Assembly: GCF_000092125.1 (NCBI RefSeq) | Contig: NC_014213.1 | Location: 186,001-250,000, forward strand | Direction of reading: 5' to 3' | From: Allomeiothermus silvanus DSM 9946 | Lineage (GTDB): Bacteria; Deinococcota; Deinococci; Deinococcales; Thermaceae | DNA length: 64,000 bases | Part shown: in pieces, positions 1 to 64,000 of the stretch | Position numbering within the stretch: the stretch's first letter is position 1 | How the letters are laid out: the number at the start of each line of letters is the position of its first letter | Program-made: the position numbers and the translations under genes | Notes under the pieces: model-generated | The model's database searches: none | What the model saw: the letters and a program-made list of their open reading frames with translations, nothing else | Told to the model about the DNA's origin: nothing

Positions 1-788
1 GTGGCGGGCTCGAGGCCCTCCCAGGTGCGCTTGGCCTTGGGCGCGAGATAGATGGGAATGATTTGGGCCTGCTCGAGTTCACCCCGAAAGGCCTCGAGGT
101 AAGCCTGACCTAGCGGGGAGAGCACCGTGTAACCGTCGGGCATCTCCTCCAGCAGTAGGCTTATCTCGGTGGGCAACCCTCCAACCCGGGACCTCACCTC
201 GGCGGTTGGGCGAAGCTCGGCGTCGATCCAATCGAAGAAATCCGTGTTCCAGGCAATTAGGTTGTTCTCCCAGCCGAAGGGAGAAGGGGGTAGCGTCACG
301 ATGTCGCCAAACCTCTCGTGGATGTAATAGACCGGAACCTTGAACACCAGACCCAGCGCGGTGGCATAGGCGATCTCGGCCTTAAAGCCCCCGGTGGCGT
401 TGATAGCCGCTGAGTGACCTTCTCGACGGGTCTGACGAATACGCCCGGCCAGCAGTTGAACGAACTGCCTCAGCCCGTAGTCCACGAAACCTTTAGCTTC
501 GTAGGCCAAGCCCTGTACCTTGAACAGCTCCGTGGGGAATCCCTTTTCGTGCAGGTATGTGGCCACCCACTCCGCGCACCAGCGCCCGTCCTCAGTGTCG
601 CTGTGCAGCAACTCCACCCGGTCACCCTCGGCCAAAATATGGCTAAGCGAGTTGGTCTCGGCGCTGGCTTTGGCCGGATCCTGGTGGATGTATTCCCGGA
701 TCTCCGAAGTGTTTTCTTTGCCAATGCCTGCGCGGGCAATATTCCCTAGTAGGCTGGTGCCGACGGTGGTGAGGAAGACAGTGCTCAT
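1..788 (-). CDS. CARF-domain CRISPR effector, possibly CARF-RelE (Cami1-like), C-terminus beyond the window
   Basis: The frame runs off the left edge with 262 codons visible; the ATG is at 786-788 on the complement behind a GGAGG ribosome binding site. The N-terminus is a CARF domain: TTVGTSLL at residues 7-14 and the ligand-loop motif NATGGFK at 130-136, as in APE2256/Csm6-like sensors of cyclic oligoadenylate. A winged-helix-like stretch follows (about 195-235). The last visible residues, from about 244 (IYLAPKAKRTWEGLE), look like the first strand and helix of RelE/ParE toxins, which would make this a CARF-RelE mRNA interferase rather than CARF-HEPN. That part rests on fewer than 20 residues. 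It was the last visible gene of the cmr operon: before the IS3 insertion its ATG overlapped the csx stop codon. CARF is well supported; RelE is inference. Confidence 0.8.
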   Translation of the reverse strand, partial: MSTVFLTTVGTSLLGNIARAGIGKENTSEIREYIHQDPAKASAETNSLSHILAEGDRVELLHSDTEDGRWCAEWVATYLHEKGFPTELFKVQGLAYEAKGFVDYGLRQFVQLLAGRIRQTRREGHSAAINATGGFKAEIAYATALGLVFKVPVYYIHERFGDIVTLPPSPFGWENNLIAWNTDFFDWIDAELRPTAEVRSRVGGLPTEISLLLEEMPDGYTVLSPLGQAYLEAFRGELEQAQIIPIYLAPKAKRTWEGLEPA

Positions 789-926
789 GAAACCTCCGGC
801 AGCTCGAGGCCCAGCGAAGAGACAGCTTTCCTAAGGCTATCGATCTTTTCTGAGACCTCTTTGGGAATGGATGCTTCAGATCGAGCTGTACTGCGCCCCT
901 AAATTTGCACCACCTCACCGGTCAGT

Positions 927-1766
927 TTAGTCAGGGCTCCCACCCCCTTTCAACAGGCTGTCCACAAAAGCTTCAGGCGTCAGGTACCCCAAGGCCGAGT
1001 GCGGACGCTTGCGGTTGTACACCTCAAAGACGAACGCCTCCACCGACGCCCGCGCCTCCTCCAGAGTCCGGTACTCCCGCAGGTCCACCCACTCCTCCTT
1101 GACGGTCCGGATCAGCCGCTCCGCGTGCCCGTTCTCCCAGGGCCTCCCCGTCCCCGCGTAGCTCAGCCTCACCCCTAGCCCCAAAAGCCGCTCCACATAG
1201 GCCCTGGAGGTGTACTGCACCCCCCGGTCCGAATGGTGCACCTCGGGGCATCCCTCCCTAAGGGCCATCTCCAGCGCCGCAAGAGCAAGCCCCTGGGACA
1301 GCCTCGGCCCCAGGGCCACCCCCAGGATCTTGCGGGTGTGGAGGTCCATCACCACCGCCAGGTAGGCCACCCCCTCCCCCAGGACCACGTAGCTCAGGTC
1401 CGCCACCCACACCTGGTGGAAGCCGGTCACCTCAAGCCCCAGCAGAAGGTTGGGCACCCCCTCCGGGAGAAGCTCTTCCGGGAGAGTGGTCCTGGGCTTG
1501 AGGGGCTTCCGGGTAAGGAGCAGGCCTTCCCTCCGCATCAGGGAGCGCACCCGCTTCTCCCCCACCCCGAAGCCCTCCCCCCGCAAGAGAGCGGCGAGGC
1601 GCCGGTATCCATACCGGGGCCAGGCCCCCGCCAGCTCCCGCAAGCGGCCTCGGAGGACCGCCTCCTCGGGATTGGGACCCTTAGACCGGTAGTAGAGGGT
1701 GCTCCGGGGCACCCCAAGGGCCCGGCACAGCAGGCGGAGGGGATAGGCCTCCTTGAGGGCCATCAC
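927..1766 (-). CDS. IS3-family transposase OrfB, DDE integrase core (copy 1)
   Basis: 279 residues. An HTH_21-like N-terminal part (about 45-85; RYGYRRLAALL) precedes the rve integrase core. The catalytic triad is visible as WVADLSYV (first Asp, about 118), HHSDRGVQYTS (second Asp, about 176) and GRPWENGHAERL (Glu region, about 205-220). It normally acts as the C-terminal part of the OrfAB fusion. No internal stop is seen, and the protein equals that of copy 2, so the element is probably active or recently so. Confidence 0.94.
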   Translation of the reverse strand: MMALKEAYPLRLLCRALGVPRSTLYYRSKGPNPEEAVLRGRLRELAGAWPRYGYRRLAALLRGEGFGVGEKRVRSLMRREGLLLTRKPLKPRTTLPEELLPEGVPNLLLGLEVTGFHQVWVADLSYVVLGEGVAYLAVVMDLHTRKILGVALGPRLSQGLALAALEMALREGCPEVHHSDRGVQYTSRAYVERLLGLGVRLSYAGTGRPWENGHAERLIRTVKEEWVDLREYRTLEEARASVEAFVFEVYNRKRPHSALGYLTPEAFVDSLLKGGGSPD

Positions 1767-2050
1767 CAGCTCCCGCCTTTCCTTTGCCGGTAGAGTCCCG
1801 AGGCTTTTTTTAGGACCTCCAGCTCCAGGGCCATCTGGCCGACCAAGCGTTCCAGTTCGCGGACGCGGGCCTCTTGTTCTGCGCAGCTATGGGAGAAGGC
1901 GGCATGGGCGTTATCCAAGAACGCCCGTTGCCACCTGTAGAGCACGGACTCTGCGACCTCGTGAGCTCGGCAGGCTTCGGCCACGGTCCTTTGACCCGAC
2001 AAGACCTCCAACACAATTTTTACCTTTTCCTTCGCTGACCACCTGCGCAT
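1763..2050 (-). CDS. IS3-family transposase OrfA (copy 1)
   Basis: 95 residues with a helix-turn-helix (about 10-50; WSAKEKVKIV, TVAEACRAHEV, VLYRWQ) that binds the IS ends, followed by a leucine-zipper-like coiled coil (about 62-85). Near the 3' end lies a run of seven A followed by G, the standard slippery site at which IS3 elements make the OrfAB fusion by -1 frameshifting; the -1 frame stays open into orfB. Stop and start overlap as ATGA. The protein is identical to the copy at 43297-43584. Confidence 0.93.
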   Translation of the reverse strand: MRRWSAKEKVKIVLEVLSGQRTVAEACRAHEVAESVLYRWQRAFLDNAHAAFSHSCAEQEARVRELERLVGQMALELEVLKKASGLYRQRKGGSW

Positions 2051-2117
2051 CTCGCTACCCCTTCAGGCTACACCCCTCGGTCTCTCTCTTGGGGTGGTCC
2101 AAATTTGGGGCAGCACT

Positions 2118-3191
2118 TCAAGCAGCTTCTCGAAAACCAAAATGCATAAGGTCGTTTCGTAAGTTCCCGAGGTCTTTCCATACGTCAATAAAAGCCTTCC
2201 AGTCATCGGGTATGGGAACATCTCCTTTCATACAGGCATTAAACCAATCTTCCACTTCTTTTCGCTTCTTGTACTGAATAGGCTGCCAACTTCCTTGCCC
2301 CTTCAACTGGGCAAATGACACCATCCACTCCCGCGCCAGGCCCAGCGCCTTCTCGTACTGGCGGTGCTTAAGGAACCAGCTCACCTGTCCAAAACTCTGG
2401 ATTAACTGGACTTGTTGAGATGCCTTATCGTCTTGAGCTATCAGACCCAGACCTTGTTCAAGGCGAGGCAGCAACAGTTTGAGCGGGGCGTGGCTCAGTT
2501 CCCACTCTTCGCCCTTTGCCCGCACGATTTTTGCCAGGGCCTTCGACGAAAGCTTCCCTGCGCGCATGGCCCGGTTGGTCGAGAGGGCTTCCGAAAGCCC
2601 AGTCAGCTCCTTAAGCGCCGAGTTCAGATGCGTATTGAGCGGCCTAGCCCCCCTGGTCTCAACCAGGGGGCGAAACTTGCTGGCGTCACCTGTCTCAAGG
2701 AAGCGGTTCGTGGCACTGGCCCAATCCAGCATGGTCATAAACGGAGTAAGGTCGAAGACCGGCGCGGTGTCGCCGGTTCTCGCCTCATAGGCCCCGTAGA
2801 GCACATACTTTAGTTGTACGGCTTTTGCCGCACGCAAGAAGCTGACCACCAGCAGTGCCAGAGTCGGCAGCGAGCGGAAGCCGTGAGTCACGTCGAACAC
2901 CAACTCGACCCCGGTGGGGATGTGCTGCTCGAGGGTGTTGAAAATTTCCCAGAATTCGGCCTCTTTTTTGCCCGATGGAATGTCAACCAGCTCGGCGCTG
3001 GGCAGGAGCTGCTTAACTGCTTGCTCGTGCTTATCCCTGGACTCTTTGGTCACGCAGATCAGCACATTAGCCTGGGGGAACCACCCGGCTAGAGCGGCTT
3101 GAAAGAACTTACTTGGGTGGGCCTTTTTATCGCCCCAGGTGTAAGCAACCTCCTTGTAGTCGTTAGTGCCCAGCATCGAGAGCAGAATCAC
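2118..3191 (-). CDS. CARF-HEPN CRISPR ribonuclease (TM1812/Csx2-Csx1 group), 3' end cut by IS3
   Basis: The N-terminal CARF-type domain carries the DxTHG signature (DVTHGFRSLP, about residue 100). The C-terminus has an Rx4H motif, RNDLMH (about 345-350), the catalytic signature of HEPN RNases. I chose the GTG at 3189-3191: it has GGAGGA just upstream and overlaps the cmr6 stop as GTGA; a longer ATG start at 3245 would overlap cmr6 by 58 bases. Expected role: RNA cleavage when cyclic oligoadenylate from Cas10 binds the CARF domain. The stop codon (2118-2120) is the first three bases of the IS3 end. Removing the IS and one AGC copy restores 32 more codons ending in an ATGA overlap with the next CARF gene. 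The HEPN motif is still encoded, so activity may survive. Confidence 0.85.
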   Translation of the reverse strand: MILLSMLGTNDYKEVAYTWGDKKAHPSKFFQAALAGWFPQANVLICVTKESRDKHEQAVKQLLPSAELVDIPSGKKEAEFWEIFNTLEQHIPTGVELVFDVTHGFRSLPTLALLVVSFLRAAKAVQLKYVLYGAYEARTGDTAPVFDLTPFMTMLDWASATNRFLETGDASKFRPLVETRGARPLNTHLNSALKELTGLSEALSTNRAMRAGKLSSKALAKIVRAKGEEWELSHAPLKLLLPRLEQGLGLIAQDDKASQQVQLIQSFGQVSWFLKHRQYEKALGLAREWMVSFAQLKGQGSWQPIQYKKRKEVEDWFNACMKGDVPIPDDWKAFIDVWKDLGNLRNDLMHFGFREAA

Positions 3192-4174
3192 GACTCCTCC
3201 AATAAATTCTGGACTTTTTGACAGCGGCTCTTTGTTGTATCCCACCGCTTCATGGCTTCCAGATGAGCCTTAATGGCCTCGAGGCTCGACCTCCTCACGG
3301 CGGGTTCTAAACGCTCGAGCTTAGGGAGATAGTCGTCAATTTTGGATAGTGCGGAGGCATCTTTGACCTGGCTCAGAACTTCTCGAGTTTGCCTTTCGGC
3401 TTCCTCTACGTGCTCCTTTAGCGACTTTGGTCTCTCAGTGACTGTGATCCTGAAGTCACTAAAATACCCATACCCTGCATTGGTCTTGCCCCCCAGCCCC
3501 AGGTGCTCCAGGCCCCACTGAAGCATCTCGGCGGCCTTGTGGGGCCAGTCCTGGGCGTTTTCGGCGGGGCAGGTGATGGGAATATGGAACTTTACCCCCG
3601 GCTTTACCGAGAGAAAGGCCACCGGGTTGGGGTCATCGAAGTCGGTGGGCCAGACTTCTCCGCCCGTGCTGTAGTAATCTGGGTGGTGCACGGTGATGAC
3701 GTCCCTCTGGAAGGGCTGGGCGCTGGCTGGATCCAGCCAGCCATCCCAGTAGACCAGATAAGCGGCGTTCCCCGGCTTCTTTTGCTTGGGGTCGGGGCCT
3801 TCGCCCAGCAGCACAGCCTTTTCTGACTCGCTCAGGCCAAATCGCGCGGCGGCCCGGCGCAAGAGCCCCTTCAGGGCGCTGCCCGGCAGGTAGGGCACGC
3901 CGTAGGTGTGGTGCAGGGTCAGGCCGTTTTCCAGGGGGCTGCTGTTGCCCAGGCCGATGGCCAGGGGGGTGCGGGTGGTGGCCTCGAGGAAGACCGCATC
4001 TTTGAGGGCTGCCTTCCAGCGCTGGAAGGCCCCTGGGTAGGCAGGGCCGATGGGGGTTTGCACGATGGCCTCGAGCAGGCTTTGCTGGTCCTGGGGTTCA
4101 AACCCTTTCAGGCCCTTGTAAAGCGCAAGCCCGGCATGGGAGATGGTCCCCAGCGCGCGCAGACTATTTCTCAT
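3188..4174 (-). CDS. cmr6: Type III-B Cmr6 (Cas7-family RAMP)
   Basis: 328 residues. RAMP features: the Gly-rich LTLHHTYGVPYLPGSALKG region (about 88-106), which is the typical Cmr6 glycine loop, and WPTDFDDPNPVAFLSVKPG (about 185-203). Cmr6 caps the Cas7-like backbone of the Cmr ribonucleoprotein that binds crRNA and cleaves target RNA. The start overlaps the cmr5 end by 11 bases and the stop overlaps the csx start (GTGA), so it is translationally coupled on both sides. The C-terminal 100 residues are charged and helical, slightly longer than usual. Confidence 0.9.
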   Translation of the reverse strand: MRNSLRALGTISHAGLALYKGLKGFEPQDQQSLLEAIVQTPIGPAYPGAFQRWKAALKDAVFLEATTRTPLAIGLGNSSPLENGLTLHHTYGVPYLPGSALKGLLRRAAARFGLSESEKAVLLGEGPDPKQKKPGNAAYLVYWDGWLDPASAQPFQRDVITVHHPDYYSTGGEVWPTDFDDPNPVAFLSVKPGVKFHIPITCPAENAQDWPHKAAEMLQWGLEHLGLGGKTNAGYGYFSDFRITVTERPKSLKEHVEEAERQTREVLSQVKDASALSKIDDYLPKLERLEPAVRRSSLEAIKAHLEAMKRWDTTKSRCQKVQNLLEES

Positions 4175-4553
4175 GGTCTTCCCCCGCTTGCACCTGGAGT
4201 ACGCTTACCGCAAAGCGCTTGAAGTACACCCACGCCTCCAGCACCCGCCGGGTGTGGTGCATGTACACAGGCGTGGGTGCCGACTGCAACGCTTCCAGCA
4301 GCTTGCCCCTAACGCCCAGCATCTCGCCGAGGTGCTCGAGCAAATGCTGGTGCGCCTGGGCCCGCTTACCGTCGCCGCTGGCTTTATCGGCGCTAAAGGC
4401 CACGGCCTGACACAGCCCGCTCTGCAGGACCATCACCGGGAAGCTGTGGCAGAGGCCGCCGTAGATGCGCTTGACCTCGGGGTCGGCCCGCTCGAGGCTG
4501 CTCACCAGCTCCAGCGCCCGCTGCATGTCCTTTTGGCTGCGTGTTTGGGACAT
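4164..4553 (-). CDS. cmr5: Type III-B Cmr5 (Cas11 small subunit)
   Basis: 129 residues, all-helical, with MSQTRSQKDMQRALELVSS at the start and a conserved RIYGGLCHSFPVMVLQSGL segment (about 29-47) typical of Cmr5, plus VYMHHTRRVLEAWVYFKRF near the C-terminus. It forms the inner filament of the Cmr complex along the crRNA-target duplex. Two bases separate it from cmr4 upstream and it overlaps cmr6 by 11 bases. Length is normal for the family. Confidence 0.9.
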   Translation of the reverse strand: MSQTRSQKDMQRALELVSSLERADPEVKRIYGGLCHSFPVMVLQSGLCQAVAFSADKASGDGKRAQAHQHLLEHLGEMLGVRGKLLEALQSAPTPVYMHHTRRVLEAWVYFKRFAVSVLQVQAGEDHEK

Positions 4554-4555
4554 GG

Positions 4556-5344
4556 CTACTCACCCCCCAACCGCCGCAACAGCCCCCGGCCCACACTGGC
4601 CTGTCCGCCTATCTGGACATAGGGCCGGTTGAGTTCCTCGAACCCATCGCCGATGGCGAAGCTCGAGAACACCGTCTCGGCGGGGATGGCCTCCTCGTAC
4701 CACAAAGCGCCGTTGGCTACGATTTTTCTCTCGTTTTCCAAGCGTACCCGGGCGATGACCTCGAGGCCCATCTCGCAAAAGTAAGCGAACACGTCGTTGG
4801 ATACCAATGCAAAGCGCCCCACAAAGTAGTTCGACTCAGCGCCAAAGACCAGTTGCCCTAGTTCCTGCGCCAGCGCTTCTGCGCCTCCGACAGTGGCGCT
4901 CAGGTCTATGTCCTCGAGGATTACCTGGTTAGCATGGACAATTTGAGTGTTCTTGGGCACGAGAGCTTCGGTCTGTCCCGGATTCGGTATCGGAGCTTTT
5001 AGCTCAGGAAGCCCCAAGGCCTTCTGGTCGCGTTTGAGCCGCTCGAGCACCAGCGGGCAGGTCAGGAGAGCAAAGGTGCCCGCATACGAGCGCACCGGCA
5101 GTAACAATAGGCGGGCATCGGTCAGGGTCAGTTCGGCTGCATTTTCTAAGGAGCCGAAAAGCCTATTGCTTTGCTCATCATCGCGCCCATCGCGCAGCAC
5201 CCCCTTAAGGCTGCTGGCCGGTATCACCGGAAAACCCGTGGCCGCTTCGCGGGCTACGGGAAGGTCAATTACGCTGCTACTGTCCTGCCCGGTGCCGGGG
5301 TGCACCGGCGTTAGGGCCTGCCAAAAGATCATCTTTGCGTGCAT
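4556..5344 (-). CDS. cmr4: Type III-B Cmr4 (Cas7-family backbone, target RNA nuclease)
   Basis: About 262 residues. RAMP motifs: LTPVHPGTGQDSS near the N-terminus and FPVIPASSLKGVLRD, the canonical Cmr4 loop bearing the Asp thought to cut target RNA at 6-nt steps. The C-terminus ends in a Gly-rich QIGGQASVGRGLLRR. Start: ATG at 5342-5344, two bases past the cmr3 stop; a GTG at 5348-5350 with a GTGA overlap is an equally plausible start. Multiple copies would make the crRNA-binding filament. Confidence 0.92.
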   Translation of the reverse strand: MHAKMIFWQALTPVHPGTGQDSSSVIDLPVAREAATGFPVIPASSLKGVLRDGRDDEQSNRLFGSLENAAELTLTDARLLLLPVRSYAGTFALLTCPLVLERLKRDQKALGLPELKAPIPNPGQTEALVPKNTQIVHANQVILEDIDLSATVGGAEALAQELGQLVFGAESNYFVGRFALVSNDVFAYFCEMGLEVIARVRLENERKIVANGALWYEEAIPAETVFSSFAIGDGFEELNRPYVQIGGQASVGRGLLRRLGGE

Positions 5345-5346
5345 GT

Positions 5347-6477
5347 TCACCACACTCCCCAAAGGGCCAGTCCAAAACCGTCCTTGCGGTCTTGCTCGAG
5401 GTCGCTAATGGGCCTGAGCCAGCTTTCCAGCAGGTCGGCGGGTTGGCCGTCCATCACCTCGAAGAAGTACACGCTGCCTGCGGGCGCCATCCAGCGCACC
5501 CGCTTGGGCCGGTTTTCCCGCAGGCTCCAGCCGCTCACCGGCTCGCGCCGCCCCACCGCGGCGGCCACCAGCTTGAGTTTCACATTGCAAAGACCTCGAG
5601 GCAGATGAAGCTCGCCGTTGCCCGATTTCTCGATCCAGCCAGGTTTCCAGCCGTGCTCGAACAGGGCTGGCGTAGCCAGCACCAGCCGCACCCGAGCACC
5701 CTTGCCCAGCTCTGCGAAGCGCTTTTTGATAGCCTCCGGGCAATCGAACCAGTAGTCCGAAAGGCTCGGCTTTACCTCCACCGCCACCGGACGGCGCTCG
5801 CCCCCCAGGTGGCCGATGGGGGCCGGGGTCTGCCCGTTGGGCAGCGAGAGCCGCACCCGCAGGCTGGCGGGCTGGTAAGTTTGGGGGTTCTCGCCCATCT
5901 CCAAAGGCCGGTAGGCCACGCTGTATAGCTGGCCTTCCTGGGCCTTGCCCTTGACGGGGTCCATGGCCACGTGCACGCGGGTCTCGGTGGGCAGACCGGC
6001 TATTTTTTGCGGTATAACCCTCTCCCCCAACAGCCAGTCCGTCATACTCTGGGCCGTCCAGAAGTTGTAGCCGGACTCGGGCTTCACGTCTTGGGTAATC
6101 TGCAAGGGCAAAAGGCCTTCCGGCAGGTCACAGCCTGCGCCTTCGGGCGGGCTAAAGGGGCGCAGCTTCATGACCTGGGGCTTCTCGTCTTGCTTGTAAA
6201 TCACCGCGTCGCGCGGGGCGGGCAGTAAAATCCCACCACCCCGAGCCAGCAGCGGCCCGCACACCTGAAGGCCGTGCAGATTTTGCAGGTGTTCCTGGGT
6301 GAACCCCTTGCCCTCGGCCAGCCCCACCTGCGTCCGCACGAAGCCCGCGACGGTGCTCGGCAAGGGCAGACTCAGGCTCCGGGCGGCGGTCTCGGTGCCG
6401 TCGGCGGCGCTAAAGGGCCTGCCGTCGCGGAAAAGCAGGGGGCCTAGGGCGTGTATTTCAAGCACTCTTTCCGGCAT
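5347..6477 (-). CDS. cmr3: Type III-B Cmr3 (Cas5-family)
   Basis: 376 residues. The N-terminal HALGPLLFRDGRPFSA is the classic Cmr3 RAMP strand, followed by LPLPSTVAGFVRTQVG. A Gly-rich LPRGLCNVKLKLVAAAVGRREPVSGW segment and a C-terminal DRKDGFGLALWG complete the family pattern. Cmr3 binds the crRNA 5' handle beside Cmr2. The start overlaps cmr2 by 20 bases and the stop lies just before or within the cmr4 start, consistent with one transcript. Confidence 0.9.
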   Translation of the reverse strand: MPERVLEIHALGPLLFRDGRPFSAADGTETAARSLSLPLPSTVAGFVRTQVGLAEGKGFTQEHLQNLHGLQVCGPLLARGGGILLPAPRDAVIYKQDEKPQVMKLRPFSPPEGAGCDLPEGLLPLQITQDVKPESGYNFWTAQSMTDWLLGERVIPQKIAGLPTETRVHVAMDPVKGKAQEGQLYSVAYRPLEMGENPQTYQPASLRVRLSLPNGQTPAPIGHLGGERRPVAVEVKPSLSDYWFDCPEAIKKRFAELGKGARVRLVLATPALFEHGWKPGWIEKSGNGELHLPRGLCNVKLKLVAAAVGRREPVSGWSLRENRPKRVRWMAPAGSVYFFEVMDGQPADLLESWLRPISDLEQDRKDGFGLALWGVW

Positions 6478-7942
6478 GCTCTTCCTCCCGAATGCCGCTC
6501 AAAAAGCGCGCAATGATGAGCTGATCCACAAAGCGAAGCAGGGCTTTGCGGTACGTGGGGGTGTCGCTGGTGGGTGCTGGAATTCGCAGATCATGGGCCT
6601 CTTTGCGGGCCAGAACCCGCAGGGCTTCCTTATGGAGATAATCGGCCCGCATGTCGTCCTGCCACTCCTGCACCAAGTCCCGGAGTTCGTGCGCGAAGCC
6701 GCGAGTAATCTGGCGATTTTGGTAGGCCTCGAGCAGCTCGTCCCAGGACAGCTCGTTCCAGGGCTGCACCACCGTGACCGGCGAGCCGCCACGGGTGTGC
6801 AGGGCTACGGCGAGTGCATTCCGTCCACCGTTCTTAGCGGCTTTCTCCGCATCCCGCGCATTTTGCAGGGAAACGGAGAGCGGCTCGCGGTAGTGCACAA
6901 TGGCAACCCCCGCCGAAAGGGTGCCCTTGACCCGGTGGCGAAACGCCTCCGAGAGTTCTTTGGCGCAGGCGATGGCTTGGTTCACTGGCAGGAGGGCCAG
7001 CACGTCGTCCCCGCCCGAATAGACCATAAAGCCCCTGTGCTTGGGCACAATTGTGCGGGCTTCCTTGGCGAAGTCATCCAGGGTTTTTGATAGCCCACGG
7101 TGGGCATCGGGGTCGTCCTGGCGGGCAATCAGCTCGCCCATGCGGTCGCCGTCGGCCACCAGAATGGCCAGGTAGGGCTGGGGCTCTGGGATATGGTCGT
7201 CGTCCTCGCCGTAGCGCTCGTCGGGCTCTGCTTCCGGCCTCCAGGAGCGCCGGGCCATGGTGCGGGTATCCACCACTTTGTCCGAGTTCAGCACCCCGTA
7301 ACAGCGCTTGAATAGCGAGATGGCGTCGAGGTGCTCGGTGGGCTTAATACGCAGGGGGCGGTGGGAGCCATCGGCTAGACGGATGCTGGCAGTGGCCCAC
7401 TGTCGAGGATCTATCACCGCTGCCCAGGAGGGGTCGAGGGGAGACTTGGGCACACCGGCGTCGTGTTGCTGGGTGGGGGCAAAATCCCGCAAAGCCTTGC
7501 GTCCGGCCAAGAGGCGCTCCACCTGAAGCCTTGCCTCCTTGTAGGCTTCCTTTTTGGGCAGCGGCGCCCAGGCGGCGTAGAACTCGAGGAAACGCCCAAG
7601 CTGCTCTTGGGCCCTTGCTTGGTCAATCAGGTTTCGCTGCTCGGCAGGGAGCTTGCGAATGGTCTCGTCCCAGAGCCTCAAGAGCCTCTCCTGAACGGCT
7701 TTTTTGGTCTCCACGGCAAGCTGCTTAGGGTCGTCCTTTACCTCGGCCAGAATCTTGTTGGCCCCGTCGGCGTTCGGGTCAGCGGGGAAGATAAGTTGGG
7801 CACCTTTATTGTGCAAAAACTGAGCCGCGTGCTTGCTCAGTTCCTGCAAAATCTGCGAACCCGCGTACAGGTCGGCGGTGCGGCGCGCGGCGGCAATGAA
7901 GTCTTGCACCGGGCCCAGGGAGATGGAGAGCAGGTGGCTCAT
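6458..7942 (-). CDS. cmr2: Type III-B Cas10/Cmr2, cyclase-competent, HD-less
   Basis: 494 residues, much shorter than typical Cmr2 of about 800 or more. The palm domain begins at once (LLSISLGPVQDFIAAARRT) and there is no N-terminal HD nuclease domain. The second palm carries an intact cyclase motif YSGGDDVLALLP (GGDD at about 310-313), preceded by ILVADGDRMGE (about 260-270). It should therefore convert ATP to cyclic oligoadenylates on target RNA binding but lack ssDNase activity. The two CARF proteins downstream are the expected receivers. It overlaps cmr1 by four bases (ATGA). Confidence 0.9.
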   Translation of the reverse strand: MSHLLSISLGPVQDFIAAARRTADLYAGSQILQELSKHAAQFLHNKGAQLIFPADPNADGANKILAEVKDDPKQLAVETKKAVQERLLRLWDETIRKLPAEQRNLIDQARAQEQLGRFLEFYAAWAPLPKKEAYKEARLQVERLLAGRKALRDFAPTQQHDAGVPKSPLDPSWAAVIDPRQWATASIRLADGSHRPLRIKPTEHLDAISLFKRCYGVLNSDKVVDTRTMARRSWRPEAEPDERYGEDDDHIPEPQPYLAILVADGDRMGELIARQDDPDAHRGLSKTLDDFAKEARTIVPKHRGFMVYSGGDDVLALLPVNQAIACAKELSEAFRHRVKGTLSAGVAIVHYREPLSVSLQNARDAEKAAKNGGRNALAVALHTRGGSPVTVVQPWNELSWDELLEAYQNRQITRGFAHELRDLVQEWQDDMRADYLHKEALRVLARKEAHDLRIPAPTSDTPTYRKALLRFVDQLIIARFLSGIREEEHAGKSA

Positions 7943-9165
7943 AGACGCACCTCCACGGTGAAGCCTTGAATGCGGGCAGCTTTGCGCACCGCTTCCAGCG
8001 CGTTGCTGGCCTCGAGCGCCTTCAATACGGGATCGTTGTTGGGAAGATGCAAGGCGAGTTCTTTTCCATTGACCTTGATTTGTGTGGGCGCAGGGGTATT
8101 GAGGAGGATGACCGCAGGCCGCACACTGCCATCGGCAAAGGCCATGGGCTTGAGGATCACCGGCGAGGCCATACGCGCACCCTGGGGGTGCCGGGCCTCG
8201 AGGGTACCGCTAAAGCTGTTTCCCAAGCGCTGATAAACGATGGGCAGGCCCAGGTAGGGCTTGGCCAGGGCGATCTGCTCCTGGTTGGGCCTCAACGCCA
8301 GCAAGGTCTTGTGGTCTTGCCACTTGCCCCCAGCCATGGGGGTGTAGGTCATGGTTTGCCCGGTTTTAAGGTCTTTTACGAAATGCCCCTTGCGGAAGCG
8401 GGCCCAGAAACGGCCTAACTCCCGCCAGGCAACGTGGCCTTTGTAAGGGTCGGTGTTGCTGGGCTTGTGGGGCTGCCCCAGATAGATCACCGCCCCGGCC
8501 AGGATGGTGTGCTGGGGTTCCGCTATAGGTGAAGCCGTAAACCAGTCTTTGAGCTGGTTGGGGCTGGCTGGCAGCCAGTCCGAGACATCGCTCAGCGCCT
8601 CGAGCGCCCCCACCCCCCGCCGGGTGCGCGCCCCTACCCCCCCGAAGGCAATCCAGGCCCGCAGCGCAGTCTTGAGCTGCTCTTTTTCTTCTGGGCTAAG
8701 CCGGGTTACGTCGAGTTCCAGGGTGAACGCCACCCATACCCGCCCGCTGGCCTCGGGCAGGCCCTCGCTTTGGTTGGGGTTGAAGGGATGGAGGAAAAAC
8801 TTCTCCATAGGACCGGTTCGCGCTGTTCCTCTGTCCGGTACCAGGTCTGAAGGTTTTTTGCTTTCTCCGGCAGTTTGCTCGAGCACCCGCAGGGCCACCC
8901 TGCCGTGTTTCGCCGCACTTCCCCAAATCTCCTCCTCCGCCTTGAACAGTTCCTCAGCACTCGTGTACCGCCCCCCCGCCACGGCCCGCCACCAAAAGCG
9001 CAGATGCCCGCGCACGCTGGCGGCCCGAACAGGGTTTTCCGGGTCTACCTCGCGCGGGGTGGCGCTGCCGCCGAACAGGGGGGTGAGGGTCTTGAGCTCG
9101 AGCGTCCAGGTCTCCAAGGTAGCTGTTTTGTGTTCGGGCGGCGGGATGGGGATGGCTCTAGGCAT
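7939..9165 (-). CDS. cmr1: Type III-B Cmr1 (Cas7-family RAMP)
   Basis: 408 residues. [19 protein letters not shown] and [17 protein letters not shown] (about 45-62) form the hallmark Cmr1 N-terminal RAMP region. [15 protein letters not shown] (about 172-186) is the Gly-rich loop. Cmr1 sits at the 3' end of the crRNA in the Cmr complex. Its start lies eight bases inside cas7c, so the type I-C and type III-B modules are physically fused into one overlapping operon. Confidence 0.9.
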
Positions 9166-10141
9166 GGGCTCCCCCTAGCCAGACGTCGAATCGCTCCTCG
9201 TCCCATTGGTTGAGCTCGAGCATCCGCACCCCCTTGGGTAGCTTCTGGGGGTCGGCTTTTACCTCGTAGTCGGCGAAGCGGCGGGGGGGTTTGCTTTCGT
9301 CGAGCCGCCGCACCGAGACCACCTGGCCCAGATCGAGCAGGCGGTGCGCCGGAGCGCAGCCCAGCATGGCCTGGCGCTTGTTCTGCTCGGCGTTGTGGGG
9401 GTCGGTACCCACATGCTGGAAGAGGAAGAGCCTTCGGGTGGCCATCAGGCCTTTGGAGGCGCTGCGGTCGTGGTCGTACATGTTCAACAGGGCCTCTACC
9501 AGAAGTTTCAGGTCGGCCGGGCTGAAGCCGGTGCCCTGGGCCAGGTGGGCGCTGACGAAGCCTTTGGCCAGGTACAGGCCATACGAAACCTGGCTCTTGC
9601 GGCCCATGGTGCGCAACTTGTCCTCGGGCTGAAGAGCCTCCCACTTGAGGTAGTCCTCGAGGGTTTTAGCGTTCTTGACGTCCTCGGCCACCGCGCCGCG
9701 GGTGATGCTGAACTCCGCGGGGAAGATGGGGTCGAGGCTTCGGGCAAAGGTGATCTGCACCGGCCCCCGCACCTGCCCGGCGTTGGCTCCGGTGCTCATC
9801 ACCGCGCCGAAGGTGCGCACATCGTAGAAGTGCGCGCACATCCACCGGCGCGCCGCCTCTACCTTGTCCTTGGTCTTGACTCCGGTAAAGCCGCCGGTTT
9901 TCTCGTGGGCCTCGAAGATGGGGCGGTTGAGGTTGGTGCCGTGCTGGACAAAGATGGGGGCTCCGGCGGCCTGGGCGTAGTTGCGGATGCGCCGCTTGAG
10001 GGCCACGTCGCTCACCAGGCCGTGGCCGTCCTCGGGGTCTACGCGGGGGGCGTTGCCCGAGTCGGGGTCGCCGTTGGGGTTACCGTCTTGCACGTCGAAA
10101 AACAGCAAAAACTCGTAGCGGTTTTGGATGGGCTGGGACAT
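9158..10141 (-). CDS. cas7c: Type I-C Cas7 (Csd2), Cascade backbone
   Basis: 327 residues. Opens with [27 protein letters not shown], the Cas7 signature of types I-B/I-C, followed by [21 protein letters not shown]. It polymerises along the crRNA spacer in Cascade. It follows cas8c after 11 bases and overlaps cmr1. Length is normal for Csd2. Confidence 0.94.
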
Positions 10142-10152
10142 CGGGGGCCTCC

Positions 10153-12018
10153 TTATTCCTGAAACAAACTGGGGGTTGTGGGGGCTTGGGTTTGAGGGGT
10201 TTCCTTCTTGCGGCTTTGGGCCAGTTGCTGGTAGTAGCCCAGGGCAAAAAGGCTTTGTTCTTCCAGGCTCAGGGTGCGGGGAAGGTTAGACCCCAGGGCG
10301 CTCCAAACCTGGGCCAGTTGGGTGTTGAACCAGTAGGCCAGGCCCGGTGCGTCCTTGGCCATCTTGGCCAGGTGGTGCTGCGAGAGCCGGGTCAGGCGGC
10401 CCAGCACCAGCGCAGGGGTGCTGCTGGCCGCGCCGTAGTAGCGCTGGACGACCCCGGCGTTGATCTCGGACTCGCTGGCGGCCTCCTGGATCTGGGCCAG
10501 GAGGCACATCAAGCGGCCGCAGTGGTAGGCCGGGCTGGGGTGCTGGGGGTCTAGGGCAGTGCTCATGCTTTCTCCTTTGCGGATGTGGTAGGCCTTCAAA
10601 AGCCCCATGCGGGCGTAGATGCGCCCCAGGGTGGCGGCATCGGGCTTTTGGGCCTGCAGGGCCTCGGAAAAGGCCCCGGTCATCACCTCGGCGGTGTGGG
10701 ACTCCATAATTTTGGCGATGGCGGCGTAAGGGATGGGCAGCCTGGGGTTCAGGGCGGCCCGCCACAGGGGCACTTGCAGGGTTTTGACGGGCTTGAGGTA
10801 GTCGTCCAGCTTTTGCTCGGGGGACTTGGGCCGCTGGAGGCTCAGGAACAAGCGGTTGAGCCCCGGCAGGCTGGCGCTCTGGTCGCCCGAGCGGCGCACG
10901 ATGGCCAAGTGCTCGAACCAGGTTGTTACGGCCTCCACAAAGTCTTCCAGCCTGCCGATTTGCCAGTCGCGCACCATCACCCGGCCCGAAGCCGGGCTCA
11001 TGGCAGCAGCGAAAAACCGGCTGTTGCGAATCTCCGGGGGGGCCTGGCCGGTTTTGAGGGCTTGCAGCACCCGGTGGGCGCGCTCTAAAGCCTGTAGCTC
11101 CTCGGCCTCGCCGCTGCTGGGGGCGAAGAGGTCGCGGAAGAAGTCGTCTTCCTCGGGAATCTCGCGGTCGTACCAGACCACCACCTTCATCTCGCCCAGG
11201 GTTTGGGCTTTCTCCAAGAGCGCGTCCAGCCCGGCCCGGTAGGCGGTAGCGGCCAGTTCGTCCACGGCGGCGTTCTCGCCCTGCGATAAGCCATAGGACT
11301 CGAAGGCCTCCTTGTCGTAGGTGACCAAAGCGTGGCCAAAGGCGCTCCCGCCCAGCCGGGTGACCTTGGGGTGGGTGGAAGCCGGAGTGACCAGCTCGCC
11401 GCTGGCGAACGAGGGCATCTGGCCCTGCGCGCCCGACCTGGGGAAGGCATGGGCCCTAAACTGCCGCCACCAGTCATGCCAGTCAGGGCAGTCCAGCACG
11501 CACCGGCCGTTCACGAAAAAAGAGATCTTGTCGGTGGATTTGAGCCTTTCTGGCCCTCTTTTCTGGGCTTGGGCCTCCAGCTTCTGCAAGAAAGCCTGCA
11601 CCTGCTGGGGGTCGGAAAGCGCCTGGGCGATGGGCTCGAGGAGCGGTACGTCGTTGGCCGCTAGCTGGATGAGCAGCCGGAAGGCGGCGTGCTTCTGGAG
11701 GTTTTTGGCGTGCTCCTCGGGCCTTCTGATATTGCCTGCGGCGTCCCGCTCGGGCAGGCCAAACACCACCGCGCAGGTGTCGGCCAGGAAGTGGGCGGCC
11801 TGCTCGACGGTGTGACCCTGCGCCCGCAAGTAGCCGGGCAGGCTCATCATGTCGGGCTGGGAGAGGTCGGGGGCGGTTTTGGCTTGGTCCAGCGGTATCA
11901 GCTCGGTCCACTGCCCCGCCGGGCTTACCCCCACCAGCCAGCGTATCTCTTTACTGGTAAAGCCGGGTTCGGTGCCCAGGCCTTTTAGCCGGGCGTAATC
12001 CACCAACTGCGCCAGCAT
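10153..12018 (-). CDS. cas8c: Type I-C Cas8c (Csd1), Cascade large subunit
   Basis: 621 residues. [22 protein letters not shown] at the start and the [41 protein letters not shown] and [20 protein letters not shown] blocks match Csd1. It recognises the PAM and nucleates the R-loop; in I-C systems an internal start in cas8c also makes the Cas11 small subunit, so none need be encoded separately. Start overlaps the cas5c stop by one base. Confidence 0.93.
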
Positions 12019-12764
12019 CAGTTCACCCCCTTCTGGACCCGCTCGCTTTCGTAGGGGGGCACCAGCAGCACCCCTGCCACCACCTCGGCCTCGAACAGGC
12101 TGATGCGGGGCTTCTCGCCTCGGTCAGTGCGCAGCGGGGCCCCCGGTCGCGAGAGGTCGAAGACGTCGTAGAGCATCCAGCCGATCTTCTCGGTGTAGTC
12201 CACAGGCCGGGCCTCCTCGCCGGGCTCGACCAGCCGGAAGTAACCGGTAAACTCGCGGCAGCCCAGGTAGGGCTGGTAGAGGCACTGCCCGGCCCGGGCC
12301 CGCCGTTCAAAGCTGTGCTCGATTTTCTGGCGTAAAGCGTGGTCTTCCCGGTAGAGCACCGCGTGGGCGCGCAGGCGGTAGCGCACGTTTTTGAGGGCCA
12401 TGGTCTGGCGCTGGGTGCGGCCCTTGGTGTCTTGGCCGGTGTCATCTTTGGTGGCGTCGGCGTAAAGGGGCTCGAGGTGGCTGGGGTCTCGCATCCAGGC
12501 CTGGATGTTGCGCAGGGTGGCTTTTTCCTTGACCTCGTTGCGCATCAGACTGATGTAGCGCACCGGGCACAGCACCTCGATGCGGCTGATTTGCCAGTAC
12601 ATGAGGGACTTTTTGCTCTGGGGGTCGAAGTCAAGGTAGATGGCGTCGAAGATGCCCCGTGCCGCGCTGGGGGTAATGAGGGGGTAGCTGAAGCGCTCCA
12701 CCTTGAACTCAGGCCTGGTAAAACAGGCCAGCTCCCCCCACACCTCGAGCACAAAACTTCGCAT
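12018..12764 (-). CDS. cas5c: Type I-C Cas5 (Cas5d), pre-crRNA endonuclease
   Basis: 248 residues. The N-terminal [25 protein letters not shown] and [15 protein letters not shown] motifs define Cas5d, which in type I-C replaces Cas6 as the repeat-cleaving endoribonuclease and then caps the crRNA 5' handle. A strong AAAGGAGG precedes the ATG. A 49-base gap separates it from cas3. With no cas6 in view it may supply crRNA for both the I-C and the III-B complexes; that is inference. Confidence 0.93.
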
Positions 12765-12813
12765 ACAACCTCCTTTGGAAAAAAAATAGCCTTTTGCTCT
12801 TGCACCCTGTTGT

Positions 12814-15800
12814 TCAAATAACCAAGCTCCCCGGCCCGCCCTCGGCAGGGGTGAAGCCCAGCAAAGCGTGGTAGCAGGCCGGGTCGGGGGACAAAAACCA
12901 GTCGGGCACCTCGCTATTTTGGCGACCGTAGCGCAGAAAGACCGGCTCGAGGAAGGCCGGCGGCCCCCCGTGGGGCAAGAAGAAGGGCACCGTGTAGGGC
13001 CGCGCCCGGTGCAGCCAGTCGGCGGCGATGCCGTGCTCGCGGGCTTCTTGCATGAGGGCCAGGGCCTCTTCGTTGTAAGGCACCACCACGTTCACTGCCG
13101 GGGTTTCAATTATGCGGTAGCGGCGGGCCAGTTCGGCGTAGTTTTGGGTTTTGATATGCCCTTCGATCTCGGGGTCGCTCACCTGTTGGATCCCGTAAAG
13201 GCTTTGGTAGTAGCGGCGGAAGGTGGCGGGGGTGAGCTCGAGGCCCCCCTCGGCCTGCAAGGCTAGGGTGAGCTTTGCGGCCTGGGCGTAGGCCCGGTCG
13301 GGGTAGCCCTCGTCCTCCGGCAAAAAGACCACCAGACGTCCTTCCCAACGCAGGCCATGCCGGTTGACCCGTCCGGCAGTCTGGGCGATGGCCTCCAAAG
13401 GCCCCAAAGCCCGGTAGCCTATGGGAAAGTCCAGTTCTACCCCGGCCTCCACCACCTGGGTGGCGATCAGACGACAAGGTTCTCGCCGGTCCAGGCGGGC
13501 TTTAATCTCTCTCAGCACCTCCTTGCGGTGGGCCGGGCACAGCGCGGTGGATAGATGATAAAGCCCCTCTAAGCCCCGCTCCTGGGCCTGCTGAAAGAGG
13601 GCCTGGGCCTGCCGCTTGAGGTTGAGCACCACCAGGGCCTGGCTATCGGCAGCCAGCAGGGTCGTCAGAGCCGGGTTGGGGGTGGGGTTTTTGAGCCACC
13701 ATTCCACCGCTACCCGCTGGCTCTGGCCAAAGAGCGCTGCCGGGTTGGGCACAATCTCCCGCGGCTGCCAGCCCTGCGGTTCGTTTTCCTGGACTTTGGC
13801 GTGCAGGGTATCGAAGGCGGGCTGGGTGGCAGTGGCGAAGACCACCACCGAGCCGTACCTGTCGCTGGCCAGGTGCGCGAGGGTTTTGAGGGTGGGCACG
13901 GCCAGGGGGGTGGGCAGGGTTTGTACCTCGTCAAACAGCAGCACGCTCCCGGCCAGGTTGTGCAGCTTGCGGCAGGCGCCGGGGCGGCTCGCGTGCAGGC
14001 TCTCCAGCAGTTGCACGTGGGTGGTGAGGATGATGGGGGCTTCCCAGTTCTCGCTCAGGAGGCGGCGCTCCCGTTCCAGGATGTCCTGCTCGTCGGAAAG
14101 CTCCTTGCGCAACGGGCGGTAGGCCAGGCTGTGGTCTTCCAGGATGTAGTGGGAACCAAAATCGGCGAAGAGTTCGCGGTAGATCTGCACGGTCTGGTCG
14201 AGGATGGACAGGTAGGGCAGCACCACCACGATGCGCCGTATGCGCGGGTCTTGCGCAGCCCGCTTCAGGGCAAAGCGCAGCATGGCCAGGGTTTTGCCGC
14301 TGCCGGTGGGGGCGGTGAGGGTAAAGAGGCGGCCCTCTAAGGCGGCCTCGGCGCAAGCCTGGGCCACCGTCTGCCGCAGGGCGCGGATTTGGGGGGGAAT
14401 GCCGGGGTCGGCGGCGAGCTGGGCTAGCCGGGCCTCGAGCCGCTCCAAGGCTTCCCGAGCCTGCAAAGGCGGGGGCTCAGGGCGGCGGACTTCGGGGCCT
14501 CGCATATGCTGCTCGGTGTCCAGAAAGTCGGCGTCGACTAGAGCCGAGAAAAGCATGCGGGTCTCGAGCATGGCCGCGGCGCTTTGGGGCAGCCTTATCG
14601 GGGCCTGGCTGGGTGGGGGTAACTCGAGTCCATCGGATTGCATGCGCGATTTGAGCACCTCCAGGCGGGTCTCGCTCAGGCGCAGCTCGGGCGGGAAGCC
14701 TTGGCCATCCTCGCGGAGCCGCATCGCCATGAGGTTTTCTTTGGCCCCGCTCTGGAGGCCGATGTGGTGGCCCTGAATGGCCAAGGCCAGCGCGGGGGCG
14801 CGGTACTCGAACAAGGCCAGATGCGCCCCCGCCGACCAGTGGTCGAGGCCTTTTTCCTTGCCCTCCAGGCGGCGCTGAAAAAGGTCGCCGTATTTGCCCA
14901 GGTCGTGCAGCTTCCCCGCTAGGTCGGCCTGCTCCGAATCACCAAAGGGCTGGGCTTTTTCGGCGGCCAGGCGGGCTACCTGGGCGGCGTGTTCCTGCAG
15001 GGTTTGCCAGCGGGTGGGGTCTTTGTGGGTGTGGGCCCAGTAGGTTTTGGGGCCCGCCACCCTCTGCGGGTCGTACCTTTCGAGCAGCTGGTGGGCCTCG
15101 GCCAACCAGACCTGCCGGAGGCCCTCGGGCTCCAGCACCTCCACCCTCGGTCCCCAGCTTTGCACCCACGAGAGCAGCTCGATGGGGAAACCGTCCTCGT
15201 CGGCTCCGACCGCGACCTCCACCACCAGGCTGCCGTCGTCACCCTCCTCCAACTCCTGGAGGTTGGGGTAGCCTCCCTCCCGAATGCGCGGGACGGCTTG
15301 CGGCGAAAAGCGCAGCCGCACCCGGACCGGGTCTCCCCTACCCCCCACGATGCCCCAGGCGTCAGAGAGGTACTCCCGAGGATCGAAGCTGGCCGGGATC
15401 TCGTAGGCCTCGGTGGGACCGACCAAGGTGACGAACTGCATCCGGGCGAGTTTGAAGGTGCGCAGTTGGCCTTTATAGCTGCGCTCGCGGCCGATGACGT
15501 ACACCGCCATGTTGGCCCGCGAGACCTCGATGAAGTAGGTTTCCAGCTCGAATTTGGTCAACTCGCGCCGCCCGGGGAGCTGGTAGTGAAACTGGACGAG
15601 CTGGCGGCGGAACCAGGCGTTGGTGATCTTCTCCAGGTTGCTTCCCTCGAGGCCGGGTCCACGGGCAGCCATGGCCTCGACGCTCTTTTGCGCTACGCTA
15701 CGAGCGGGCTCGGGCAGGCCCCGGGCTAGCTTGAGCAGGGCTTCCTGGTACTGCTGGTTGTGCCCCGGCGAGTGGTAGTAGAGCATCCGCAAAGCGGTAT

Positions 15801-16068
15801 GGATCACCACCTTCTCGATATCGCTGAGCACCACCCCGGCATTCAGGCTGTAAGTGCGGCGGATCTCATCGTGGATGAGCCGAAACCCCAGATGAGAGCC
15901 TAGTTCCTGGAGGTCTTGCAGGTAATAAAGCACCGCCCGCTTTTTTATCCCGAGCGCCTGTGCTAGCTGCTGGGCTGTCCAGGGCTTGAGCTTCAGTAAC
16001 TCCAGAAGCCGAATTAGACGCAGGGCTTTCTCGTGGGTAGCCTTCAGCGAAGGGTCGTGGGGCTCCAT
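12814..16068 (-). CDS. cas3: WYL transcription factor fused to Cas3 (HTH-WYL-WCX-HD-helicase)
   Basis: A single uninterrupted 1084-residue frame. Residues 14-60 form a DeoR-type HTH (TAQQLAQALGIKKRAVLYYL). Residues about 150-225 are a WYL domain (AVYVIGRERSYKGQLRTFK). Residues about 247-330 are its WCX extension (LLSWVQSWGPRVEVLEP). Cas3 begins at about 340: HDLGK (388-392) with DHWSAGAH and GHHIGL for the HD nuclease, APTGSGKT (586-593), LFDEVQ (711-716), ATATQP (745-750), TQVVEAGVELDF and QTAGRVNRHG for the SF2 helicase. Each half is full length and all catalytic motifs are present. No credible internal start lies at the junction: the only nearby GTG, at about residue 337, has no spaced ribosome binding site. 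It heads the operon, so it may autoregulate the genes it works with. Confidence 0.93.
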   Translation of the reverse strand: MEPHDPSLKATHEKALRLIRLLELLKLKPWTAQQLAQALGIKKRAVLYYLQDLQELGSHLGFRLIHDEIRRTYSLNAGVVLSDIEKVVIHTALRMLYYHSPGHNQQYQEALLKLARGLPEPARSVAQKSVEAMAARGPGLEGSNLEKITNAWFRRQLVQFHYQLPGRRELTKFELETYFIEVSRANMAVYVIGRERSYKGQLRTFKLARMQFVTLVGPTEAYEIPASFDPREYLSDAWGIVGGRGDPVRVRLRFSPQAVPRIREGGYPNLQELEEGDDGSLVVEVAVGADEDGFPIELLSWVQSWGPRVEVLEPEGLRQVWLAEAHQLLERYDPQRVAGPKTYWAHTHKDPTRWQTLQEHAAQVARLAAEKAQPFGDSEQADLAGKLHDLGKYGDLFQRRLEGKEKGLDHWSAGAHLALFEYRAPALALAIQGHHIGLQSGAKENLMAMRLREDGQGFPPELRLSETRLEVLKSRMQSDGLELPPPSQAPIRLPQSAAAMLETRMLFSALVDADFLDTEQHMRGPEVRRPEPPPLQAREALERLEARLAQLAADPGIPPQIRALRQTVAQACAEAALEGRLFTLTAPTGSGKTLAMLRFALKRAAQDPRIRRIVVVLPYLSILDQTVQIYRELFADFGSHYILEDHSLAYRPLRKELSDEQDILERERRLLSENWEAPIILTTHVQLLESLHASRPGACRKLHNLAGSVLLFDEVQTLPTPLAVPTLKTLAHLASDRYGSVVVFATATQPAFDTLHAKVQENEPQGWQPREIVPNPAALFGQSQRVAVEWWLKNPTPNPALTTLLAADSQALVVLNLKRQAQALFQQAQERGLEGLYHLSTALCPAHRKEVLREIKARLDRREPCRLIATQVVEAGVELDFPIGYRALGPLEAIAQTAGRVNRHGLRWEGRLVVFLPEDEGYPDRAYAQAAKLTLALQAEGGLELTPATFRRYYQSLYGIQQVSDPEIEGHIKTQNYAELARRYRIIETPAVNVVVPYNEEALALMQEAREHGIAADWLHRARPYTVPFFLPHGGPPAFLEPVFLRYGRQNSEVPDWFLSPDPACYHALLGFTPAEGGPGSLVI

Positions 16069-16246
16069 AGGTACGCAGTTCTATCCATACCAGGGGCGAT
16101 CCAGCAGCCGTCCAATTAAGTGTGGGTGCCTATGTATGCTCAATTAACTTGACTGATATCCCCCTGTCGCCCCGCGGTGGCGCTGCGTAGCCCGCAGGGC
16201 CAGGGCGTCTTTGGGCGAGAACCGGGGCATCCGGAGGTCATGTTCC
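16069..16246 (-). promoter_or_regulatory. Probable promoter and operator region of the cas operon
   Basis: The 178-bp gap ahead of cas3 is more AT-rich than its surroundings. It holds two direct copies of CAATTAA at 16113-16119 and 16141-16147, 28 bp apart (each followed by G/C then T), a plausible site for a dimeric regulator such as the WYL domain encoded just downstream. TTGAGC on the complement (16138-16143) could be a -35 element, but no good -10 follows. cas3 has no clear ribosome binding site. I found no CRISPR-like repeat here. Confidence 0.35.
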
Positions 16247-17857
16247 CTACACGACCCACAGCGCCAACCCCCGTCGTTCCTGAATCCAATTGGAGTAATG
16301 ACCGACCATGAATTCTTCATCGCACGAGGAAGGCTGATCGCGGTAGATCCATTCCGCAGCGGGGTCGAGTTGGTAGATGCCGTGGCTGATCCGCAGGCTA
16401 TTTTTCCATCCCAAGGCCTGGCGGAGCTTTTCCGCGTTGGCCCAGAGGGCCTTGCGGCTGCGGGATAGATGCGCGCTAGAAGCGCCGTAAAGCTGATCGA
16501 GCAGGTGTTCGACGCTGGCGCTTTTGCCGTTCTCGAGCAAGAACACCAACAACTCCCCCGGCTTGCCGGTCGGGCTGATGGGCACTGGCCTACCGTTTAC
16601 CCGGACCTCGAGTGAGCCGTAGGGATTGACTTCAACGCAGTGCCTGGGCTGGGGTTGGGCGTTAGCGAGCGAGAGGTAGCCCTTGAGTTGGGGGAAACAG
16701 TGGACCTCCTCCTGTACCCAGAGGTTGGCGGGATCTAGGGTGGACAGGAGCTTTCGGGCCTCTTCCAGCACTCCTTGTTGCTGGTGTAAAGCGGCTTGTA
16801 CTACAGCCCGTACGATCTGACCCCGCTCGCGCAGCCGGGTGGCCCGGCTCAGGGATTCCTGGGCTCCTGCCCTATCCCCCAGCATCAGCCGTGCCGCGGC
16901 GATATCGGCATTTAGCCAACTCACCTCGGGTGCAAGGTCGAGGGCGAGGGCCCGTAGCAAATAGGCCAAGGCTTCTTCGACCCGGCCCAGCAGCCGCAAG
17001 GTATGCGCGTATCCCCACCAGGCTTCCTGCTGGTCGTCGCGCTCGCACGCGGCTCGGGTAGCTTGTTGGTAGCAGCTTAGGGCCCGGTCCCACTCCCGCA
17101 ATGAGCGGCGCACCGCACCCAGGCCGCACAGGGCTCTAGCCTGGAATTCTCGTGCCACAGCTTTGCGGCTAAGCCGAGCAGCCTCGAGGAGGTGTTGTTC
17201 GGCTTCTTCCGGGCGGTCCTTGAGGAGGGAGATCCCCAAGCTGTGCCGCGCCCAGGCCAAGTAGTAGGGATCCTCTTCCAGGTAGGCTAAAGCCTCCGCC
17301 CACGTTACCCGGGCTGCTGAGCGCTGGCCCGAGAGATACAGCAAGCCCCCTTCGTCCACCAGGCTGCGGCCCAAAGCCGCCCCGCTGAGGTAGCCCCTGG
17401 CGCGGCGAAAGGCCTCTTGCCAACCTTCTCGGCCCAAGCGGAAAAGCACCTCTGCCCTAGTCCGCCAGTACACCCCCGGATCGGCTAGGGTGGGGTCTTG
17501 GATCGCCTCGAGCCGCTGGTAGGCCTCTTCGTACCGCCCCTCGCGGAGCAGGGCCCAGGCTCGGTAGGTCTCGAGCCCCGGCGCAAGGGGCGGGGCCAGC
17601 GTATCGAGGTAGGCTAGCAGCAACCCCGGCTTCCGAGAACGGCATAGCGCCAGGGCGTATAGCTGCTGGAGCGAAGGCTCCTGACAGAGCCAGGATGGCG
17701 GGAGCAGGGCGAATAAGCTCACCACCCGATCCGCGTCCTGGTGGGTTGGGGCCTGGTGAAGCAAGGTCTCGAGCAAGCCCGCAGCTACGGATATGCGCCG
17801 GGCCTCTACCAGAGCGGCAAGGCTAATCTGGGCGTCTTCAAGGGCTATTTTCCCCAC
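16247..17857 (-). CDS. TPR-repeat transcriptional regulator with C-terminal winged helix
   Basis: 536 residues. About 1-390 is a tandem helical TPR-like array (for example RYEEAYQRLEAI, REWDRALSCYQQATRA, GRVEEALAYLLRALALD). Residues about 405-500 form an OmpR/SARP-like DNA-binding fold: a strand region (YGSLEVRVNGRPVPIS), the helix pair LLVFLLENGKSASVEHLLDQLYG, a recognition helix SRSRKALWANAEKLRQAL and a hairpin SLRISHGIYQLD. In SARP-type activators the winged helix is N-terminal; here it is C-terminal. The start is uncertain: GTG at 17855-17857 lacks a clear ribosome binding site. It lies on the same strand as, and upstream of, the cas operon, so a role in its control is possible but unproven. 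Confidence 0.7.
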   Translation of the reverse strand: MGKIALEDAQISLAALVEARRISVAAGLLETLLHQAPTHQDADRVVSLFALLPPSWLCQEPSLQQLYALALCRSRKPGLLLAYLDTLAPPLAPGLETYRAWALLREGRYEEAYQRLEAIQDPTLADPGVYWRTRAEVLFRLGREGWQEAFRRARGYLSGAALGRSLVDEGGLLYLSGQRSAARVTWAEALAYLEEDPYYLAWARHSLGISLLKDRPEEAEQHLLEAARLSRKAVAREFQARALCGLGAVRRSLREWDRALSCYQQATRAACERDDQQEAWWGYAHTLRLLGRVEEALAYLLRALALDLAPEVSWLNADIAAARLMLGDRAGAQESLSRATRLRERGQIVRAVVQAALHQQQGVLEEARKLLSTLDPANLWVQEEVHCFPQLKGYLSLANAQPQPRHCVEVNPYGSLEVRVNGRPVPISPTGKPGELLVFLLENGKSASVEHLLDQLYGASSAHLSRSRKALWANAEKLRQALGWKNSLRISHGIYQLDPAAEWIYRDQPSSCDEEFMVGHYSNWIQERRGLALWVV

Positions 17858-18193
17858 AACAGGTTTATTTTACAGAACCCGGACGGGGATGGGTTAGCGT
17901 TTGCGCTTCCCACGAATGTCGGCCATAGCCAGGAAAAATCCTGGCCGGGCGAGGCAGGGGTTTGTGGGCAGTGCGGTGGAGAAGTCCCCCAAAAAATTCC
18001 GCCTAGCCACCGGTGCCGATTTTGGGATCGTCACCGTCGGCAGTGATTGGGGATTGTACAGCTCTCGGATGCGTTGGAGCGCTGACCGGGGCCAGCGACC
18101 CCAACACCAGCAAAAAGCCGAGGGTTACCCGGATGAGTTTCCGCAGACCAAAAAGGATGTGCCAATCAGGGTTCATGCCCCCACGGTCCTACC

Positions 18194-18220
18194 GAGCCGC
18201 GCATGATCTGTGCGCGGCTC
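18194..18220. repeat. Perfect 10-bp inverted repeat upstream of parA
   Basis: GAGCCGCGCA (18194-18203), a 7-base loop, and its exact complement (18211-18220). There is no T-run, so it is not a classic terminator. It sits 14 bp before the parA -35 box. It could be a ParA autoregulatory operator, a partition site or a replication-associated hairpin. The rest of the 17858-18233 gap shows no gene or riboswitch that I can recognise. Confidence 0.5.
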
Positions 18221-18233
18221 CCCCGTGTATGGC

Positions 18234-18263
18234 TTGCATTTTGCGCTACACCTTAAGTAGCAT
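18234..18263 (+). promoter_or_regulatory. Leaderless promoter of parA
   Basis: TTGCAT (18234-18239), an 18-bp spacer, then TAGCAT (18258-18263), followed after six bases by the parA ATG. No ribosome binding site is present. This geometry, a -10 box six to seven bases ahead of ATG, is the leaderless arrangement common in Deinococcota. Confidence 0.55.
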
Positions 18264-18269
18264 TACTGT

Positions 18270-19259
18270 ATGCCCCAAAAACTGATCCCCCTGATCGAAT
18301 ATGCTGAACAACAGGGTATCCCCGAGAGCACCCTACGTTGGCAGATCAAGCAGGGCCTGCAAACTGCGGTACGCCATGGCCGCTACTGGTATATCCCGGT
18401 AGAAGTCGAAAAGCGCAGCCAAGACACCCAGGTATTCACCCTCTTTACCCATGCTGGGGGAGCGGGTAAGACCAGCCTGGCTCGTGACCTGGGCTTTGCT
18501 TTGGCTAGCCGTGGCTACCGGGTGCTGCTCATTGACGCCGATCCCCAAGCCAACCTTACCGCCTGGTTGGGGGTGGATCCTACCTCGGTGAGCAACCAGG
18601 AGACCTTGCTGGCGGTGGTGGAAAACGACCAACTCCTGCCCGCGCCGCGCACCGGCTTGATAGGCGGGCTCGAGCTAATCCCGGCCAACATGAACCTGGC
18701 CCTGGCGGAGGTGATCATCCCCTCCAAGACCCTGGGGATGCTCCCCCTGAGAACCACCCTGCACGACATGGAATGGTTCACCCACTATGACTACATCCTG
18801 ATCGATTCCCCGCCCTCCCTGGGTCCCTTGGCCGGCATGGCTGCCCTAGCTAGCCACGGCCTGATCGTTCCGGTGGAGACCAGCGCCAAGGGAATGCAGG
18901 CCTTGCGAGGGGTCGTCGAGATCGCCAGGGATTACGTAAAGCGGCTGGCTTCGGTACGCTTCCTCTCTCCCAAGACCCAGTTCGTGCGCATGCTGGTGCC
19001 CACCAAGTACGATCCACGCACCAACCAGGATCGCCAGGCCCAGCAACTCCTGGAGGAAGCGGCCCGGATCGCCCCGGTCTCCCCTCCCCTATCCTACCGC
19101 CCCGCGCCGTACAAGGAGGCCATGGATCAGTGTCTGCCCATTCAGGCGGTAGGAGACCAAAAACTCCTGGAAGAGATGGAGGCGGTGTGCACTGCTTTCA
19201 TTCGCCAGACCCAGCCCGAGGCGGCGTCCCTTTCGCCGCAAAGTGGGGAGGTGGCCTGA
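18270..19259 (+). CDS. parA: ParA-family partition ATPase with N-terminal HTH
   Basis: 329 residues. Residues about 1-50 resemble a MerR/excisionase-type HTH (LIEYAEQQGIPESTLRWQIKQG), as in plasmid ParA proteins that repress their own operon. The Walker box is HAGGAGKT (61-68), then LLIDADPQANLT and YILIDSPPSLG. The ParA signature lysine at the start of KGGxGKT is alanine here. It drives segregation of plasmid or chromosome DNA with ParB. parB overlaps its stop (TGATG). Type suggests a low-copy plasmid or megaplasmid. Confidence 0.9.
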   Translation: MPQKLIPLIEYAEQQGIPESTLRWQIKQGLQTAVRHGRYWYIPVEVEKRSQDTQVFTLFTHAGGAGKTSLARDLGFALASRGYRVLLIDADPQANLTAWLGVDPTSVSNQETLLAVVENDQLLPAPRTGLIGGLELIPANMNLALAEVIIPSKTLGMLPLRTTLHDMEWFTHYDYILIDSPPSLGPLAGMAALASHGLIVPVETSAKGMQALRGVVEIARDYVKRLASVRFLSPKTQFVRMLVPTKYDPRTNQDRQAQQLLEEAARIAPVSPPLSYRPAPYKEAMDQCLPIQAVGDQKLLEEMEAVCTAFIRQTQPEAASLSPQSGEVA

Positions 19260-20149
19260 TGGGAACCATGGACAAGATGTTCCAGCAAGCCCAGGGGTTG
19301 TTGGAAGCCCCCCTACCCACAGAGAGTACCCTACCCCTTTCCGCCCTCTCCCCCACTCCCCAGCCCCGCCGCCGCTTCGAGAACTTGGAAAAGCTAGCCG
19401 CTTCCATCAAGGAGCGAGGGGTGCTCCAGCCGCTGCTGGTGCGCCCCACCAAAGACGGGTACGCCATCATCGCTGGAGAGCGCCGCTACCGGGCCGCTCA
19501 GATAGCGGGGCTCACCGAGGTGCCGGTGGTAATCCTGGAGGTGGACGAGCCGACTGCCCAGAGAATTGCCCTGGCGGAAAACCTCCAGCGGGAAGACCTC
19601 AACCCCTATGAGGAGACCCTGGGTATTCTCTCCCTGCTCGAAATACGTCTGAACAAGGGTAGGGAAGAGGTGCTTGGGCTACTGCATCGGATGCGCAATG
19701 AGGCTAAAGGGAGAGTTACCCATAACGTTATGGGTAACTCGGAATCCCGGGTGGTTGAGGAGACTTTCCAAGCGCTAGGCCGACTTACCTGGGAAAGTTT
19801 TGTGCAAAACCGCCTTCCGTTGCTGAACCTGCCCCAAGACCTGCAGTCAGCGCTGGAGGAGGGCAGCGTTCCCTATACCGCGGCGCTGGAGCTCAGGAAG
19901 GTTAAAGACCCCCAGATGCGGACAGAGCTGCTCGAGGCTGTGCAGCAGGGCCTTTCCTTGCGAGACCTCAAAGAGCGGATTAAAAAAGCGCTGAAGCAGG
20001 GGAGACCTGCCCAACCCTGGCGCTTCAGTGGGATAGAGCAGGCCAAAGCCCGTATAAGGCTGCTTCCCGCTAGACAAAGAAAGGAAGCTGAAGCGCTGCT
20101 AAAAAAAATCGAGGCCCAGGTAAAGGACCTCGAAAAGCTTTTGTCCTGA
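19259..20149 (+). CDS. parB: ParB-family partition protein
   Basis: 296 residues from the ATG at 19259, which has GGGGAGG eight bases upstream and overlaps the parA stop. ParB/Srx NTPase box: VRPTKDGYAIIAGERRYRAAQ (about 63-83) and IALAENLQREDLNPYEE (about 104-120), i.e. the GERRYRA and ENLQR motifs needed for CTP-dependent clamp formation. A helical DNA-binding middle and a C-terminal dimerisation region follow. The gene contains a 28-bp perfect palindrome at 19713-19740 that may be its own binding site. Confidence 0.93.
   Translation: MGTMDKMFQQAQGLLEAPLPTESTLPLSALSPTPQPRRRFENLEKLAASIKERGVLQPLLVRPTKDGYAIIAGERRYRAAQIAGLTEVPVVILEVDEPTAQRIALAENLQREDLNPYEETLGILSLLEIRLNKGREEVLGLLHRMRNEAKGRVTHNVMGNSESRVVEETFQALGRLTWESFVQNRLPLLNLPQDLQSALEEGSVPYTAALELRKVKDPQMRTELLEAVQQGLSLRDLKERIKKALKQGRPAQPWRFSGIEQAKARIRLLPARQRKEAEALLKKIEAQVKDLEKLLS
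19713..19740. repeat. 28-bp perfect palindrome inside parB, candidate parS
   Basis: The half-site GAGTTACCCATAAC is followed with no spacer by its exact reverse complement. It encodes the residues VTHNVMGN of ParB. A perfect palindrome of this length in a coding region is far beyond chance. In other replicons parS sites are palindromes inside or beside parAB, so a centromere or operator role is the simplest reading. Confidence 0.7.
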
Positions 20150-20271
20150 CCTATGACTGGTCTTGGGAAACCAGGAAGCGAGTTTCTCCTCCAGGCTTGA
20201 TCAAGGTCGGGAACGGCTTGCGCAGCGCCTCTTGATTCGGCTCTTGACCCATCTTCCTGACACCTTGACCT

Positions 20272-21312
20272 CTATCTAGCCTGACTATGCTTATACTGGG
20301 GTAGTGGGCCGGTACTGTTGCCCAGCCGCAGGGTGCAAGGCAACGACACTTGCTTTGGGAAGCCGATCCTTCCTAGCAGATGACCTACCAGGAGGCGTAC
20401 CGCCTCCCGCCCCATTTCTTGGCGGGGGATCTCGAAAGAGGTCCATTGCGGGGCGGCATCCTCCTCGCCGAGCGGGTCGCCCAGCACCACATAGGAGAGG
20501 TCTCGCGGGGCGTCCAGGCCAAGCTCGGTCATAAAGCCCTGGAGCTTGCGGGCGAAGCGGTCATTCTCCAGCACGAAGGCAGTGATCCCGGCGCGTAGAA
20601 GGCGCTTGAAGTGGGCTCGGGTGAATTCGGCTGGCTCTAGGGCCATCAGTTCACCTACCCCGTGGTAGCCCTGGCGCCTATCGAGAGCGGATTCTTGCTG
20701 GTTGGGCTCGGCCAGGTAGACGAACCTGCGGTGCCCCAATGCCCAGAGATACTCCACGAGCTGGCGGGTGGCAGCGGTATAGTCAGCGGTGACGTACGAA
20801 AGATTCCCACCGGGGATCTCCCTCCGCCCGATGAACACACAGGGATGACCCTCGGCGATGACCCGGGCTAGCTCTTCACGGTGAGCCTGGTCCATGAAGC
20901 CCAATAGCAGCGTACCATCAGCGATCAGGAGCCGGTTGCTTCCACCCCGGTAGATGCTTCGCCGGTTGCCCTCGCCCACCGTGCGGGTGTGCAGCAGCAG
21001 GTCGAAGTCCGATCGGCTGGCCTCCTCCTCAATCCCTTCCAAAAAGGGATAGTAAAAGTCCTTGCGACTGGTGGGGAAGACCGACTCGTAGGTGAAGACC
21101 CCCAGGATTCGGCTTCTACCTCCGGCCAGGTTTTGCGCAGCGATGTTAGGCGTGTAGCCTAGCTCACGCATGGCCCTTAGCACACGCTGGCGGGTTTGCT
21201 CGTTGATGCGGATTCTGCCCTCGCGGCCAGTCAGCACGGTAGAGACTATGGCCTGCGAGACCCCGGCTCGCAGGGCGACGTCTTTCTGGGTGACTCGGCG
21301 CTTCTCGGACAT
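20272..21312 (-). CDS. LacI-family transcriptional regulator (sugar ABC operon)
   Basis: 346 residues. The N-terminal LacI HTH is clear: VTQKDVALRAGVSQAIVSTVLTG, with the hinge region RAMRELGYTPNIAAQNLAGG. The rest is a periplasmic-binding-like ligand domain ending at LRLGNSTGPL. It is the last gene of a leftward operon and starts three bases after the FAD oxidoreductase stop. Likely represses the operon through the operator-like repeat at 25899-25934. The ligand cannot be read from sequence. Confidence 0.9.
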   Translation of the reverse strand: MSEKRRVTQKDVALRAGVSQAIVSTVLTGREGRIRINEQTRQRVLRAMRELGYTPNIAAQNLAGGRSRILGVFTYESVFPTSRKDFYYPFLEGIEEEASRSDFDLLLHTRTVGEGNRRSIYRGGSNRLLIADGTLLLGFMDQAHREELARVIAEGHPCVFIGRREIPGGNLSYVTADYTAATRQLVEYLWALGHRRFVYLAEPNQQESALDRRQGYHGVGELMALEPAEFTRAHFKRLLRAGITAFVLENDRFARKLQGFMTELGLDAPRDLSYVVLGDPLGEEDAAPQWTSFEIPRQEMGREAVRLLVGHLLGRIGFPKQVSLPCTLRLGNSTGPLPQYKHSQAR

Positions 21313-21315
21313 GGC

Positions 21316-22914
21316 CTAGTAGTTGGGACTGGGCACGAGGCGCTGGGGTTCCGGCCAGGAAAGCTCGAAACCCATCTCGCCGATCAACCTCTGGAAGTCG
21401 GCCAGCAGCCGAGGGGTATTGCGCACCTGGCTGGGTGCGTAGCCATGGTTCAAGCAGAAGGCGGCCAAGGCCCCGGCGGCCTCCCCGATATTCCACTCTA
21501 CCGGATGCAGCCGGTAGCAGCCGTTAGTGATGTGGGTGACCCCCAGGTTCTTGCAGGCTGGGAGCAGGTTCTGCACCCGCACCGGGATCAACGCGCCAAG
21601 CGGGATCTGAAAGGGCCAGCTAGCGATGTCCACGTAATTGCGCCCAGCGGTGGAGGGGTGCAGGTCGATGCGATACTGACCGACGCCCACCGTGTCGTGG
21701 AAGATCTCGGCTCCCTGCAGGTTGCCGCGGGCCTCGACGCCCACGTGCTGCTCCAGCACGGTGAACTCGGCTCTGATCCGGCGGCTTTCGCGCACATACA
21801 CTGCCTTGGCCAGGCCGTGATCGGTGCCGGTCACGTCTCCCCGCAGGCGCAACCCTGGATAGCCGGTGCCCCCGTCGTGACGGGGGGCTTCGGTCTGCAT
21901 CCAGTACAGCAGCGAAAGGCTGAGCTGCCGCGCCCCCTCCAGGTGACGCTGCCTTTCTTCCTCGCTGACAGCGATAATCGGACCCAGCCAGTAGTCATTC
22001 TGGGGCCAGTTGACCAGGGTGATGTCGCTTTTGTAGCGACCTTCGGGGTAGTGTCGCCTGGCGAAGATGCGGCGAAAGTGCCAGAGGTCTCCCTTATGCG
22101 GGATCTCCACCGGATCTCCAAAGAGGTCACGGTACACCGCTTGGTGAGTGATGGGATGGCAGAGGTTCCAGGAAAGCTGCTTGTCGGGCCAGAACGGGGC
22201 CTGGTAGTTGCGCCAAAAATCATAGTGGGCTGGCTTGGGGATGGTGAAATCCTCGCCTTCGATATAGTCCATGGCGAAGCACCAGCTCACCGCTTGCTGG
22301 TTCAAGGGGTTGGCCTGGGGCAGGGCGTGCGGCTCACCGGTTTCGGCTTGGCCCTCCGCTCCTACCACATGCTCGACCCTCCCCAGCTCCAGCAGCTGGC
22401 CGGTTTCGGTCGCGTCGAGGATATACGGAGCCAGCAGTGCACAGCGTTCTCCGGAGCGAGTGTCCTCCACCACCACGGCTTGTACCCGGTCCCCCTCGAC
22501 GTGAACCTGTACCGGGCGGGTATTTAGCCAAACCTCCAGTTGCCGGTCGGCCCGGTAGGGGGCTAGCATCGCCTCCAGCACGGCCAACGCCACCCGCGGC
22601 TCGTGGCACAAGAGGCTCACGTTCCCAGCCCCCGGGTTCAGGCGCGGATCGGCTTTGGATTCGGGTCGTAGGGGGTAGTGGCGGCGGTAGAAGTCGCGCA
22701 CCCCCTCGCGGAACTGCCGGTAAGTAGCGGTACAGCCCAGCTCCTCGATCCACAAACCTTCGTCGGGGGGCACGGCCTGGCTGGTGAGCTGGCCGCCGAT
22801 CCAGTCGGTCTCCTCGGTCATGAGCACCGTCTTGCCCAGGCGCACCGCCGAAAGGGCTGCGGCGACCCCGCCCAGCCCGCCGCCGATGATGAGTACGTCG
22901 CAACGTCGCTCCAT
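21316..22914 (-). CDS. FAD-dependent oxidoreductase (FAD_oxidored family)
   Basis: 532 residues. N-terminal Rossmann motif for [26 protein letters not shown], then [18 protein letters not shown], characteristic of the PF12831 group. C-terminal [30 protein letters not shown] is the second FAD-contacting segment. No signal peptide. Enzymes of this family often sit with sugar ABC importers, but substrates are mostly unknown; oxidation of an imported carbohydrate is inference. It is flanked within 20 bases by the permease gene and within four by the regulator. Confidence 0.85.
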
Positions 22915-22933
22915 GGATATTAATCCTTTTGGT

Positions 22934-23770
22934 TTAGCCTTTCATGCCACTGCTAGCTAAGCTCGCCACGAACTGCCGCTGTGCCAGCAAGAACAGCAGC
23001 AGGATCGGGATTGCAACCAGCGTGCTGCCCGCCAGGGTGAGGTTCCAAAACACCCCACCCAGCGGGTCAGTGAAGCGCTGGAGGGCCAGTGGCAGGGTCA
23101 GCTTTGGTTCGGAGTTCAGGTAGATGAGCGGGTTGAAATAGTCGTTCCAGCTGTTGAGCATGGCGAAGATCGCCACCGTTACCAGCGCCGGGCGGCTCAG
23201 GGGCAGCATGATGTACCAGTACACCCCCCAGTGGCTCAGCCCGTCTACTCGCCCGGCCTCCTCCAGCTCCTTGGGTAGGGTGATGAAGTGCTGGCGCATC
23301 AAAAACACTGCCAAAGCTCCAGTAGCGCTGAAGATCTGCAAGAGGATCACCGGTAGATGGGTATTGATGGCTCCCAGGTTCTTGAACAGGACGAACTGGG
23401 GTACCGCGGTGAGTTCGCTGGGGATCATCATGGCGCCCAGGGTTAGGATGAAGAGCACGTCTCGACCCCAAAAGCGTAGCCGGGCGAAAGCATAGCCTGC
23501 CAGGGCTGAGAGTAGGGTGGTTATTGGGATCACGATGGCCAGGATATACAGGCTATTGAGGTACTGGTGGGCGAAGGGATATTTGACGAAGATCTCCCGG
23601 AAGTTATCGAGAGAGAGCTTGGCAAACTCGATCTGGAAGGGATTGCTGAAGATCTCTGCCCCGGTTTTGAACGAGCTCAAAAACATCCAGGCGATCGGCA
23701 CCACGAACGGCACCGAGACCAACAGCAAGATGGCCACCAGCAGGAGGTGCCAATAAAGATTAGTTCTCAT
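22934..23770 (-). CDS. Carbohydrate ABC transporter permease, MalG type
   Basis: 278 residues from the ATG at 23768-23770 ([17 protein letters not shown]); a frame extension upstream lies within the preceding permease gene and is not used. Six predicted membrane segments. The EAA loop for ATPase contact is [25 protein letters not shown]. It overlaps the partner permease by 11 bases. No ATPase gene is nearby, so a shared MsmK-like ATPase elsewhere must power it, as is usual for Thermus sugar importers. Confidence 0.9.
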
Positions 23771-24635
23771 AGAACACCAACCGCTTGCGCAGGTTCCACT
23801 GGAGGACGGTAAGCCCCAGCACCACCACAAAGAGCACCACCGCCACCGTCGAGGCATAGCCGAACTCGAAGAAGCTGAAGCCCTGCTTGTACATGAAGAG
23901 GATCAAGGTGGTGGTGGCCCCAGCAGGGCCGCCCCCGGTGAGTACGAACACCGGGGTGAAGAGCTTCAGGGCCCCGATGAGGGTCACGATAAACACCAAG
24001 AACATGGTGGGGGAGATGAGCGGTAGCGAGATGCGAAAGAAGGCCTGCACTGGGGTAGCACCGTCGAGCATGGCCGCTTCGTGCATCTCCTTGGGCACCC
24101 CTTGGAGAGCGCTCAGAAAGATTACCGTGTTCAACCCCACCGCCTTGATCACCTCAATCACCACTAATAGCCACAGGGCCAATGACGGCTCGAAGAGCCA
24201 GTTGGGCCCCCGAACTCCGGCAGAAGCCAGTATTTGGTTGATCGGCCCTTCAGGTTGCAGTAAGAACTTCCAGACCAGCGCCCAGGCCACCACCGGCATT
24301 ACCACCGGGGAAAAGATGATCGTGCGAAAGAGGGCGATGCCGCGCAGTTTCTGGTTGAGCAGCACAGCCAGGCCCAAGGCGCTGGAGAGGTTGAGGGCCA
24401 GAATGCCCACGGTGAAGAGCACGGTGACCGTGAGCGAGTGGTAAAAGCTAGGGTCATGGAGAAGTTGCTGATAGTTATTCAATCCTACCCAGCGGGGCTC
24501 GTCCAGCAACGACCAGCTGGTTCCCGAGATCACCCATACTGCCAACAGCGGCAGGATGACCAAAACCAGCATTCCCAGGGCGTAGGGTAGCGCGAAGAGC
24601 AGTCCGGTGAGTTGTTCCTGGCGTTGCAGCCGCAT
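23760..24635 (-). CDS. Carbohydrate ABC transporter permease, MalF type
   Basis: 291 residues, six membrane segments starting at [23 protein letters not shown]. The EAA loop is [25 protein letters not shown]. The first permease of the pair, 16 bases after the binding-protein gene. Forms the channel with the MalG-type partner. Confidence 0.9.
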
Positions 24636-24651
24636 AGGGGTTTTCCCCAGA

Positions 24652-25887
24652 TTACTGGAGGGCGTCCACCTGGCGGCAGATATCGTTGAGAACGGCCTTG
24701 AGGTTGGCGCCGGGTTGGTAGAGGCGATCGAGCCCGGAGGTGATTACGTCGTTAGCTCGGAGCCAGTTGGTGGGGGCGAGGAAAACCCTGGCCGAAGAGA
24801 CCTGGTTCACCAGAGCCACCTTGAGGCTCTCCGCCGGAATGAGCGGGTTGCTGCTCAGGTAGGCCGGATTGGCGAGGACACTCTTGCGGGGTGGGGGAAA
24901 GAAGCGGGCAGTGCGAGCCATCACGTCCTTGGAGGCCAGAAAGGCCAGGAACTCGATGGCTTCCTTGGGGTATTTGGACTTGGCAAAGACCACGTACCCG
25001 GCCTGACCCAGCTGAGTGATGCGTCCGTTAGGGCCTTTAGGCATTGGGGCGATACCCCACTTGAAATCCACCGTGCGTAGCTGAGCGGAGTAGCTCACGT
25101 TGTCCATGTACATCGCCATGCGGCCGGTCTCAAAGGTGGTCTGGTCGCCGGGTCGGGGCATGCTGCCGCTTTTGAACATCATGTCGTGCATGAGGGTAAA
25201 AGCCCGCACGCTGCCGTCGCTATCGAGGATGCATTTGAACTTGTCATCGTAGACCCCTCCACCGTAGGACCATAGCACCGCTAGGGTGCCGCTTGACCAG
25301 GCTTTGGGATCGAGGCGCATGACGCGAGCGCCAAAGGCCTCGGTCTTCTCCTTGATAGCCTCGGCGGCTTTCTGGAAAGCCGCATAATCCCAGGTTCCCC
25401 GGGAGTACTGGGTCATCGGATCCGCCACCCCCGCCTTGGCGAAGAGGTCCTTGTTGTAAAAAAGTACCTGTGGGGAGTTGGAAAAAGGCACTCCGTAGAT
25501 GCCACCCCCCTTGCGCCAGAGGTTCAGCGCGCTAGTCGGAAAGTCAGCGGCATCGAAGTTGCGGTCGGCATAGAGGCTAGCCCGCAGGTCCACCAGGGCG
25601 TTGCTGGCCAGAAAGGCGGGAACGTCCCGCTCAGCCAGCCAGCCTACATCCGGGGCATCGCCAGAGGCTACCTGGATTGCCACCTTGCGGGGGTAGTCAG
25701 CAAAGGGGGTAACCTCGACGGTGACGTTCACCCGCGGGTTGCTGTCGCTATACTCCTTGGCGAGCTGCTGCAATAGAGCCAGCCCGTCACCCCCCGCCCA
25801 GGTGGAAAAGCGCAGGCTGATTTTCTGCTGAGCCGTGGCTGCGCCCACAGCCAGAAGGCCTGCCAACACCAAAAGCGCTCGTTTCAT
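24652..25887 (-). CDS. Sugar ABC transporter substrate-binding protein
   Basis: 411 residues from the ATG at 25885-25887, chosen because GGAGG lies five bases upstream and the product opens with a clean signal peptide ([20 protein letters not shown]). The SBP_bac_1 pattern follows: [22 protein letters not shown] near the N-terminus and [21 protein letters not shown] in the middle. Extracytoplasmic sugar capture; the particular sugar is unknown. First gene of the operon that continues with two permeases, the FAD enzyme and LacI. Confidence 0.9.
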
Positions 25888-25898
25888 GATGGCCTCCG

Positions 25899-25934
25899 AT
25901 AACCCTAAAGCGCTGATTATACGTATAGGGTTAT
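25899..25934 (-). promoter_or_regulatory. Promoter and operator-like inverted repeat of the sugar ABC operon
   Basis: Arms ATAACCCTA (25899-25907) and TAGGGTTAT (25926-25934) form a perfect 9-bp inverted repeat with an 18-bp spacer. Within it are a consensus -10 TATAAT on the complement (25916-25921) and AAAGCGCT, half of the usual LacI/GalR core with its central CG. A regulator bound here would cover the promoter. No convincing -35 is seen. Confidence 0.55.
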
Positions 25935-26028
25935 GCGCATTATTACTGCTCAAGGTGGGATTATGTCAACCTCGCGCGCTACTGTAGTATCCGGTAGGAC
26001 TTTCCGCTACACGCCCATCCGAACAGGA

Positions 26029-26148
26029 TCAGATCTGCGAAGCCAGGTGGCGCTGCAAAAAATTTCGCACCTCCTGCAAATACCGCTCTTGCTCTTCCAC
26101 ATGGGGCGAGTGCCCGCTATTCTCGAAGATCACTATATTTGTGCTGGG
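26029..26148 (-). pseudogene. C-terminal remnant of an alpha/beta hydrolase
   Basis: On the complement this stretch encodes about 38 residues, NIVIFENSGHSPHVEEQERY and on to FLQRHLASQI and a stop. It matches the end of proline-iminopeptidase-like alpha/beta hydrolases, with the catalytic His in the GHSPH motif. Nothing upstream in any frame continues it convincingly, so the rest of the gene has been lost. The remainder of 25935-26173 holds no other gene. Confidence 0.5.
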
Positions 26149-26173
26149 AACACACCCGACCGATTACACTGGC

Positions 26174-26231
26174 TTGTTCGCGCGAAGGCCGGACAGTATA
26201 ATCCGCAGGCATAACAAGGGGGTGTCGGATG
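26174..26231 (+). promoter_or_regulatory. Original promoter, ribosome binding site and start codon of aapJ, now cut off by an IS
   Basis: TTGTTC (26174-26179), a 17-bp spacer, TATAAT (26197-26202), then AAGGGGG (26216-26222) and ATG at 26229-26231. The ATG opens MRKP, which continues perfectly across the ISAs1-type insertion into the aapJ signal peptide after one 9-bp duplication is removed. The promoter now reads into the IS instead. Confidence 0.7.
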
Positions 26232-26239
26232 CGCAAACC

Positions 26240-27398
26240 CAGGCTTTTATCATAAAGCCATATGAAAACTGCTTCCATTCCCTCTCCGTTGCCATACCTA
26301 GCCCAGATACCCGATCCCCGCGAGTACCTGAAGACCCAGCATCGCTGGCAAGACCTGCTGCTGATCTGCTTGATGGCGGTGGGCTCGGGACGGCACAATA
26401 TCCTGGCCGTCAGCCAGTGGGTGCAAGACCAGCGACGCTTCTTGCTGGACGAGGTCCATATCCGTACCCGCCGGGGTGAGCGCAAACTACCCGGGCAAGC
26501 CACCCTCTACCGCCTCTTTTGGTCCTTGAGCAAGGACCTACAACCCTTGCAAAAGGCCTTACTATCCTGGGCTCGGGAGGTACTCAAGGCCCTGGGCAAG
26601 GAGGGCGATGAACCCTTGCCCGTAGCCGTGGACGGTAAACACCTCCGGGGCACCCGGTGTGCTTGGCGAGGGGAAGAGGCGCTGGTCTTTTTGTCGGCGT
26701 TGGTTCAGGGGCTGGGGCTCTCCTTGGGGAGCCAGGCGATTGCCGACGGTGAGGCAGCGGCGGCGCAGGGACTGGTGGTACACATGGAGGGGCTGGGGGT
26801 GGACTGGGTACTGACGGGGGATGCGGCCTTGTGCACCCAGGAGTTGGCGGCAGTGGTGGTGGAGCAAAAGGGGGGTATCTGTTCAGCGTCAAAGGGAACC
26901 AGGCAGAGCTCAAGGAACTGATCCAGTGGGCCTTTGCCAACTACCAGGCGACCGACCACTACATCCAGCACCAGGTTCGGGGTGGAGAGGTCTGGATATG
27001 GCACCTGGAAGGGCTCCCCCTGCCGGAGGGGGTGAGCGGCTGGCGGGGCTCGCGGATGGCCTTGCGGATGCGACGGCGGGTGGTGCGCAAGAATAGCGGG
27101 GAGCTACGGGAGGAGACCGCCTATGCCCTGACCAGCCTACAGGCCCCGGCCAAGCGGCTGTATGCCCTGTGGCGGGGACACTGGGAGGTAGAGAATCGCT
27201 TACACCATAAACGAGACACGGTGTTGGGAGAAGATGCCTCCCGCAGCCGCAAGGGGGCGGCGGGGCTGATGTACCTACGGGATGTGATCCTGAACCTCCT
27301 GCATCTCAAAAGGTGGCCGGTGTTGCGCTCGGTTAGAAAGTTCTCGGCTGATCCCAAAGTTCTGCTGAGGCTAATCCGAGGGTTGTGATAAAAGCCTG
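26240..27398 (+). mobile_element. ISAs1-family insertion sequence A
   Basis: 1159 bp bounded by perfect 13-bp inverted repeats CAGGCTTTTATCA and flanked by a 9-bp direct repeat GCGCAAACC (26231-26239 and 27399-27407). The first base of that repeat is the G of the aapJ start codon, so the insertion falls within the first codons of aapJ. It carries a transposase in two frames. Confidence 0.93.
26262..27388 (+). CDS. ISAs1-family transposase in two frames joined by a -1 shift
   Basis: Frame 1 (26262-26921) encodes YLAQIPDPREYLKTQHRW, AVSQWVQDQRRFL and the DDE start PVAVDGKHLRGTR, then WVLTGDAALCTQEL. It ends soon after a run of A4G6 (26866-26875). The -1 frame continues without a gap as GYLFSVKGNQAELKELI, RLYALWRGHWEVENRLHHKRD and DVILNLLHLKRW, to 27388. 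A shift back by one base at A-AAG-GGG would give one protein of about 375 residues, the normal family length. The second ISAs1-type element in this window breaks at the homologous place, which argues for programmed frameshifting or transcript slippage rather than decay. Confidence 0.85.
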
Positions 27399-28422
27399 GC
27401 GCAAACCGCTCTTGCTGGTAGCAGTTGTGGCGTATGTGTTGACGGGAATGGGGCTGGCACAACAATCACGGCTCGACGTGGTCAAGGGGCGGGGAAAGCT
27501 GGTCTGCGGCGTCAACGCGCGCCTGCCTGGCTTTGGCTTTCTCGACGAGAAGACGGGAAAGGCAACGGGGTTCGACGTGGACTTCTGCCGCGCGGTGGCG
27601 GCGGCCCTCTTCGATGATCCGGAAAAGGTGGAGTATGTGCCCTTGGACGCTCGGGTTCGCTTTCAAGCCGTACAGAACGGCGAAGTGGACGTGGCTTTCC
27701 GCAACACCACCGTCACCTCCAGCCGGGATGGTGCCGTAGGGGTGGACTTTTTGCCGGTGACCTTCTACGACGGGCAGGGCGTGATGGTGAAGAAGGGCAA
27801 GGCCAGCAGCCTGCGTGAACTCGAGGGCGCCACCTTCTGCACTACGCAGGGGACTACCAACGAGAAGAATATCAGCGATTACATCCGCTCCCGGCGCTGG
27901 CGCAACACCCGACTGCTGACCTTTGAGGATGGCCAGAAGGTGTTTGCCGCTTTGCTGGAAGGGCGCTGCGACGCTTTCACCGCGGACAAGAGCCAACTCG
28001 TCGGCTATCGCGGCACCGCCTCCAATCCCGACGACCTGCTCATCTTGCGCGAGACCATAAGCAAGGAACCGCTCGCTGGCATGGTGCGCGAGAACGACTC
28101 GCGCTGGCGTGACGCCTTGACCTGGATTGTCTATGCCACTATTCAAGCGGAGGAGTTCGGCATAACCGTGAAGAACCTCGACCAGCAGACAAAAAGCGAC
28201 GTACCCGAGGTGCGGCGCTTCTTAGGGCTCGAGGGCACCCTGGGTAAGGATCTGGGCTTGCCCCCCGACTTTGCTGTGAGGATTGTGCGCCATGTGGGCA
28301 ACTACGGTGAGATCTACGACCGGTATTTCGGTCCCAAGAGTGCCTTCGCGATCCCTCGCGCAGGAACGCTGAACGCCTTATATAACAAAGGCGGGCTTCT
28401 CTACAGCCCTCCCTTCCGCTAA
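27385..28422 (+). CDS. aapJ: General L-amino-acid ABC transporter substrate-binding protein
   Basis: 345 residues. The signal peptide (RKPLLLVAVVAYVLTGMGLA) is followed by KLVCGVNARLPGFGF, TGFDVDFCRAVAAALF and AFRNTTVTSSRDG, the AapJ/BztA pattern. Because an ISAs1-type element split the original start, the only start now in frame is a GTG at 27385-27387 inside the IS end, adding four residues (MIKAW replaces the original MR). No good ribosome binding site precedes it; the transposase stop overlaps it, so translational coupling is possible. Captures amino acids outside the membrane for the following permeases. Confidence 0.9.
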   Translation: MIKAWRKPLLLVAVVAYVLTGMGLAQQSRLDVVKGRGKLVCGVNARLPGFGFLDEKTGKATGFDVDFCRAVAAALFDDPEKVEYVPLDARVRFQAVQNGEVDVAFRNTTVTSSRDGAVGVDFLPVTFYDGQGVMVKKGKASSLRELEGATFCTTQGTTNEKNISDYIRSRRWRNTRLLTFEDGQKVFAALLEGRCDAFTADKSQLVGYRGTASNPDDLLILRETISKEPLAGMVRENDSRWRDALTWIVYATIQAEEFGITVKNLDQQTKSDVPEVRRFLGLEGTLGKDLGLPPDFAVRIVRHVGNYGEIYDRYFGPKSAFAIPRAGTLNALYNKGGLLYSPPFR

Positions 28423-28449
28423 ACATAGTGCGGGGCTGCACCTCTGATC

Positions 28450-29586
28450 ATGCGCGTCCTGCGTGACCTGAAGGTTATCGAGCTGCTGCTGCAAACCCTG
28501 GCACTGGGTTTTACCCTAGCGGTACTGCTCTTCCTGATCGGTACCGCCAGGGCCCGGATGCAGGCCCAGGGGATCCCTTTTAGCTTTGGATTCCTTCAGC
28601 AAGAAGCGGGATTTAGCCTCTCCGAGGGGATCACCTGGGTGCCGGGCGAAGGGCTGCGTCCGTATGGACCCACCGACACCTACACCCAGGCTTTTTTGGC
28701 TGGCTTCCTCAACACCCTGCGGGTGGTCGTGGGGGGATTGGTGCTGGCTACCTTGCTGGGTTTTGTGGTAGGAATAGCCCGGCTGTCCAGCCACCCGCTG
28801 GCCCGGGGGCTGGCCCTGGCCTATGTGGAGTTGGTGCGCAACACCCCCCTATTGCTTCAGCTGTTCGTGTGGTATTTTGCTGTGCTACTGAAGTTGCCGC
28901 CCGTCGAGCAGGCGCTGCGTCTGTTTGGGGCCGTATTGTCCAAACAGGGGTTGTTCCTACCCTGGCCGAGGCTCAGCTCCGTTTGGGGAGAGTTTCAGGC
29001 ATTTTTTTGGGGAGGGGTGCTGCTTCTGGCGGTAGGACTGGCGCTGCGCCGGGGGTGGTACGGCATGGTGGCGATGGCGCTGGTTTGGGGTGCCGGTGTT
29101 GTGCTGGGGGGCCTGCCGTTGGTCGTGGAGTTTCCGGTGCGGACCTCTTTTGGCCTGCGCGGCGGCCTTGAGCTATCGCCTGAGTTTGCCGCGCTCTTGT
29201 TCGGATTGGTGGTATACACGGCGAGCTTTATCGCCGAGATTGTGCGTGGGGCGGTGCTGGCGGTCCCGAGGGGCCAATGGGAGGCGGCGCGGGCCTTGGG
29301 TCTGTCTGCACCCCAAGTGCTGCGGTGGATCATCTTACCTCAGGCCATACGAATCGTCCTCCCCCCCCTGGCCAACCAATACCTAAACCTCACCAAAAAC
29401 TCCTCCTTAGCCGTAGCGGTAGGCTTCCCCGATCTGTTTTCGGTGTACAACACCATAGCCAACCAGTCGGGGCGCAGCCTCGAGGGGATTGTGATCGTGA
29501 TGGGTGTGTACTTGGTGGTCAGTCTGAGCATCAGCGCTCTGGTCAACCTCTATAACCGCCGGGTGGCCTTGCGATGGGGCGTATGA
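28450..29586 (+). CDS. aapQ: General L-amino-acid ABC transporter permease
   Basis: 378 residues. Long hydrophobic N-terminus, a first HisMQ part with TYTQAFLAGFLNTLRVVVGG and YVELVRNTPLLLQLF, then a membrane-spanning insert typical of AapQ, and the EAA-type loop GQWEAARALGLSAPQVLRWIILPQA. NLTKNSSLAVAVGFPDL near the end is characteristic of the family. Couples to aapM by a four-base ATGA overlap. Confidence 0.93.
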   Translation: MRVLRDLKVIELLLQTLALGFTLAVLLFLIGTARARMQAQGIPFSFGFLQQEAGFSLSEGITWVPGEGLRPYGPTDTYTQAFLAGFLNTLRVVVGGLVLATLLGFVVGIARLSSHPLARGLALAYVELVRNTPLLLQLFVWYFAVLLKLPPVEQALRLFGAVLSKQGLFLPWPRLSSVWGEFQAFFWGGVLLLAVGLALRRGWYGMVAMALVWGAGVVLGGLPLVVEFPVRTSFGLRGGLELSPEFAALLFGLVVYTASFIAEIVRGAVLAVPRGQWEAARALGLSAPQVLRWIILPQAIRIVLPPLANQYLNLTKNSSLAVAVGFPDLFSVYNTIANQSGRSLEGIVIVMGVYLVVSLSISALVNLYNRRVALRWGV

Positions 29587-30674
29587 ACTCTCTTCGCTCG
29601 CTGTTTGCCACCCCTGCAAGTGCGTTGCTCAGCTTGTTGCTGGGAGCGCTCGCGCTGTGGATTTTCCTGGGGCTCGCCCGCTGGGCTTTGTTCGACGCCC
29701 GCTGGGAGGTGATCTACAACAACGCGCAGCTGTTTTTCCTCGGCCGTCTCCCACCGGAGATGGCTTGGCGCGGTTGGGGGTTGCTGGCCGCAGAGGCGTT
29801 GCTCCTGGGTTTGGGCATGGGACATCTGGGAGCTCGCTTGGGCCCCGCGGGTCTGGCGCTCCTGGTTTTGGCGGCCGTCGTCGTAGGGGTGGTGCTGTTT
29901 CCCCACTCTCTAGCCCTGCCCGCGCTGCTACTGGCGGGGGCTTATGCGCTGGGCAATCTCGCTCGGCGTTGGGGCTTGGCGTTGGGGTTGACGGCCATAG
30001 GGGTAGGGGTGGTGCTGCTGCTGCCGATTCCTATCCAGCTTTGGAGCGGCTTGATGCTCTCGGTTTTGCTGGCGGTGAGCAGCATGGTGCTGGCTTTCCC
30101 CCTGGGCTTGGCGCTGGCCTTGGCCAAAGCTGGCCGTCTGCCCCTGCTGCGTGCCTTGGCGACGGGTTACGTTGAGCTTGTTCGAGGAGTTCCGCTGGTT
30201 TCCGTGCTATTTTTGGCTTTTGTTACCCTACCTTTGTTTTTACCCGAGGGCTTTCGTCCTCCCCAGGTGCTGCGGGCCATCGTCGGTTTTACCCTCTTCG
30301 CTGCCGCCTATCTGGCCGAGAATGTGCGCGGTGGGTTGCAGGCAGTGCCTCAGGGGCAGCGGGAGGCGGCGTACGCCCTAGGGCTCAACGGTTTTCACAC
30401 CGCCTACTACGTCGTGCTCCCCCAGGCGCTGCGGGCGGTGATCCCGGCGATCGTGGGGCAGTTCATCGCGCTTTTCAAGGACACTTCGCTGGTGGTGTTG
30501 ATCGGGCTATTGGACCTGTTGGGTATGGCGCAGGCCGTGCTGGCCAACCCGCTTTACCTGCACCGTGAACGGGAGGTTTACCTGTTCCTTGCGCTGGTCT
30601 ACCTGGCGGTTTCGGGTACTTTTTCCTACCTCGGTCGCCTGATCGAGCGACGCCTGGGCGTTGGGAGCCGCTGA
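29583..30674 (+). CDS. aapM: General L-amino-acid ABC transporter permease
   Basis: 363 residues from the ATG at 29583, which overlaps the aapQ stop (ATGA). About eight hydrophobic segments; the C-terminal half has [44 protein letters not shown] and [17 protein letters not shown], the AapM signature. Forms the channel with AapQ. Confidence 0.93.
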
Positions 30675-30706
30675 TCCTGGCGAGCCCGTATGAAGGGAGG
30701 GAGATT

Positions 30707-31441
30707 TTGCAGATAATCCAGGTGCACGACCTTCATAAGTGGTTTGGCAAGCTACACGTGCTGCGGGGCATCAATCTCTCGGTAGCTCGAGGTGAGAAGG
30801 TAGTAGTGATTGGTCCTTCAGGTTCAGGTAAGAGTACCCTGATCCGTTGCATTAATCGGCTGGAAGAATTTCAACAGGGCCGTATCATCGTGGACGGAAT
30901 CCCCCTGGACCAGGATCTGCGACACATTGACCAAGTGCGGCGCGAGGTGGGGATGGTGTTTCAACAGTTCAACCTCTTTCCCCACATGACCGTGCTGCAA
31001 AATGCGGCTTTGGCTCCGCAGAAGGTCCGCCGGTGGCCCAGGGAGCAAGCCGAGCGAAAAGCCATGGAGCTGCTCGAGCGGGTGGGCATCGCCGACCAGG
31101 CCCACAAGTATCCGGGCCAGCTCTCGGGCGGGCAGCAGCAGCGGGTGGCCATCGCCCGGGCGCTGGCCATGGAGCCCAAGATTATGCTCTTCGATGAACC
31201 CACCAGCGCGCTCGACCCGGAGATGGTCGGCGAGGTACTGGACGTGATGCGCGATCTGGCCGAAAGCGGCATGACCATGGTGGTGGTCACCCACGAGATG
31301 GCCTTCGCCAAGGAGGTAGCCGACCGGGTTATCTTCATGGATCAGGGGGAGATCCTCGAGGAAGGACCGCCCCGGCAAATCTTCGAACAGCCGCATCACC
31401 AGCGAACAAAAACCTTCCTACAACGGGTGCTTCAACACTGA
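30707..31441 (+). CDS. aapP: Amino-acid ABC transporter ATP-binding protein
   Basis: 244 residues. Walker [10 protein letters not shown] (37-45), Q-loop [12 protein letters not shown], signature [15 protein letters not shown], Walker [15 protein letters not shown] and the switch His in VVVTHEM. Start is TTG at 30707, with AAGGGAGGGAG directly upstream; an ATG at 30690 is out of frame. Powers AapQM uptake. Last gene of the operon; the next 230 bp hold no gene, only a weak 6-bp hairpin at 31529-31550. Confidence 0.95.
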
Positions 31442-31674
31442 GCGATGAGCAGTCCGCTGGATTCATTTTGTCCTTGGGGTCCTCGCCCGAAGCACCGGCA
31501 GGAGAAGCGTCCGTAGGGGAGGGGCTTTAACCTGGCCTGAGCGGCAGGTTTCGGGAGGGGTCCTGAAGACAGCAAGCGTTTTCCCGCCCTAGGCCCTACT
31601 CTTGAGCCCTTGGGGCCATTAGCAGGCTGGAGGCATCCGCGATGACCCGCGGCCAGGTTTATGGAAAATACTCA

Positions 31675-32766
31675 TAGGAGTTACGCAGTTGCAGTTGACT
31701 GGACATTCTTCTGTGTGCTAGGAGGAGAGTGCTTAGCCAAGCTTCTCCAAAGGGGGTGATGCCCATGAACCCACCGAAGTGCGATGACCTGGACTACATC
31801 CACTTTCTCATCGCCGCTCAGCGGGTCTTCACCTGTACCGAGGCCGCTCGCTGTAGTCCAAAGGAGAAGAGCCCTCCCGCCCATGATGCCTTTACCCGCC
31901 TGCTGCAAAGACAGCCGCCCGACACGGCGGCGCTGTGGCAGGAGGCCAAGGCCTTCGTGAAGCTCAGGGAGGGGCTGCTGATCCTGGACGACACCACCCT
32001 GGATAAGCCCTACGCTCGGGACATGGATCTGGTGAGTTACCACTGGAGCGGCAAACACCAAAGGGTGGTTAGGGGCATCGCCCTCATGACCCTGCTGTGG
32101 ACGGAGGGGCAGGCCCTGATCCCCTGCGACTTTCGGGTCTACGACAAGCCCCAGGATGGGAAGAGCAAAAACGACCACTTTCAGACCATGCTCCAGAAAG
32201 CGAAGGAGCGGGGGTTTCAGCCGGAATATGTCCTGATGGACAGCTGGTATGCCAGCTTGGAGAACCTCAAGGCCATAGTCAGCTTTGGCTGGCGGTTTCT
32301 GACGCGGCTGAAGGGCAACCGCCTGGTCAACCCGGAGGGGAAGGGAAATGTACCCATCCGTGAGGTGGAAATCCCTGGGGAGGGGAGGGTGGTTCATCTT
32401 CGGGGTTTTGGGTTCGTGAGGGTGTTCCGAACGCTCTCCAAGGACGGGGAGGCGGAGTACTGGGCCACGAACCATCTGGGGATGAGCGAAGAGAAGCGGG
32501 CGGAGTTAGAGCGGCAAGGATGGGGGATCGAAGTGTACCATCGGGGGCTCAAGCAGTGCTGTGGGGTGGAGCGGGCCCAGGTGAGGAAGGCGGTCTCCAT
32601 CCTGCGGCACCTCCTCCTGGCTTTGCGGGCCTTCCTCCGGCTGGAGGTCTACCGGCTGCGCAGGGGGGTGAGCTGGTACGAGGCCAAGGCGTCCATTGTT
32701 CGCGAGGCAATACGAAGTTATCTCGCCCATCCCCTCCACATCCTTCAGCCAACTGCGTAAGTCCTA
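31675..32766 (+). mobile_element. IS701-like insertion sequence, copy A
   Basis: 1092 bp, identical in length to the copy at 45873-46964 and in opposite orientation. Ends are imperfect inverted repeats, GGAGTTACGCAGTTG on the left and GGACTTACGCAGTTG on the right, within flanking TA dinucleotides. No longer target duplication is evident. It ends eight bases before the cobD start codon. Confidence 0.85.
31765..32760 (+). CDS. IS701-like DDE transposase (copy A)
   Basis: 331 residues from the ATG at 31765, which has AAGGGGG eight bases upstream; longer in-frame starts exist from 31729. DDE features: LLILDDTTLDKPYARDMDLV with the first Asp, VSYHWSGKHQRVVRGIAL, YVLMDSWYASLENLKAI with the second Asp, FLTRLKGNR, and a C-terminal GIEVYHRGLKQCCGVERAQ with the Glu. 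The IS family name is from motif memory; no search was possible. Confidence 0.85.
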   Translation: MNPPKCDDLDYIHFLIAAQRVFTCTEAARCSPKEKSPPAHDAFTRLLQRQPPDTAALWQEAKAFVKLREGLLILDDTTLDKPYARDMDLVSYHWSGKHQRVVRGIALMTLLWTEGQALIPCDFRVYDKPQDGKSKNDHFQTMLQKAKERGFQPEYVLMDSWYASLENLKAIVSFGWRFLTRLKGNRLVNPEGKGNVPIREVEIPGEGRVVHLRGFGFVRVFRTLSKDGEAEYWATNHLGMSEEKRAELERQGWGIEVYHRGLKQCCGVERAQVRKAVSILRHLLLALRAFLRLEVYRLRRGVSWYEAKASIVREAIRSYLAHPLHILQPTA

Positions 32767-32773
32767 ACTCAGT

Positions 32774-33769
32774 ATGATCGACGACGTCCTCACCCCCATC
32801 CACGGCGGTCCCGACAGCGGCCCCGAGCCCCGCTACGACTTCTCCACCAACGCCAACGCCCTAGGCCCCGACCCCTTTGCCCTGGAGGCCATCCGCGCGG
32901 CCGACCCCAGCCGCTACCCCGATCCGCGGTACGCCCGCCTGCACGCCGAGCTGGCTGCCTATCACGGTGTGGAGGCCGATCAGGTGGCGGTGGGTTCAGG
33001 AACCAGCGAGCTGATCCACCGCCTCGCCCGCTGGCGCTGGCTCAGGGGTCCCATGCTCATCCTGCCCCCTACCTTTTCCGAGTACGCCCGCGCGGCCCAG
33101 CCCGCCGAATTGCCGCTGTTGCAGGCTCGAGGCCCGCGGGAATACCTCGAGCTGTTGCCCCGGGCCACGCTGGCCTTTTTGTGCGTGCCCAACAACCCTA
33201 CGGGGGAGGTGTATGACTTCCTCGAGGAGGCCGCGCGCCGGGCGGGCCGAGAGAAGGTGGCGCTGGTGTTGGATCTGGCCTATCACCCCCTTACGCAGGA
33301 GCCGCCTCCGCTACCCGAGGGCGTCTGGCGGCTGTATAGCCCCAATAAGGCCCACGGCCTCACCGGGGTGCGGGCGGCTTACCTGCTGGCCCCGCACGAC
33401 CTCACCCACTTCCGCAACCTGGCCCCCTCCTGGGCGCTCTCGGTGCACGGCGAGGCTTTCCTGCGGACGGTGTTGCAACCGGCCTCGCAGGGCTGGCTCG
33501 AGGCCACCCGCCAGACCCTGTGGCGCTGGCGGGCCGAGCTCGCCGCGGGCTTGCGGGCGCTGGGCCTGGAGGTGCGCGAGGGAAGGGCCAACTTCCTCCT
33601 GGTGCGGGTGGGACAGGCCACTGCCGTGGCGCGGGCCTTGCGCCTTCGGGGGGTGCGGGTGCGCGACGGCACCTCCTTCGGGCTACCCGAGTGGCTCCGG
33701 CTCTCGGCCCAGGCCCCCCAGGCCCGGCAGGCGCTACTGGAAAGCTTGCAGGAGGTCCTCGGTGGCTGA
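32774..33769 (+). CDS. cobD: Threonine-phosphate decarboxylase-like PLP enzyme of cobalamin synthesis
   Basis: 331 residues of the class I/II aminotransferase fold: YDFSTNANALGPDP, VGSGTSELIHRLA, CVPNNPTGEVYDF, VLDLAYHPL and the PLP-lysine site YSPNKAHGLTGVRAAYL. Such HisC-like proteins beside cobU/T/S make aminopropanol phosphate from threonine phosphate (CobD, also called CobC in some species). First of five tightly packed cob genes. The IS701-like element ends eight bases upstream of ATG and leaves no ribosome binding site, so expression may be altered. Confidence 0.85.
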   Translation: MIDDVLTPIHGGPDSGPEPRYDFSTNANALGPDPFALEAIRAADPSRYPDPRYARLHAELAAYHGVEADQVAVGSGTSELIHRLARWRWLRGPMLILPPTFSEYARAAQPAELPLLQARGPREYLELLPRATLAFLCVPNNPTGEVYDFLEEAARRAGREKVALVLDLAYHPLTQEPPPLPEGVWRLYSPNKAHGLTGVRAAYLLAPHDLTHFRNLAPSWALSVHGEAFLRTVLQPASQGWLEATRQTLWRWRAELAAGLRALGLEVREGRANFLLVRVGQATAVARALRLRGVRVRDGTSFGLPEWLRLSAQAPQARQALLESLQEVLGG

Positions 33770-34328
33770 TACGGGGGGGGTAGAGATCTGGTTGGTGCGC
33801 CACGGTGAGACCCTCTGGAACGCCCAGGGCCGGATCACCGGCTGGAGCGATGTACCCCTCACCGAGCGGGGTGAGGCCCAGGCCAGGGCCCTATTCCCCC
33901 TTCTCGCTGCCGAGCGCTTCGACAGCGTGGTAGCCTCGGATCTCTCCCGGGCTGTCCAAACCGCTCGGCTGGCCTATGGCGAACCCCAGCGGCACCTGTG
34001 GGAGCTGCGCGAGCTGGATTTTGGCGGGCTCGAGGGCTTGCCGTGGGCTGACCTGGCCGAGCCCCACCGGGTGGCCTTGCTGGCCTTCGAGGGGTTTCAG
34101 GCTCCCGGGGGGGAGTCCACGGCCCGGCTGCGCTCGAGGGTATACGGCTTCTTTGAGGGGCTAGCGCCGGGGCGGCACCTGGCCTTCACCCACGGCGGGG
34201 TGCTGCGCCTGGTGCTGCGGGACTTCGACCGGGACCGCTTCCTGCCGCCCTGCGCGGTGGTGGGGCTGGACTGGACAGCCCGTAGGGTGCTATTCGTGTG
34301 GGGTGAGGAGGGTCTGGATGGAAGTTAG
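33762..34328 (+). CDS. cobC: Histidine phosphatase, probable alpha-ribazole-5'-phosphate phosphatase
   Basis: 188 residues from the GTG at 33762, with GGAGGT five bases upstream and an eight-base overlap with cobD. Phosphoglycerate-mutase fold: LVRHGETLWNAQGRITGW with the catalytic RHGE, a second-site LRELDFGGLEG and HLAFTHGGVLRLV with the second His. Removes phosphate during attachment of the lower ligand. The role is assigned from its place between cobD and cobU. Confidence 0.85.
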   Translation: MADTGGVEIWLVRHGETLWNAQGRITGWSDVPLTERGEAQARALFPLLAAERFDSVVASDLSRAVQTARLAYGEPQRHLWELRELDFGGLEGLPWADLAEPHRVALLAFEGFQAPGGESTARLRSRVYGFFEGLAPGRHLAFTHGGVLRLVLRDFDRDRFLPPCAVVGLDWTARRVLFVWGEEGLDGS

Positions 34329-34848
34329 GCTGGTCCTGGTCACGGGCGGGGCGCGCTCGGGCAAGAGCGCTTTTGCCCAGGAAGAAGCCCGGAAGTTGGG
34401 CGGCGATGGGGTGAGCTTCATCGCCACGGCCCAGGCCCTCGACGCGGAGATGGCCGAGCGCATCCGGTACCACCGCTCTGAGCGCCCCCCAGGGTGGGAG
34501 ACCCTCGAGGAGCCCCTGAACGTACCCGCTGCCCTGCGCCGGGCTCGCCACGGGGTGGTGCTCTTGGACTGCCTCGCCTTGTGGGTTTCCAACCTGCTCT
34601 TGCGCGAGCCGGACCCGGTGGAAAACAGCCAGGCGCTATGCCCCTATGTCGAGGAACTGCTAGATGCGTGGCAACAGACCGGTAAGCGCCTCTTGGTGGT
34701 GACCAACGAGGTGGGCCTGGGCATCGTCCCTGAGAACCCCCTGGCCCGACGCTACCGCGACCTTTTGGGCTTTGCCAACGCCCGCCTGGCCCGCGAGGCC
34801 GACGCCGTTTACCTGATGGTGGCGGGCCTGCCCCTGAGGTTGAAGTGA
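34318..34848 (+). CDS. cobU: Adenosylcobinamide kinase / guanylyltransferase
   Basis: 176 residues from the ATG at 34318 (GAGGAGGG five bases upstream). P-loop LVTGGARSGKSAFAQEEA, HRSERPPGWETLEEP carrying the GMP-accepting His, VVLLDCLALWVSNLL and VVTNEVGLGIVPENPLARRYRD are the CobU/CobP motifs. Phosphorylates adenosylcobinamide and transfers GMP. Overlaps cobC by 11 bases. Confidence 0.95.
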   Translation: MEVRLVLVTGGARSGKSAFAQEEARKLGGDGVSFIATAQALDAEMAERIRYHRSERPPGWETLEEPLNVPAALRRARHGVVLLDCLALWVSNLLLREPDPVENSQALCPYVEELLDAWQQTGKRLLVVTNEVGLGIVPENPLARRYRDLLGFANARLAREADAVYLMVAGLPLRLK

Positions 34849-34857
34849 GGTGACCGC

Positions 34858-35922
34858 ATGCAACTGCCCAACGTTTCCCCCGTCGATCCCGGATGGCTTG
34901 AGGCCGCCTGGGCTCGCCAGGACCAACTGACCAAACCCAGAAGGGCCCTGGCCTATTTGGAAGAACTCAGCGTGCGGCTGGCCGCGATCCAGCGCAGCTT
35001 GCGCCCCGAGCTGGGTCAGGGGGCGGTCATCGTTTGCGCCGCCGACCACGGGGTGGCAGCGGAGGGGGTCTCGGCCTACCCGCCGGAGGTCACGGGCCAG
35101 ATGGTCCTCAACTTCCTGCGGGGCGGGGCGGCCATCAACCAGATCGCGCAGGTGGCTGGGGCCGAGGTCTACGTGCTGGACGTGGGCGTGCGGGCCGATC
35201 TCCCCGCGCATGAGCGCCTGATCGCGGCCCGGGTGCGCCCAGGGAGCGGGAACCTCCGTCTCGAGCCCGCCATGACCCGGGCGCAGGCCGAGCAAGCCCT
35301 CGAGGCGGGCATGGAGGCGGCGCGGCGGGCCATCCGGGAGGGGGCCACCCTGCTGGCGGCGGGGGATATGGGCATCGGCAACACCACCGCGGCGGCGGCG
35401 CTCACCGCAGCCTGGCTAGGCCTCCCCGCCGAGGCGGTCACCGGGCGGGGCACTGGCGTGGACGACGCCCGCTACCACCACAAGGTGGGGGTGGTGAAAC
35501 AGGCCCTTCGGCGGGCTGAGCAGAGGCTCGGCGACCTCGCCCAGGCCGACCCTTTGGCGGTGCTGGCTGCGCTGGGTGGGCTGGAGATCGCGGCCATCGC
35601 GGGGGTCTTCCTGGCCGGGGCCGAAGCGCGTCTTCCTATCGTCACCGACGGTTTCCCGGTGACGGCGGGGGCGCTGGCGGCGGTGCGACTCGCCCCACGG
35701 GTGCGGGGCTACCTCTTCGCCGGGCACCGCTCGGCCGAGCCCGGCCACCATCGGCAACTGGAGGCTTTGGGGCTCAAGCCCGTGCTCGAGCTGGGGCTGC
35801 GTCTGGGAGAGGGAACGGGAGCGGTGCTCTCATTCCCCATCCTGCGGGCGGCGGCAGGGGTGCTGGCGGGCATGGCCACCTTCGAGGAAGCCGGGGTCGG
35901 CCCGGCTGTGGAGGGAAGCTGA
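34858..35922 (+). CDS. cobT: Nicotinate-nucleotide--dimethylbenzimidazole phosphoribosyltransferase
   Basis: 354 residues. Family blocks: VIVCAADHGVAAEGVSAYPPEVT, LNFLRGGAAINQIA, LLAAGDMGIGNTTAAAAL, VTGRGTGVDDARYHHK and VTDGFPVTAGALAAVRLAP. Makes alpha-ribazole phosphate, the activated lower ligand. Preceded by GAGGTG ten bases before ATG; its stop abuts the cobS ATG. Confidence 0.95.
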   Translation: MQLPNVSPVDPGWLEAAWARQDQLTKPRRALAYLEELSVRLAAIQRSLRPELGQGAVIVCAADHGVAAEGVSAYPPEVTGQMVLNFLRGGAAINQIAQVAGAEVYVLDVGVRADLPAHERLIAARVRPGSGNLRLEPAMTRAQAEQALEAGMEAARRAIREGATLLAAGDMGIGNTTAAAALTAAWLGLPAEAVTGRGTGVDDARYHHKVGVVKQALRRAEQRLGDLAQADPLAVLAALGGLEIAAIAGVFLAGAEARLPIVTDGFPVTAGALAAVRLAPRVRGYLFAGHRSAEPGHHRQLEALGLKPVLELGLRLGEGTGAVLSFPILRAAAGVLAGMATFEEAGVGPAVEGS

Positions 35923-36627
35923 ATGCGCCCCTTCTGGCTGGCGTTGGGCTTCCTCACCACCTTCCCGGTGCCCAGGCTGGGCCCAGTCCTCCCCGGCGAG
36001 ATGCGCTCGGCCTCGGCTTTTTACCCCGTGGCCGGGTACTGCTTGGGCGGGGTGCTGGCCCTGGCCGCTTGGCTTACCCAGGCCCTGCCCGAGGGGTTGC
36101 AAGGAGCCCTGCTGCTCGCCTTGTGGCTGGGCCTCACCGGGATGCTTCACCTCGACGGCCTCTTGGACTCTGCCGATGCCCTGCTCGCGATGAAGCCACC
36201 CCCAGAGCGCTTGAAGATCCTCTCCGACTTGCACCTGGGCAGCTTCGCCTTTGGAGTGGGCTTCGTGCACCTGCTGCTCAAGTGGCAGCTCCTAGCCTCC
36301 GGGCCCTCCCCGTGGCTGTTGCTGTGCCTCCCGGCCGTGGTGCGCTTCGCGCTGCTGGTGCCCATGAACCTCTACCCCGCCGCTCGCCCCGAGGGGCTGG
36401 GGGCGGGCTCGAGGGAAGGCCGCATCGGCCTGGCCCTGCTCTTTGCCCTCCCGGCGATGGTCCTGTTCCCCTGGCAGGCCCTGGCGGTGCTCCTGGCCAT
36501 GTTGCTGCTGGCCCGCTGGGCGGCCCGTCGGCTGGGCGGGGGGCTTTCCGGTGACGTGTATGGGGCTTTGGTGGAGATAGGGGAGAGCGTGGGGCTGTTG
36601 GTGGGGGTGTGGCTGAGGATGCACTGA
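35923..36627 (+). CDS. cobS: Adenosylcobinamide-GDP ribazoletransferase (cobalamin synthase)
   Basis: 234 residues, polytopic. FLTTFPVPRLG, ASAFYPVAGYCLGGVLAL, GMLHLDGLLDSADALLAMKPPPERL (the acidic active-site region) and KDxxxG-like SDLHLGSFAFGVGFV mark CobS. Joins GDP-cobinamide and alpha-ribazole at the membrane, completing cobalamin. Last of the cob genes; the next 170 bp contain no gene. Confidence 0.94.
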   Translation: MRPFWLALGFLTTFPVPRLGPVLPGEMRSASAFYPVAGYCLGGVLALAAWLTQALPEGLQGALLLALWLGLTGMLHLDGLLDSADALLAMKPPPERLKILSDLHLGSFAFGVGFVHLLLKWQLLASGPSPWLLLCLPAVVRFALLVPMNLYPAARPEGLGAGSREGRIGLALLFALPAMVLFPWQALAVLLAMLLLARWAARRLGGGLSGDVYGALVEIGESVGLLVGVWLRMH

Positions 36628-36797
36628 GCGGAGGAAGGGCATTTCACGGATCGCCATACCCTGGCGAGGCGAGCAGAGCCCGCAGGCCCGGGCTTTACCG
36701 CTTCTCTGCACCCCTCTTTTTGCTACGGCTCGCCCTTCCCACCATAGGTGCCCCTTCGTGACGCCCTGGGCAGGGCTCGCCTGGACGCGGGCTGACC

Positions 36798-37544
36798 TCA
36801 GCCCTCGGCCTTCCGGCGGCGCTTGTGCTCGTACATGCGGGCATCGGCCAGCGCCAGCAGGGCCGGGCCCTGGCCCTCTTCGGCCCAGGCCACCCCCAGG
36901 CTCACGGCGAACCCCTGCAGGGTGCGCTGGAGCGCGGGCAGAGCTTCCCGGCTCAAGATCACGGCGAACTCGTCCCCGGCCAGGCGGTAGGCCTTCAGGC
37001 CCGCCGCCTGCAGGGCGCGGGCCAGCGCGATGAGCAGGCGGTCCCCCGCCAGGTGGCCCTGGGTGTCGTTGACCTGCTTGAGGTTGTCCAGGTCCAACAG
37101 GGCCAGTCCCCACCCCTCGGGGAGGCCCTGGGCCATCCGGCGCTCAAAGGCCCGGCGGTTTCCCAATCCGGTGAGCCAGTCGTAGCGGGCCTGGCGCTCG
37201 AGCTCCTGGCGGTACCCCGCCCCCTTGAGGGCCGACAGCAGGTAGTCCAGGTACAGCGCCGCCAGGCGCAGCTCGGTGGGGTCTTCGATCCTGGGGTGCT
37301 CCAGGCGCAGGTAGAGGGGCTCTGGGGGACCGGGAAAGTAAGCCCCGTAGCCCCCGGGAACCCGCCCGCGCCCCGGAAGCCCCCGCGCCGCCTCGGGGGG
37401 GAGCACCTCCAGCCGCCCCCCCTCGAACACCCACTCCACCCCCCGCTGGGCGTGCGCGAGTACCTCGGCGAAGGCCAGGCTGCCGTAGCCCACCACCGTT
37501 TCGTGGAGCAGCAGCAGCCGCAGCAGCAGGGGCTCGGGGTTCAC
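36798..37544 (-). CDS. GGDEF-domain protein (AGDEF variant)
   Basis: 248 residues. Residues 1-110 have no recognisable domain; about 118-245 is a GGDEF domain: YDWLTGLGNRRAFERRM, LALLDLDNLKQVNDTQGHLAGDRLL and YRLAGDEFAVIL, where GGDEF reads AGDEF, a change tolerated in some active cyclases. No RxxD inhibitory site. Start is a GTG overlapping the AhpD-like stop (GTGA), so the two are co-translated. Probable diguanylate cyclase. Confidence 0.8.
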   Translation of the reverse strand: MNPEPLLLRLLLLHETVVGYGSLAFAEVLAHAQRGVEWVFEGGRLEVLPPEAARGLPGRGRVPGGYGAYFPGPPEPLYLRLEHPRIEDPTELRLAALYLDYLLSALKGAGYRQELERQARYDWLTGLGNRRAFERRMAQGLPEGWGLALLDLDNLKQVNDTQGHLAGDRLLIALARALQAAGLKAYRLAGDEFAVILSREALPALQRTLQGFAVSLGVAWAEEGQGPALLALADARMYEHKRRRKAEG

Positions 37545-38023
37545 AGGGGATCGGTGGGTATCTCCAGCAGGTCGGTCCAGGTGTTGATCAGGGCGAATAG
37601 CCCCACCACCGCTACCGCCTCCTGCACCTCGGCCTCGCCCAGCCCGGCCTGGCGCAACCGCTCCACCTGATCCGGGCTGGGCGCAACCGCCGCCTCGTGG
37701 GCGAAGGCCAAGAGGGCCTGCACCCTGCCCGGCAACCCCGGCGGCACCTCACCCCGGTGCAGCGACTCCAGGAGGTAAGCCTCGGTGCCCTGCACCATCA
37801 GGGCGTGCAGGTGTACCTCGGCGGCGTAGCGAGATCCCCTGGCCCGCGAGATGAGCACCCCCATCATCTCCTTGACCGTGCGGGGCAACGCCCCCCGCAG
37901 CACCACGTGGCGGAAGGCCTTCCACAAAGCGGTCTGCAGCTCTGCGCTCTGGGCCCGGGCAAAGACGTTGGGCACCAGGCCGAATCCCAGCTCCTCAGTG
38001 ATCTCCTGCGCTACGTTTTCCAT
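37541..38023 (-). CDS. AhpD-like / carboxymuconolactone decarboxylase family protein lacking the CxxC
   Basis: 160 residues from the ATG at 38021-38023, chosen for AAGGAG six bases upstream. All-helical AhpD-like fold with GVLISRARGSRYAAEVHLHAL (about 55-75). In alkylhydroperoxidases this reads xCxYCxxxH; here both cysteines are replaced (S and A) while the His remains. A peroxidase role is therefore doubtful. Co-translated with the GGDEF gene, suggesting a link with c-di-GMP signalling. The second ISAs1-type element sits 69 bp upstream. Confidence 0.75.
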   Translation of the reverse strand: MENVAQEITEELGFGLVPNVFARAQSAELQTALWKAFRHVVLRGALPRTVKEMMGVLISRARGSRYAAEVHLHALMVQGTEAYLLESLHRGEVPPGLPGRVQALLAFAHEAAVAPSPDQVERLRQAGLGEAEVQEAVAVVGLFALINTWTDLLEIPTDPL

Positions 38024-38092
38024 CGGCGGCTCCTTACCTAGAGGGTATCCCAAAACGCACCCCGCGGCTGTTCATGAGCGGACCCTCGAGGG

Positions 38093-39236
38093 CAGACTTG
38101 ACCGCTATGCCGCATAGAGCCCCAGGAAGCGCAGGGCGGAGAGGGGGTTGAAGGAGAAGATTTCTAGGGCTGCCTTCTTCTCCCTCACCCCCTCTCGGTG
38201 AAGCATGGAGACCAGGAAGGCCCGCAGCACCGCTAGCACCCACGCCCCCACCCCCCGCACCTGACAGGCATCCTCCCCAAAGCACACGTCCCGCACCCAA
38301 AACGATCGGTTCTCCACCTCCCATCGGGAAAGCAACAGGCTCCCCAGCCGCTTTGCGTCCGCTACCTCCGGCCCCAGGCTGGTGAGGGCGTAGCTCACCG
38401 TCCGCCGCACCTCCCCCGTCCCCTTGTGCCTCACCTCCCGCCAAAGCCGCACCACCTGCCTGGCCCCAGGGAAGGCCCGCACCTCTTCCGGCAGGTAGGG
38501 GGAAGCCCAAACCCGGTAGGTCCACACCTCCCCGTCCCGCACCCCACTCCAGGTCGCCTCCGTCTCCCCGGGAAGACGCCTTCCCGCCATCCCCTTGAAC
38601 ACCTCCAGGGCCCAGGACAAAAGCTCCTCCTGGTTCCCCTTCAGGACCAAGAGATAGTCCCCCCTTTTTTCCGCACCCGGGCCGCCACCTCAGGGTACAG
38701 GTACCCCGCGTCCCCCACCACCACCTTGCCCTCCAGCTCCCTCGCTTCCAAACGGTCCAGAAGCTCCAGGAAGGCCTTCTCCTCCCTCCCTTCCGCCCGG
38801 GCCTGGGCCAGGGTGGTATGGAGGTGCAGGGCCAGGACCTCCACCAGCTTGACCTGGGGGCTTTTCCCCTTGCCGCTTCCCCGCAGGTGCTTCCCGTCCA
38901 CCACCAGGACCTCCCCAAGGTCGGCTTCGGGGAAGACCTGGCCAAGGGCCGCCTGGAGCTTCTCAGGATCCAGGCGGTGAAGGAGAAGGGTGATGGCGGT
39001 GTGGCCTGGGGCCTTGCGCAGGCCCAGGTGGGGCAAGAGGTGGGGGTTGGCGCGGGCAAAGCGTTCCACGCCGCGCAGGGAGTCCACGCGGCTCAGGAAG
39101 GCCACCAGGATGAGGGCCAGAAGGCCCCACAGGGGGTACCGCCGGTTGTGGGCCCGGGGGTCCGGGACCTGAGATAGCGCCTGGCGCAGAGTCATGATCT
39201 TTCTCTACCCCAAGGGCTGTATATCGGTCAAGTCTG
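38093..39236 (-). mobile_element. ISAs1-family insertion sequence B
   Basis: 1144 bp with perfect 12-bp inverted repeats CAGACTTGACCG and a 10-bp target duplication CCCTCGAGGG (38083-38092 and 39237-39246) that is itself a palindrome. Different in sequence from element A, but like it the ends start with CAG. It fell between the divergent AhpD-like and HD-GYP genes. Confidence 0.93.
38105..39195 (-). CDS. ISAs1-family transposase in two frames joined by a -1 shift
   Basis: Frame 1 (39195 to 38641 on the complement) encodes LSQVPDPRAHNRRYPLWGLL, APGHTAITLLLHRLDPE, LVVDGKHLRGSGKGK and VVVGDAGYLYPEVAARVRKKG. At a run of A6G6 (38670-38659) the -1 frame takes over: DYLLVLKGNQEELLSWA, RRTVSYALTSLGPE, LLLSRWEVENRSFWVRD. 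Joined, they make about 363 residues, normal for the family. The break lies at the same protein position (KKGG before xYL) as in the other element although the two proteins differ widely. Confidence 0.85.
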
Positions 39237-39282
39237 CCCTCGAGGGCTGGAAGTGGTCTATAGTGGTGGGATAAGGGGTAAG

Positions 39283-42200
39283 ATGACGCTCGGCACGCTG
39301 GAGAGAATTCTAAGCAACCTGAGCCGCTCCCTGGCGCCGGACGGGGATCCCGAGACCCTGGCCCAGCAGGGCCTCCTGGCCCTCGCTGAGGCGCTGGGGG
39401 CCCGGGGGGCCTGGCTGCGGTTGCGTGAGAATGGGCTGGCCTTGCGCGCTGCGGTGGGCGTGGAGCCGCCAGAGGAGGCCCGCCTCACTCCCTGGGAGGC
39501 CGAAGCCCTGAGCCTCGGGCGGGTGCTGGCTTACCGTCTGCCCGAAGAGGCCACCGGTCCGGCCAGCCAGCGCTGGGCCGAACTCGGCTACCGGGGGCTG
39601 ATGCTGGCCCCCCTGCGGGGCGAGGGGGGGCTGCTGGGCACGCTGGCGCTGCTCTTCGCCGAAGCGCCGCCCCCCGGTGCGGCGGCAGCCCTCGAGGAGG
39701 TGCTGCCCCTGTTCGGCCTGATCCTCCAGCGCGCCCGCGCCGAAGCCGAGCTGGCCCGCCGCCAGGCCCTCTTGGAGGCCCTGCACCGCCTGGACCGGGC
39801 CATGCTGGAGGGCAAACGCTTGGTCGAGGTCGCCCAGATCGGGGTGGAGGCGGCCCGGGAACTCCTGGGGGCGCGAGCGGCCACGGTCTCCTTGGTAGAG
39901 GGGGACCAGCGCCGCCTGGTAGCCGCAGTGGGGGAGGCGGTCGAGCCCCTGGTGGGCCAGAGTGCGTCGCTGGAAGAAGGCCCCCACGCCCAAGCCCTGA
40001 AGGGCGGGGAGCCAGTGCTGCTGCGGGAAATTCCCGCCGAAGGGGTGCCCCGCTGGCTGTTGGGGCTGGCCCCGCTGGGCAACCTGCTGGTGCTCCCCCT
40101 CAAGCCGGACGGCACCACGGTGGGGTTTCTGGGAGTGTATGGCCTGAGCGACCCCTCCGCGGGGCTCGGTTTGGCCCGGGCGTTCGCCGCCCAGCTCTCC
40201 TTGGCCCTGCTGCGCGAGCAGGACCAGGAAGCCCTGCAGCAGCGCGCCAAGGAGCAAGAGGTGCTCTTGCGGGCCCTCCAGACCTTAGGAGACCTGGAAA
40301 ACCCCGAGGAGGTGGCCCGGCTGCTGGTAGAGCTGGCCCCGGAGCTGATCGAGGCCGAATGGGCGGCGGTGCTGCTCTTGGAGCAGGGGGTGCTGCGGGT
40401 GGCCGCAGCCAGCCTGGAGGCTGCCGAAAGCATCGGCCAGCGGCTGCCCTCCGGCCAGGGGGTCTCCTGGGTGGCCTTGCGCGAGGGGACCCAGGTGGTG
40501 GCGGATGCCGCGCAAGACCTACGGATCTACGTCACCCCGGGGAGCCAGATCCGGCCGAGAGGAAGCGCGGTCGTCACCCCCCTTCTAGGCCCCTATGGAG
40601 AGGCGCTGGGGGTGTTGGTGGTGGGCCGGGCCGCCCCTGCCTACACCCCCCAGGAGGCCCGGCTGGCGGAGGCCTTGGCCCAGGCCGGCGCTACCGCCCT
40701 CGAGCGCGCTCAGCACGCCCTGGAAGCCCGCTTGCTGCTCCAGGGGGCCCTGCTGGCCGCGCAGGACCAAGGCCCCGAGGAACTGGCCCAGGGCTTCGCC
40801 CGGCTGTTGGCACAGGTCGGCGGGGGGAGGGCGGCGGTCTGGGCTCACCCCGAAGGAAAGCGGCCCTGGCGGCTATTGGGCATGAGCGGGTTGGGCGACG
40901 AGATTGAGCCCTTCCGCCAAGCCCGCTTCGACCCCGAAAACGAGGGCCTGGCCAGGTGGGTTCAGGCCCATCAACAGGTCCTAGCGGTGGAGGACCTCAC
41001 GAGGCCGCCCCTCCCGCTGGGCCCGATTGAGTCGGCGGGTTCCCAGACCTACGGGGTGCAGAGCATTCTCGTGGCCCCGGTGGGGCGCTTCGGGGTGGCC
41101 TACGCCGAGCCCGGGGGCCGGGGCAAGGCCTTCGCCCCCTACGAGGTGGCCCTGGCGGAGCGGCTTTGTGGGATGCTGGCGGGGGCCCTCGAGCGCCACC
41201 GCCTGGCCGCTGCCGAGCGCCGGGTGCGCCAGGCGCTGGAGCGGCTGGCCCGGGTGCCCCCCGGCGACCTGGAGGCGCTGGTGCGGGCCTTGGGGGAGAG
41301 CCTGGAGGTGCGCTGGGCTTTTCTGGACCGGCTCCTCACGCCGGAAAAGGCCCTGGCGGTGGCGGTCTACGGGGGGGAACCCTTCGAGTACGCCCTCCGG
41401 GGCACCCCCTGCGACGACGTGTTCGCCGGAAAGTTCTGCGAGTACCGCCAGGGGGTCATGACCTACTTCCCGGAGGACCGCCTGGCCGCGGAGATGGGGG
41501 CCGAGGCCTATCTAGGAGTTCCTTTGCGGGGGGAAGGAGAGCGGGTGGTGGGCATCCTGGTGGCCATGCACGACGCCCCTTTGCCCGAGGGGGAGGAGGC
41601 CTTGCGGCGCGAGATCCTGCTGGCCTACGCCCAGCGGGCCGCGCTGGAGCTGGCCCAGCAGGAAAACCAGGCCCGGCTCGAGGCCATCGCCCGGGTCCAC
41701 CACCTGCTGCGCCCGGCCCGCACTCCCCAGGAAGTGCTGCAGGCGGCGGCGTTGGCCGCGCTCCAGGAGACCCGGGCCAGTACCTCGCTGATCTCGCTCT
41801 ACCGTGAAGAGGGGGACTATCTGGAGGTGGTCGCTACGGCGGGCTATCTGGCCGAGGCCGCCCGGGGGCGGCGCATGGGGCGAGGGGTAGGGCTGGCCTG
41901 GCGGGTGCTGGAAGGGGGTGAGCCGCTGTACCTGGAGGATGCCTCGCAAGCTCCGGAGGCCCTCTTCTTCTCCGGGCGGCGGGACCGGGTGGCGTACCTG
42001 GGCGTGCCCCTGCGCAACGCTGAGGGACAGGTGCTGGGGGTGCTCTCCGCCGACACCGCCGAGCGGGGCGGGGGGCTATTCCCCGAGGATCGCCATTTCC
42101 TCATCGCCCTAGCCGAAGCCACCGGGGCCGCCCTGGCCCGGATGGAGGCGTTGCACCAGGCGCAGGAAGAGGCCGGGCGCTTCCGGTCCTTGGCCGAACT

Positions 42201-43284
42201 CTCGGCCCGTCTGGAGGAGCTGGAAAGTCCCGAAGAGATCCTGGGGGAAGCTCTGGAAGCCCTCCACCGCATCAGCGGGTTCCAGGTGGCCTGCTTCCAC
42301 CAGGCCGCTCCCGAAGGCCTGCGGCTGCTGATGGTGGCCGGGGATCCTCCCGAGGCCTGGCTCCACCAGGCCCGGCGGGAGGTTTGGCCCGCTGGCCGGG
42401 GGCTGCGGGGCCAGACCTTGCTCACCGGGCAGGCTCTTTACGCCCCTTCCTACCCCGACCACCCCCAGGCCCTGCCCGAGCACGTCGCTGCGGGCCTCAA
42501 ATGTGCCGCCTACATGCCGGTGCAAGTCGCAGGCCAGATCCTGGGGGTGCTGAGCCTGCTGGACTTCCGCCAGACCTATCTTGACAATCCCCTTCCCCTG
42601 CTGGAGTTCGCTGCTCGCCGCCTGGCCAATGCCTTGGAAAAGGCCGAGAGCTTGCAACAGCTTCGTCAGGCCCGTGAGGAAGCCCTCAAGGGGCTGGGGG
42701 TGGCGCTGGAGTACCGCGACCTCGAGACCGCCGGCCACACCGAGCGGGTCACCCAGCTGGCCCTGAGGTTGGCGGAAGGATTGGGGCTCGCCGAACCCGC
42801 CCTCACCCACCTGTGCTGGGGAGCCTATTTGCACGACCTGAGCAAGCTGGCCATTCCCGACGCCATCCTCAAGAAGCCCGGCAAGCTCGAGCCCGAGGAG
42901 TGGGAGCGCATGAAGGCCCACACCACCTTGGGCGAGGAGATGGCCCGGCGGCTGGGCTTCCTTCCCCAGGCCACGCTGCAGGTCATCCGCCACCACCACG
43001 AGCGCTGGGACGGCTCGGGCTACCCCGATGGCCTGGCAGGCGAAGCCATCCCCCTGCTGGCCCGCGTCTTCGCCCTGGCCGACGTATACGACGCCCTCAC
43101 CTCCGAGCGGCCTTACAAGCGGGCCTGGAGCCACGAGGAGGCCCTGGCCGAGATCCGGCGCCAGGCCGGGCGGCACTTCGACCCGGAGCTGGCCCGAATC
43201 TTCCTCCAGCAGCAGGAGGTACGCCGTGAAGTGCTGCCCCAAATTTGGACCACCCCAAGAGAGAGACCGAGGGGTGTAGCCTGA
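39283..43284 (+). CDS. Multi-GAF HD-GYP c-di-GMP phosphodiesterase, C-terminus altered by IS3
   Basis: 1333 residues from the ATG at 39283 (AAGGGG upstream). About seven GAF-like modules (roughly 20-150, 165-310, 325-480, 490-640, 650-800, 810-970, 985-1130) precede an HD-GYP domain (about 1145-1325): GVALEYRDLETAGHTERV, LHDLSK (about 1183-1188), HHERWDGSGYPDGL (about 1238-1251) and FALADVYDALTSERPYKRAW, all catalytic residues present. No membrane segment. The last residues, from REVLPQIW onward, come from the IS3 end: without the IS the protein ends two residues after QQEVR (RG and stop). The change follows the domain, so function should survive. Confidence 0.92.
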   Translation: MTLGTLERILSNLSRSLAPDGDPETLAQQGLLALAEALGARGAWLRLRENGLALRAAVGVEPPEEARLTPWEAEALSLGRVLAYRLPEEATGPASQRWAELGYRGLMLAPLRGEGGLLGTLALLFAEAPPPGAAAALEEVLPLFGLILQRARAEAELARRQALLEALHRLDRAMLEGKRLVEVAQIGVEAARELLGARAATVSLVEGDQRRLVAAVGEAVEPLVGQSASLEEGPHAQALKGGEPVLLREIPAEGVPRWLLGLAPLGNLLVLPLKPDGTTVGFLGVYGLSDPSAGLGLARAFAAQLSLALLREQDQEALQQRAKEQEVLLRALQTLGDLENPEEVARLLVELAPELIEAEWAAVLLLEQGVLRVAAASLEAAESIGQRLPSGQGVSWVALREGTQVVADAAQDLRIYVTPGSQIRPRGSAVVTPLLGPYGEALGVLVVGRAAPAYTPQEARLAEALAQAGATALERAQHALEARLLLQGALLAAQDQGPEELAQGFARLLAQVGGGRAAVWAHPEGKRPWRLLGMSGLGDEIEPFRQARFDPENEGLARWVQAHQQVLAVEDLTRPPLPLGPIESAGSQTYGVQSILVAPVGRFGVAYAEPGGRGKAFAPYEVALAERLCGMLAGALERHRLAAAERRVRQALERLARVPPGDLEALVRALGESLEVRWAFLDRLLTPEKALAVAVYGGEPFEYALRGTPCDDVFAGKFCEYRQGVMTYFPEDRLAAEMGAEAYLGVPLRGEGERVVGILVAMHDAPLPEGEEALRREILLAYAQRAALELAQQENQARLEAIARVHHLLRPARTPQEVLQAAALAALQETRASTSLISLYREEGDYLEVVATAGYLAEAARGRRMGRGVGLAWRVLEGGEPLYLEDASQAPEALFFSGRRDRVAYLGVPLRNAEGQVLGVLSADTAERGGGLFPEDRHFLIALAEATGAALARMEALHQAQEEAGRFRSLAELSARLEELESPEEILGEALEALHRISGFQVACFHQAAPEGLRLLMVAGDPPEAWLHQARREVWPAGRGLRGQTLLTGQALYAPSYPDHPQALPEHVAAGLKCAAYMPVQVAGQILGVLSLLDFRQTYLDNPLPLLEFAARRLANALEKAESLQQLRQAREEALKGLGVALEYRDLETAGHTERVTQLALRLAEGLGLAEPALTHLCWGAYLHDLSKLAIPDAILKKPGKLEPEEWERMKAHTTLGEEMARRLGFLPQATLQVIRHHHERWDGSGYPDGLAGEAIPLLARVFALADVYDALTSERPYKRAWSHEEALAEIRRQAGRHFDPELARIFLQQQEVRREVLPQIWTTPRERPRGVA

Positions 43285-43296
43285 AGGGGTAGCGAG

Positions 43297-43584
43297 ATGC
43301 GCAGGTGGTCAGCGAAGGAAAAGGTAAAAATTGTGTTGGAGGTCTTGTCGGGTCAAAGGACCGTGGCCGAAGCCTGCCGAGCTCACGAGGTCGCAGAGTC
43401 CGTGCTCTACAGGTGGCAACGGGCGTTCTTGGATAACGCCCATGCCGCCTTCTCCCATAGCTGCGCAGAACAAGAGGCCCGCGTCCGCGAACTGGAACGC
43501 TTGGTCGGCCAGATGGCCCTGGAGCTGGAGGTCCTAAAAAAAGCCTCGGGACTCTACCGGCAAAGGAAAGGCGGGAGCTGGTGA
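43297..43584 (+). CDS. IS3-family transposase OrfA (copy 2)
   Basis: 95 residues, identical to copy 1: HTH (WSAKEKVKIV to LYRWQ) then coiled coil. The A7G slippery run is at 43536-43543; the -1 frame is open from there into orfB, so the OrfAB fusion can be made. The stop overlaps the orfB start. Confidence 0.94.
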   Translation: MRRWSAKEKVKIVLEVLSGQRTVAEACRAHEVAESVLYRWQRAFLDNAHAAFSHSCAEQEARVRELERLVGQMALELEVLKKASGLYRQRKGGSW

Positions 43585-44420
43585 TGGCCCTCAAGGAGGC
43601 CTATCCCCTCCGCCTGCTGTGCCGGGCCCTTGGGGTGCCCCGGAGCACCCTCTACTACCGGTCTAAGGGTCCCAATCCCGAGGAGGCGGTCCTCCGAGGC
43701 CGCTTGCGGGAGCTGGCGGGGGCCTGGCCCCGGTATGGATACCGGCGCCTCGCCGCTCTCTTGCGGGGGGAGGGCTTCGGGGTGGGGGAGAAGCGGGTGC
43801 GCTCCCTGATGCGGAGGGAAGGCCTGCTCCTTACCCGGAAGCCCCTCAAGCCCAGGACCACTCTCCCGGAAGAGCTTCTCCCGGAGGGGGTGCCCAACCT
43901 TCTGCTGGGGCTTGAGGTGACCGGCTTCCACCAGGTGTGGGTGGCGGACCTGAGCTACGTGGTCCTGGGGGAGGGGGTGGCCTACCTGGCGGTGGTGATG
44001 GACCTCCACACCCGCAAGATCCTGGGGGTGGCCCTGGGGCCGAGGCTGTCCCAGGGGCTTGCTCTTGCGGCGCTGGAGATGGCCCTTAGGGAGGGATGCC
44101 CCGAGGTGCACCATTCGGACCGGGGGGTGCAGTACACCTCCAGGGCCTATGTGGAGCGGCTTTTGGGGCTAGGGGTGAGGCTGAGCTACGCGGGGACGGG
44201 GAGGCCCTGGGAGAACGGGCACGCGGAGCGGCTGATCCGGACCGTCAAGGAGGAGTGGGTGGACCTGCGGGAGTACCGGACTCTGGAGGAGGCGCGGGCG
44301 TCGGTGGAGGCGTTCGTCTTTGAGGTGTACAACCGCAAGCGTCCGCACTCGGCCTTGGGGTACCTGACGCCTGAAGCTTTTGTGGACAGCCTGTTGAAAG
44401 GGGGTGGGAGCCCTGACTAA
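43581..44420 (+). CDS. IS3-family transposase OrfB, DDE integrase core (copy 2)
   Basis: 279 residues, identical to copy 1, with the integrase triad in WVADLSYV, HSDRGVQYTS and GRPWENGHAERL. Read as part of OrfAB after frameshifting. Intact. Confidence 0.94.
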   Translation: MMALKEAYPLRLLCRALGVPRSTLYYRSKGPNPEEAVLRGRLRELAGAWPRYGYRRLAALLRGEGFGVGEKRVRSLMRREGLLLTRKPLKPRTTLPEELLPEGVPNLLLGLEVTGFHQVWVADLSYVVLGEGVAYLAVVMDLHTRKILGVALGPRLSQGLALAALEMALREGCPEVHHSDRGVQYTSRAYVERLLGLGVRLSYAGTGRPWENGHAERLIRTVKEEWVDLREYRTLEEARASVEAFVFEVYNRKRPHSALGYLTPEAFVDSLLKGGGSPD

Positions 44421-44462
44421 ACTGACCGGTGAGGTGGTGCAAATTTAGGGGCGCAGTACACC

Positions 44463-45734
44463 GTGGATGACGAAGTCCCCGCGGTAGCGGCTAGCCACTG
44501 GAAGCGCCTATGGATACCCACCGTACTGGCTTTGGCCGCCTATCTGGTGCTGTTTAAGCAGGGGGCTCCGGAGCGGGTGACCTCGGTGCTGCTGGGCGGG
44601 GTACCGGCGGCGCTGGGCCTGGCCCTGGGGCGCCGCACGGGCGGGCTGATGGGGCTTTTGGCCTTCGTCCTCGATAGCGCCGTGGACGTGGGGTTTCGCG
44701 GGTTGAGACTGGACAGCACCCACCTCTTCCTCCTCCTGGCGTACACCGGCATCGGCCTGGGCAGCGGGTGGGTAGGGGAGAGCTTGCGGCTGCGGGAGCG
44801 CTCGCTGGGCCTGCTTTACCGGGCTTCGCGGGAACTCTCGCGCCAGCCGGACGAGGAATCGGTGCTGCGGGTGCTGCCCCAGATGGTGTATGAGCTGTTT
44901 GCCACTTCCCCGGTGGGCGAAGCGGTGGGGGTGCTGCGGCCGGAAGCGGGGGGCTACCGGGGGCTGTACTGGGCCGGTCAGGCCCTTCCCAGTAGCCTGG
45001 ACTCGCTGGCCGGGCGGGCCTGCCAGGAGGGGCCGCAGTGGGTGCGCGCTCCCCTTTCGGGTTACCCCTTCCGATCGGCCATGGCCTTTCCTCTGTGGGT
45101 GGAGGGGGAGTGCGCGGGGGTGCTGTGCGTGCTCTCGCGGCGTTCTTTGCCGGGGGAGCTTTTCCCGCTGCTGCGGAGCTTCTGCGAACTGGCCAGCGAG
45201 GTGATGGGCCGCCGCCGGGCCTTACGGCGGCTATCCGAAGCCGCCTATACCGACCCCCTCACCGGGCTGCGCTCGAGGCGGTCCTTCGAGGAACGCCTGG
45301 CGGAGGAGTGGGCCCGCTCCCGGCGGGAGGGTGTCCCCTTAGGCCTGGTGCTCCTGGACATGAACGGCTTCAAAGCGGTCAATGACCAGATCGGCCACGC
45401 CGAGGGGGATGCCCTGTTGCAAGCGGTCGCCCAGGCCCTGAAGGGGGCCAGCCGCTCCAGCGACCTGCTGTTCCGCTGGGCGGGGGATGAGTTCGCGGTA
45501 CTGTTGCCCGCTACCGCCACCGAAGGGGCCCGCCAGGCGGGGGAACGCTATGCCCAGGCCATCGCCGCTCTTTCCCCCTGGAAGGGCCAGCAAGTCTCCG
45601 CGGCCTTCGGCTACGCCAGCAGCCAGGAGGGCGGGCAGGGCCCCGAGGAACTCTTCGACGCCGCGGATCGCAGGCTTTACGGGGTCAAAGGGACCGGCCT
45701 GAGCCGCTCAGGAGCGCTCGAGCCCGGCGCGTAG
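44463..45734 (+). CDS. Membrane-anchored GAF-GGDEF diguanylate cyclase
   Basis: 423 residues. About three hydrophobic segments (residues 15-105), a GAF-like region (about 115-245) and a GGDEF domain (about 255-410): YTDPLTGLRSRRSFEERL, LVLLDMNGFKAVNDQIGH and RSSDLLFRWAGDEFAVLLP. The motif reads AGDEF, and an RxxD inhibitory site (RSSD) lies exactly five residues before it. Start is the GTG at 44463, originally served by AGGAGGT five bases upstream inside the HD-GYP gene. IS3 copy 2 now separates them, so translation is probably weakened. It pairs a cyclase with a phosphodiesterase in one former operon. Confidence 0.88.
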   Translation: MDDEVPAVAASHWKRLWIPTVLALAAYLVLFKQGAPERVTSVLLGGVPAALGLALGRRTGGLMGLLAFVLDSAVDVGFRGLRLDSTHLFLLLAYTGIGLGSGWVGESLRLRERSLGLLYRASRELSRQPDEESVLRVLPQMVYELFATSPVGEAVGVLRPEAGGYRGLYWAGQALPSSLDSLAGRACQEGPQWVRAPLSGYPFRSAMAFPLWVEGECAGVLCVLSRRSLPGELFPLLRSFCELASEVMGRRRALRRLSEAAYTDPLTGLRSRRSFEERLAEEWARSRREGVPLGLVLLDMNGFKAVNDQIGHAEGDALLQAVAQALKGASRSSDLLFRWAGDEFAVLLPATATEGARQAGERYAQAIAALSPWKGQQVSAAFGYASSQEGGQGPEELFDAADRRLYGVKGTGLSRSGALEPGA

Positions 45735-45735
45735 G

Positions 45736-45840
45736 TTATGCGGCGTTGGCCTTCTTGCTGCTGTCGGGGTTGAATGATCCCGCGGCTGGCCGGGGGGCGA
45801 AGGTGCCCGCGGGTAACGCGGCACCCAGCGCTATGGTCAT
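45736..45840 (-). other. Possible remnant of a small secreted protein gene
   Basis: On the complement an ATG at 45838-45840 opens 34 residues starting MTIALGAALPAGTFAP, a signal-peptide-like stretch. Just upstream, GGAGGA and an ATG open MNKRWR before a stop in another frame; joined by a shift they would make a normal secretion signal. Too short to identify; could be chance. IS701-like copy B starts 32 bases away. Confidence 0.2.
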
Positions 45841-45872
45841 CAGCGCCAGCGTTTATTCATCGCTCTCCTCCA

Positions 45873-46964
45873 TAGGACTTACGCAGTTGGCTGAAGGATG
45901 TGGAGGGGATGGGCGAGATAACTTCGTATTGCCTCGCGAACAATGGACGCCTTGGCCTCGTACCAGCTCACCCCCCTGCGCAGCCGGTAGACCTCCAGCC
46001 GGAGGAAGGCCCGCAAAGCCAGGAGGAGGTGCCGCAGGATGGAGACCGCCTTCCTCACCTGGGCCCGCTCCACCCCACAGCACTGCTTGAGCCCCCGATG
46101 GTACACTTCGATCCCCCATCCTTGCCGCTCTAACTCCGCCCGCTTCTCTTCGCTCATCCCCAGATGGTTCGTGGCCCAGTACTCCGCCTCCCCGTCCTTG
46201 GAGAGCGTTCGGAACACCCTCACGAACCCAAAACCCCGAAGATGAACCACCCTCCCCTCCCCAGGGATTTCCACCTCACGGATGGGTACATTTCCCTTCC
46301 CCTCCGGGTTGACCAGGCGGTTGCCCTTCAGCCGCGTCAGAAACCGCCAGCCAAAGCTGACTATGGCCTTGAGGTTCTCCAAGCTGGCATACCAGCTGTC
46401 CATCAGGACATATTCCGGCTGAAACCCCCGCTCCTTCGCTTTCTGGAGCATGGTCTGAAAGTGGTCGTTTTTGCTCTTCCCATCCTGGGGCTTGTCGTAG
46501 ACCCGAAAGTCGCAGGGGATCAGGGCCTGCCCCTCCGTCCACAGCAGGGTCATGAGGGCGATGCCCCTAACCACCCTTTGGTGTTTGCCGCTCCAGTGGT
46601 AACTCACCAGATCCATGTCCCGAGCGTAGGGCTTATCCAGGGTGGTGTCGTCCAGGATCAGCAGCCCCTCCCTGAGCTTCACGAAGGCCTTGGCCTCCTG
46701 CCACAGCGCCGCCGTGTCGGGCGGCTGTCTTTGCAGCAGGCGGGTAAAGGCATCATGGGCGGGAGGGCTCTTCTCCTTTGGACTACAGCGAGCGGCCTCG
46801 GTACAGGTGAAGACCCGCTGAGCGGCGATGAGAAAGTGGATGTAGTCCAGGTCATCGCACTTCGGTGGGTTCATGGGCATCACCCCCTTTGGAGAAGCTT
46901 GGCTAAGCACTCTCCTCCTAGCACACAGAAGAATGTCCAGTCAACTGCAACTGCGTAACTCCTA
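45873..46964 (-). mobile_element. IS701-like insertion sequence, copy B
   Basis: 1092 bp, inverted relative to copy A, with the same ends (GGACTTACGCAGTTG on the left, GGAGTTACGCAGTTG read on the complement at the right) and flanking TA. It lies between the diguanylate cyclase gene and the B12 riboswitch. Confidence 0.85.
45879..46874 (-). CDS. IS701-like DDE transposase (copy B)
   Basis: 331 residues, identical in sequence to copy A with the same DDTTLDKPY and MDSWYASL motifs; start chosen by analogy. Intact. With copy A it forms a 13-kb inverted pair around the cob and c-di-GMP genes. Confidence 0.85.
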   Translation of the reverse strand: MNPPKCDDLDYIHFLIAAQRVFTCTEAARCSPKEKSPPAHDAFTRLLQRQPPDTAALWQEAKAFVKLREGLLILDDTTLDKPYARDMDLVSYHWSGKHQRVVRGIALMTLLWTEGQALIPCDFRVYDKPQDGKSKNDHFQTMLQKAKERGFQPEYVLMDSWYASLENLKAIVSFGWRFLTRLKGNRLVNPEGKGNVPIREVEIPGEGRVVHLRGFGFVRVFRTLSKDGEAEYWATNHLGMSEEKRAELERQGWGIEVYHRGLKQCCGVERAQVRKAVSILRHLLLALRAFLRLEVYRLRRGVSWYEAKASIVREAIRSYLAHPLHILQPTA

Positions 46965-47085
46965 TCCTCCAGCAACCAGTCCGGAGGCAGACGGTGAACG
47001 TTGACCTCAGCCTGTGCGGTTCTACCGAAAATGCTCTGGACAAAAACCTCAAGGAGTTGTATCGTCTTGCTCGGGAACTACAAGA

Positions 47086-47180
47086 TGTAGTTTCTGGCTT
47101 TGGTGTCAGGGGAAGTGCGGTGCAATTCCGCCGCTGTCGCGCAACGGTGAAAGCCCGAATGCCTGCCCAGGGCCTACCTC
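47086..47180 (+). promoter_or_regulatory. Adenosylcobalamin riboswitch
   Basis: The conserved core is easily read: GGGGAAGTGCGGTGCAATTC, then CCGCCGCTGTCGCGCAACGG and TGAAAGCCCGAATGCCTGCC (the B12 box) from 47109 to about 47167. It lies 155 bases before nrdI. A possible -35 TTGACC at 46999-47004 lies well upstream. The stretch from 47181 to 47334 must hold the expression platform; a short ACGGGC/GCCCGT hairpin at about 47278-47292 is the only clear stem. Cobalamin binding should switch off nrdIEF. Confidence 0.9.
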
Positions 47181-47334
47181 GAGTCCCCGCGTCAGGGACA
47201 GAAAGGATGGTTAAGGTGAATTCTCCCTTACAGTTCAAAAGTCCGTAGCGGCTCGCTGGCCTAGGCAGTTACTCGGGACGGGCTGCGCCCGTAGACCCAA
47301 TCTGTCAACGAAACCGACCCTCGAGGAGGGTGGG

Positions 47335-47700
47335 ATGTGGATCGTGTACGCTTCTAGAACCGGCAATGTCGAGCGTTTCGTACAGCAGCTGCCCCTTTGG
47401 CCCCGGCTGAGGCTTAGGAGCGGGGAAGAACGCCTCGAAGAACCTTTGGTGCTGGTCACCTACACCACCGGATTTGGGGAGGTGCCCCCGGAGGTGTGGC
47501 GCTTTGCTCAGGCCCATCGCTCCTGGGTGCGGGGGGTTGCCGCCAGCGGCAACCGCAACTGGGGGAGCAACTTCGCCCGGGCCGCCGACCGGCTGGCCGC
47601 AGCCCTAAACGTGCCCCTCCTCCACAAGTTCGAGCTCTCCGGCTGGCCGGAGGATCTCCAGGTTTTCGTGAAAGGAGTGAACGACCTTGCGCTACCTTGA
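47335..47700 (+). CDS. nrdI: NrdI flavodoxin-like protein
   Basis: 121 residues: IVYASRTGNVERFVQQL (FMN phosphate loop), LVTYTTGFGEVPPEV and GVAASGNRNWGSNFARAAD are the NrdI motifs. Reduced NrdI supplies the oxidant that assembles the Mn(III)2-tyrosyl cofactor of NrdF. GAGGAGGG precedes ATG. First gene under the B12 riboswitch; overlaps nrdE. Confidence 0.95.
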   Translation: MWIVYASRTGNVERFVQQLPLWPRLRLRSGEERLEEPLVLVTYTTGFGEVPPEVWRFAQAHRSWVRGVAASGNRNWGSNFARAADRLAAALNVPLLHKFELSGWPEDLQVFVKGVNDLALP

Positions 47701-49765
47701 ACTCAACAGCGCCTTGTTACAGAGGGAAAACGGTTTTTTCCCGCTCGAGCGCGACCGGGAGGCGGTGCGGGAATTCGCCCGGGAGGTGGCGGCCAAGCGC
47801 CGCCTTTTCCCCAGCGTGCTCAAGCGGCTGGAGACCTTGATCGAGGAAGGCTATTACGAAGATTTTTTCGCGCGCTATACCCCGGAGTTCCTGCAGGAAA
47901 TCCACGAGCTGGCCTTTAGCTACCGCTTCGAGTTCGAAAGCTTCATGGCCATCTCCAAGTTCTACAAGGACTACGCCCTCAAGACGGGGGATAAGGGGCA
48001 GTACCTGGAGGACTACCCCGAGCGGGTGGTGGCGGTGGCCCTGCACCTGGCCAAAGGCGACGAGGCCCAGGCCCGGGCCTATGTGCGGGCCATGATGGAG
48101 CGCCGCTACCAGCCCGCTACCCCCACCTTCTTGAACGCGGGCCGGGCCCGGCGGGGGGAGCTGGTCTCCTGCTTCTTGCTCGAGGTGGACGACTCCTTGG
48201 ACTCCATCGGCTACAACCTGAATGCGGCCATGCAGCTGTCCAAGATCGGAGGGGGGGTGGCCCTCAACCTCTCCCGCCTGCGCGCACGGGGCGAGCCCAT
48301 CAAAGGGGTGGAGGGGGCGGCCAAGGGGGTGGTGCCGGTGATGAAGCTGTTGGAAGACGCCTTCAACTATGCCGACCAGATGGGGCAGCGCAAGGGCGCC
48401 GGAGCGGTCTACCTCAACATCTTCCACTGGGACCTGGAGGAGGTTCTCGAGACCAAGAAGATCAACGCCGACGAGAAAAGCCGCATCCAAACCCTGGCCC
48501 TGGGGCTGGTGGTGCCGGACAAGTTCTTCCAGCTGGCCGCGGAGGGAAAGCCTTTTTACGTCTTCGCCCCCTACTCGGTGTACCGGGCCTTTGGCGTACC
48601 CCTCGATGAGATGGATCTCGACACCCGCTACGAGGAGCTGCTGGAGCACCCCGAGGTCAAGAAGCGCCCCCTGGACGCGCGCGAAATCCTTACCCGCATC
48701 GCCCGCCTCCAGTTCGAGTCGGGCTACCCGTACCTGATCTACCGCAGCACGGCCAACCGCGCCAACCCCCTCAAGGGGCTGGGCCAGATCAAGATGTCCA
48801 ACCTGTGCACGGAGATCTTCCAGATCCAAACCCCCTCGCGGGTGGGGCCTTACGGAACCCCGGAGGTCGTGGGCTACGACGTGAGCTGCAATCTGGGCTC
48901 CTTGAACATCGTCAACGTGATGGAAGGGCGGGCTTTGCGGGAGAGCGTGCGCACCGCTACCGACGCCCTGACCGCGGTGAGCGACCAGAGCGAGGTGGCC
49001 CAGGTGCCGGGGGTAGCCCGGGCCAACCGGGAACTCCACGCCATCGGCCTGGGGGCCATGAACCTCCACGGCTACCTGGCCAAGAACGAGATCCCCTACG
49101 AATCGGCGGAGGCCCGGGAGTTCGCGCGGGCCTTCTTTATGGCGGTGAACTACTATAGCCTGGAGCGCTCGATGGAGATCGCCCGCGCGCGGGGCCAGAC
49201 CTTCGTTGGCTTCGAGGGGAGCGACTACGCCAGCGGGGCCTATTTTGCGAAGTACCTCGAGCGCGACTGGCGGCCCACGGGGGAATCGGTGAAGGATCTG
49301 TTCGCCGGAATGCCGCTCCCCGGGCCAAAGGAGTGGGCCCGCCTGGCGGAGCAGGTCCAAGAGCACGGCCTCTACCACGCCTACCGCCTGGCCATCGCCC
49401 CCACCCAAAGCATCAGCTACCTGCAAAACGCCACCCCTTCGGTGGCCCCCATCACCGATCTGATCGAGACCCGCACCTACGGCAACGCCACCACCTATTA
49501 CCCGGTGCCCTACCTCTCTCCCGAGACCCTCTGGTATTACAAATCGGCCTACCGCATGGACATGTACCGGGTGATCGATCTGGTGGCCGGGATCCAAGAG
49601 CACGTCGATCAGGGGGTGAGCACGGTGCTCTTTGTCGACAGCCAGACCAGCACCCGCGAGCTGGCCCGTCTGTACATCTATGCCTGGCAGAAGGGCCTGA
49701 AGAGCCTGTACTACACCCGCACCAAGAACCTCGGCATCGAGGAGTGCGTCTCTTGCGCGGTATAG
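47687..49765 (+). CDS. nrdE: Class Ib ribonucleotide reductase, alpha subunit
   Basis: 692 residues from a TTG start at 47687 with AAAGGAG nine bases ahead and 14 bases overlap with nrdI. Reduces ribonucleoside diphosphates. Active-site blocks: TPTFLNAGRARRGELVSCFLL (first redox Cys), MSNLCTEIF (Asn, thiyl Cys and Glu), DVSCNLGSLNI (second redox Cys) and the C-terminal EECVSCAV shuttle pair. The N-terminal ATP cone of class Ia is absent, as expected for NrdE. Confidence 0.95.
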   Translation: MRYLELNSALLQRENGFFPLERDREAVREFAREVAAKRRLFPSVLKRLETLIEEGYYEDFFARYTPEFLQEIHELAFSYRFEFESFMAISKFYKDYALKTGDKGQYLEDYPERVVAVALHLAKGDEAQARAYVRAMMERRYQPATPTFLNAGRARRGELVSCFLLEVDDSLDSIGYNLNAAMQLSKIGGGVALNLSRLRARGEPIKGVEGAAKGVVPVMKLLEDAFNYADQMGQRKGAGAVYLNIFHWDLEEVLETKKINADEKSRIQTLALGLVVPDKFFQLAAEGKPFYVFAPYSVYRAFGVPLDEMDLDTRYEELLEHPEVKKRPLDAREILTRIARLQFESGYPYLIYRSTANRANPLKGLGQIKMSNLCTEIFQIQTPSRVGPYGTPEVVGYDVSCNLGSLNIVNVMEGRALRESVRTATDALTAVSDQSEVAQVPGVARANRELHAIGLGAMNLHGYLAKNEIPYESAEAREFARAFFMAVNYYSLERSMEIARARGQTFVGFEGSDYASGAYFAKYLERDWRPTGESVKDLFAGMPLPGPKEWARLAEQVQEHGLYHAYRLAIAPTQSISYLQNATPSVAPITDLIETRTYGNATTYYPVPYLSPETLWYYKSAYRMDMYRVIDLVAGIQEHVDQGVSTVLFVDSQTSTRELARLYIYAWQKGLKSLYYTRTKNLGIEECVSCAV

Positions 49766-49773
49766 GAGGAGGC

Positions 49774-50745
49774 ATGAAGGCGGTCAACTGGAACGCGCCC
49801 GAGGACCCCTTCACCAAGGCCTTCTGGGATCAGAACGTCCGCCAGTTCTGGGTCGACGAGGAGATCCCTCTGGCCGACGACAAGCTCACCTGGACCACCC
49901 TGGCCCCGGAGGAGCGGGAGACCTACGAAAAGGTACTGGTGGGGCTCACCCTGCTGGACACCTTGCAAGGCGGGGTGGGGATGCCCCTCCTGGTCCAGAC
50001 CATGGAAAGCGCTCAGGTCAAGGCGGTGCTCTCGTTCATGGGGGCCATGGAGCAGATGCACGCCAAGAGCTATAGCCTGATCTTCTCCACCCTCTCCCCT
50101 CTTCCCCGCATCGAGACCCTCTTTCGCTGGGCCGAGGGGCATCCCCTGCTGCAGGCCAAGGTAGCCCGGGTCGAGGGGCGTTACCGGGGGGTCTTCGCCG
50201 GGGATGCCGGCCTGTACCTGGCCTTGGCGAACAGCGTGCTGCTGGAGTCCTATCTGTTCTACTCCGGCTTTTACTATCCGCTGCTCCTGGCCGGGGAGGG
50301 CCGATTGGTGAATAGTGGAGAGATCATCAGCCTGATCCTGCGGGACGAGGCCATCCACGGGGTGTATGTGGGGATGCTGGCGCAGCAGGTCTACGCCCGC
50401 TTGCCCGAAGGGGAGCAATCCCGCTTGCGCACCGCCCTGAGAGAGGACCTGGAGAAACTCTCCGCCCTGGAAGAGGCCTACACCGAAGAACTCTACGCCC
50501 CCATCGGCCGGGTCGAGGAGGTGCGCCGTTTTTGCCGGTACAACGCCGACAAGGCCCTGATGAACCTGGGCCAGCCCCCCTACTTCGGGGTTCGGGCGGA
50601 GGAGGTCAACCCGGTGGTGCTGGCCGGGATTTCCCTGCGCACCAAAAACCACGACTTCTTTTCCACCAAAGGCAACGGCTACGTCAAGGCCATCCGGGTA
50701 GAACCTCTGCGAGACGAGGATTTCGTCTTTGGGGTGGAGGGATGA
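49774..50745 (+). CDS. nrdF: Class Ib ribonucleotide reductase, beta subunit
   Basis: 323 residues from the ATG at 49774 (GGAGGAGG upstream). Metal ligands and radical Tyr: EQMHAKSYS (Glu, His and the nearby Tyr), SGEIISLILRDEAIHG (two Glu and His). FSTKGNGYVKA near the end is the NrdF tail that meets NrdE. Partner of NrdE/NrdI. Overlaps the thioesterase gene by ATGA. Confidence 0.95.
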   Translation: MKAVNWNAPEDPFTKAFWDQNVRQFWVDEEIPLADDKLTWTTLAPEERETYEKVLVGLTLLDTLQGGVGMPLLVQTMESAQVKAVLSFMGAMEQMHAKSYSLIFSTLSPLPRIETLFRWAEGHPLLQAKVARVEGRYRGVFAGDAGLYLALANSVLLESYLFYSGFYYPLLLAGEGRLVNSGEIISLILRDEAIHGVYVGMLAQQVYARLPEGEQSRLRTALREDLEKLSALEEAYTEELYAPIGRVEEVRRFCRYNADKALMNLGQPPYFGVRAEEVNPVVLAGISLRTKNHDFFSTKGNGYVKAIRVEPLRDEDFVFGVEG

Positions 50746-51104
50746 CCCGCACCGTGCGGTTGGTGCTGCCGGGAGACTGCAACCACTACGGCAGCCTGTT
50801 CGGGGGTACGGCCATGGCCTGGATGGACGAGGCCGCCTTCGTGGCCGCTACCCGGCACGCCCGGGCCAAGGTGGTAACGGTGCACACCGACGCCGTGGAT
50901 TTTCATCATCCGGTGCCGCAAGGTTCCATCGTGGAGCTTTTGGCCTGGGTGCAGGCGGTAGGCAACAGCTCCATGCGGGTGGAAGTGGAGATGTGGGTCG
51001 AACCGATGGACAAGGCCGAGCGCAGCCTGGCTTGCCGAGCGGGGTTCGTGATGGTTGCCCTGGATGCGCACGGAAGGCCCACTCGGGTGGCATCGCCCGA
51101 ATGA
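50742..51104 (+). CDS. Hotdog-fold acyl-CoA thioesterase
   Basis: 120 residues from the ATG overlapping the nrdF stop. LPGDCNHYGSLFGGTAMAWMDEAAF carries the YciA/BFIT-type motif (GG...DE), followed by VTVHTDAVDFHHPVPQGS. Hydrolyses acyl-CoA thioesters; substrate unknown. Its coupling to nrdF is positional only. 51105-51269 shows no recognisable gene. Confidence 0.85.
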   Translation: MTRTVRLVLPGDCNHYGSLFGGTAMAWMDEAAFVAATRHARAKVVTVHTDAVDFHHPVPQGSIVELLAWVQAVGNSSMRVEVEMWVEPMDKAERSLACRAGFVMVALDAHGRPTRVASPE

Positions 51105-51269
51105 GCTGGCTGCTGGTCTGGCATTTGGGAGGAGACGGTATCGACCCGTAAACCCAACCCATTCGACCGGTACTGCAGCCAACCCTCACCCATCTTTGAG
51201 CGGGCCTCACCGGGCCAGCGCGCTTGGGTTCATCTGCCCTATCCCCCTGCAGGCGCTGAGCGGCGGATG

Positions 51270-51594
51270 GCCCGGCGATCTCCCCCAGGTATCGCAGCAG
51301 GTTTGCATAGTCGGCAAAGTAGCGGGCCTGTCGGGTAGCGAGGTCGGTGAGGCTGGCCCGCCATACCTCGCCACCCTCGCCCGACTCGAGCAAGGGAACG
51401 CCTACCCCCGCTTGGCGCAGAAACTCGGCGTGGTGGAGATAGAAGCGGGCCTCGTTGGGCGAGATGTCGGTCTTGAGCAGGGCATCGCCCCGCTCGCTCC
51501 GGACGCGATAGACTTGCTGCCCGCTCAGGCCGCCGAGGCGCTCGAGGGGGTGCGCCCCGTGTCGTCGGGTCAGGTATTCCAGTGCGCTTTCCAT
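51270..51594 (-). pseudogene. Truncated aminoglycoside-phosphotransferase-like kinase
   Basis: On the complement, residues 1 to about 106 match the N-lobe of APH-type kinases: LERLGGLSGQQVYRVRSERGDALLKTD with the ATP-binding Lys, then FLRQAGVGVPLLESGEGGEVW. The family's catalytic HxD and DFD-type motifs are missing; past about residue 106 the frame turns into low-complexity sequence. The 3' two thirds are lost. Confidence 0.55.
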
Positions 51595-51602
51595 CGCCCT
51601 AT

Positions 51603-51854
51603 TCAGACCTCCAGCCTAACGCCGCGCCGACGCTGGACCCAGAGGTACTCGGCCAGAACCAGCAGCCCCATGTAGAGGTCGTTCTCGAGGAACCCCAGCG
51701 GGGTCTGGGCGCTCGGCGGGAAGATCGCGGGGTAATAGAAAATCCCGACAGCGATAAGAACAAGCACCGCCGCCGAAACGAACCACCAGCCCCAACCGAT
51801 CGGTGAGCACCAGGGTGGGCAGTTGGTGCGGGGCCGGGATTCTGGTACATTCAC
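51603..51854 (-). CDS. Small membrane protein of unknown function
   Basis: 83 residues with a strong hydrophobic segment (WWFVSAAVLVLIAVGIFYY, about 23-41) and a second, weaker one (about 58-71), then a basic tail RRRGVRLEV. I do not recognise a family. It ends nine bases before the truncated kinase start, so the two may once have been an operon. Confidence 0.5.
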   Translation of the reverse strand: MNVPESRPRTNCPPWCSPIGWGWWFVSAAVLVLIAVGIFYYPAIFPPSAQTPLGFLENDLYMGLLVLAEYLWVQRRRGVRLEV

Positions 51855-51926
51855 CTGTGGTGCGAATACGACGACCCGCCTTCCATCAGCCGTGACGACT
51901 CCCCGTTTTTCAGAATGGGGAGCCGT

Positions 51927-53372
51927 TCACCGGCCTGGGGTTGAAGTGGCATCGGAGCCCAGGCGCCCAGACTCGAGAGGTGTGTTTCGCTGCGCGAAAG
52001 CAGCGAGCAACACCCACGCCTGTCGGGGCTCGAGCGGGACCAGGCGAACACACCCGTTCTCTACGGTGAATGCTCGGTGGCTCAGGGCCTCGGTAAGCCG
52101 AGTACCCTCGGGAAAGCTCACCGGTAGAGCAAGTTCACGGGGTACCCGGGTATTGTTGAGCACTACCAGCACCCGTTCATTCCCTAGGACTCGGTAAAAG
52201 CTGAATACCCGGTCCTCGGCGTAGGCCACCTCGAAGGTACCCCGCCGCAGCACGGGGTGCGCCCGGCGCAGGGCCAGCAACCGGTGCACCGTGGCGCGGA
52301 TGTCCCCCTTCCAGCGCTCCGGCTCCCAGACCATCGATCGGCGGCAGTCGGGGTCGCCCCCGCCTTCCATCCCGTTCTCGTCGCCGTAGTAGAGCATCGG
52401 GGCGCCGGGGTAGGTGAGGAGGAAAGTAAAGAGGAGTTGGACGACTCGGTGATCCCCGCCGCATTCGGTGAGCACCCGTGGGGTGTCGTGGCTACCCAAA
52501 AGGGTCAGCATCCCCCACTGCGAACCCTCGGGCAGCCGCTCGCGCAGCAGGGTGAGGGCCCGGGCGAAGCTGTCGGCAGCCAGGGCATTTTTGAGAAAGA
52601 AATCGAAGAGCAGCTCGCGCAGCCGGTAGTGCATCACCCCGTCGAAGGTGTCGCCCTGCAGGAAGGGCCAGGGGTCGCGCCACTCCTCGGCCACCAGGTA
52701 GGCCTCGGGGTAGCGCGCCTTCACCGCCTGCCGCAGTCTTTGCCAGAAAGGGGTTTCGATCTCGTAGGCCACGTCCATGCGCCAGCCGTCAATACCGCGC
52801 TCCAGCCAGTGGAGCACCACCTCGTGCACGAAGGCTTCGACCTGGGGGTTACGCGTATTGAGCCGGGGCAGCCAGCCCACCCCGCCGCAGGTGGCGTAGT
52901 TGGGTAGCTCGGGCTTGAGCGGAAAGCTATAGGGGGTGAACCAGTCGCGGTACGGCGAGCCCTCGCCCTGCTCGAGCAGATCCCTGAAGGGCGCGAATCC
53001 CACCCCGCAGTGGTTGAATACCCCGTCCAGCACCAGCCGCATCCCCCGCCGTTTGACCTCGGCCACCAGGCGGTCGAAGGTAGCGTCGTCGCCGAAGTGG
53101 GGGTCGATCTGGAAGTAGTCGTAGGTGTCGTACTTGTGGTTGGTGGCGGCTTTGAAGATGGGAGTCAGGTAGAGGGCGTTGCAGCCCAAGTCGGCGATGT
53201 AATCGAGGCCCTGGATGATACCCTCGAGGTCCCCCCCGAAGAAGTTGTCGCGGGTGGGGGCCCTTCCCCAGGGCTCGGTGCCGGGCGGGTCGTTGGCGGG
53301 ATCGCCGTTTTTGAAGCGCTCGGGGAAGATCTGGTAGAAGATGGCGTCTTTTACCCAGTCGGGGATCTGCAC
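51927..53372 (-). CDS. GH13 alpha-amylase / neopullulanase-type glycosidase
   Basis: 481 residues, no signal peptide, so intracellular. The catalytic barrel starts at once (WVKDAIFYQIFPERF). GH13 regions: DGVFNHCG (116-123), GWRMDVAYE with the nucleophile Asp200, LVAEEW with the acid Glu at about 229, and LLGSHDTPR with the His-Asp pair at 295-296. The N-terminal domain of cyclomaltodextrinases is lacking. Four bases from malG and co-directional with the maltose-type importer, it should cut imported maltodextrins. Confidence 0.93.
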   Translation of the reverse strand: MQIPDWVKDAIFYQIFPERFKNGDPANDPPGTEPWGRAPTRDNFFGGDLEGIIQGLDYIADLGCNALYLTPIFKAATNHKYDTYDYFQIDPHFGDDATFDRLVAEVKRRGMRLVLDGVFNHCGVGFAPFRDLLEQGEGSPYRDWFTPYSFPLKPELPNYATCGGVGWLPRLNTRNPQVEAFVHEVVLHWLERGIDGWRMDVAYEIETPFWQRLRQAVKARYPEAYLVAEEWRDPWPFLQGDTFDGVMHYRLRELLFDFFLKNALAADSFARALTLLRERLPEGSQWGMLTLLGSHDTPRVLTECGGDHRVVQLLFTFLLTYPGAPMLYYGDENGMEGGGDPDCRRSMVWEPERWKGDIRATVHRLLALRRAHPVLRRGTFEVAYAEDRVFSFYRVLGNERVLVVLNNTRVPRELALPVSFPEGTRLTEALSHRAFTVENGCVRLVPLEPRQAWVLLAAFAQRNTPLESGRLGSDATSTPGR

Positions 53373-53375
53373 GGG

Positions 53376-54186
<811 letters not shown>

Positions 54187-54194
<8 letters not shown>

Positions 54195-55110
54195 CCCCCT
54201 GACCCCCTCGAGTCAGGCGGAACTGGATCACCGTCACCGCGAAGATCAGCGCGAACATCACGTAGGCCACCGCCGAGGCGAAGCCCAGCTCGCTGTAGCG
54301 GAAGGCCTGCCGGTAGAGGTAGTAGCCCAGCACGTCGGTGCTGCCCAGCGGCCCGCCCGAGGTCATCACGTAGACCAGGTCGAAGACCTGGAAGGCGTCG
54401 ATGAGGGCGGTGACGACCAGGAAGAAGGTGGTGGGGGCCAGGAGGGGAAGGGTGATGTGGCGGAACTGCTGCCAGGGGCCCGCCCCGTCAAGCTGGGCCG
54501 CCTCGTAGTAGGCCCTGGGGATGCCCTGCAGGGCGGCCAGGTAGACCACCAGGTTGAAGCCCACCCGCTTCCACACCCCCACCACGATCACCGCCGCCAG
54601 GGCCCAGGAGGGGTCGCTGAGCCAGGCCGGCCCCTGGAGACCCACCCCCGCCAGCCCCCGGTTCACCACCCCCTGGGTGGGGTCGAAAAGGTACTTCCAC
54701 ACCACCCCGCTGGCCACGGTGGGGGTGATCACCGGCAGGAAGTACAGCACCCGGTAGAGGGCCTGCCCCCGGCTGGGCTGGTTGAGCAGCACCGCCACCC
54801 CCATTCCGAGGGCCAGCGCTAAGAGGGTCACCCCGCCCGCGTAGAGCAGGGTGACCCGCAGCGAGTTCCAGAACTCCCCGGAAGCTAGCAGCCGCGAATA
54901 GTTGGCCAGCCCCACGAACTCGCGGGTGGGGGAGAGGCCGTTCCACTCGAAGAGCGAGAGGTAGAGCGAGGAGAGGGCCGGGTAGAAGTTGAAGGTGCCC
55001 AGCACCGCCACCGTGGGCAGCAGGAAGAACAGGGCAGCGGGCCACTCGCCCAGGGTTCGCCCCCACCGAGAGGCTTTGGAAGGCGTTTTCTGGAGGCGAA
55101 CCCCGTTCAC
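54187..55110 (-). CDS. malF: Maltose-type ABC transporter permease (MalF-like)
   Basis: 307 residues, six membrane segments beginning PAALFFLLPTVAVLGTFNFY. EAA loop YEAAQLDGAGPWQQFRHITLPLLAP. Lies 16 bases after the binding-protein gene. Malto-oligosaccharide import is inferred from the GH13 neighbour. Confidence 0.9.
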
Positions 55111-55126
55111 CGCAGGCTCCTCAGGG

Positions 55127-56359
55127 CTAGCGCAGCAGCGGCGTGACTTCCTGGGCCGCGCGGTCGAGCGCCTCCTTGGGGCTCAGGCGCCCCAGCAGGG
55201 CTTCTTGCACGTACTTGGCGAAGATGTCCGAGATCTGGGGGTAGCGGGCCACCGGGGGACGGGGCCTGGCGAAGGCCATCGAATCCACGAAGGGGCGCAT
55301 GAGCGGGCGGGCGTTGCTCACCCAGGCCCGATAGGCCGGGTCGTTCGCCACCGAGCGGCGCACCGGGAGGAAGCCGGTACCCCGGTCCCACTCCACCTGT
55401 ACGGGAGTGCTGCTGAACCAGTTGATGAAGTCCCAGGCGGCCTTGGCCGAGGCCGCGTCGGCGTTCTGGAAGATGAAGATCTGCTCACCGCCCATGTTGG
55501 TGGCCGGATGTCCACCGGCGGGATACGGGAAGGGAGCGGCCCCTAACTCGAAATTGACCTGCTGGGGGAAGAACTGGGTCATCCACGAGCCATCCATCAC
55601 CATCGCGGCCTCGCCGCGCCCGAAGAGGCCCCATGGGGCCACCGGAGCCACTTTTTCCTTCTGCACCAGGTCCACCAGGAACTGCAAGGCCCGCACCCCC
55701 TGGGGCGAGTTGAAGGCCGGGGCGGTGTTGTTGGCGTTCAGGAACTCGGCCCCTGCGCCCCAGAAATACACTTGGGTCTGCCAGGTGGTGCCCTCGCCGC
55801 CCTGGGTGAAGAGCTCTATGCCCCACTTGCCGGTCTTCGCCTTGATCTGCCTGGCAAAGCGCAAGAGTTCGTCCCAGTTGCGCGGGGGGCGGTTGGGGTC
55901 GAGCCCGGCAGCCCGGAAGAGGTTCTTGTTCCAGAACAGCCCGAGGTTGGAGGCGCTCACTGGCAGGCTGTAGCGCTTGCCCTGGTAGAGCCCGTAGACC
56001 AGGGGGCCGGGGAAGTAGTCGGCGAGGTTGAGGTTGCTCTGGCGGATGAAGTCATCGAGGGGTGAGAGCGCCCCGCTCTGGGTGAGCAGGGGCATGGCCA
56101 CCAGGTCAGAGATGGCCATGCTGGGGGTTTGCTTGGCCGTGATGGCGGTTTGCAGTTTGGTCAACAGCTCCCCGCCGGGCACGAACACCGACTCGATAGT
56201 GACCCCGGGGTGTTCTTTCTGGTAGCGCTCGATGAGCCCCTGCAGGACCTGCCCGTTGGCCCCGTCCCAGTAGTGCCAGAAAGTGAGCTTCTGGGCCGTT
56301 CCCAGGCTGAGGAGCGCTACAGTCATGGTTACGATTGCCTTGAGCCAGTGTGCTTGCAT
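55127..56359 (-). CDS. malE: Maltose-type ABC transporter substrate-binding protein
   Basis: 410 residues. AGGAGGAAAG precedes the ATG. Signal peptide (AIVTMTVALLSLGTAQ), then LTFWHYWDGANGQVLQGLIERY and the SBP_bac_1 core with YSLPVSASNLGLFWNKNLF and AAMVMDGSWMTQFFPQQ. First structural gene of malE-malF-malG-GH13, and 61 bases after the regulator gene. Confidence 0.92.
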   Translation of the reverse strand: MQAHWLKAIVTMTVALLSLGTAQKLTFWHYWDGANGQVLQGLIERYQKEHPGVTIESVFVPGGELLTKLQTAITAKQTPSMAISDLVAMPLLTQSGALSPLDDFIRQSNLNLADYFPGPLVYGLYQGKRYSLPVSASNLGLFWNKNLFRAAGLDPNRPPRNWDELLRFARQIKAKTGKWGIELFTQGGEGTTWQTQVYFWGAGAEFLNANNTAPAFNSPQGVRALQFLVDLVQKEKVAPVAPWGLFGRGEAAMVMDGSWMTQFFPQQVNFELGAAPFPYPAGGHPATNMGGEQIFIFQNADAASAKAAWDFINWFSSTPVQVEWDRGTGFLPVRRSVANDPAYRAWVSNARPLMRPFVDSMAFARPRPPVARYPQISDIFAKYVQEALLGRLSPKEALDRAAQEVTPLLR

Positions 56360-56420
56360 ACTTTCCTCCTCTTGACATCGCTTCTCTGCATACCCGCTGC
56401 TGCTTGGTTCTGTAACTACC

Positions 56421-57428
56421 TCACCCCCTGGACGACGCCCGCACCACCAGCCGCGGGCTGAGCACCCGGTGGGTGACCTCGGCGGTGGGGCGCTCCATGC
56501 GCTGTAGCAGTAGCCGCGCGGCCAGCCCTCCCATCGACTCGATGGGCTGCTTCACGGTTGACAGCCCGTAGGCCTCGGCCCAGGGCTGGTCGTCATAGCC
56601 CACCAACCGTACCTCACCCCCGACCCCGATGCCCTTGTGGGCGAACTCGTCGATGAGTCCCTGGGCCAGCAGGTCGCAGGTAGCGAAGATATTGGCCGGA
56701 CCGTCGAGCCTGCGCAGGATCTCCTTTGCTGCCAGGCGACCCCCATCCCAGCTGAACTCTACGGTGATGATGTGGTCCCTGGGCAACTTCACCGAACCCT
56801 CCTCCAAGGCCCGCTGGAAACCCCTGAGGCGCTCCCGGAAGACGCCGCTGGCGAAGGGGGTGTCGAAGCGCTCCTCGATCATGACCACAAAGGTGGGGGC
56901 GGGGCGCTCGAGGAGGTGTTTACCCGCGAGGTAGCCTCCCGCGAGGTGGTCCACGGTCACGCTGTCGTAGGCGAAATGGGCAATATCCACCAAGACGGTG
57001 GGCAAATCCGCCGGGATCTTGCCACCCTCAAAGAGGCGGTCGGGGTTGAGCGAGGCCAGGATCAGGCCATCGGCGTTGTAGGGGGGTGCGGAGGGGTTGC
57101 GGTAGCGCTCGAGGCGGCGCGGGCTCAGCAGGGGGAAGAGCCCGGCGTCGTAGTCCCGCTGGGCGAGCCCCTGGTCAATGCCGTTGATCAGGCGATTGTA
57201 GAAGTCGGTGCCGATCATGGGCAGAAGCACCGATACGGATTGGGTCTTCCCCGTGCGGAAGGTACGGGCGGCCTGGTTGGGCCGGTAGCCGAGTTGCTCG
57301 ACGGCGCGCTGCACCTTGGCCCGGGTCTCCTCAGATACGTCGCGGTAGCCGTTGAGCACCCGGGAGACCGTGCTCACGGCGACCCCGGCGAGCTGGGCCA
57401 CATCCTGGATGGAGACGCGTGTGTTCAT
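56421..57428 (-). CDS. LacI-family regulator of the maltose operon
   Basis: 335 residues from the ATG at 57426-57428, with AAAGGAGG three bases ahead. LacI HTH: VSIQDVAQLAGVAVSTVSRVLNGYRDVSEE, hinge AVEQLGYRPNQAARTFRTG. Ligand domain ends at LSPRLVVRASSRG. It heads the maltose operon on the same strand and is probably autoregulated through the repeats at 57466-57486. Confidence 0.92.
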   Translation of the reverse strand: MNTRVSIQDVAQLAGVAVSTVSRVLNGYRDVSEETRAKVQRAVEQLGYRPNQAARTFRTGKTQSVSVLLPMIGTDFYNRLINGIDQGLAQRDYDAGLFPLLSPRRLERYRNPSAPPYNADGLILASLNPDRLFEGGKIPADLPTVLVDIAHFAYDSVTVDHLAGGYLAGKHLLERPAPTFVVMIEERFDTPFASGVFRERLRGFQRALEEGSVKLPRDHIITVEFSWDGGRLAAKEILRRLDGPANIFATCDLLAQGLIDEFAHKGIGVGGEVRLVGYDDQPWAEAYGLSTVKQPIESMGGLAARLLLQRMERPTAEVTHRVLSPRLVVRASSRG

Positions 57429-57465
57429 GACCTCCTTTCGATGATGTAACGTGGGTGACGTACCA

Positions 57466-57526
57466 AAATCGTTTCCGAAATCGTTTTTGTGCCTTGAATA
57501 TAGCCCCCCACTCCCCGGGTTGTCAA
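57466..57526 (-). promoter_or_regulatory. Promoter and operator repeats of the maltose operon
   Basis: On the complement: -35 TTGACA (57521-57526), 18-bp spacer, -10 TATATT (57497-57502). Just downstream are two direct copies of AAACGATTT (57478-57486 and 57466-57474) with a 12-bp period and CGG between. Their position around +1 fits repressor sites. Confidence 0.75.
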
Positions 57527-57743
57527 TAGAGCCCCCGGTCAGGGCGGCCGGAGGGCGACGGGGACGCGGCAGAGCGGAGACGCGCCTGCCAGTGCTGGCC
57601 GCACCCCGCACGAGCCACGCCGAGGAGGCCCGCTACTTGCGTATTTTGGTTGAAATCGGTCAGTGCTACCGGGTGAAGTTGGGCACAGGATTTCGCGCGA
57701 AATGGGCAGCGGTTTCGGCGAGAGTGTCCACCCCAGTCTAGCG

Positions 57744-58100
57744 GCGCGGGAATCCCAGGTGGGCCGGCTGCTGCAGGAGCTGTCCATCGCCAGAGGCGAC
57801 GGCCGCTACCTCAAGCTGCTAGCCCGCCTCGCCAAGACGGACCTGCTGGTCCTCGACGACTGGGGCCTGGACAGCCCCACCCCCGAGCAGCGCCGCGTCC
57901 TGCTAGAGCTGCTGGACGACCGTTACGAGAAGCGCTCCACCCTCATTGCCAGCCAGTTCCCCACCGACCTGTGGTACGACACCCTGGCCGACGCCATCCT
58001 GGACCACGTCCTGCGCAACGCCTACCGCGTCGAGCTCAGGGGCGAGAGCCTCAGGAAGACCAAGCGGGGCCTGAACCCGCTGAAGGAGGCGAGCACCTGA
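57744..58100 (+). pseudogene. IS21-family IstB remnant (C-terminal part)
   Basis: Encodes about 110 residues of an IstB-like AAA ATPase: LLARLAKTDLLVLDDWGLD (Walker B), LLELLDDRYEKRSTLIASQF and DHVLRNAYRVELRGESLRK. The N-terminal half with Walker A is missing and no istA is near, so it is a dead fragment. Confidence 0.8.
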
Positions 58101-58104
58101 CCCG

Positions 58105-58400
58105 GCCTTGCCGCTCACTTGTACCGGATTATCCGCACCACCACCCTCCGGACAGGCTGTTCGGCGGGCGTTCCTGCGTAGCGCCAGGCCTCGAAGCGGC
58201 AGGCCACGGCCCTGCCGGGCAGCACCGCGGCGCCCGAGACCGGGCAGGGGTGCTAGGTGGTCGTCCCATCCGGCAGGGCGGTCGGGGTGAGTCCGATGTG
58301 CTTGACGTTCGCCCCGGTGCCCTCGGCCAGGTAGATCCCCCAGGCTCCTGGTTCCAGCCCCCGGCCCTGGGCCTCCCGGAAGGTGACCACCGGGCGGGCG
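58105..58400 (-). pseudogene. Unidentified broken coding sequence
   Basis: The complement reads EEPLYARPVVTFREAQGRGL on to HIGLTPTALPDGTTT, a stop, then in the same frame GRAVACRFEAWRYAGTPAEQ and on to RIIRYK and a stop. Composition and codon use look coding, but I do not recognise the family. Confidence 0.35.
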
Positions 58401-58419
58401 TAGAGGGGCTCCTCCTTCG

Positions 58420-58593
58420 CTGAGGAGGGAAGCGGGAGAGGGCCGAGGGGGACTTGGTCAGGCTGTGCTGGGGTCTAGCCTTGCCGTGGCCGTGGGAGGG
58501 CACGAGGAGGAGAGCTTGGAGGGAAGCCTGGGGGTGGAGAGTTGGCAAGAGGGCGAGAATAGCCGAGAGTAGGGATTGGGCCGTTGAGGTCAT
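58420..58593 (-). pseudogene. N-terminal fragment of a Thermus-type IS4-like transposase
   Basis: On the complement an ATG at 58591-58593 opens MTSTAQSLLSAILALLPTLH and LTKSPSALSRF, resembling the first 55 residues of IS4-like transposases common in Thermus. The rest is absent. 58594-58980 shows no gene; it is eroded intergenic DNA next to the toxin-antitoxin pair. Confidence 0.45.
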
Positions 58594-58982
58594 AGCACCC
58601 GTGATCAGACGGAAACCCGGCAGCCCTTTTCCAGTGGTCCCGGCGCATAAGTATCCCCGGGATGCATAAGTGCAAGTTTTGAGTCTAGCGACCCCAGAAC
58701 GTTTCCTCTCCAGGGTAGACCACGAAGGCGGCCTCCAGCCCAAGATCCTTCCAAGGTGATTCCCTGACGGGAAAGCAGCTATCCGGTAGAGCCCCAAAGA
58801 CCGCACTATCAAGCGGAACCGGGCCTCAAAAAAGATGGCCCCCCATGGGGCCGACCCAGTCCCGAACCCTCACTATCCAGGGTCCCGACCTCCCTTGGCC
58901 TGGCTTACCGCTGGGAGCGCTGCGAGGGCCTTAGCCCATCGAGGACTCTTTACCAAGGAGCTGTGGTAAGCTCGAGGAGGAC

Positions 58983-59330
58983 ATGGTAAAGAGCCGCTTA
59001 AGCAGTAAAGGCCAGATCACCCTTCCCAAGCCGGTGCGGGAGGCCTTGGGTCTTGCCCCCGGAGAGGAGGTGGTCTTTGAGCTGCGGCAAGGCGAGGCCG
59101 TGCTCCGTCCCCGCCGCCAGGTTCCCCTGGAGGCCCTTTTGGGGCGACTGGGCGGCAAATCGGCCTTTCCGGGGGAAGAGGAGGAGGGTCGGGCGCGGGA
59201 GGCGGCATGGGTTCGGGAGAGGGGTTGGATACCAGCCTGCTCCTGCGCTTCATCACCGGAAAGCCGGAGGAGCTTGCGGGGAAGGCCCTTCTGGTGTTCC
59301 GGGGGGCCGAGGAGCGTCGCTTCCTCCTGA
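58983..59330 (+). CDS. vapB: AbrB/MazE-type antitoxin, probable VapB, with extended tail
   Basis: The first about 50 residues are an AbrB swapped-hairpin domain: RLSSKGQITLPKPVREALGL and EVVFELRQGEAVLRPR. GAGGAG precedes the ATG. A usual VapB of this type ends near residue 80; this frame runs on to 115 and overlaps the toxin gene by 124 bases in another frame. Either the stop was lost or there is a small shift. Binds its operator and the PIN toxin. Confidence 0.7.
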   Translation: MVKSRLSSKGQITLPKPVREALGLAPGEEVVFELRQGEAVLRPRRQVPLEALLGRLGGKSAFPGEEEEGRAREAAWVRERGWIPACSCASSPESRRSLRGRPFWCSGGPRSVASS

Positions 59331-59611
59331 GGGTCCACCCTTTGGTGGTGGCCGAGGCCTTCTACACCCTCGTCTCCTTCTACAAGGCCAAAAAGGGGGA
59401 AGCGGCGGAAACCCTCCTAGCCCTCCTGGACCGGCCCGGGGTGGAGGTCCTGGAGGGGGACGCAGTGTTCCCGGCTCTCCGGGAGGCGGGCAGGGGAGGC
59501 CTGAGCCTCGTGGACGCCTTTCTGCTCTTCCGATGCGGGGAGAGGGATGAGGGGGTGGCCACCCTGGATGCCCGGCTACGGAAGAGGGTGGGGGAAGGGA
59601 TTATCCCCTGA
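59207..59611 (+). CDS. vapC: PIN-domain ribonuclease toxin, probable VapC
   Basis: 134 residues. First acidic residue in GLDTSLLLRFITG (Asp8), conserved Glu in HPLVVAEAFYTL, then LSLVDAFLLFRCGE and VATLDARLRKR with the later Asp residues. ATG lies inside the antitoxin frame. Likely cleaves RNA when the antitoxin is lost. Confidence 0.75.
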   Translation: MGSGEGLDTSLLLRFITGKPEELAGKALLVFRGAEERRFLLRVHPLVVAEAFYTLVSFYKAKKGEAAETLLALLDRPGVEVLEGDAVFPALREAGRGGLSLVDAFLLFRCGERDEGVATLDARLRKRVGEGIIP

Positions 59612-60099
59612 CCCTGCTCAAGGGTGAGAGCAGCACAGGCCGATTCCCCTTGGGGCTGGGCTGTGCCCAGCACGCCTGAGCAGAACGGTGCCGTAGCGCA
59701 CCCCCGAGAAGGGCCACAATAAGTGGAGGGAACGCTCTTTGGAAGGGGGAAAGCCGCCCTGAAGGGACGCCGGGCCGAAGCTCAGGGTGCCCGCCCGCTC
59801 AAAGAAGCCCTGGCTGAAGCGGTCCGGTAGATTCCCTTCGGGACGGAGCAGGCTCGGTACGCCCGCGCAAGCGAGAGATTCAAAAAAACTCTGGGGACTG
59901 TAAAGAACGGGGGCCGGAAGAGCTGGCCCCGGCCACCCCCTACCGGCGTAAGCGAGGAGGCAAGACCCGGGCTGCTCCAGTTCAGGAGCGGCGGGCGGGG
60001 CTGGCCGAGTCGTGCCTCGCCCCTCAGGTCGCGGTGGATGAGGCTCTAGGGCAGATGGACCGGGATGTGGGCAACCTGCGCCCGTGAACCGGAATATGT
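59612..60099. repeat. Non-coding stretch with two REP-like palindromic units
   Basis: I see no gene in these 490 bases. Two units of a dispersed repeat lie at about 59642-59676 and 59830-59865, both starting GATTCCC and carrying CCTTSGGG followed by an inverted pair. Related units lie at 47271-47297 and, four times, inside the hydrogenase-like large-subunit gene. Confidence 0.5.
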
Positions 60100-60711
60100 T
60101 CAATCCTCACCCGCCAGTGCAGCCAAAGCCCGTCCAGGTGGGTCTAGCTCCGCCTCCGGCCCGAACTCGGTGCTGTGCCACCGGGCGTAGCGCTCCTGAA
60201 AGCGGGGCAAGTCGAGCGTGAGGGCGTGCACGCGCTCGAGCAACCAACCCTTGAGCGGGCTAGCGGGTAGGGCTGCGAGGTGCTTGAGGCAGATGAAGCC
60301 CTGGCCCTGCCGCAAGGCCAGCCCAACCGTTTCGGCGGGCAACCGCGCCAGCACCTCGAGGTAACGCCGGGTAGTGGATTGCTGCACCCCACACGCCAGG
60401 CAAATCCGCGGGTCGTCGGCGGTTTCCAGGAGAGTCTCTAGCATTGCCTCACTCAACCGGGGCACCTCGGGGTGCCGTGCCTCGAGCGCTACCAGCTTGT
60501 GCCAGTGGCGGCTGCACAAGACCGCGCCGCTTACCATCGGAGGGTCTTGCTCGTAAAGGGCCTTCGGCCCCTGGCTAGCGCCGGTACTCAAGCGCAGCAA
60601 TCGTGTCTCCAGGTATTCCCGCGCGGCCCGGCGAGCGAGGATGCAGATCGGACAGCAGGGCTCGCGCAGCAGGGCCAATAGCCGCTCGGCGTCGGTGGGC
60701 GCCATGGTCAC
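60100..60711 (-). CDS. Cysteine-rich protein, DUF6062-like
   Basis: 203 residues with cysteine motifs REPCCPICILARRAAREYLE (about 17-36), VLCSRHWHKL, ICLACGVQQSTTRRYLEVL and FICLKHLAAL. The repeated CxxC / C-x-x-H arrangement suggests metal binding, as in DUF6062 proteins. Start GTG overlaps the upstream stop (GTGA) with GGAGGG ahead. It is the last gene of the hydrogenase-4-like operon and could be a maturation or assembly factor; that is inference. Confidence 0.6.
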   Translation of the reverse strand: MTMAPTDAERLLALLREPCCPICILARRAAREYLETRLLRLSTGASQGPKALYEQDPPMVSGAVLCSRHWHKLVALEARHPEVPRLSEAMLETLLETADDPRICLACGVQQSTTRRYLEVLARLPAETVGLALRQGQGFICLKHLAALPASPLKGWLLERVHALTLDLPRFQERYARWHSTEFGPEAELDPPGRALAALAGED

Positions 60712-61142
60712 GGTCGGGTCCCTCCCAGCTCGTCTGTGTCGCCTCCCGAGGCCAATTCGGCGGGGAACAGAGCCCGCGATACCCGCAGGCGCGCGCTTTC
60801 TGCCCGGATGTCGACCACCTCAACCCCTTCCAGATCCGCCGGCTCGAGCCACACCCGGTAGACCCCCTGTTCGCAGCGGTACGTCAGTTCCCAGCCCCCG
60901 TCCATCCCACCCACGCGGGAGACGAGCGACAACTGGGCACGCGAGCAGGAGGTTTCCAGATCCAGTACCCGGCGAGCCAGGCGGGCGAGGCCGGGTAGCG
61001 CCTGGCGCTCGGCCTGCGAGGGGTCACGCCGCAGCCGCATATAGCGCTTGACCCGCCCGGTCCGGGGGTTCAGCACCGGCTCGAGGACCCAGAAGTCCAC
61101 CCGTTGGCCATCTATCTCCAGGGTAGCGAAAGTTTTAGCCAT
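60708..61142 (-). CDS. Hypothetical protein of the hydrogenase-4-like operon
   Basis: 144 residues from the ATG at 61140-61142 (GGGGAGGAG ahead), overlapping the small-subunit gene. Mostly beta-rich (TFATLEIDGQRVDFWVLEPV, WELTYRCEQGVYRVWLEPA). I do not recognise it. Tight overlaps on both sides show co-translation with its neighbours. Confidence 0.6.
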   Translation of the reverse strand: MAKTFATLEIDGQRVDFWVLEPVLNPRTGRVKRYMRLRRDPSQAERQALPGLARLARRVLDLETSCSRAQLSLVSRVGGMDGGWELTYRCEQGVYRVWLEPADLEGVEVVDIRAESARLRVSRALFPAELASGGDTDELGGTRP

Positions 61143-62007
61143 GCTCCTCCCCTCGCTCCGCTCGGCGAGAAGACGCCTCCACCCCCGCTTCGCTGGATAC
61201 CACCTGGGTACGCTCCTCGTGCAAGCGCCCTCCAACCAGCACCTGCTGAGTCTGGCCGCTGAGCAGCAGCAGGCCGTGCAGAATAGAGGCTGGCCGGGCG
61301 GGACTGCCCGGCACGTAGACGTCTACCGGAACCACCTGGTCTACCCCCCCTACCACTGCGGCGCTTTCCGCGAAGATCTCGCCGCCGATGGCCTCGTTGC
61401 CCACCGCCACCACCCCTTTGGGCTCGGGTGTGGCCTGGTAGGTACGCCAGAGGGCCTCCCGCATGTTTTGGCTCACCGGTCCGGTCACCAGCAAGGCGTC
61501 GGCGTGGCGGGGCGAAGCCACCACACTGAAACCGAAACGGCTCATGTCGTGGAAGGGGTTGCCGGCCAGAGCCACCTCGGTGTCGTCCAGGCCGGTGTTG
61601 CCCGCGGAGACTTCGCGGAAGGCCAGGGTGGGCAGGTGGAGTTCGGCGCGGGTAGGGGGCGGAGGGGTGGGCTCGACAAAGCTTCCGGTGGTCAGGTCTA
61701 CTCGCTGCACGAGGTCTTCTCGCCGGGTCACCGCCACCTCGAGGGTACGCAACTCGCCTACCGCCTGCGGAATTGCCCGGAAACAGCGCCCGCAGAGGAC
61801 GCATTGGGCCAGGTTCACCCGGAACTCACCCCCTTCCTCGGCGAAGGCCGCGCTGGGGCAAAGTTCCAGGAGTTCACGCCTCACCGCTGGGGAAAGCCCC
61901 TCAGGCCGCAGCAGGGGCCAGCCAGGGGCCCAGGCCGGCAGCCTGAAGAGCTTCTCCAGGCTTCGGGTCAGGAGGCCGGTGCGCAAGGTCTGCCATAGGG
62001 AGGTCAT
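61135..62007 (-). CDS. Hydrogenase-4/complex I small-subunit homologue (HyfI/NuoB-like) without N2 cysteines
   Basis: 290 residues from the ATG at 62005-62007 (ATGA overlap with the upstream gene). An N-terminal ferredoxin-like part keeps only CVLCGRC (69-75). The rest aligns with HycG/NuoB: SRFGFSVVASPRHADALLVT, RTYQATPEPKGVVAVG, VPVDVYVPGSPARPASILHG. All four positions that bind cluster N2 are changed: the CxxC pair region reads GNTGLDDTE (136-144), the next Cys falls in GNEAIGG (203-209), and PGCP reads PGSP (233-236). It should not hold an N2 cluster. Membrane-facing peripheral arm subunit. Confidence 0.85.
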   Translation of the reverse strand: MTSLWQTLRTGLLTRSLEKLFRLPAWAPGWPLLRPEGLSPAVRRELLELCPSAAFAEEGGEFRVNLAQCVLCGRCFRAIPQAVGELRTLEVAVTRREDLVQRVDLTTGSFVEPTPPPPTRAELHLPTLAFREVSAGNTGLDDTEVALAGNPFHDMSRFGFSVVASPRHADALLVTGPVSQNMREALWRTYQATPEPKGVVAVGNEAIGGEIFAESAAVVGGVDQVVPVDVYVPGSPARPASILHGLLLLSGQTQQVLVGGRLHEERTQVVSSEAGVEASSRRAERGEEHG

Positions 62008-63584
62008 AGATCGCACCCCGCGTAGGAGAGGTCGAAGGATTTGTTGATGATGGGGAAGTCGGGCAGGCCCATCCCCCGCACGGCGAGCTCGAGGGCCCGC
62101 CAGTTCTTGAAGCTGGGGTCGACGATCTTGACCCGCTCTACCCGGTTCCCCCGTAGCCGCACCCAGTAGAAAAGTTCACCCCGCCCGGCCTCCACCCGGC
62201 TATAGGCCTCTGCTGTCGCAGGGACTGGGTCAACCCGGGGCGTAGTGGGCCCGTTGGCCACTTCTCCCTGGGGCAGCGCACCGAGGAAGCGGTCCAGGTA
62301 GACAAAGCCCTGCCGGAGCTCCTCCGCATAGACCTGAGCCCGGGCCAGCACGTCGCCCCCGGAGCGCACCACCGGGGTGAACGTCTGGTACAGCGCGTCG
62401 TCCTGGCGCAGGTCACGCCCCAGCCCACAGGCCCGGGCCGCCGGGCCCACCAGGCCCAGCCAGCGGGCCTGGGCCTGGGTGAGGGTGCCCACGTAGCGCA
62501 GGCGGTCGAGGACCATGGGGTGCTTGAGGGCCGCGGCGAGGTGGGTCTCGGCCTCGGCCGCCAGCTTGGCGAGCGCCCCCCGCACCTCGACCTGGGTTTC
62601 CGGGTCTATATCGAAGCCCACGCCCCCTACCGTGAGGGCGTTACGGCCGTAGCGATGTCCGGTCAGGCGCTCGAGCTGCCCCTGGAGCAGGGCCCGCACC
62701 TTGCCCACCTGGGTAGCGGCGTAGGCGTAGCCGATATCGGTGAAAAGCCCCGCGAGGTGGCCCAGGTGACCAAATAGGCGCTCTAGCTCGAGGAGCACCC
62801 GCCGGAGGCGATAGGCCCTGGGGGGCACCTCTACCCCCAAGGCGGCCTCCACCGCCTGGCAGAAGGCCAGGGCGTGGGCTACCGGCTCCCCGCCCGCCCG
62901 CTCCGCCAGCAAGAGGGCCTGCTCGAGGCTTTTCCCCTGAAAAAGCTGCTCTACCCCCCGGTGCTGGTAGCCCAAGCGAACCTCCAGGTGGAGAATCCTT
63001 TCCCCCAGCACGCTGAAGCGGAAGTGGCCGGGTTCGATAATCCCCGCGTGTACCGGGCCTACGGGCACCTCGTGCAGCCCTTCCACCCGGTCGAAGGGGT
63101 AAGGGAGACGGACGATCCCCTTGGGGACAGCCTGACGGCTGTACACCGAGTGGTGGTTGCGGAGGGGCTTGAGGGAGGGGTGACCCTCGGGTACCAGGCC
63201 ATGATCTTCCCACAGCTCCCGTTCGAACCAGTCCAGCGCTGGGAACTCCTCCGCCAGGCTGGGAAAGCTCCCCTGGGCTTCCACACGGAACTCCTGTAAT
63301 GAGAAAGCCTCCCCGGGGGCAGATTCCCTTGGGGACGGGCTGACGCCCGTGCGCCCGGAGGCAGATTCCCTTGGGGGCGGACTGGCCTCCGTGCGCCCGG
63401 TTGACGAAGTCCCACCCCGCTGCGCGGCGAAAGAAGCGTCTGCGCTAGCAGAGGATCCTTCGACCAGGTAACGCAGGTGGGGACGATCCCCTTCGGGACG
63501 GACCAGGCTTTGTGCACCGGGGGGCGCATCGTACCAAAGGGCCACGGGCCGACCCGATGCCAGCGCTTGCTTCAGAGCTTCCAC
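62004..63584 (-). CDS. Hydrogenase-4/complex I large-subunit homologue (HyfG/HycE, NuoC-NuoD-like) without Ni-Fe cysteines
   Basis: 526 residues. A NuoC-like N-terminal part (1-140) is interrupted by low-complexity insertions that coincide with REP-like DNA units; a NuoD-like part follows (GPVHAGIIEPGHFRFSVLGE, EVRLGYQHRGVEQLFQG). The Ni-ligand motif ERxCGxC reads ERAGGEP (228-234), and the protein ends INKSFDLSYAGCDL with no DPCxxC. It therefore cannot bind a Ni-Fe centre, like the energy-converting-hydrogenase-related (Ehr) proteins. Overlaps the preceding hyfF-like gene by 13 bases. Confidence 0.87.
   Translation of the reverse strand: MEALKQALASGRPVALWYDAPPGAQSLVRPEGDRPHLRYLVEGSSASADASFAAQRGGTSSTGRTEASPPPRESASGRTGVSPSPRESAPGEAFSLQEFRVEAQGSFPSLAEEFPALDWFERELWEDHGLVPEGHPSLKPLRNHHSVYSRQAVPKGIVRLPYPFDRVEGLHEVPVGPVHAGIIEPGHFRFSVLGERILHLEVRLGYQHRGVEQLFQGKSLEQALLLAERAGGEPVAHALAFCQAVEAALGVEVPPRAYRLRRVLLELERLFGHLGHLAGLFTDIGYAYAATQVGKVRALLQGQLERLTGHRYGRNALTVGGVGFDIDPETQVEVRGALAKLAAEAETHLAAALKHPMVLDRLRYVGTLTQAQARWLGLVGPAARACGLGRDLRQDDALYQTFTPVVRSGGDVLARAQVYAEELRQGFVYLDRFLGALPQGEVANGPTTPRVDPVPATAEAYSRVEAGRGELFYWVRLRGNRVERVKIVDPSFKNWRALELAVRGMGLPDFPIINKSFDLSYAGCDL
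63114..63520. repeat. Four REP-like palindromic units inside the large-subunit gene
   Basis: Units begin with GATCCCC or GATTCCC at 63114, 63322, 63364 and 63485. Two (63322 and 63364) are tandem with a 42-bp period and translate in frame as GRTEASPPPRESAS and GRTGVSPSPRESAP. The others give QAVPKGIVR and AQSLVRPEGDR. All lie within the open reading frame. A 22-bp repeat, 63424-63445, recurs at 63607-63628 in the next gene. Confidence 0.65.
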
Positions 63585-64000
63585 GAGAGCACCTCCCCGC
63601 CTATCAGCGGCGAAAGAAGCGTCTGCGCCAGCCGCTCCACCACCCCTGTCGGGGGAAAGAGGCCCAGAATCAAGGCCAGCGCCACCAGCACGGCGGGTAC
63701 CACCACCAGTGTACGGGGGCGAGGATGCTCCCTTGCGAGACCGGGACCCGGTACGCCGGAAGGCAGCCCCTCCCCGCTATGCGGCAAAAGGGGCCCCTCG
63801 CCGAAGGCCATGCGGGAGAGGGGCCACAAGAGCCCGGCGAAAGCCCCCACCAGCCCCAGCAGGTAGAGCCCCATCGAGAGGGGGCTCGAGCGGAAGAGGG
63901 CCTGGAACTCGGTGTAGAACAGCCCAAAAGGGGGCAGGCCGGCTAGGGACAGCCAGGAGAGGACCAAAAGCCCAGCGCTGGCGGGCCAGGCCCGGTACAC
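63572..64000 (-). CDS. Hydrogenase-4 component F / NuoN-type proton-pumping subunit, C-terminal part
   Basis: The last 142 residues of a polytopic protein whose start lies beyond the right edge. LVLSWLSLAGLPPFGLFYTEFQALF is the antiporter-like signature of HyfF/NuoN/NuoL; SMGLYLLGLVGAFAGLLWPL and TLVVVPAVLVALALILGLFPP are two more membrane segments. It overlaps the large-subunit gene, so the operon follows the hyf order F-G-I. Confidence 0.8.
   Translation of the reverse strand: MYRAWPASAGLLVLSWLSLAGLPPFGLFYTEFQALFRSSPLSMGLYLLGLVGAFAGLLWPLSRMAFGEGPLLPHSGEGLPSGVPGPGLAREHPRPRTLVVVPAVLVALALILGLFPPTGVVERLAQTLLSPLIGGEVLSWKL

Follow-up and report, generated by a model that had tools for sequence, protein, structure and literature searches.

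A DriD/PafBC-class WYL regulator module is fused to type I-C Cas3 at the head of a compound cas operon in Allomeiothermus silvanus and related Thermaceae

A single gene of Allomeiothermus silvanus DSM 9946 joins a DriD/PafBC-class activator module (HTH, helical linker, WYL, and WCX) to the N-terminus of a type I-C Cas3, and this fusion is real, conserved, and functional-looking, with its existence already on record in one line of the literature. Overall, the observations are best explained by a head that is a working transcription module and that would sense single-stranded DNA (ssDNA) made by Cas3, at a SARP-type promoter and with a TPR-containing partner protein, a reading that we hold with middling confidence. 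The gene lies in a stretch of 64,000 nt analyzed here (the window). The contig that carries this stretch has 347,854 bp and the genome 3.72 Mb, sizes that would fit a plasmid of Allomeiothermus (Meiothermus) silvanus DSM 9946.

The fused gene occupies positions 12814–16068 on the minus strand, a strand left unstated at first pass, where the frame runs from an ATG at 16068 to its stop at 12814 and encodes 1084 aa with no internal stop codon, bearing out a first-pass annotation that had read one unbroken frame for a regulator and Cas3. A domain search of the full protein, which that annotation had proposed, recovered all of the expected parts (all minus strand). These are an HTH DNA-binding domain at residues 17–57 (15898–16020; Pfam HTH_11, E 4e-5, which narrowly misses the cut-off), with helices at residues 32–39 and 43–60 in the AlphaFold model; a WYL domain at residues 144–214 (15427–15639; Pfam, E 3e-8); a WCX domain at residues 247–329 (15082–15330; Pfam, E 8e-14); a Cas3 HD nuclease domain at residues 357–518 (14515–15000; TIGR01596, E 8e-18); and a Cas3 helicase core at residues 582–915 (13324–14325; TIGR01587, E 2e-31), with the last two exceeding their cut-offs. 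According to the Pfam and NCBIfam matches, the regulator part spans approximately residues 1–331 and the Cas3 part approximately residues 342–1084, close to the limits noted earlier (about 1–335 and 340–1084). The AlphaFold model of the fusion has a mean pLDDT of 84.5 and a pTM of 0.67, and low confidence is confined to the termini and to short stretches that include residues 235–244, between WYL and WCX, and residues 333–337, within the WCX/Cas3 linker (residues 330–342; 15043–15081, minus strand), which is presumably flexible. Production of a separate Cas3 from an internal start is not supported: a GTG occurs at residue 337 here and an ATG at 338 in two species, others have neither, and there is no conserved ribosome site, nor is an internal start conserved at the head/Cas3 junction among the relatives compared.

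As in type I-C Cas3, the HD nuclease and the SF2 helicase core lie in a single protein, with the HD, Walker A, DE-V-Q, TATQP, and motif VI patterns all intact. The Cas3 part is a complete type I-C nuclease-helicase that would carry out Cascade-dependent DNA degradation. In comparisons of fold with the PDB, the body matched type I-C Cas3 (8zns and 8g9u), and the head matched DriD bound to ssDNA and DNA (8tp8) and PafBC on RNA polymerase (9fnd). Like 8g9u and 8zns, the fusion is an HD-helicase with all motifs that adjoins cas5c-cas8c-cas7c; unlike them, it has approximately 340 additional N-terminal residues, and its operon runs on into a complete III-B set.

That operon, at 2118–16068, is a compound I-C and full III-B effector operon with WYL-cas3 as its first gene. 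Downstream on the same minus strand follow Cas5c (12018–12764; TIGR01876), Cas8c/Csd1 (10153–12018; TIGR01863), Cas7c/Csd2 (9158–10141; TIGR02589), Cmr1 (7939–9165; TIGR01894), Cmr2/Cas10 (6458–7942; TIGR02577), Cmr3 (5347–6477; PF09700), Cmr4 (4556–5362; TIGR02580), Cmr5 (4164–4553; PF09701), Cmr6 (3188–4174; TIGR01898), and, as the last gene, a TM1812-family CRISPR-associated protein with a DxTHG motif (2118–3245; TIGR02221). The order cas3-cas5c-cas8c-cas7c-cmr1-cmr2-cmr3-cmr4-cmr5-cmr6-TM1812 is kept on one strand with mostly overlapping genes. No CRISPR array was found in the window's first 25 kb. The continuous I-C/III-B order led by WYL-cas3 is retained in most fused relatives.

Other WYL or cas3 genes occur elsewhere in the same genome. 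At a type I-E locus (L068, G000:C1; 5081–6244), an IS4-like transposase lies directly upstream of cas3 in the place where relatives carry the TPR regulator and a WYL gene, and the promoter box described below was not found there. In another cas operon on the contig of the window (L065, G000:C2:318000-337900; 4110–7878), a helicase whose C-terminal region is HD-like is immediately preceded by a WYL protein that is encoded separately and is only distantly related to the head (24% identity). A stand-alone WYL protein (L067, G000:C2; 5197–6201), 36% identical to the head, adjoins a gene of unknown function and a transposase and has relatives in G001, G009, and G021.

A survey for the same fusion in relatives, as had been suggested at first pass, began with 61 relatives and was extended to 111 genomes of the phylum. 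The full-length fusion was found in an open frame in 16 genomes, all from three genera of one family (Meiothermus, Calidithermus, and Allomeiothermus), and the 15 besides that of the window encode 1084–1132 aa; because the frame is open in 16 independent genomes, an assembly error or frameshift artefact is ruled out. A scan of 84,980 species genomes for the WYL module placed the fusion in Calidithermus, Meiothermus, and one Thermaceae MAG, and the Thermus and Chloroflexi members were separate genes. In Thermus and several Chloroflexi, such separate WYL genes stand directly before type I-E cas3. In five distant I-C loci (L055, L057, L058, L059, and a Deinococcus radiophilus plasmid), the stop codon of the WYL gene and the start codon of cas3 overlap as ATGA, and the fused gene therefore replaces a translationally coupled pair; the fusion probably arose when such a coupled WYL gene, its stop overlapping the cas3 start, came into frame with cas3. 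Megablast of the fused gene against plasmids gave no match. A match in T. thermophilus HC11 that began at residue 224 resembled a WCX-Cas3 protein, and the annotated gene there begins at Cas3.

The first-pass annotation held that WYL proteins near CRISPR loci are known only as separate genes. Makarova et al. (2014; PMC4012209) already report that certain type I systems join a WYL domain to Cas3, so this premise does not hold, and the existence of the fusion is no novelty. Their fusion, like the one described here, combines a WYL domain and Cas3 in one type I polypeptide, and their mention probably covers proteins of the present group; in the main text it is a single sentence that names no locus, mechanism, promoter, or partner regulator and does not analyze evolution. 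A search of open-access literature found no later paper studying a WYL-Cas3 fusion. As far as we have checked, four features reported below are undescribed: the exchange of modules, the common activator box, the TPR partner, and the derivatives that keep WCX alone.

Cas3 exposes ssDNA as it unwinds and cuts DNA. Among solved structures, those closest to the head in sequence are DriD (8tp8, E 2e-15; 7tzv, the DriD C-domain with ssDNA) and PafBC, and the head aligns to DriD over HTH, WYL, and WCX. In this alignment R203, K206, and R209 fall on the R..R..R of DriD, with K206 in place of an arginine, and Y190 falls on the WYL tyrosine. Both DriD and PafBC are activated by ssDNA at their WYL domains (PMC11804915, PMC12340889), and by homology ssDNA would be the most likely signal for the head. 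The order HTH, helical linker, WYL, and WCX is shared with DriD of Caulobacter and PafBC of mycobacteria, but those proteins are stand-alone DNA-damage regulators, whereas here the module is joined to a nuclease-helicase that would create its ligand. BrxR and CapW (PMC9122601, PMC9122588) are likewise HTH-WYL-WCX regulators encoded beside phage-defence operons, but as separate proteins.

Upstream of the fused gene lies a box, TGGACG-N5-TGGATC-N8-TATGGA (16084–16114, minus strand), which ends approximately 15 nt before the start codon and consists of direct repeats at 11-bp spacing followed by a −10-like hexamer. Alignments of the upstream regions of relatives gave the consensus T(R)GAYG-N5-T(R)GAYG-N8/9-TAnnnT, from whose strict form the box of the window departs at two positions. 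The strict form has 17 matches in 24 genomes (about 74 Mb) and none for a reversed control, and 15 of the 17 stand just before a WYL, WYL-cas3, or WCX-cas3 gene. Two further strict matches, at G013:C1:730545 and G033:C230:7866, could not be tied to CRISPR; the copy at G013:C1:730545-730575 lies approximately 20 nt before a Wzz-like chain-length gene and is due either to chance or to a non-CRISPR target. With a weight matrix, for which the eight matrix-building loci were scored leave-one-out, the box was the best upstream site at 16 of 16 fused loci, at all four loci where WCX alone precedes Cas3, and at 12 of 12 type I-E WYL loci of the same genera, with a score equalled by at most 1 in 100 shuffles. 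The same matrix found no box at six I-E WYL loci that lack the TPR gene, five of them in Thermus and one in a Thermaceae MAG, before a headless Thermus cas3, or at five distant loci; this box sequence was also not found at those distant loci that do possess a TPR gene. No consensus −35 element was found at the box promoters. At promoters of SARP activators the repeats are, as a rule, spaced by 11 bp, and 8 bp separate the 3′ one from the −10 (PMC10936776), and the box is, by its sequence, an activator-type promoter pattern of this kind, common to I-C and I-E operons. The second base of the two repeats covaries beyond expectation (22 of 30, p 0.003, a generous p value since the sequences are related). 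Some type I-E boxes (L079, L066, L104, and L102) have TCGAYG for TGGAYG in one or both repeats, which suggests altered specificity of the reader.

A candidate reader is encoded directly upstream of the fused gene, at 16247–17857 on the minus strand: a 536-aa TPR regulator with a C-terminal OmpR/SARP-type winged helix. In its AlphaFold model (pLDDT 92.6) the winged helix at residues 407–505 has the order strand-strand-helix-helix-helix-strand-strand with pLDDT about 90, and Trans_reg_C matches 8 of 23 members (best 3e-4). Of 22 genomes from the genera with the box, 21 encode the regulator, as against 0 of 28 others in the family. From this co-occurrence, which is seen within related genera and is in part confounded by genus membership, we propose the TPR protein as reader of the box. 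It is usually found in one copy although two cas operons bear the box, so it would act in trans. With SARP activators such as AfsR (PMC10936776), the system shares direct repeats at 11-bp spacing whose 3′ repeat lies 8 bp from the −10 and an OmpR-type winged helix with TPRs. It differs from them in that the winged helix here is C-terminal, after the TPRs, whereas that of SARP proteins is N-terminal with a BTA domain behind it, and in that the target here is a cas operon.

Head and Cas3 prove to be exchangeable. Relative to the fusion of the window, that of Calidithermus chliarophilus (G006) has a head approximately 84% identical on a Cas3 just 37% identical, and two others (G031 and G027) have Cas3 parts 85–90% identical with heads just 54% identical. 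DNA identity to G006 falls at residues 301–316, the end of WCX, and identity to G031 climbs over residues 301–346, marking the WCX end as the recombination seam between head and Cas3. A quick tree puts every head of the fused proteins into a single clade (SH-aLRT 99). A single clade of their Cas3 bodies is rejected (AU p=3e-76, 508 log-likelihood units), and the G006 body groups with Cas3 proteins that have separate WYL genes. Correlations of evolutionary distance are 0.75 between TPR regulator and head, 0.38 between head and Cas3, and 0.93–0.97 between Cas3 and Cas5, Cas8, or Cas7 (0.72, 0.56, and 0.71–0.88, respectively, without G006). Despite being on a single polypeptide, the head by these measures evolves with the upstream TPR-wHTH gene and Cas3 with the downstream cas genes.

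This independence of the two modules speaks for an alternative account, namely that the head is an ordinary autoregulator that answers to free protein level or to a small nucleotide, with the fusion only setting stoichiometry and Cas3 activity going unsensed. The existence elsewhere of separate, unfused WYL and cas3 genes that overlap as ATGA is also in keeping with it, but the closest characterized relatives of the head answer to ssDNA, which Cas3 generates, and the fusion has been kept in 16 genomes. We regard this account as somewhat unlikely.

In close pairs of intact fusions, dN/dS is 0.05–0.19 for the HTH and 0.02–0.23 for WYL, comparable to or below the Cas3 parts, and the heads are evidently under strong purifying selection. 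In the four genomes where WCX alone precedes Cas3, these proteins occupy two places in the Cas3 tree, with G025 and beside G013; HTH-WYL has therefore been lost at least twice with WCX kept, and the head is dispensable in some species. The box persists in all four of these loci, so this head is not needed for it; at these loci the TPR protein, or a WYL gene that is intact and acts in trans, must be enough. A Thermus genome (L053, G012) encodes a headless Cas3 of Meiothermus type that is nested within the fused clade; this locus is without head, box, and TPR regulator, as expected after transfer into Thermus. At another locus, on contig 2, G013 carries a stand-alone WCX gene that is interrupted by an in-frame stop and is a decaying remnant.

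The first-pass annotation also offered that WYL might gate Cas3 directly. In that case WYL/WCX without ligand would block the HD-helicase, or keep it from docking to Cascade, until ligand released the block. Retention of WCX on Cas3 through two independent HTH-WYL losses, with dN/dS of 0.24–0.48 that indicates looser constraint, could be read in this way, and direct regulation of effectors is the less common role proposed in PMC4012209. Gating is disfavoured, however, because the head swaps freely between very different Cas3 bodies and was deleted at least twice with Cas3 intact. It also fits poorly with the same type of head on Cas3 bodies of 37% identity (G006), with head distances that follow the TPR regulator more than Cas3, with the persistence of the headless Thermus Cas3, and with a low-confidence, presumably flexible WCX-Cas3 linker; this less favoured idea appears improbable. 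A passive read-through fusion with no function beyond its two halves and heading for decay might explain the two losses and the decayed remnant at G013, but it is highly improbable given the strong purifying selection on HTH and WYL, the 16 intact genomes, and two head types that retain the promoter and, mostly, the partner gene.

In the preferred reading, that of a working transcription head sensing ssDNA, the head would still act as a transcription factor jointly with the upstream TPR-wHTH protein at the SARP-type activator promoter. Exposure of ssDNA as Cas3 unwinds and cuts its target would be the signal, and Cas3 caught in the act would bring about higher expression of both the I-C and III-B effector complexes. 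We infer that the head acts at this promoter and that the outcome is activation and not repression; the CRISPR-associated WYL regulator sll7009 of a type I-D system is a repressor (PMC4012209). That the box persists where the head is gone, and that there were two losses, suggests a modulating role of the head in expression and not an enabling one. Of the earlier interpretation, the architecture and the idea of a functioning regulator stand, in view of the purifying selection on HTH and WYL and the homology to ssDNA-sensing activators, while the separate-genes-only premise falls; the feedback on operon expression that it envisaged now has a concrete and plausible form, with an activator-type box, a partner TPR-wHTH regulator, and ssDNA as the likely ligand. 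In its strongest form, the effector would report on itself: ssDNA made by Cas3 would bind WYL on the same polypeptide, which with the TPR-wHTH protein would then raise the I-C/III-B operon and possibly the I-E operon. We put this forward tentatively, as unlikely to hold in full.

How CRISPR activity might be raised when, and only when, a target is destroyed is a largely open question. The fusion is a natural construct in which a WYL activator of an ssDNA-sensing class sits on an ssDNA-making enzyme, with a defined box and a partner activator, and with natural head-swapped, head-deleted, and separate-gene versions, so that culturable Meiothermus and Calidithermus species allow a direct test of whether interference feeds back on cas expression. 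If the effector does report on itself, this would be positive feedback from target destruction to CRISPR transcription.

Follow-up and report, generated by a model that had tools for sequence, protein, structure and literature searches.

Putative programmed -1 recoding of ISAs1-family transposases at a shared A/G run in Allomeiothermus silvanus and its relatives

Two insertion sequences (IS) of the ISAs1 family, termed A and B, lie within the 64,000-nucleotide stretch of the Allomeiothermus silvanus DSM 9946 genome that was analysed (the window), and in both the transposase gene is split by a -1 frame change at a run of A followed by G. The split very likely reflects programmed recoding, either by the polymerase or by the ribosome. 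The more specific reading, drawn from comparison of sequences, is that A and B are functional elements whose full transposase would arise only through -1 recoding, probably by slippage of RNA polymerase.

Element A is 1159 bp long (26240-27398, plus strand). It is bounded by perfect 13-bp terminal inverted repeats, CAGGCTTTTATCA on the left (26240-26252, plus strand) and TGATAAAAGCCTG on the right (27386-27398, minus strand), outside of which are the two copies of the target-site duplication gcgcaaacc (26231-26239 and 27399-27407). The frame-0 open reading frame (ORF; 26262-26921, plus strand) encodes 219 aa with the PF13808 domain and the catalytic residues Asp124 (codon 26631-26633) and Asp187 (codon 26820-26822), and the -1-frame half past the run (26876-27388, plus strand) carries the catalytic Glu311 at 27191-27193. 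In the region 26226-27410, the element lies 11 nt past the start codon (ATG) of a gene for an amino-acid-binding protein (PF00497), where the IS end provides a GTG at 27385 with the frame kept, giving MIKAWRKPLLL in place of MRKPLLL.

Element B is 1144 bp long and lies on the minus strand (38093-39236). Its perfect 12-bp terminal inverted repeats are CAGACTTGACCG on the left (39225-39236, minus strand) and, on the right (38093-38104, plus strand), a repeat that reads CGGTCAAGTCTG on the minus strand. The flanking target-site duplication is ccctcgaggg (39237-39246 and 38083-38092). The frame-0 ORF (38641-39195, minus strand) encodes 184 aa with the PF13808 domain and two catalytic Asp residues, and the -1-frame half (38105-38658, minus strand) contains the catalytic Glu within the motif WEVEN.

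The assignment of both transposases to the ISAs1 type, first made by a sequence-only reading of the window, is borne out by the fused proteins of 375 aa (A) and 363 aa (B). They score 130.4 and 124.7 bits against NF033564 (transpos_ISAs1, an NCBIfam equivalog), which has a curated cut-off of 70 bits, and both contain PF13808 and PF01609. An alignment that includes B and, as outgroup, four ISAs1 proteins of other phyla shows Asp124, Asp187, and Glu311 of A to be invariant. A and B further resemble the ISAs1 family in their length of ~1.1-1.2 kb, short inverted repeats, and duplications of 9-10 bp. A single transposase ORF, a usual feature of ISAs1 rather than part of the family definition, is absent from both: ISAs1 elements of other phyla mostly have one unbroken frame, whereas in A and B the frame changes by -1 within the DDE domain. 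The window holds another DDE transposase ORF (31729-32760; PF01609/DDE_5), which encodes 343 aa in one unbroken frame.

The runs lie exactly where they had been placed, A4G6 at 26866-26875 (plus strand) in A and A6G6 at 38659-38670 (minus strand) in B. Past the run the transposase goes on in the -1 frame in both elements, and the required shift falls at the same alignment position, just past K-G-G. The shared context proposed earlier, KGG before xYL, fits B (KGGDYLL) but not A, which reads KGG-YLF and is one residue shorter there. Frame 0 meets a stop 14 codons past the run in A and 5 codons past it in B. The run is located past the second catalytic Asp and ahead of the catalytic Glu, inside the catalytic domain, so that a complete active site is impossible in frame 0 alone. 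A protein made from frame 0 alone would end before the Glu, although it would include the N-terminal domain and both catalytic Asp residues; it is expected to be catalytically dead and may serve as an inhibitor.

The codon phase of the run differs between the elements, being CAA AAG GGG GGT in A and AAA AAA GGG GGG ACT in B. The slippery heptamer A_AAG_GGG that had been suggested for both is consequently found only in A, and B has no in-phase X_XXY_YYZ heptamer at all. Elsewhere in the window, an unbroken ORF of 134 aa (59207-59611) contains an A5G5 run (59390-59399) with A_AAG_GGG in phase, which means that the motif alone is not diagnostic of a split gene; this site is either a control for the motif or a low-level recoding site.

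Both elements have moved recently as split elements. The host genome searched (3,721,669 bases) has three contigs, of which two measure 3,249,394 and 347,854 bases. The six copies of A are identical and each is flanked by target duplications of 9-10 bp; the 20 near-identical full copies of B comprise three sequence variants, distinguished by two positions, and exact duplications of 9-10 bp flank 19 of these copies (25 of 26 for A and B together). The run is present in all 6 copies of A and all 20 full copies of B, and every one carries the split. The only B copy without matching duplications (G000:C1:1024287-1025433) was possibly produced by recombination between B copies. An additional B copy with 96% identity (G000:C1:2960277-2961466) has a length difference of ~45 bp, with the A/G run and truncated frames still present. 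Across the genome AAAAGGGGGG occurs 35 times, against 10 for a reversed control, and 27 of the 35 occurrences are within copies of A or B. On the small plasmid, two inverted AAAAGGGGGG runs lie 11 bases apart (G000:C3:30190-30220).

A survey of ISAs1 elements in Thermus and Meiothermus had been proposed as a check on the split, and it found the -1 relation in 31 distinct elements. These are near-full-length elements with the -1 relation at the A/G run, one of them with an interrupted run; the same count includes, besides the 31, one element that is in frame (G7), one decayed by an extra indel, and one (L121) with the split and a second indel. The split occurs in Meiothermus, in Thermus, in a fifth genus of the Thermaceae, and in a single genome assigned to another family. 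The composition of the run ranges over A2-6/G5-7. Relatives of B have A6G6 in Meiothermus sp. KatS3mg071 and M. taiwanensis; A5G6 in T. parvatiensis, Thermus sp. 2.9, T. scotoductus, T. composti, T. oshimai, and T. thermophilus; and A2G7 in M. taiwanensis WR-220 and its relatives. The B relative of T. caliditerrae has A4G6 with further stops and has probably decayed. Relatives of A have A4G6, A4G5, or A6G5, the last in the genome of another family of the same order. In a plasmid collection, near-complete Thermaceae matches fall in two or three pieces, the exceptions being the G7 copies and, likewise, one partial match; ISAs1 elements of other organisms in that collection are nearly all single-piece among the matches listed.

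Five elements that appeared as single tblastn hits (L060, L107, L121, L123, and L127) were considered as single-frame relatives and rejected, being in fact deletion derivatives that are shorter than full elements or have a second indel restoring the frame; L121 has the same split with a frame-restoring indel downstream. The nearest in-frame relative without the run reads AAA GGT GGG and sits inside the A clade, at an open fork of the tree. The shared position in the two elements, from which the sequence-only reading had argued that independent decay was unlikely, is confirmed. However, A and B are sister clades in the tree, so their splits may share one origin; the tree is compatible with one or two origins of the split.

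Purifying selection acts on both halves of the transposase. Between split elements, dN/dS (Nei-Gojobori) is 0.07-0.52 ahead of the run and 0.10-0.41 past it, with dS reaching above 1 among the pairs. The low values past the run indicate that the -1-frame half has long been selected as protein while the split was present. The codons that make up the run are also unusual in B-type elements. At the run, Lys is encoded by AAA in 7 of 8 elements, although AAA accounts for 11% of Lys codons in the rest of these elements. A Gln or Glu precedes it in six elements and uses CAA or GAA every time, versus 22-26% elsewhere. These counts, like that for the A-type elements given below, come from related elements and are not independent trials. 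Mobile copies that are all split, a genome in which no single-frame copy was found, conservation of the split in 31 elements, and selection on both halves together make programmed recoding the best reading, in agreement with what had been suspected from the window.

In the polymerase route, slippage would take place at an A-then-G run of ~10 nt lying within the RNA:DNA hybrid. The RNA would realign one base backwards, with a single rG:dT wobble as the only mismatch, and the mRNA would gain one extra G; ordinary translation of this mRNA would yield the fused transposase of 375 or 363 aa. The hybrid of T. thermophilus RNA polymerase is 9-10 bp (PMC5009743), and the run is 9-12 nt long among the elements tabulated by codon phase, with the exception of one interrupted copy. 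Thus, the run is close in length to the hybrid, and the wobble available to A followed by G allows the direction that is required, an addition. The precedent is an IS630 element of Roseiflexus that slips on T5C5, where the direction is set by the only wobble pair tolerated (PMC5009743). Since rG:dT is tolerated, an A-then-G order allows addition of one base, as every split element requires. Such slippage may limit transposition; the sequence-only reading had suggested that recoding could limit transposase output, as in IS3.

Programmed -1 ribosomal frameshifting of the kind used by IS1 and IS3 elements, in which the tRNAs decoding AAG and GGG would shift together into the -1 frame on A_AAG_GGG and the mRNA is unaltered, is the less likely of the two kinds of recoding, though a serious candidate in one lineage. 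The site is always (C/A)AA AAG GGG in A-type elements, all seven of which keep the heptamer in phase despite synonymous sites near saturation between several members, and A_AA.G_GG.G belongs to the heptamers at which -1 slippage is efficient in E. coli (PMC4066793). The ribosome would thus be sufficient in the A lineage, where its slippage could be an alternative or an addition to that of the polymerase. Most of the recoding known in IS elements is ribosomal (PMC5009743). However, B-lineage sites read AAA GGG GGG N, and re-pairing of both tRNAs there would leave the first position of the A-site codon mismatched; an in-phase heptamer (G_GGG_GGG) is found in only one member of that lineage, L106. 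The remaining option at B sites, a single G_GGG slip, gives no real frameshifting in E. coli (PMC4066793). Furthermore, there is no conserved 3' structure, the 60-nt downstream windows being at the 13th-90th folding-energy percentile of the element. The phase of the B run, which lacks a heptamer, favours the polymerase route.

Further support for polymerase slippage comes from a different group of Thermus elements. Among ISTth7-type elements (L237-L266), T3C7 runs need a +1 shift and C6-8T3-4 runs mostly need -1, directions that for the most part match the single-wobble rule. One ISTth7 relative with C5T4 (L261) has the opposite direction, counter to the rule, and may be decayed; another ISTth7-type element (L241) has an interrupted run. 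A stimulatory hairpin, sought on the 5' and 3' sides of the run, was not found as a shared feature. Directly before the run, a hairpin ranks in the most stable 0.6% of windows in L106 (A2G7) and 0.2% in L082 (A4G6), both B-type; at the same position it is moderate in B (near 3%) and absent in the A lineage. In the copy with the interrupted run (L105), hairpin strength and run are both lost. A broader and more tentative proposal is that Thermaceae RNA polymerase could add one G at A(n)G(m) as a lineage-wide counterpart of paramyxovirus editing, and that at least two IS families in these genomes might exploit runs whose base order (A then G, T then C, or C then T) sets the direction by the single-wobble rule.

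Relatives with a single frame at the run had been named in advance as evidence against recoding. Such relatives do exist, but the only case is a G7 allele of T. thermophilus, carried by strains TF21 and TF28 (L179 and L274), whereas TF24 and TF27 (L275 and L180) have G6 at the same insertion. The G7 copies form one open frame of 363 codons, and the flanks of TF21 and TF27 are 99.9% identical. G7 is either a natural in-frame variant or a run length polymorphism, and could also be a sequencing error. This locus, with both states in four strains, is what would be expected of phase variation, in which replication slippage toggles the run between G6 (off) and G7 (on) and transposition occurs only in G7 cells. 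Phase variation is nevertheless improbable as the general explanation: both phases would then be expected, yet all 26 full copies in the host genome and the 31 elements elsewhere are in the off state. In addition, the A length and the codon phase vary among runs while the -1 relation is kept, and the G7 that suggests toggling could also be an error of sequencing.

It is very improbable that the elements are simply broken, moved in trans by a helper transposase, and alike through inherited decay. The two halves do form separate ORFs, and some copies are degenerate (L007, L121). However, a single-frame ISAs1 transposase was not found in the host genome, either by a PF13808 profile search or with the fused A protein as query: the PF13808 model hits 27 places, all of them A or B with open frames of 221 or 187 residues, and the fused A query matches only A, B, and degenerate remnants. 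Thus, no such helper was found that could have moved the copies. Purifying selection on both halves, and retention of the run while the remaining sequence diverges, also speak against decay. Most Thermus records are annotated with two ORFs, and one transposase might be assembled from two proteins, the downstream one translated from its own internal start; this is hardly credible. The internal start is not conserved, the TTG that directly follows the run in B being replaced by TTT in T. parvatiensis; the division lies within the catalytic domain; and internal starts have no need of an A/G run. Although homopolymers are a common site of assembly or sequencing error, that explanation is negligible, because all 26 copies agree, as do independent genomes including that of T. 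parvatiensis sequenced by PacBio (PMC5529391), and error has already been refuted for the general pattern.

Several known systems resemble recoding at the A/G run. The Roseiflexus IS630 element shares a two-base run of ~10 nt, an IS transposase, and a single wobble that sets direction (PMC5009743), but one C is deleted there and a 5' stem-loop is required, whereas a base would be added at the A/G run, where a hairpin is present in some elements only. Editing of the paramyxovirus P gene likewise uses an A-then-G run, one extra G in the mRNA, and a -1 frame (PMC5009743); the polymerase is a viral RNA-dependent one, in contrast to the bacterial DNA-dependent polymerase proposed for A and B. Polymerase slippage is also productive in dnaX of T. 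thermophilus, a member of the same bacterial family (PMC5009743, PMC1088944), though on a pure A9 run with variable and multiple insertions. In the frameshifting elements of IS1, IS3, IS5, and IS630, as here, only the frame-fused product is the full transposase and the shift may limit output, but their usual motifs are A-rich heptamers. The ISTth7 element belongs to the same genus as many of the split relatives, Thermus, and has a transposase split at a homopolymer-rich run; in a Thermus mobilome survey, its two-ORF copies are regarded as active (PMC6352166). It differs in family (IS5), in its T3C7 run, and in its +1 shift.

The frameshifting families named in a 2016 review are IS1, IS3, IS5, and IS630, and ISAs1 is not among these (PMC5009743); the Thermus mobilome survey makes no mention of ISAs1 (PMC6352166). 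The GeneTack database has large -1 and +1 clusters of DDE_Tnp_1 (PMC3711429), which may or may not include the present elements. A literature search found no report of recoding in ISAs1 or at an A/G run there, and no bacterial example of an A-then-G recoding motif was found in the literature examined. The kind of phenomenon is known, then; its occurrence in ISAs1, its A/G motif, and its spread across a whole lineage appear to be new.

Programmed recoding would thereby be extended to ISAs1, a family not listed as frameshifting in the literature examined. The natural series of run lengths and codon phases separates the polymerase (B-type, without a heptamer) from the ribosome (A-type, with a heptamer), and the natural G6/G7 pair of T. 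thermophilus could be a ready genetic test. For the Thermaceae more widely, many of the ORFs annotated as "broken" or "hypothetical" in Thermus and Meiothermus are probably functional transposases.

Follow-up and report, generated by a model that had tools for sequence, protein, structure and literature searches.

The central question posed by complex I is how antiporter-like subunits are driven by electron transfer that takes place far from them, at N2 and quinone. Ehr complexes combine a group 4 hydrogenase-like build and antiporter-like subunits with the absence of Ni-Fe ligands (PMC6349859). Fluoride riboswitches have been linked to 'formate hydrogen lyase' by name (PMC2864571 and PMC11139923), the second of these papers reading it as a fermentation enzyme. 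A cluster in which arsR precedes hyfB, C, E, F and G has been described in T. scotoductus SA-01 (TSC_C14260 onward), the accessible part of that description making no mention of ligand loss (PMC3235269).

The operon analysed here lies at the right-hand end of a stretch of 64,000 nucleotides from Allomeiothermus silvanus DSM 9946 (the window). It resembles E. coli formate hydrogenlyase and hydrogenase-4 (Hyc, Hyf) in its HycE/HycG/HyfB-C-E-F homology, respiratory complex I in its NuoB/C/D/H/L/M homology and Mrp-type antiporters in the TM5 Glu and TM7 Lys of its antiporter-like subunits, a likeness at the level of sequence. In gene content it also resembles the Rv0081-Rv0088 locus of M. tuberculosis (ArsR plus hyc), where an ArsR-type regulator adjoins a predicted formate hydrogenlyase-like complex. 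With Ehr it shares group 4-like large and small subunits, antiporter-like subunits and the lack of Ni-Fe ligands, but it also lacks the N2 cysteines, and its sole ferredoxin cluster site lies in a fused small subunit. No definition of Ehr known to us demands N2, so that its absence marks a variant of Ehr, and the complex would be a new, N2-less variant of this known kind. No earlier account of Ehr complexes losing N2, or of a fluoride tie to a Ni-Fe-less complex, was found in the literature open to search, a scope outside which subscription papers and the main Ehr review lie.

Organization of the operon

The genes at and beyond the window edge are as follows.

60100..60711, minus strand: 203-aa cysteine-rich ORF
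60708..61142, minus strand: 144-aa ORF, overlapping the small-subunit stop (a 175-aa frame, 144 aa from its own ATG)
61135..62007, minus strand: small subunit (start ATG 62007, 290 aa), joining a ferredoxin-like domain at its N terminus to a NuoB/HycG/MbhJ-like domain that has no N2 ligands (Pfam Oxidored_q6 and profile matches)
62004..63584, minus strand: large subunit, 526 aa; NuoC-like plus NuoD/HycE-like (Pfam and profile matches)
63572..64000, minus strand: hyfF-like gene for an antiporter subunit, truncated at the window edge (complete at L004:4572-6023)
L004:6025-10806, right of hyfF and beyond the window: hyfE, hyfC, hyfB, a transposon remnant and arsR

Following the operon rightward, as the first-pass annotation had proposed, thus completed hyfF and showed that arsR heads the operon, with hyfB, hyfC, hyfE, hyfF, the large subunit and the small subunit behind it. 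The small-subunit frame spans 61135-62016 (minus strand), with ATG 62007 preferred as the start, overlapping the large-subunit stop. The membrane arm is complete, comprising NuoH-like HyfC, NuoK-like HyfE and antiporter-like HyfB and HyfF; the pump residues are kept in both HyfB (TM5 Glu, TM7 Lys, TM8 Lys and TM12 Glu) and HyfF (TM5 Glu, TM7 Lys and TM12 Glu). A second copy of the operon, 99.9% identical, is present on the same replicon, and in both copies a transposase remnant splits arsR from hyfB, so that expression in this genome may be altered. The first-pass annotation had passed over this remnant and the second copy, as well as the N-terminal ferredoxin domain.

The two small genes 3′ of the small subunit had been counted as operon members, an assignment that the comparison did not bear out. 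Neither has a Pfam match; the best-hit screen gave no relative of the 144-aa ORF among the loci shown, while relatives of the 203-aa gene were confined to C. roseus and G001, a genome of the same genus, with just L026 and L028 among these loci carrying one adjoining the operon. By this screen, these genes do not belong to the conserved operon.

Loss of the Ni-Fe and N2 ligands

The large subunit matched Complex1_30kDa, NiFeSe_Hases and Complex1_49kDa in Pfam and, by profile, HycE (7z0s_E, E 2.6e-42) and MbhL (6cfw_L, E 2.1e-37), while the Oxidored_q6/NuoB match of the small subunit covers residues 150-250. The latter protein has its best solved match in MBH of P. furiosus (MbhJ, 6cfw_J, E 2.7e-36), also matches HycG (7z0s_G) and shows a weak match to HycF in its N-terminal part. 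The sites discussed below, all on the minus strand, were placed by alignment.

62883..62903: ERAGGEP, site of the first two Ni-Fe cysteines in hydrogenases (RVCGIC in E. coli HycE/HyfG)
62007..62045: NKSFDLSYAGCDL, site of the C-terminal DPCxxC ligands in hydrogenases
63291..63518: NuoC-like stretch most divergent from relatives, containing short dispersed repeats of the window genome
61783..61860: ferredoxin cysteines C50, C69, C72 and C75 (LCPS...CVLCGRC), invariant in A1 and A2
61594..61596: T138, position of N2 ligand 1
61585..61587: D141, position of N2 ligand 2
61393..61395: E205, position of N2 ligand 3, acidic in all N2-less small subunits read
61303..61305: S235, position of N2 ligand 4 (PGSP here, PGDP in Thermus)

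Both cysteine pairs of the Ni-Fe site (CxxC and DPCxxC) are missing from the large subunit, where ERAGGEP occupies the first position and SFDLSYAG aligns with SLDPCYSC of E. coli HycE/HyfG. All four N2 cysteines of the small subunit are likewise replaced in the alignment against N2-keeping relatives, in contrast to MbhJ (GSCNGCDIE, GACPTGG and PGCPP at those places) and to the complex I encoded on the chromosome of the same genome (L081), which keeps N2. The operon complex also differs from that complex I in having no N-module, no NuoEFG input genes being found in the operon. Unlike Hyc and Hyf, it has no separate HycF/HycB and no formate dehydrogenase, and the Ni-Fe maturation protein HypD was found neither in the window genome nor in any of the 13 operon-bearing genomes (37 genomes searched). 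The missing ligands and missing HypD exclude a hydrogenase or formate hydrogenlyase. The first-pass annotation had described the ligand losses within a conserved fold with retained antiporter-like subunits, and this description holds.

Its further claim, that no electron path exists by this route, stands only in part: the N2 and Ni-Fe ligands are gone, but the same small subunit carries a conserved ferredoxin-type site, and the peripheral arm is thus not cofactor-free by sequence. The first three and the 8th ferredoxin cysteines are missing, and C50, C69, C72 and C75 could possibly hold one [4Fe-4S] cluster of the cluster-II type. AlphaFold2 modelling gave a mean pLDDT of 37.8 for the small subunit (10 sequences) and 55.5 for the large subunit (5 sequences), a confidence at which site geometry is not readable.

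Conservation and selection

The N2 loss is conserved in orthologues and inherited across a whole clade: every Deinococcota genome with a full-type small subunit (22 of 22, G037 included) lacks all four ligands, and the four ferredoxin cysteines are kept in the same 22 genomes as well as in Mycobacterium branderi. The subunit sequences of L032-L035 were read for these ligand counts, and occurrence outside Deinococcota was taken from the plasmid collection alone. Patterns suited to Thermaceae, scanned over genome contigs, detected nine Thermaceae loci and three archaeal loci. The order arsR-hyfB-C-E-F-large subunit-small subunit is constant in the ArsR-type loci listed and in G102. Against four relatives, pN/pS was 0.24-0.32 for the small subunit and 0.27-0.32 for the large subunit (0.21-0.32 when hyfB is included). 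A local pseudogene is ruled out by the shared loss and by pN/pS of about 0.3.

An operon in decay would fit the transposon remnant between arsR and hyfB and the situation in one Thermus genome (G075), where arsR is fused to the small subunit and the operon middle is gone, which makes the complex dispensable at least there. Across the family, however, frames are open, order is conserved and pN/pS stays near 0.3, and this apparent purifying selection already disfavours decay, which we regard as highly improbable.

Relationship to the fluoride riboswitch branch

N2 has also been lost in a related complex of G037, a genome of the same order, and on a plasmid of M. branderi, both with a fluoride riboswitch (RF01734) upstream of the operon. 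They belong to a sister branch, with some N2-less members, in which this riboswitch precedes the operon at five of five loci. These complexes are of the same superfamily as the Thermaceae operon but differ in gene order (hyfC-E-F-large subunit-small subunit-hyfB), in their riboswitch and in their phylogenetic position, and none of the four large subunits read from this branch has Ni-Fe ligand pairs. In a concatenated 25-row tree, for which the program flagged uneven letter composition and long branches (L055, L036, L054, L057 and the complex I outgroup), the Thermaceae and fluoride riboswitch clades are separate, each with 100/100 support. A single clade of all N2-less rows was rejected by the AU test (p-AU 0.0002), whereas G037 plus M. 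branderi as a single clade is compatible with the data (p 0.47). A single origin of the N2-less small subunits is excluded on this basis, with caution as to long branches and composition; because of this rejection, N2 was given up at least twice, with the same final cofactor state on both sides.

Could the Thermaceae complex itself serve in fluoride stress, with ArsR replacing the riboswitch as regulator? The sister branch lends this some appeal, but RF01734 was found at none of the 17 ArsR-type loci searched, Thermaceae operons included (L085 and L088 entered this RNA-family scan only), which rules out direct riboswitch control there. Moreover, the window genome has a chromosomal fluoride island of its own, apart from the operon, in which the riboswitch leads a Na+/H+ exchanger gene with crcB, DUF190 and an MFS gene behind it, and we consider such a role improbable. 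In the G037 island, the N2-less complex sits between DUF190 genes and an MFS gene, and this shared context speaks for the ion-transport reading given below.

The complex might alternatively remain a redox pump, in which electrons would enter at the ferredoxin-type cluster and take a shortened or altered route to quinone or some other acceptor, a partner protein replacing N2. The four ferredoxin cysteines present in every member suggest that some redox function remains, a point against any redox-free reading, and the G037 operon has EtfAB and acyl-CoA dehydrogenase-like genes in its vicinity. N2 is also kept in 10 of 10 Ehr small subunits outside the N2-less rows of the comparison table, so that the general mechanism of the family could be redox. 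Against this stand the combined losses (N2, Ni-Fe ligands and four of the ferredoxin cysteines), the riboswitch separating the Etf side from the operon in G037 and the absence of a conserved partner gene from the Thermaceae loci listed. By analogy with complex I, the remaining cluster is the neighbour of N2, and its distance to the quinone site is too great for rapid transfer. We therefore see a redox pump as unlikely, if the most serious alternative.

Neighbours of ArsR relatives

The first-pass annotation had suggested a carbon-uptake module, and an inorganic carbon or anion uptake role, akin to that of DAB pumps or of the CO2-uptake forms of cyanobacterial NDH-1, finds its one hint on actinobacterial plasmids. 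Among six regions drawn from the 20 listed of 1330 matching records, relatives of the operon ArsR lie near SulP anion transporters in three (L074, L075 and L077) and near carbonic anhydrase in two (L074 and L076); in L075, SulP is headed by one ArsR relative, while a second lies in front of a gene for an Ehr small subunit. The DAB partner DabA (PF10070) is, however, missing from the window genome and carried by just one of 41 genomes searched (G039), and inspection by eye revealed no conserved carbonic anhydrase or SulP neighbour among the Thermaceae loci listed, leaving such a module with a small probability. Fluoride or pH stress is a better contextual lead than carbon uptake for the Thermaceae operon, because the related branch has fluoride riboswitches in front.

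Proposed function and significance

The best reading, in line with the first-pass annotation and with an evenly balanced chance, is that this conserved complex, of Ehr type within the complex I/group 4 hydrogenase superfamily, moves ions without an N2 route. From the operon, its conservation, its losses and its retained pump residues, we infer that H+ and/or a monovalent cation would be moved through HyfB/HyfF without electron delivery via N2. Most simply, the complex would work as an Mrp-like secondary antiporter in pH or ion homeostasis. The loss of the Ni-Fe site and of the N2 cluster is inherited, and the peripheral arm retains a single ferredoxin-type [4Fe-4S] site, which would have a structural role or serve as a redox/oxygen gate. 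The protonatable carboxylate E205 would take the place of N2, the former Ni-Fe/quinone pocket would form a lid or a coupling element, and the operon would be induced when a signal releases the ArsR-family repressor.

The Thermus-group complex and the fluoride-stress version, each having become N2-less independently, may both move ions without the usual electron flow. More tentatively, and somewhat short of an even chance, complex I-type machines at least twice dropped the N2 route and became ion transporters that are not electron-driven, keeping one ferredoxin cluster as a structural element or gate and having acidic residues where N2 once sat; the fluoride riboswitch 'formate hydrogenlyase' would then be such a pH/ion transporter and no sign of fermentation. 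This would correct the fermentation-enzyme reading, since the four such large subunits read have no Ni-Fe ligand pairs. A natural complex with a membrane arm, coupling subunit and NuoB/NuoD folds but without N2 and Ni-Fe would offer a thermostable protein in which the movement of ions is set apart from redox chemistry.

Operon organization and replicon context

The operon lies on the minus strand of a 347,854-base replicon, of which the window covers bases 186001-250000 (the genome totals 3,721,669 bases, with contigs of 3,249,394 and 347,854 bases). From right to left it comprises the following, in the coordinates of its locus (L004; adding 59000 gives the window coordinate):

Operon components
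L004:10468-10806, minus, arsR
~L004:9424-10425 (window ~68424-69425, outside the window), plus, opposite to the operon: transposase remnant, a broken gene, TnpB-like by eye, between arsR and hyfB
L004:7502-9310, minus, hyfB
L004:6648-7505, minus, hyfC
L004:6025-6609, minus, hyfE
L004:4572-6023, minus, hyfF
L004:3004-4584, minus, large subunit (LSU)
L004:2135-3007, minus, small subunit (SSU)

The LSU and SSU genes overlap at start and stop codons. In relatives arsR and hyfB overlap directly, whereas here the transposase remnant lies in between. Downstream of the SSU, neither a 144-aa ORF (175 aa if a start further upstream is used) nor a 203-aa gene matched Pfam; among the loci listed, the former had no relative and the latter had relatives in L026 and L028 only.

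A 40.3-kb inverted repeat of the replicon (C2:229227-269494 versus C2:1-40272; 99.96% identity, 3 mismatches, 12 gaps) occupies the window from 43227 to 64000 and runs past it. It begins at replicon base 1 and stops at an IS-like repeat, thereby doubling the operon in the assembled record; a continuation across the record ends was looked for and none was seen, and the repeat may be either a real duplication or an assembly effect. Over a 14.5-kb stretch the two operon copies show 8 differences, 5 of them in the transposase remnant. Short dispersed repeats (~20-40 bases) lie in frame within the LSU and SSU genes (window 63291-63518, 63096-63164 and 61135-61230) and recur at other plasmid places; a same-genus relative (L028) has a repeated peptide within its LSU.

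Loss of the Ni-Fe and N2 ligands

Profile searches matched the SSU, a NuoB/HycG/MbhJ homologue, to MbhJ of 6cfw (E 2.7e-36), and the LSU to HycE (7z0s_E, E 2.6e-42), MbhL and NuoD. Where Escherichia coli HycE/HyfG read RVCGIC and SLDPCYSC, the LSU has ERAGGEP and SFDLSYAG, and alignment places T, D, E and S at SSU N2 positions 1-4. Alignments with HycE/HyfG and SSU relatives thus bear out the first-pass annotation, which had read both ligand sets as gone. That reading overlooked a ferredoxin-like part N-terminal to the NuoB domain, with C50 (LCPS) and C69-C72-C75 (CVLCGRC), which in a two-cluster ferredoxin form the complete ligand set for one cluster. The other cluster's ligands (three Cys of the first motif, the last of the second) are missing; the organism's own NuoI has CIGCSLCAAICP and CIFCGLCEEACP, whereas the SSU keeps one site's Cys, so that by sequence one [4Fe-4S] site is predicted to remain.

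A passage of PMC6349859 defines Ehr by the absence of Ni-Fe ligands. A hydrogenase identity was ruled out, the Ni-Fe ligands being gone and HypD being absent from 13/13 operon-bearing genomes searched (3 of all 37 searched encode it).

Conservation and parallel loss

The SSU profile was searched in 111 Deinococcota genomes, and full-type matches (> 300 bits) were found in 22: Allomeiothermus silvanus, 20 others of the Thermaceae/G102 clade, and G037, a same-order genome. SSU sequences were inspected in all 22 (17 genomes, plus G102, plus G078, G069, G071 and G075). None had Cys at the four N2 places and all had the four ferredoxin Cys, so the loss is common to these relatives. Position 3 is Glu in the 21 ArsR-type SSUs (arsR at the operon head) and Asp in G037, as also in M. 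branderi. The order arsR-hyfB-C-E-F-LSU-SSU is kept in the ArsR-type loci listed and in G102, and differs in G037 (L036); part of PMC3235269 describes hyfB,C,E,F,G with arsR upstream in T. scotoductus. In one Thermus locus (L098, G075:C19) the arsR start is fused to the SSU, as if the operon between were deleted. Against four relatives, pN/pS was 0.24-0.32 (SSU), 0.27-0.32 (LSU) and 0.21-0.30 (hyfB).

Plasmid tblastn returned 208 records with SSU matches and 240 with LSU matches. From these, Deinococcota loci and E. coli we compiled 25 complexes, in which the four N2 Cys are kept by 10/10 Ehr SSUs outside the N2-less rows and by the E. coli Hyc and Hyf SSUs. No Ehr LSU of this set has the Ni-Fe Cys pairs; in those of M. 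branderi and Rhizobium a lone Cys stands at or close to one Ni-Fe place. The separate chromosomal complex I of A. silvanus retains the N2 Cys (Cys in 3/4 alignment columns, the first pair being a CC tandem one position off), and the cell is therefore able to make this cluster. Variovorax sp. PBL-E5 plasmid 3 (L055, L089) carries two different Ehr operons within a stretch of ~20 kb.

A tree built from five concatenated proteins, N2 columns excluded, separates the fluoride clade from the Thermaceae clade. Forcing all 12 N2-less rows together cost 167 log-likelihood units, and a single N2-less clade was rejected (p-AU 0.0002). N2 was lost at least twice, a minimum figure given that the analysis warned of long branches and uneven composition. 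A literature search, with subscription papers outside its reach, found no earlier report of N2 loss in Ehr.

Fluoride riboswitch in the sister branch

In G037 (riboswitch at L036:12355-12415, minus), in Burkholderia (L056, L061) and in Caballeronia (L058), hyfC is directly preceded by the fluoride riboswitch RF01734, which in M. branderi (L054) heads a NUDIX gene plus hyfC; 5/5 members of one 100/100 clade thus have it. The riboswitch was found in none of nine other plasmid Ehr loci searched (L055, L057, L059, L060, L085-L089) and none of 17 ArsR-type loci searched (L004, L026-L032, L039, L083 and seven more). The single RF01734 of A. silvanus is chromosomal and precedes a Na+/H+ exchanger-family gene, with CrcB-like (by look), DUF190 and MFS genes further along; this island (L082, G000:C1:2803000-2815000) also holds a universal-stress-like gene and more. 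DUF190, inorganic diphosphatase, enolase, CrcB and chloride-channel family genes are close to at least one of the five fluoride loci; EtfAB and two acyl-CoA dehydrogenase-like genes adjoin the G037 island (L036:13160-17183). Three of the five complexes keep N2 and two ferredoxin motifs; in those of G037 and M. branderi N2 is gone, together with the ferredoxin ligands that the A. silvanus SSU also lacks.

Formate hydrogen lyase genes appear behind the crcB motif in a listing within Weinberg et al. (2010; PMC2864571), and a section of PMC11139923 interprets the riboswitch-linked enzyme as fermentative, a reading against which the missing ligands speak. According to the same review, the cytoplasm becomes acidic under fluoride stress, and Na+/H+ antiporters rank next after exporters in frequency among riboswitch-linked genes. 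The fluoride branch supports a role in pH/ion homeostasis by its context only.

Possible function

HyfB retains the TM5 Glu, the TM7 and TM8 Lys and the TM12 Glu. HyfF retains the TM5 Glu, TM7 Lys and TM12 Glu, and its TM8 position is Asn, as it also is in E. coli HyfF. In HyfC the loop THLELTMIHEA, which A. silvanus has in common with N2-keeping Ehr relatives, takes the place of the AEAEQEL found in complex I and E. coli. The operon's ArsR contains no Cys. Among six regions viewed around its plasmid relatives (L073-L078), SulP genes are close in L074, L075 and L077, carbonic anhydrase in L074 and L076, an Ehr small-subunit gene in L075 and a P-type ATPase in L073, with none of these in L078; these neighbourhoods are a lead only.

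We know of no acceptor chain that would lead from the peripheral arm to a quinone pocket without Ni-Fe and N2. Since the pump residues and selection are kept and the same state was reached repeatedly, the simplest reading of the sequences is an ion-transport role without use of N2: the complex would move ions without the N2 route, and the remaining cluster may be a candidate gate of transport.
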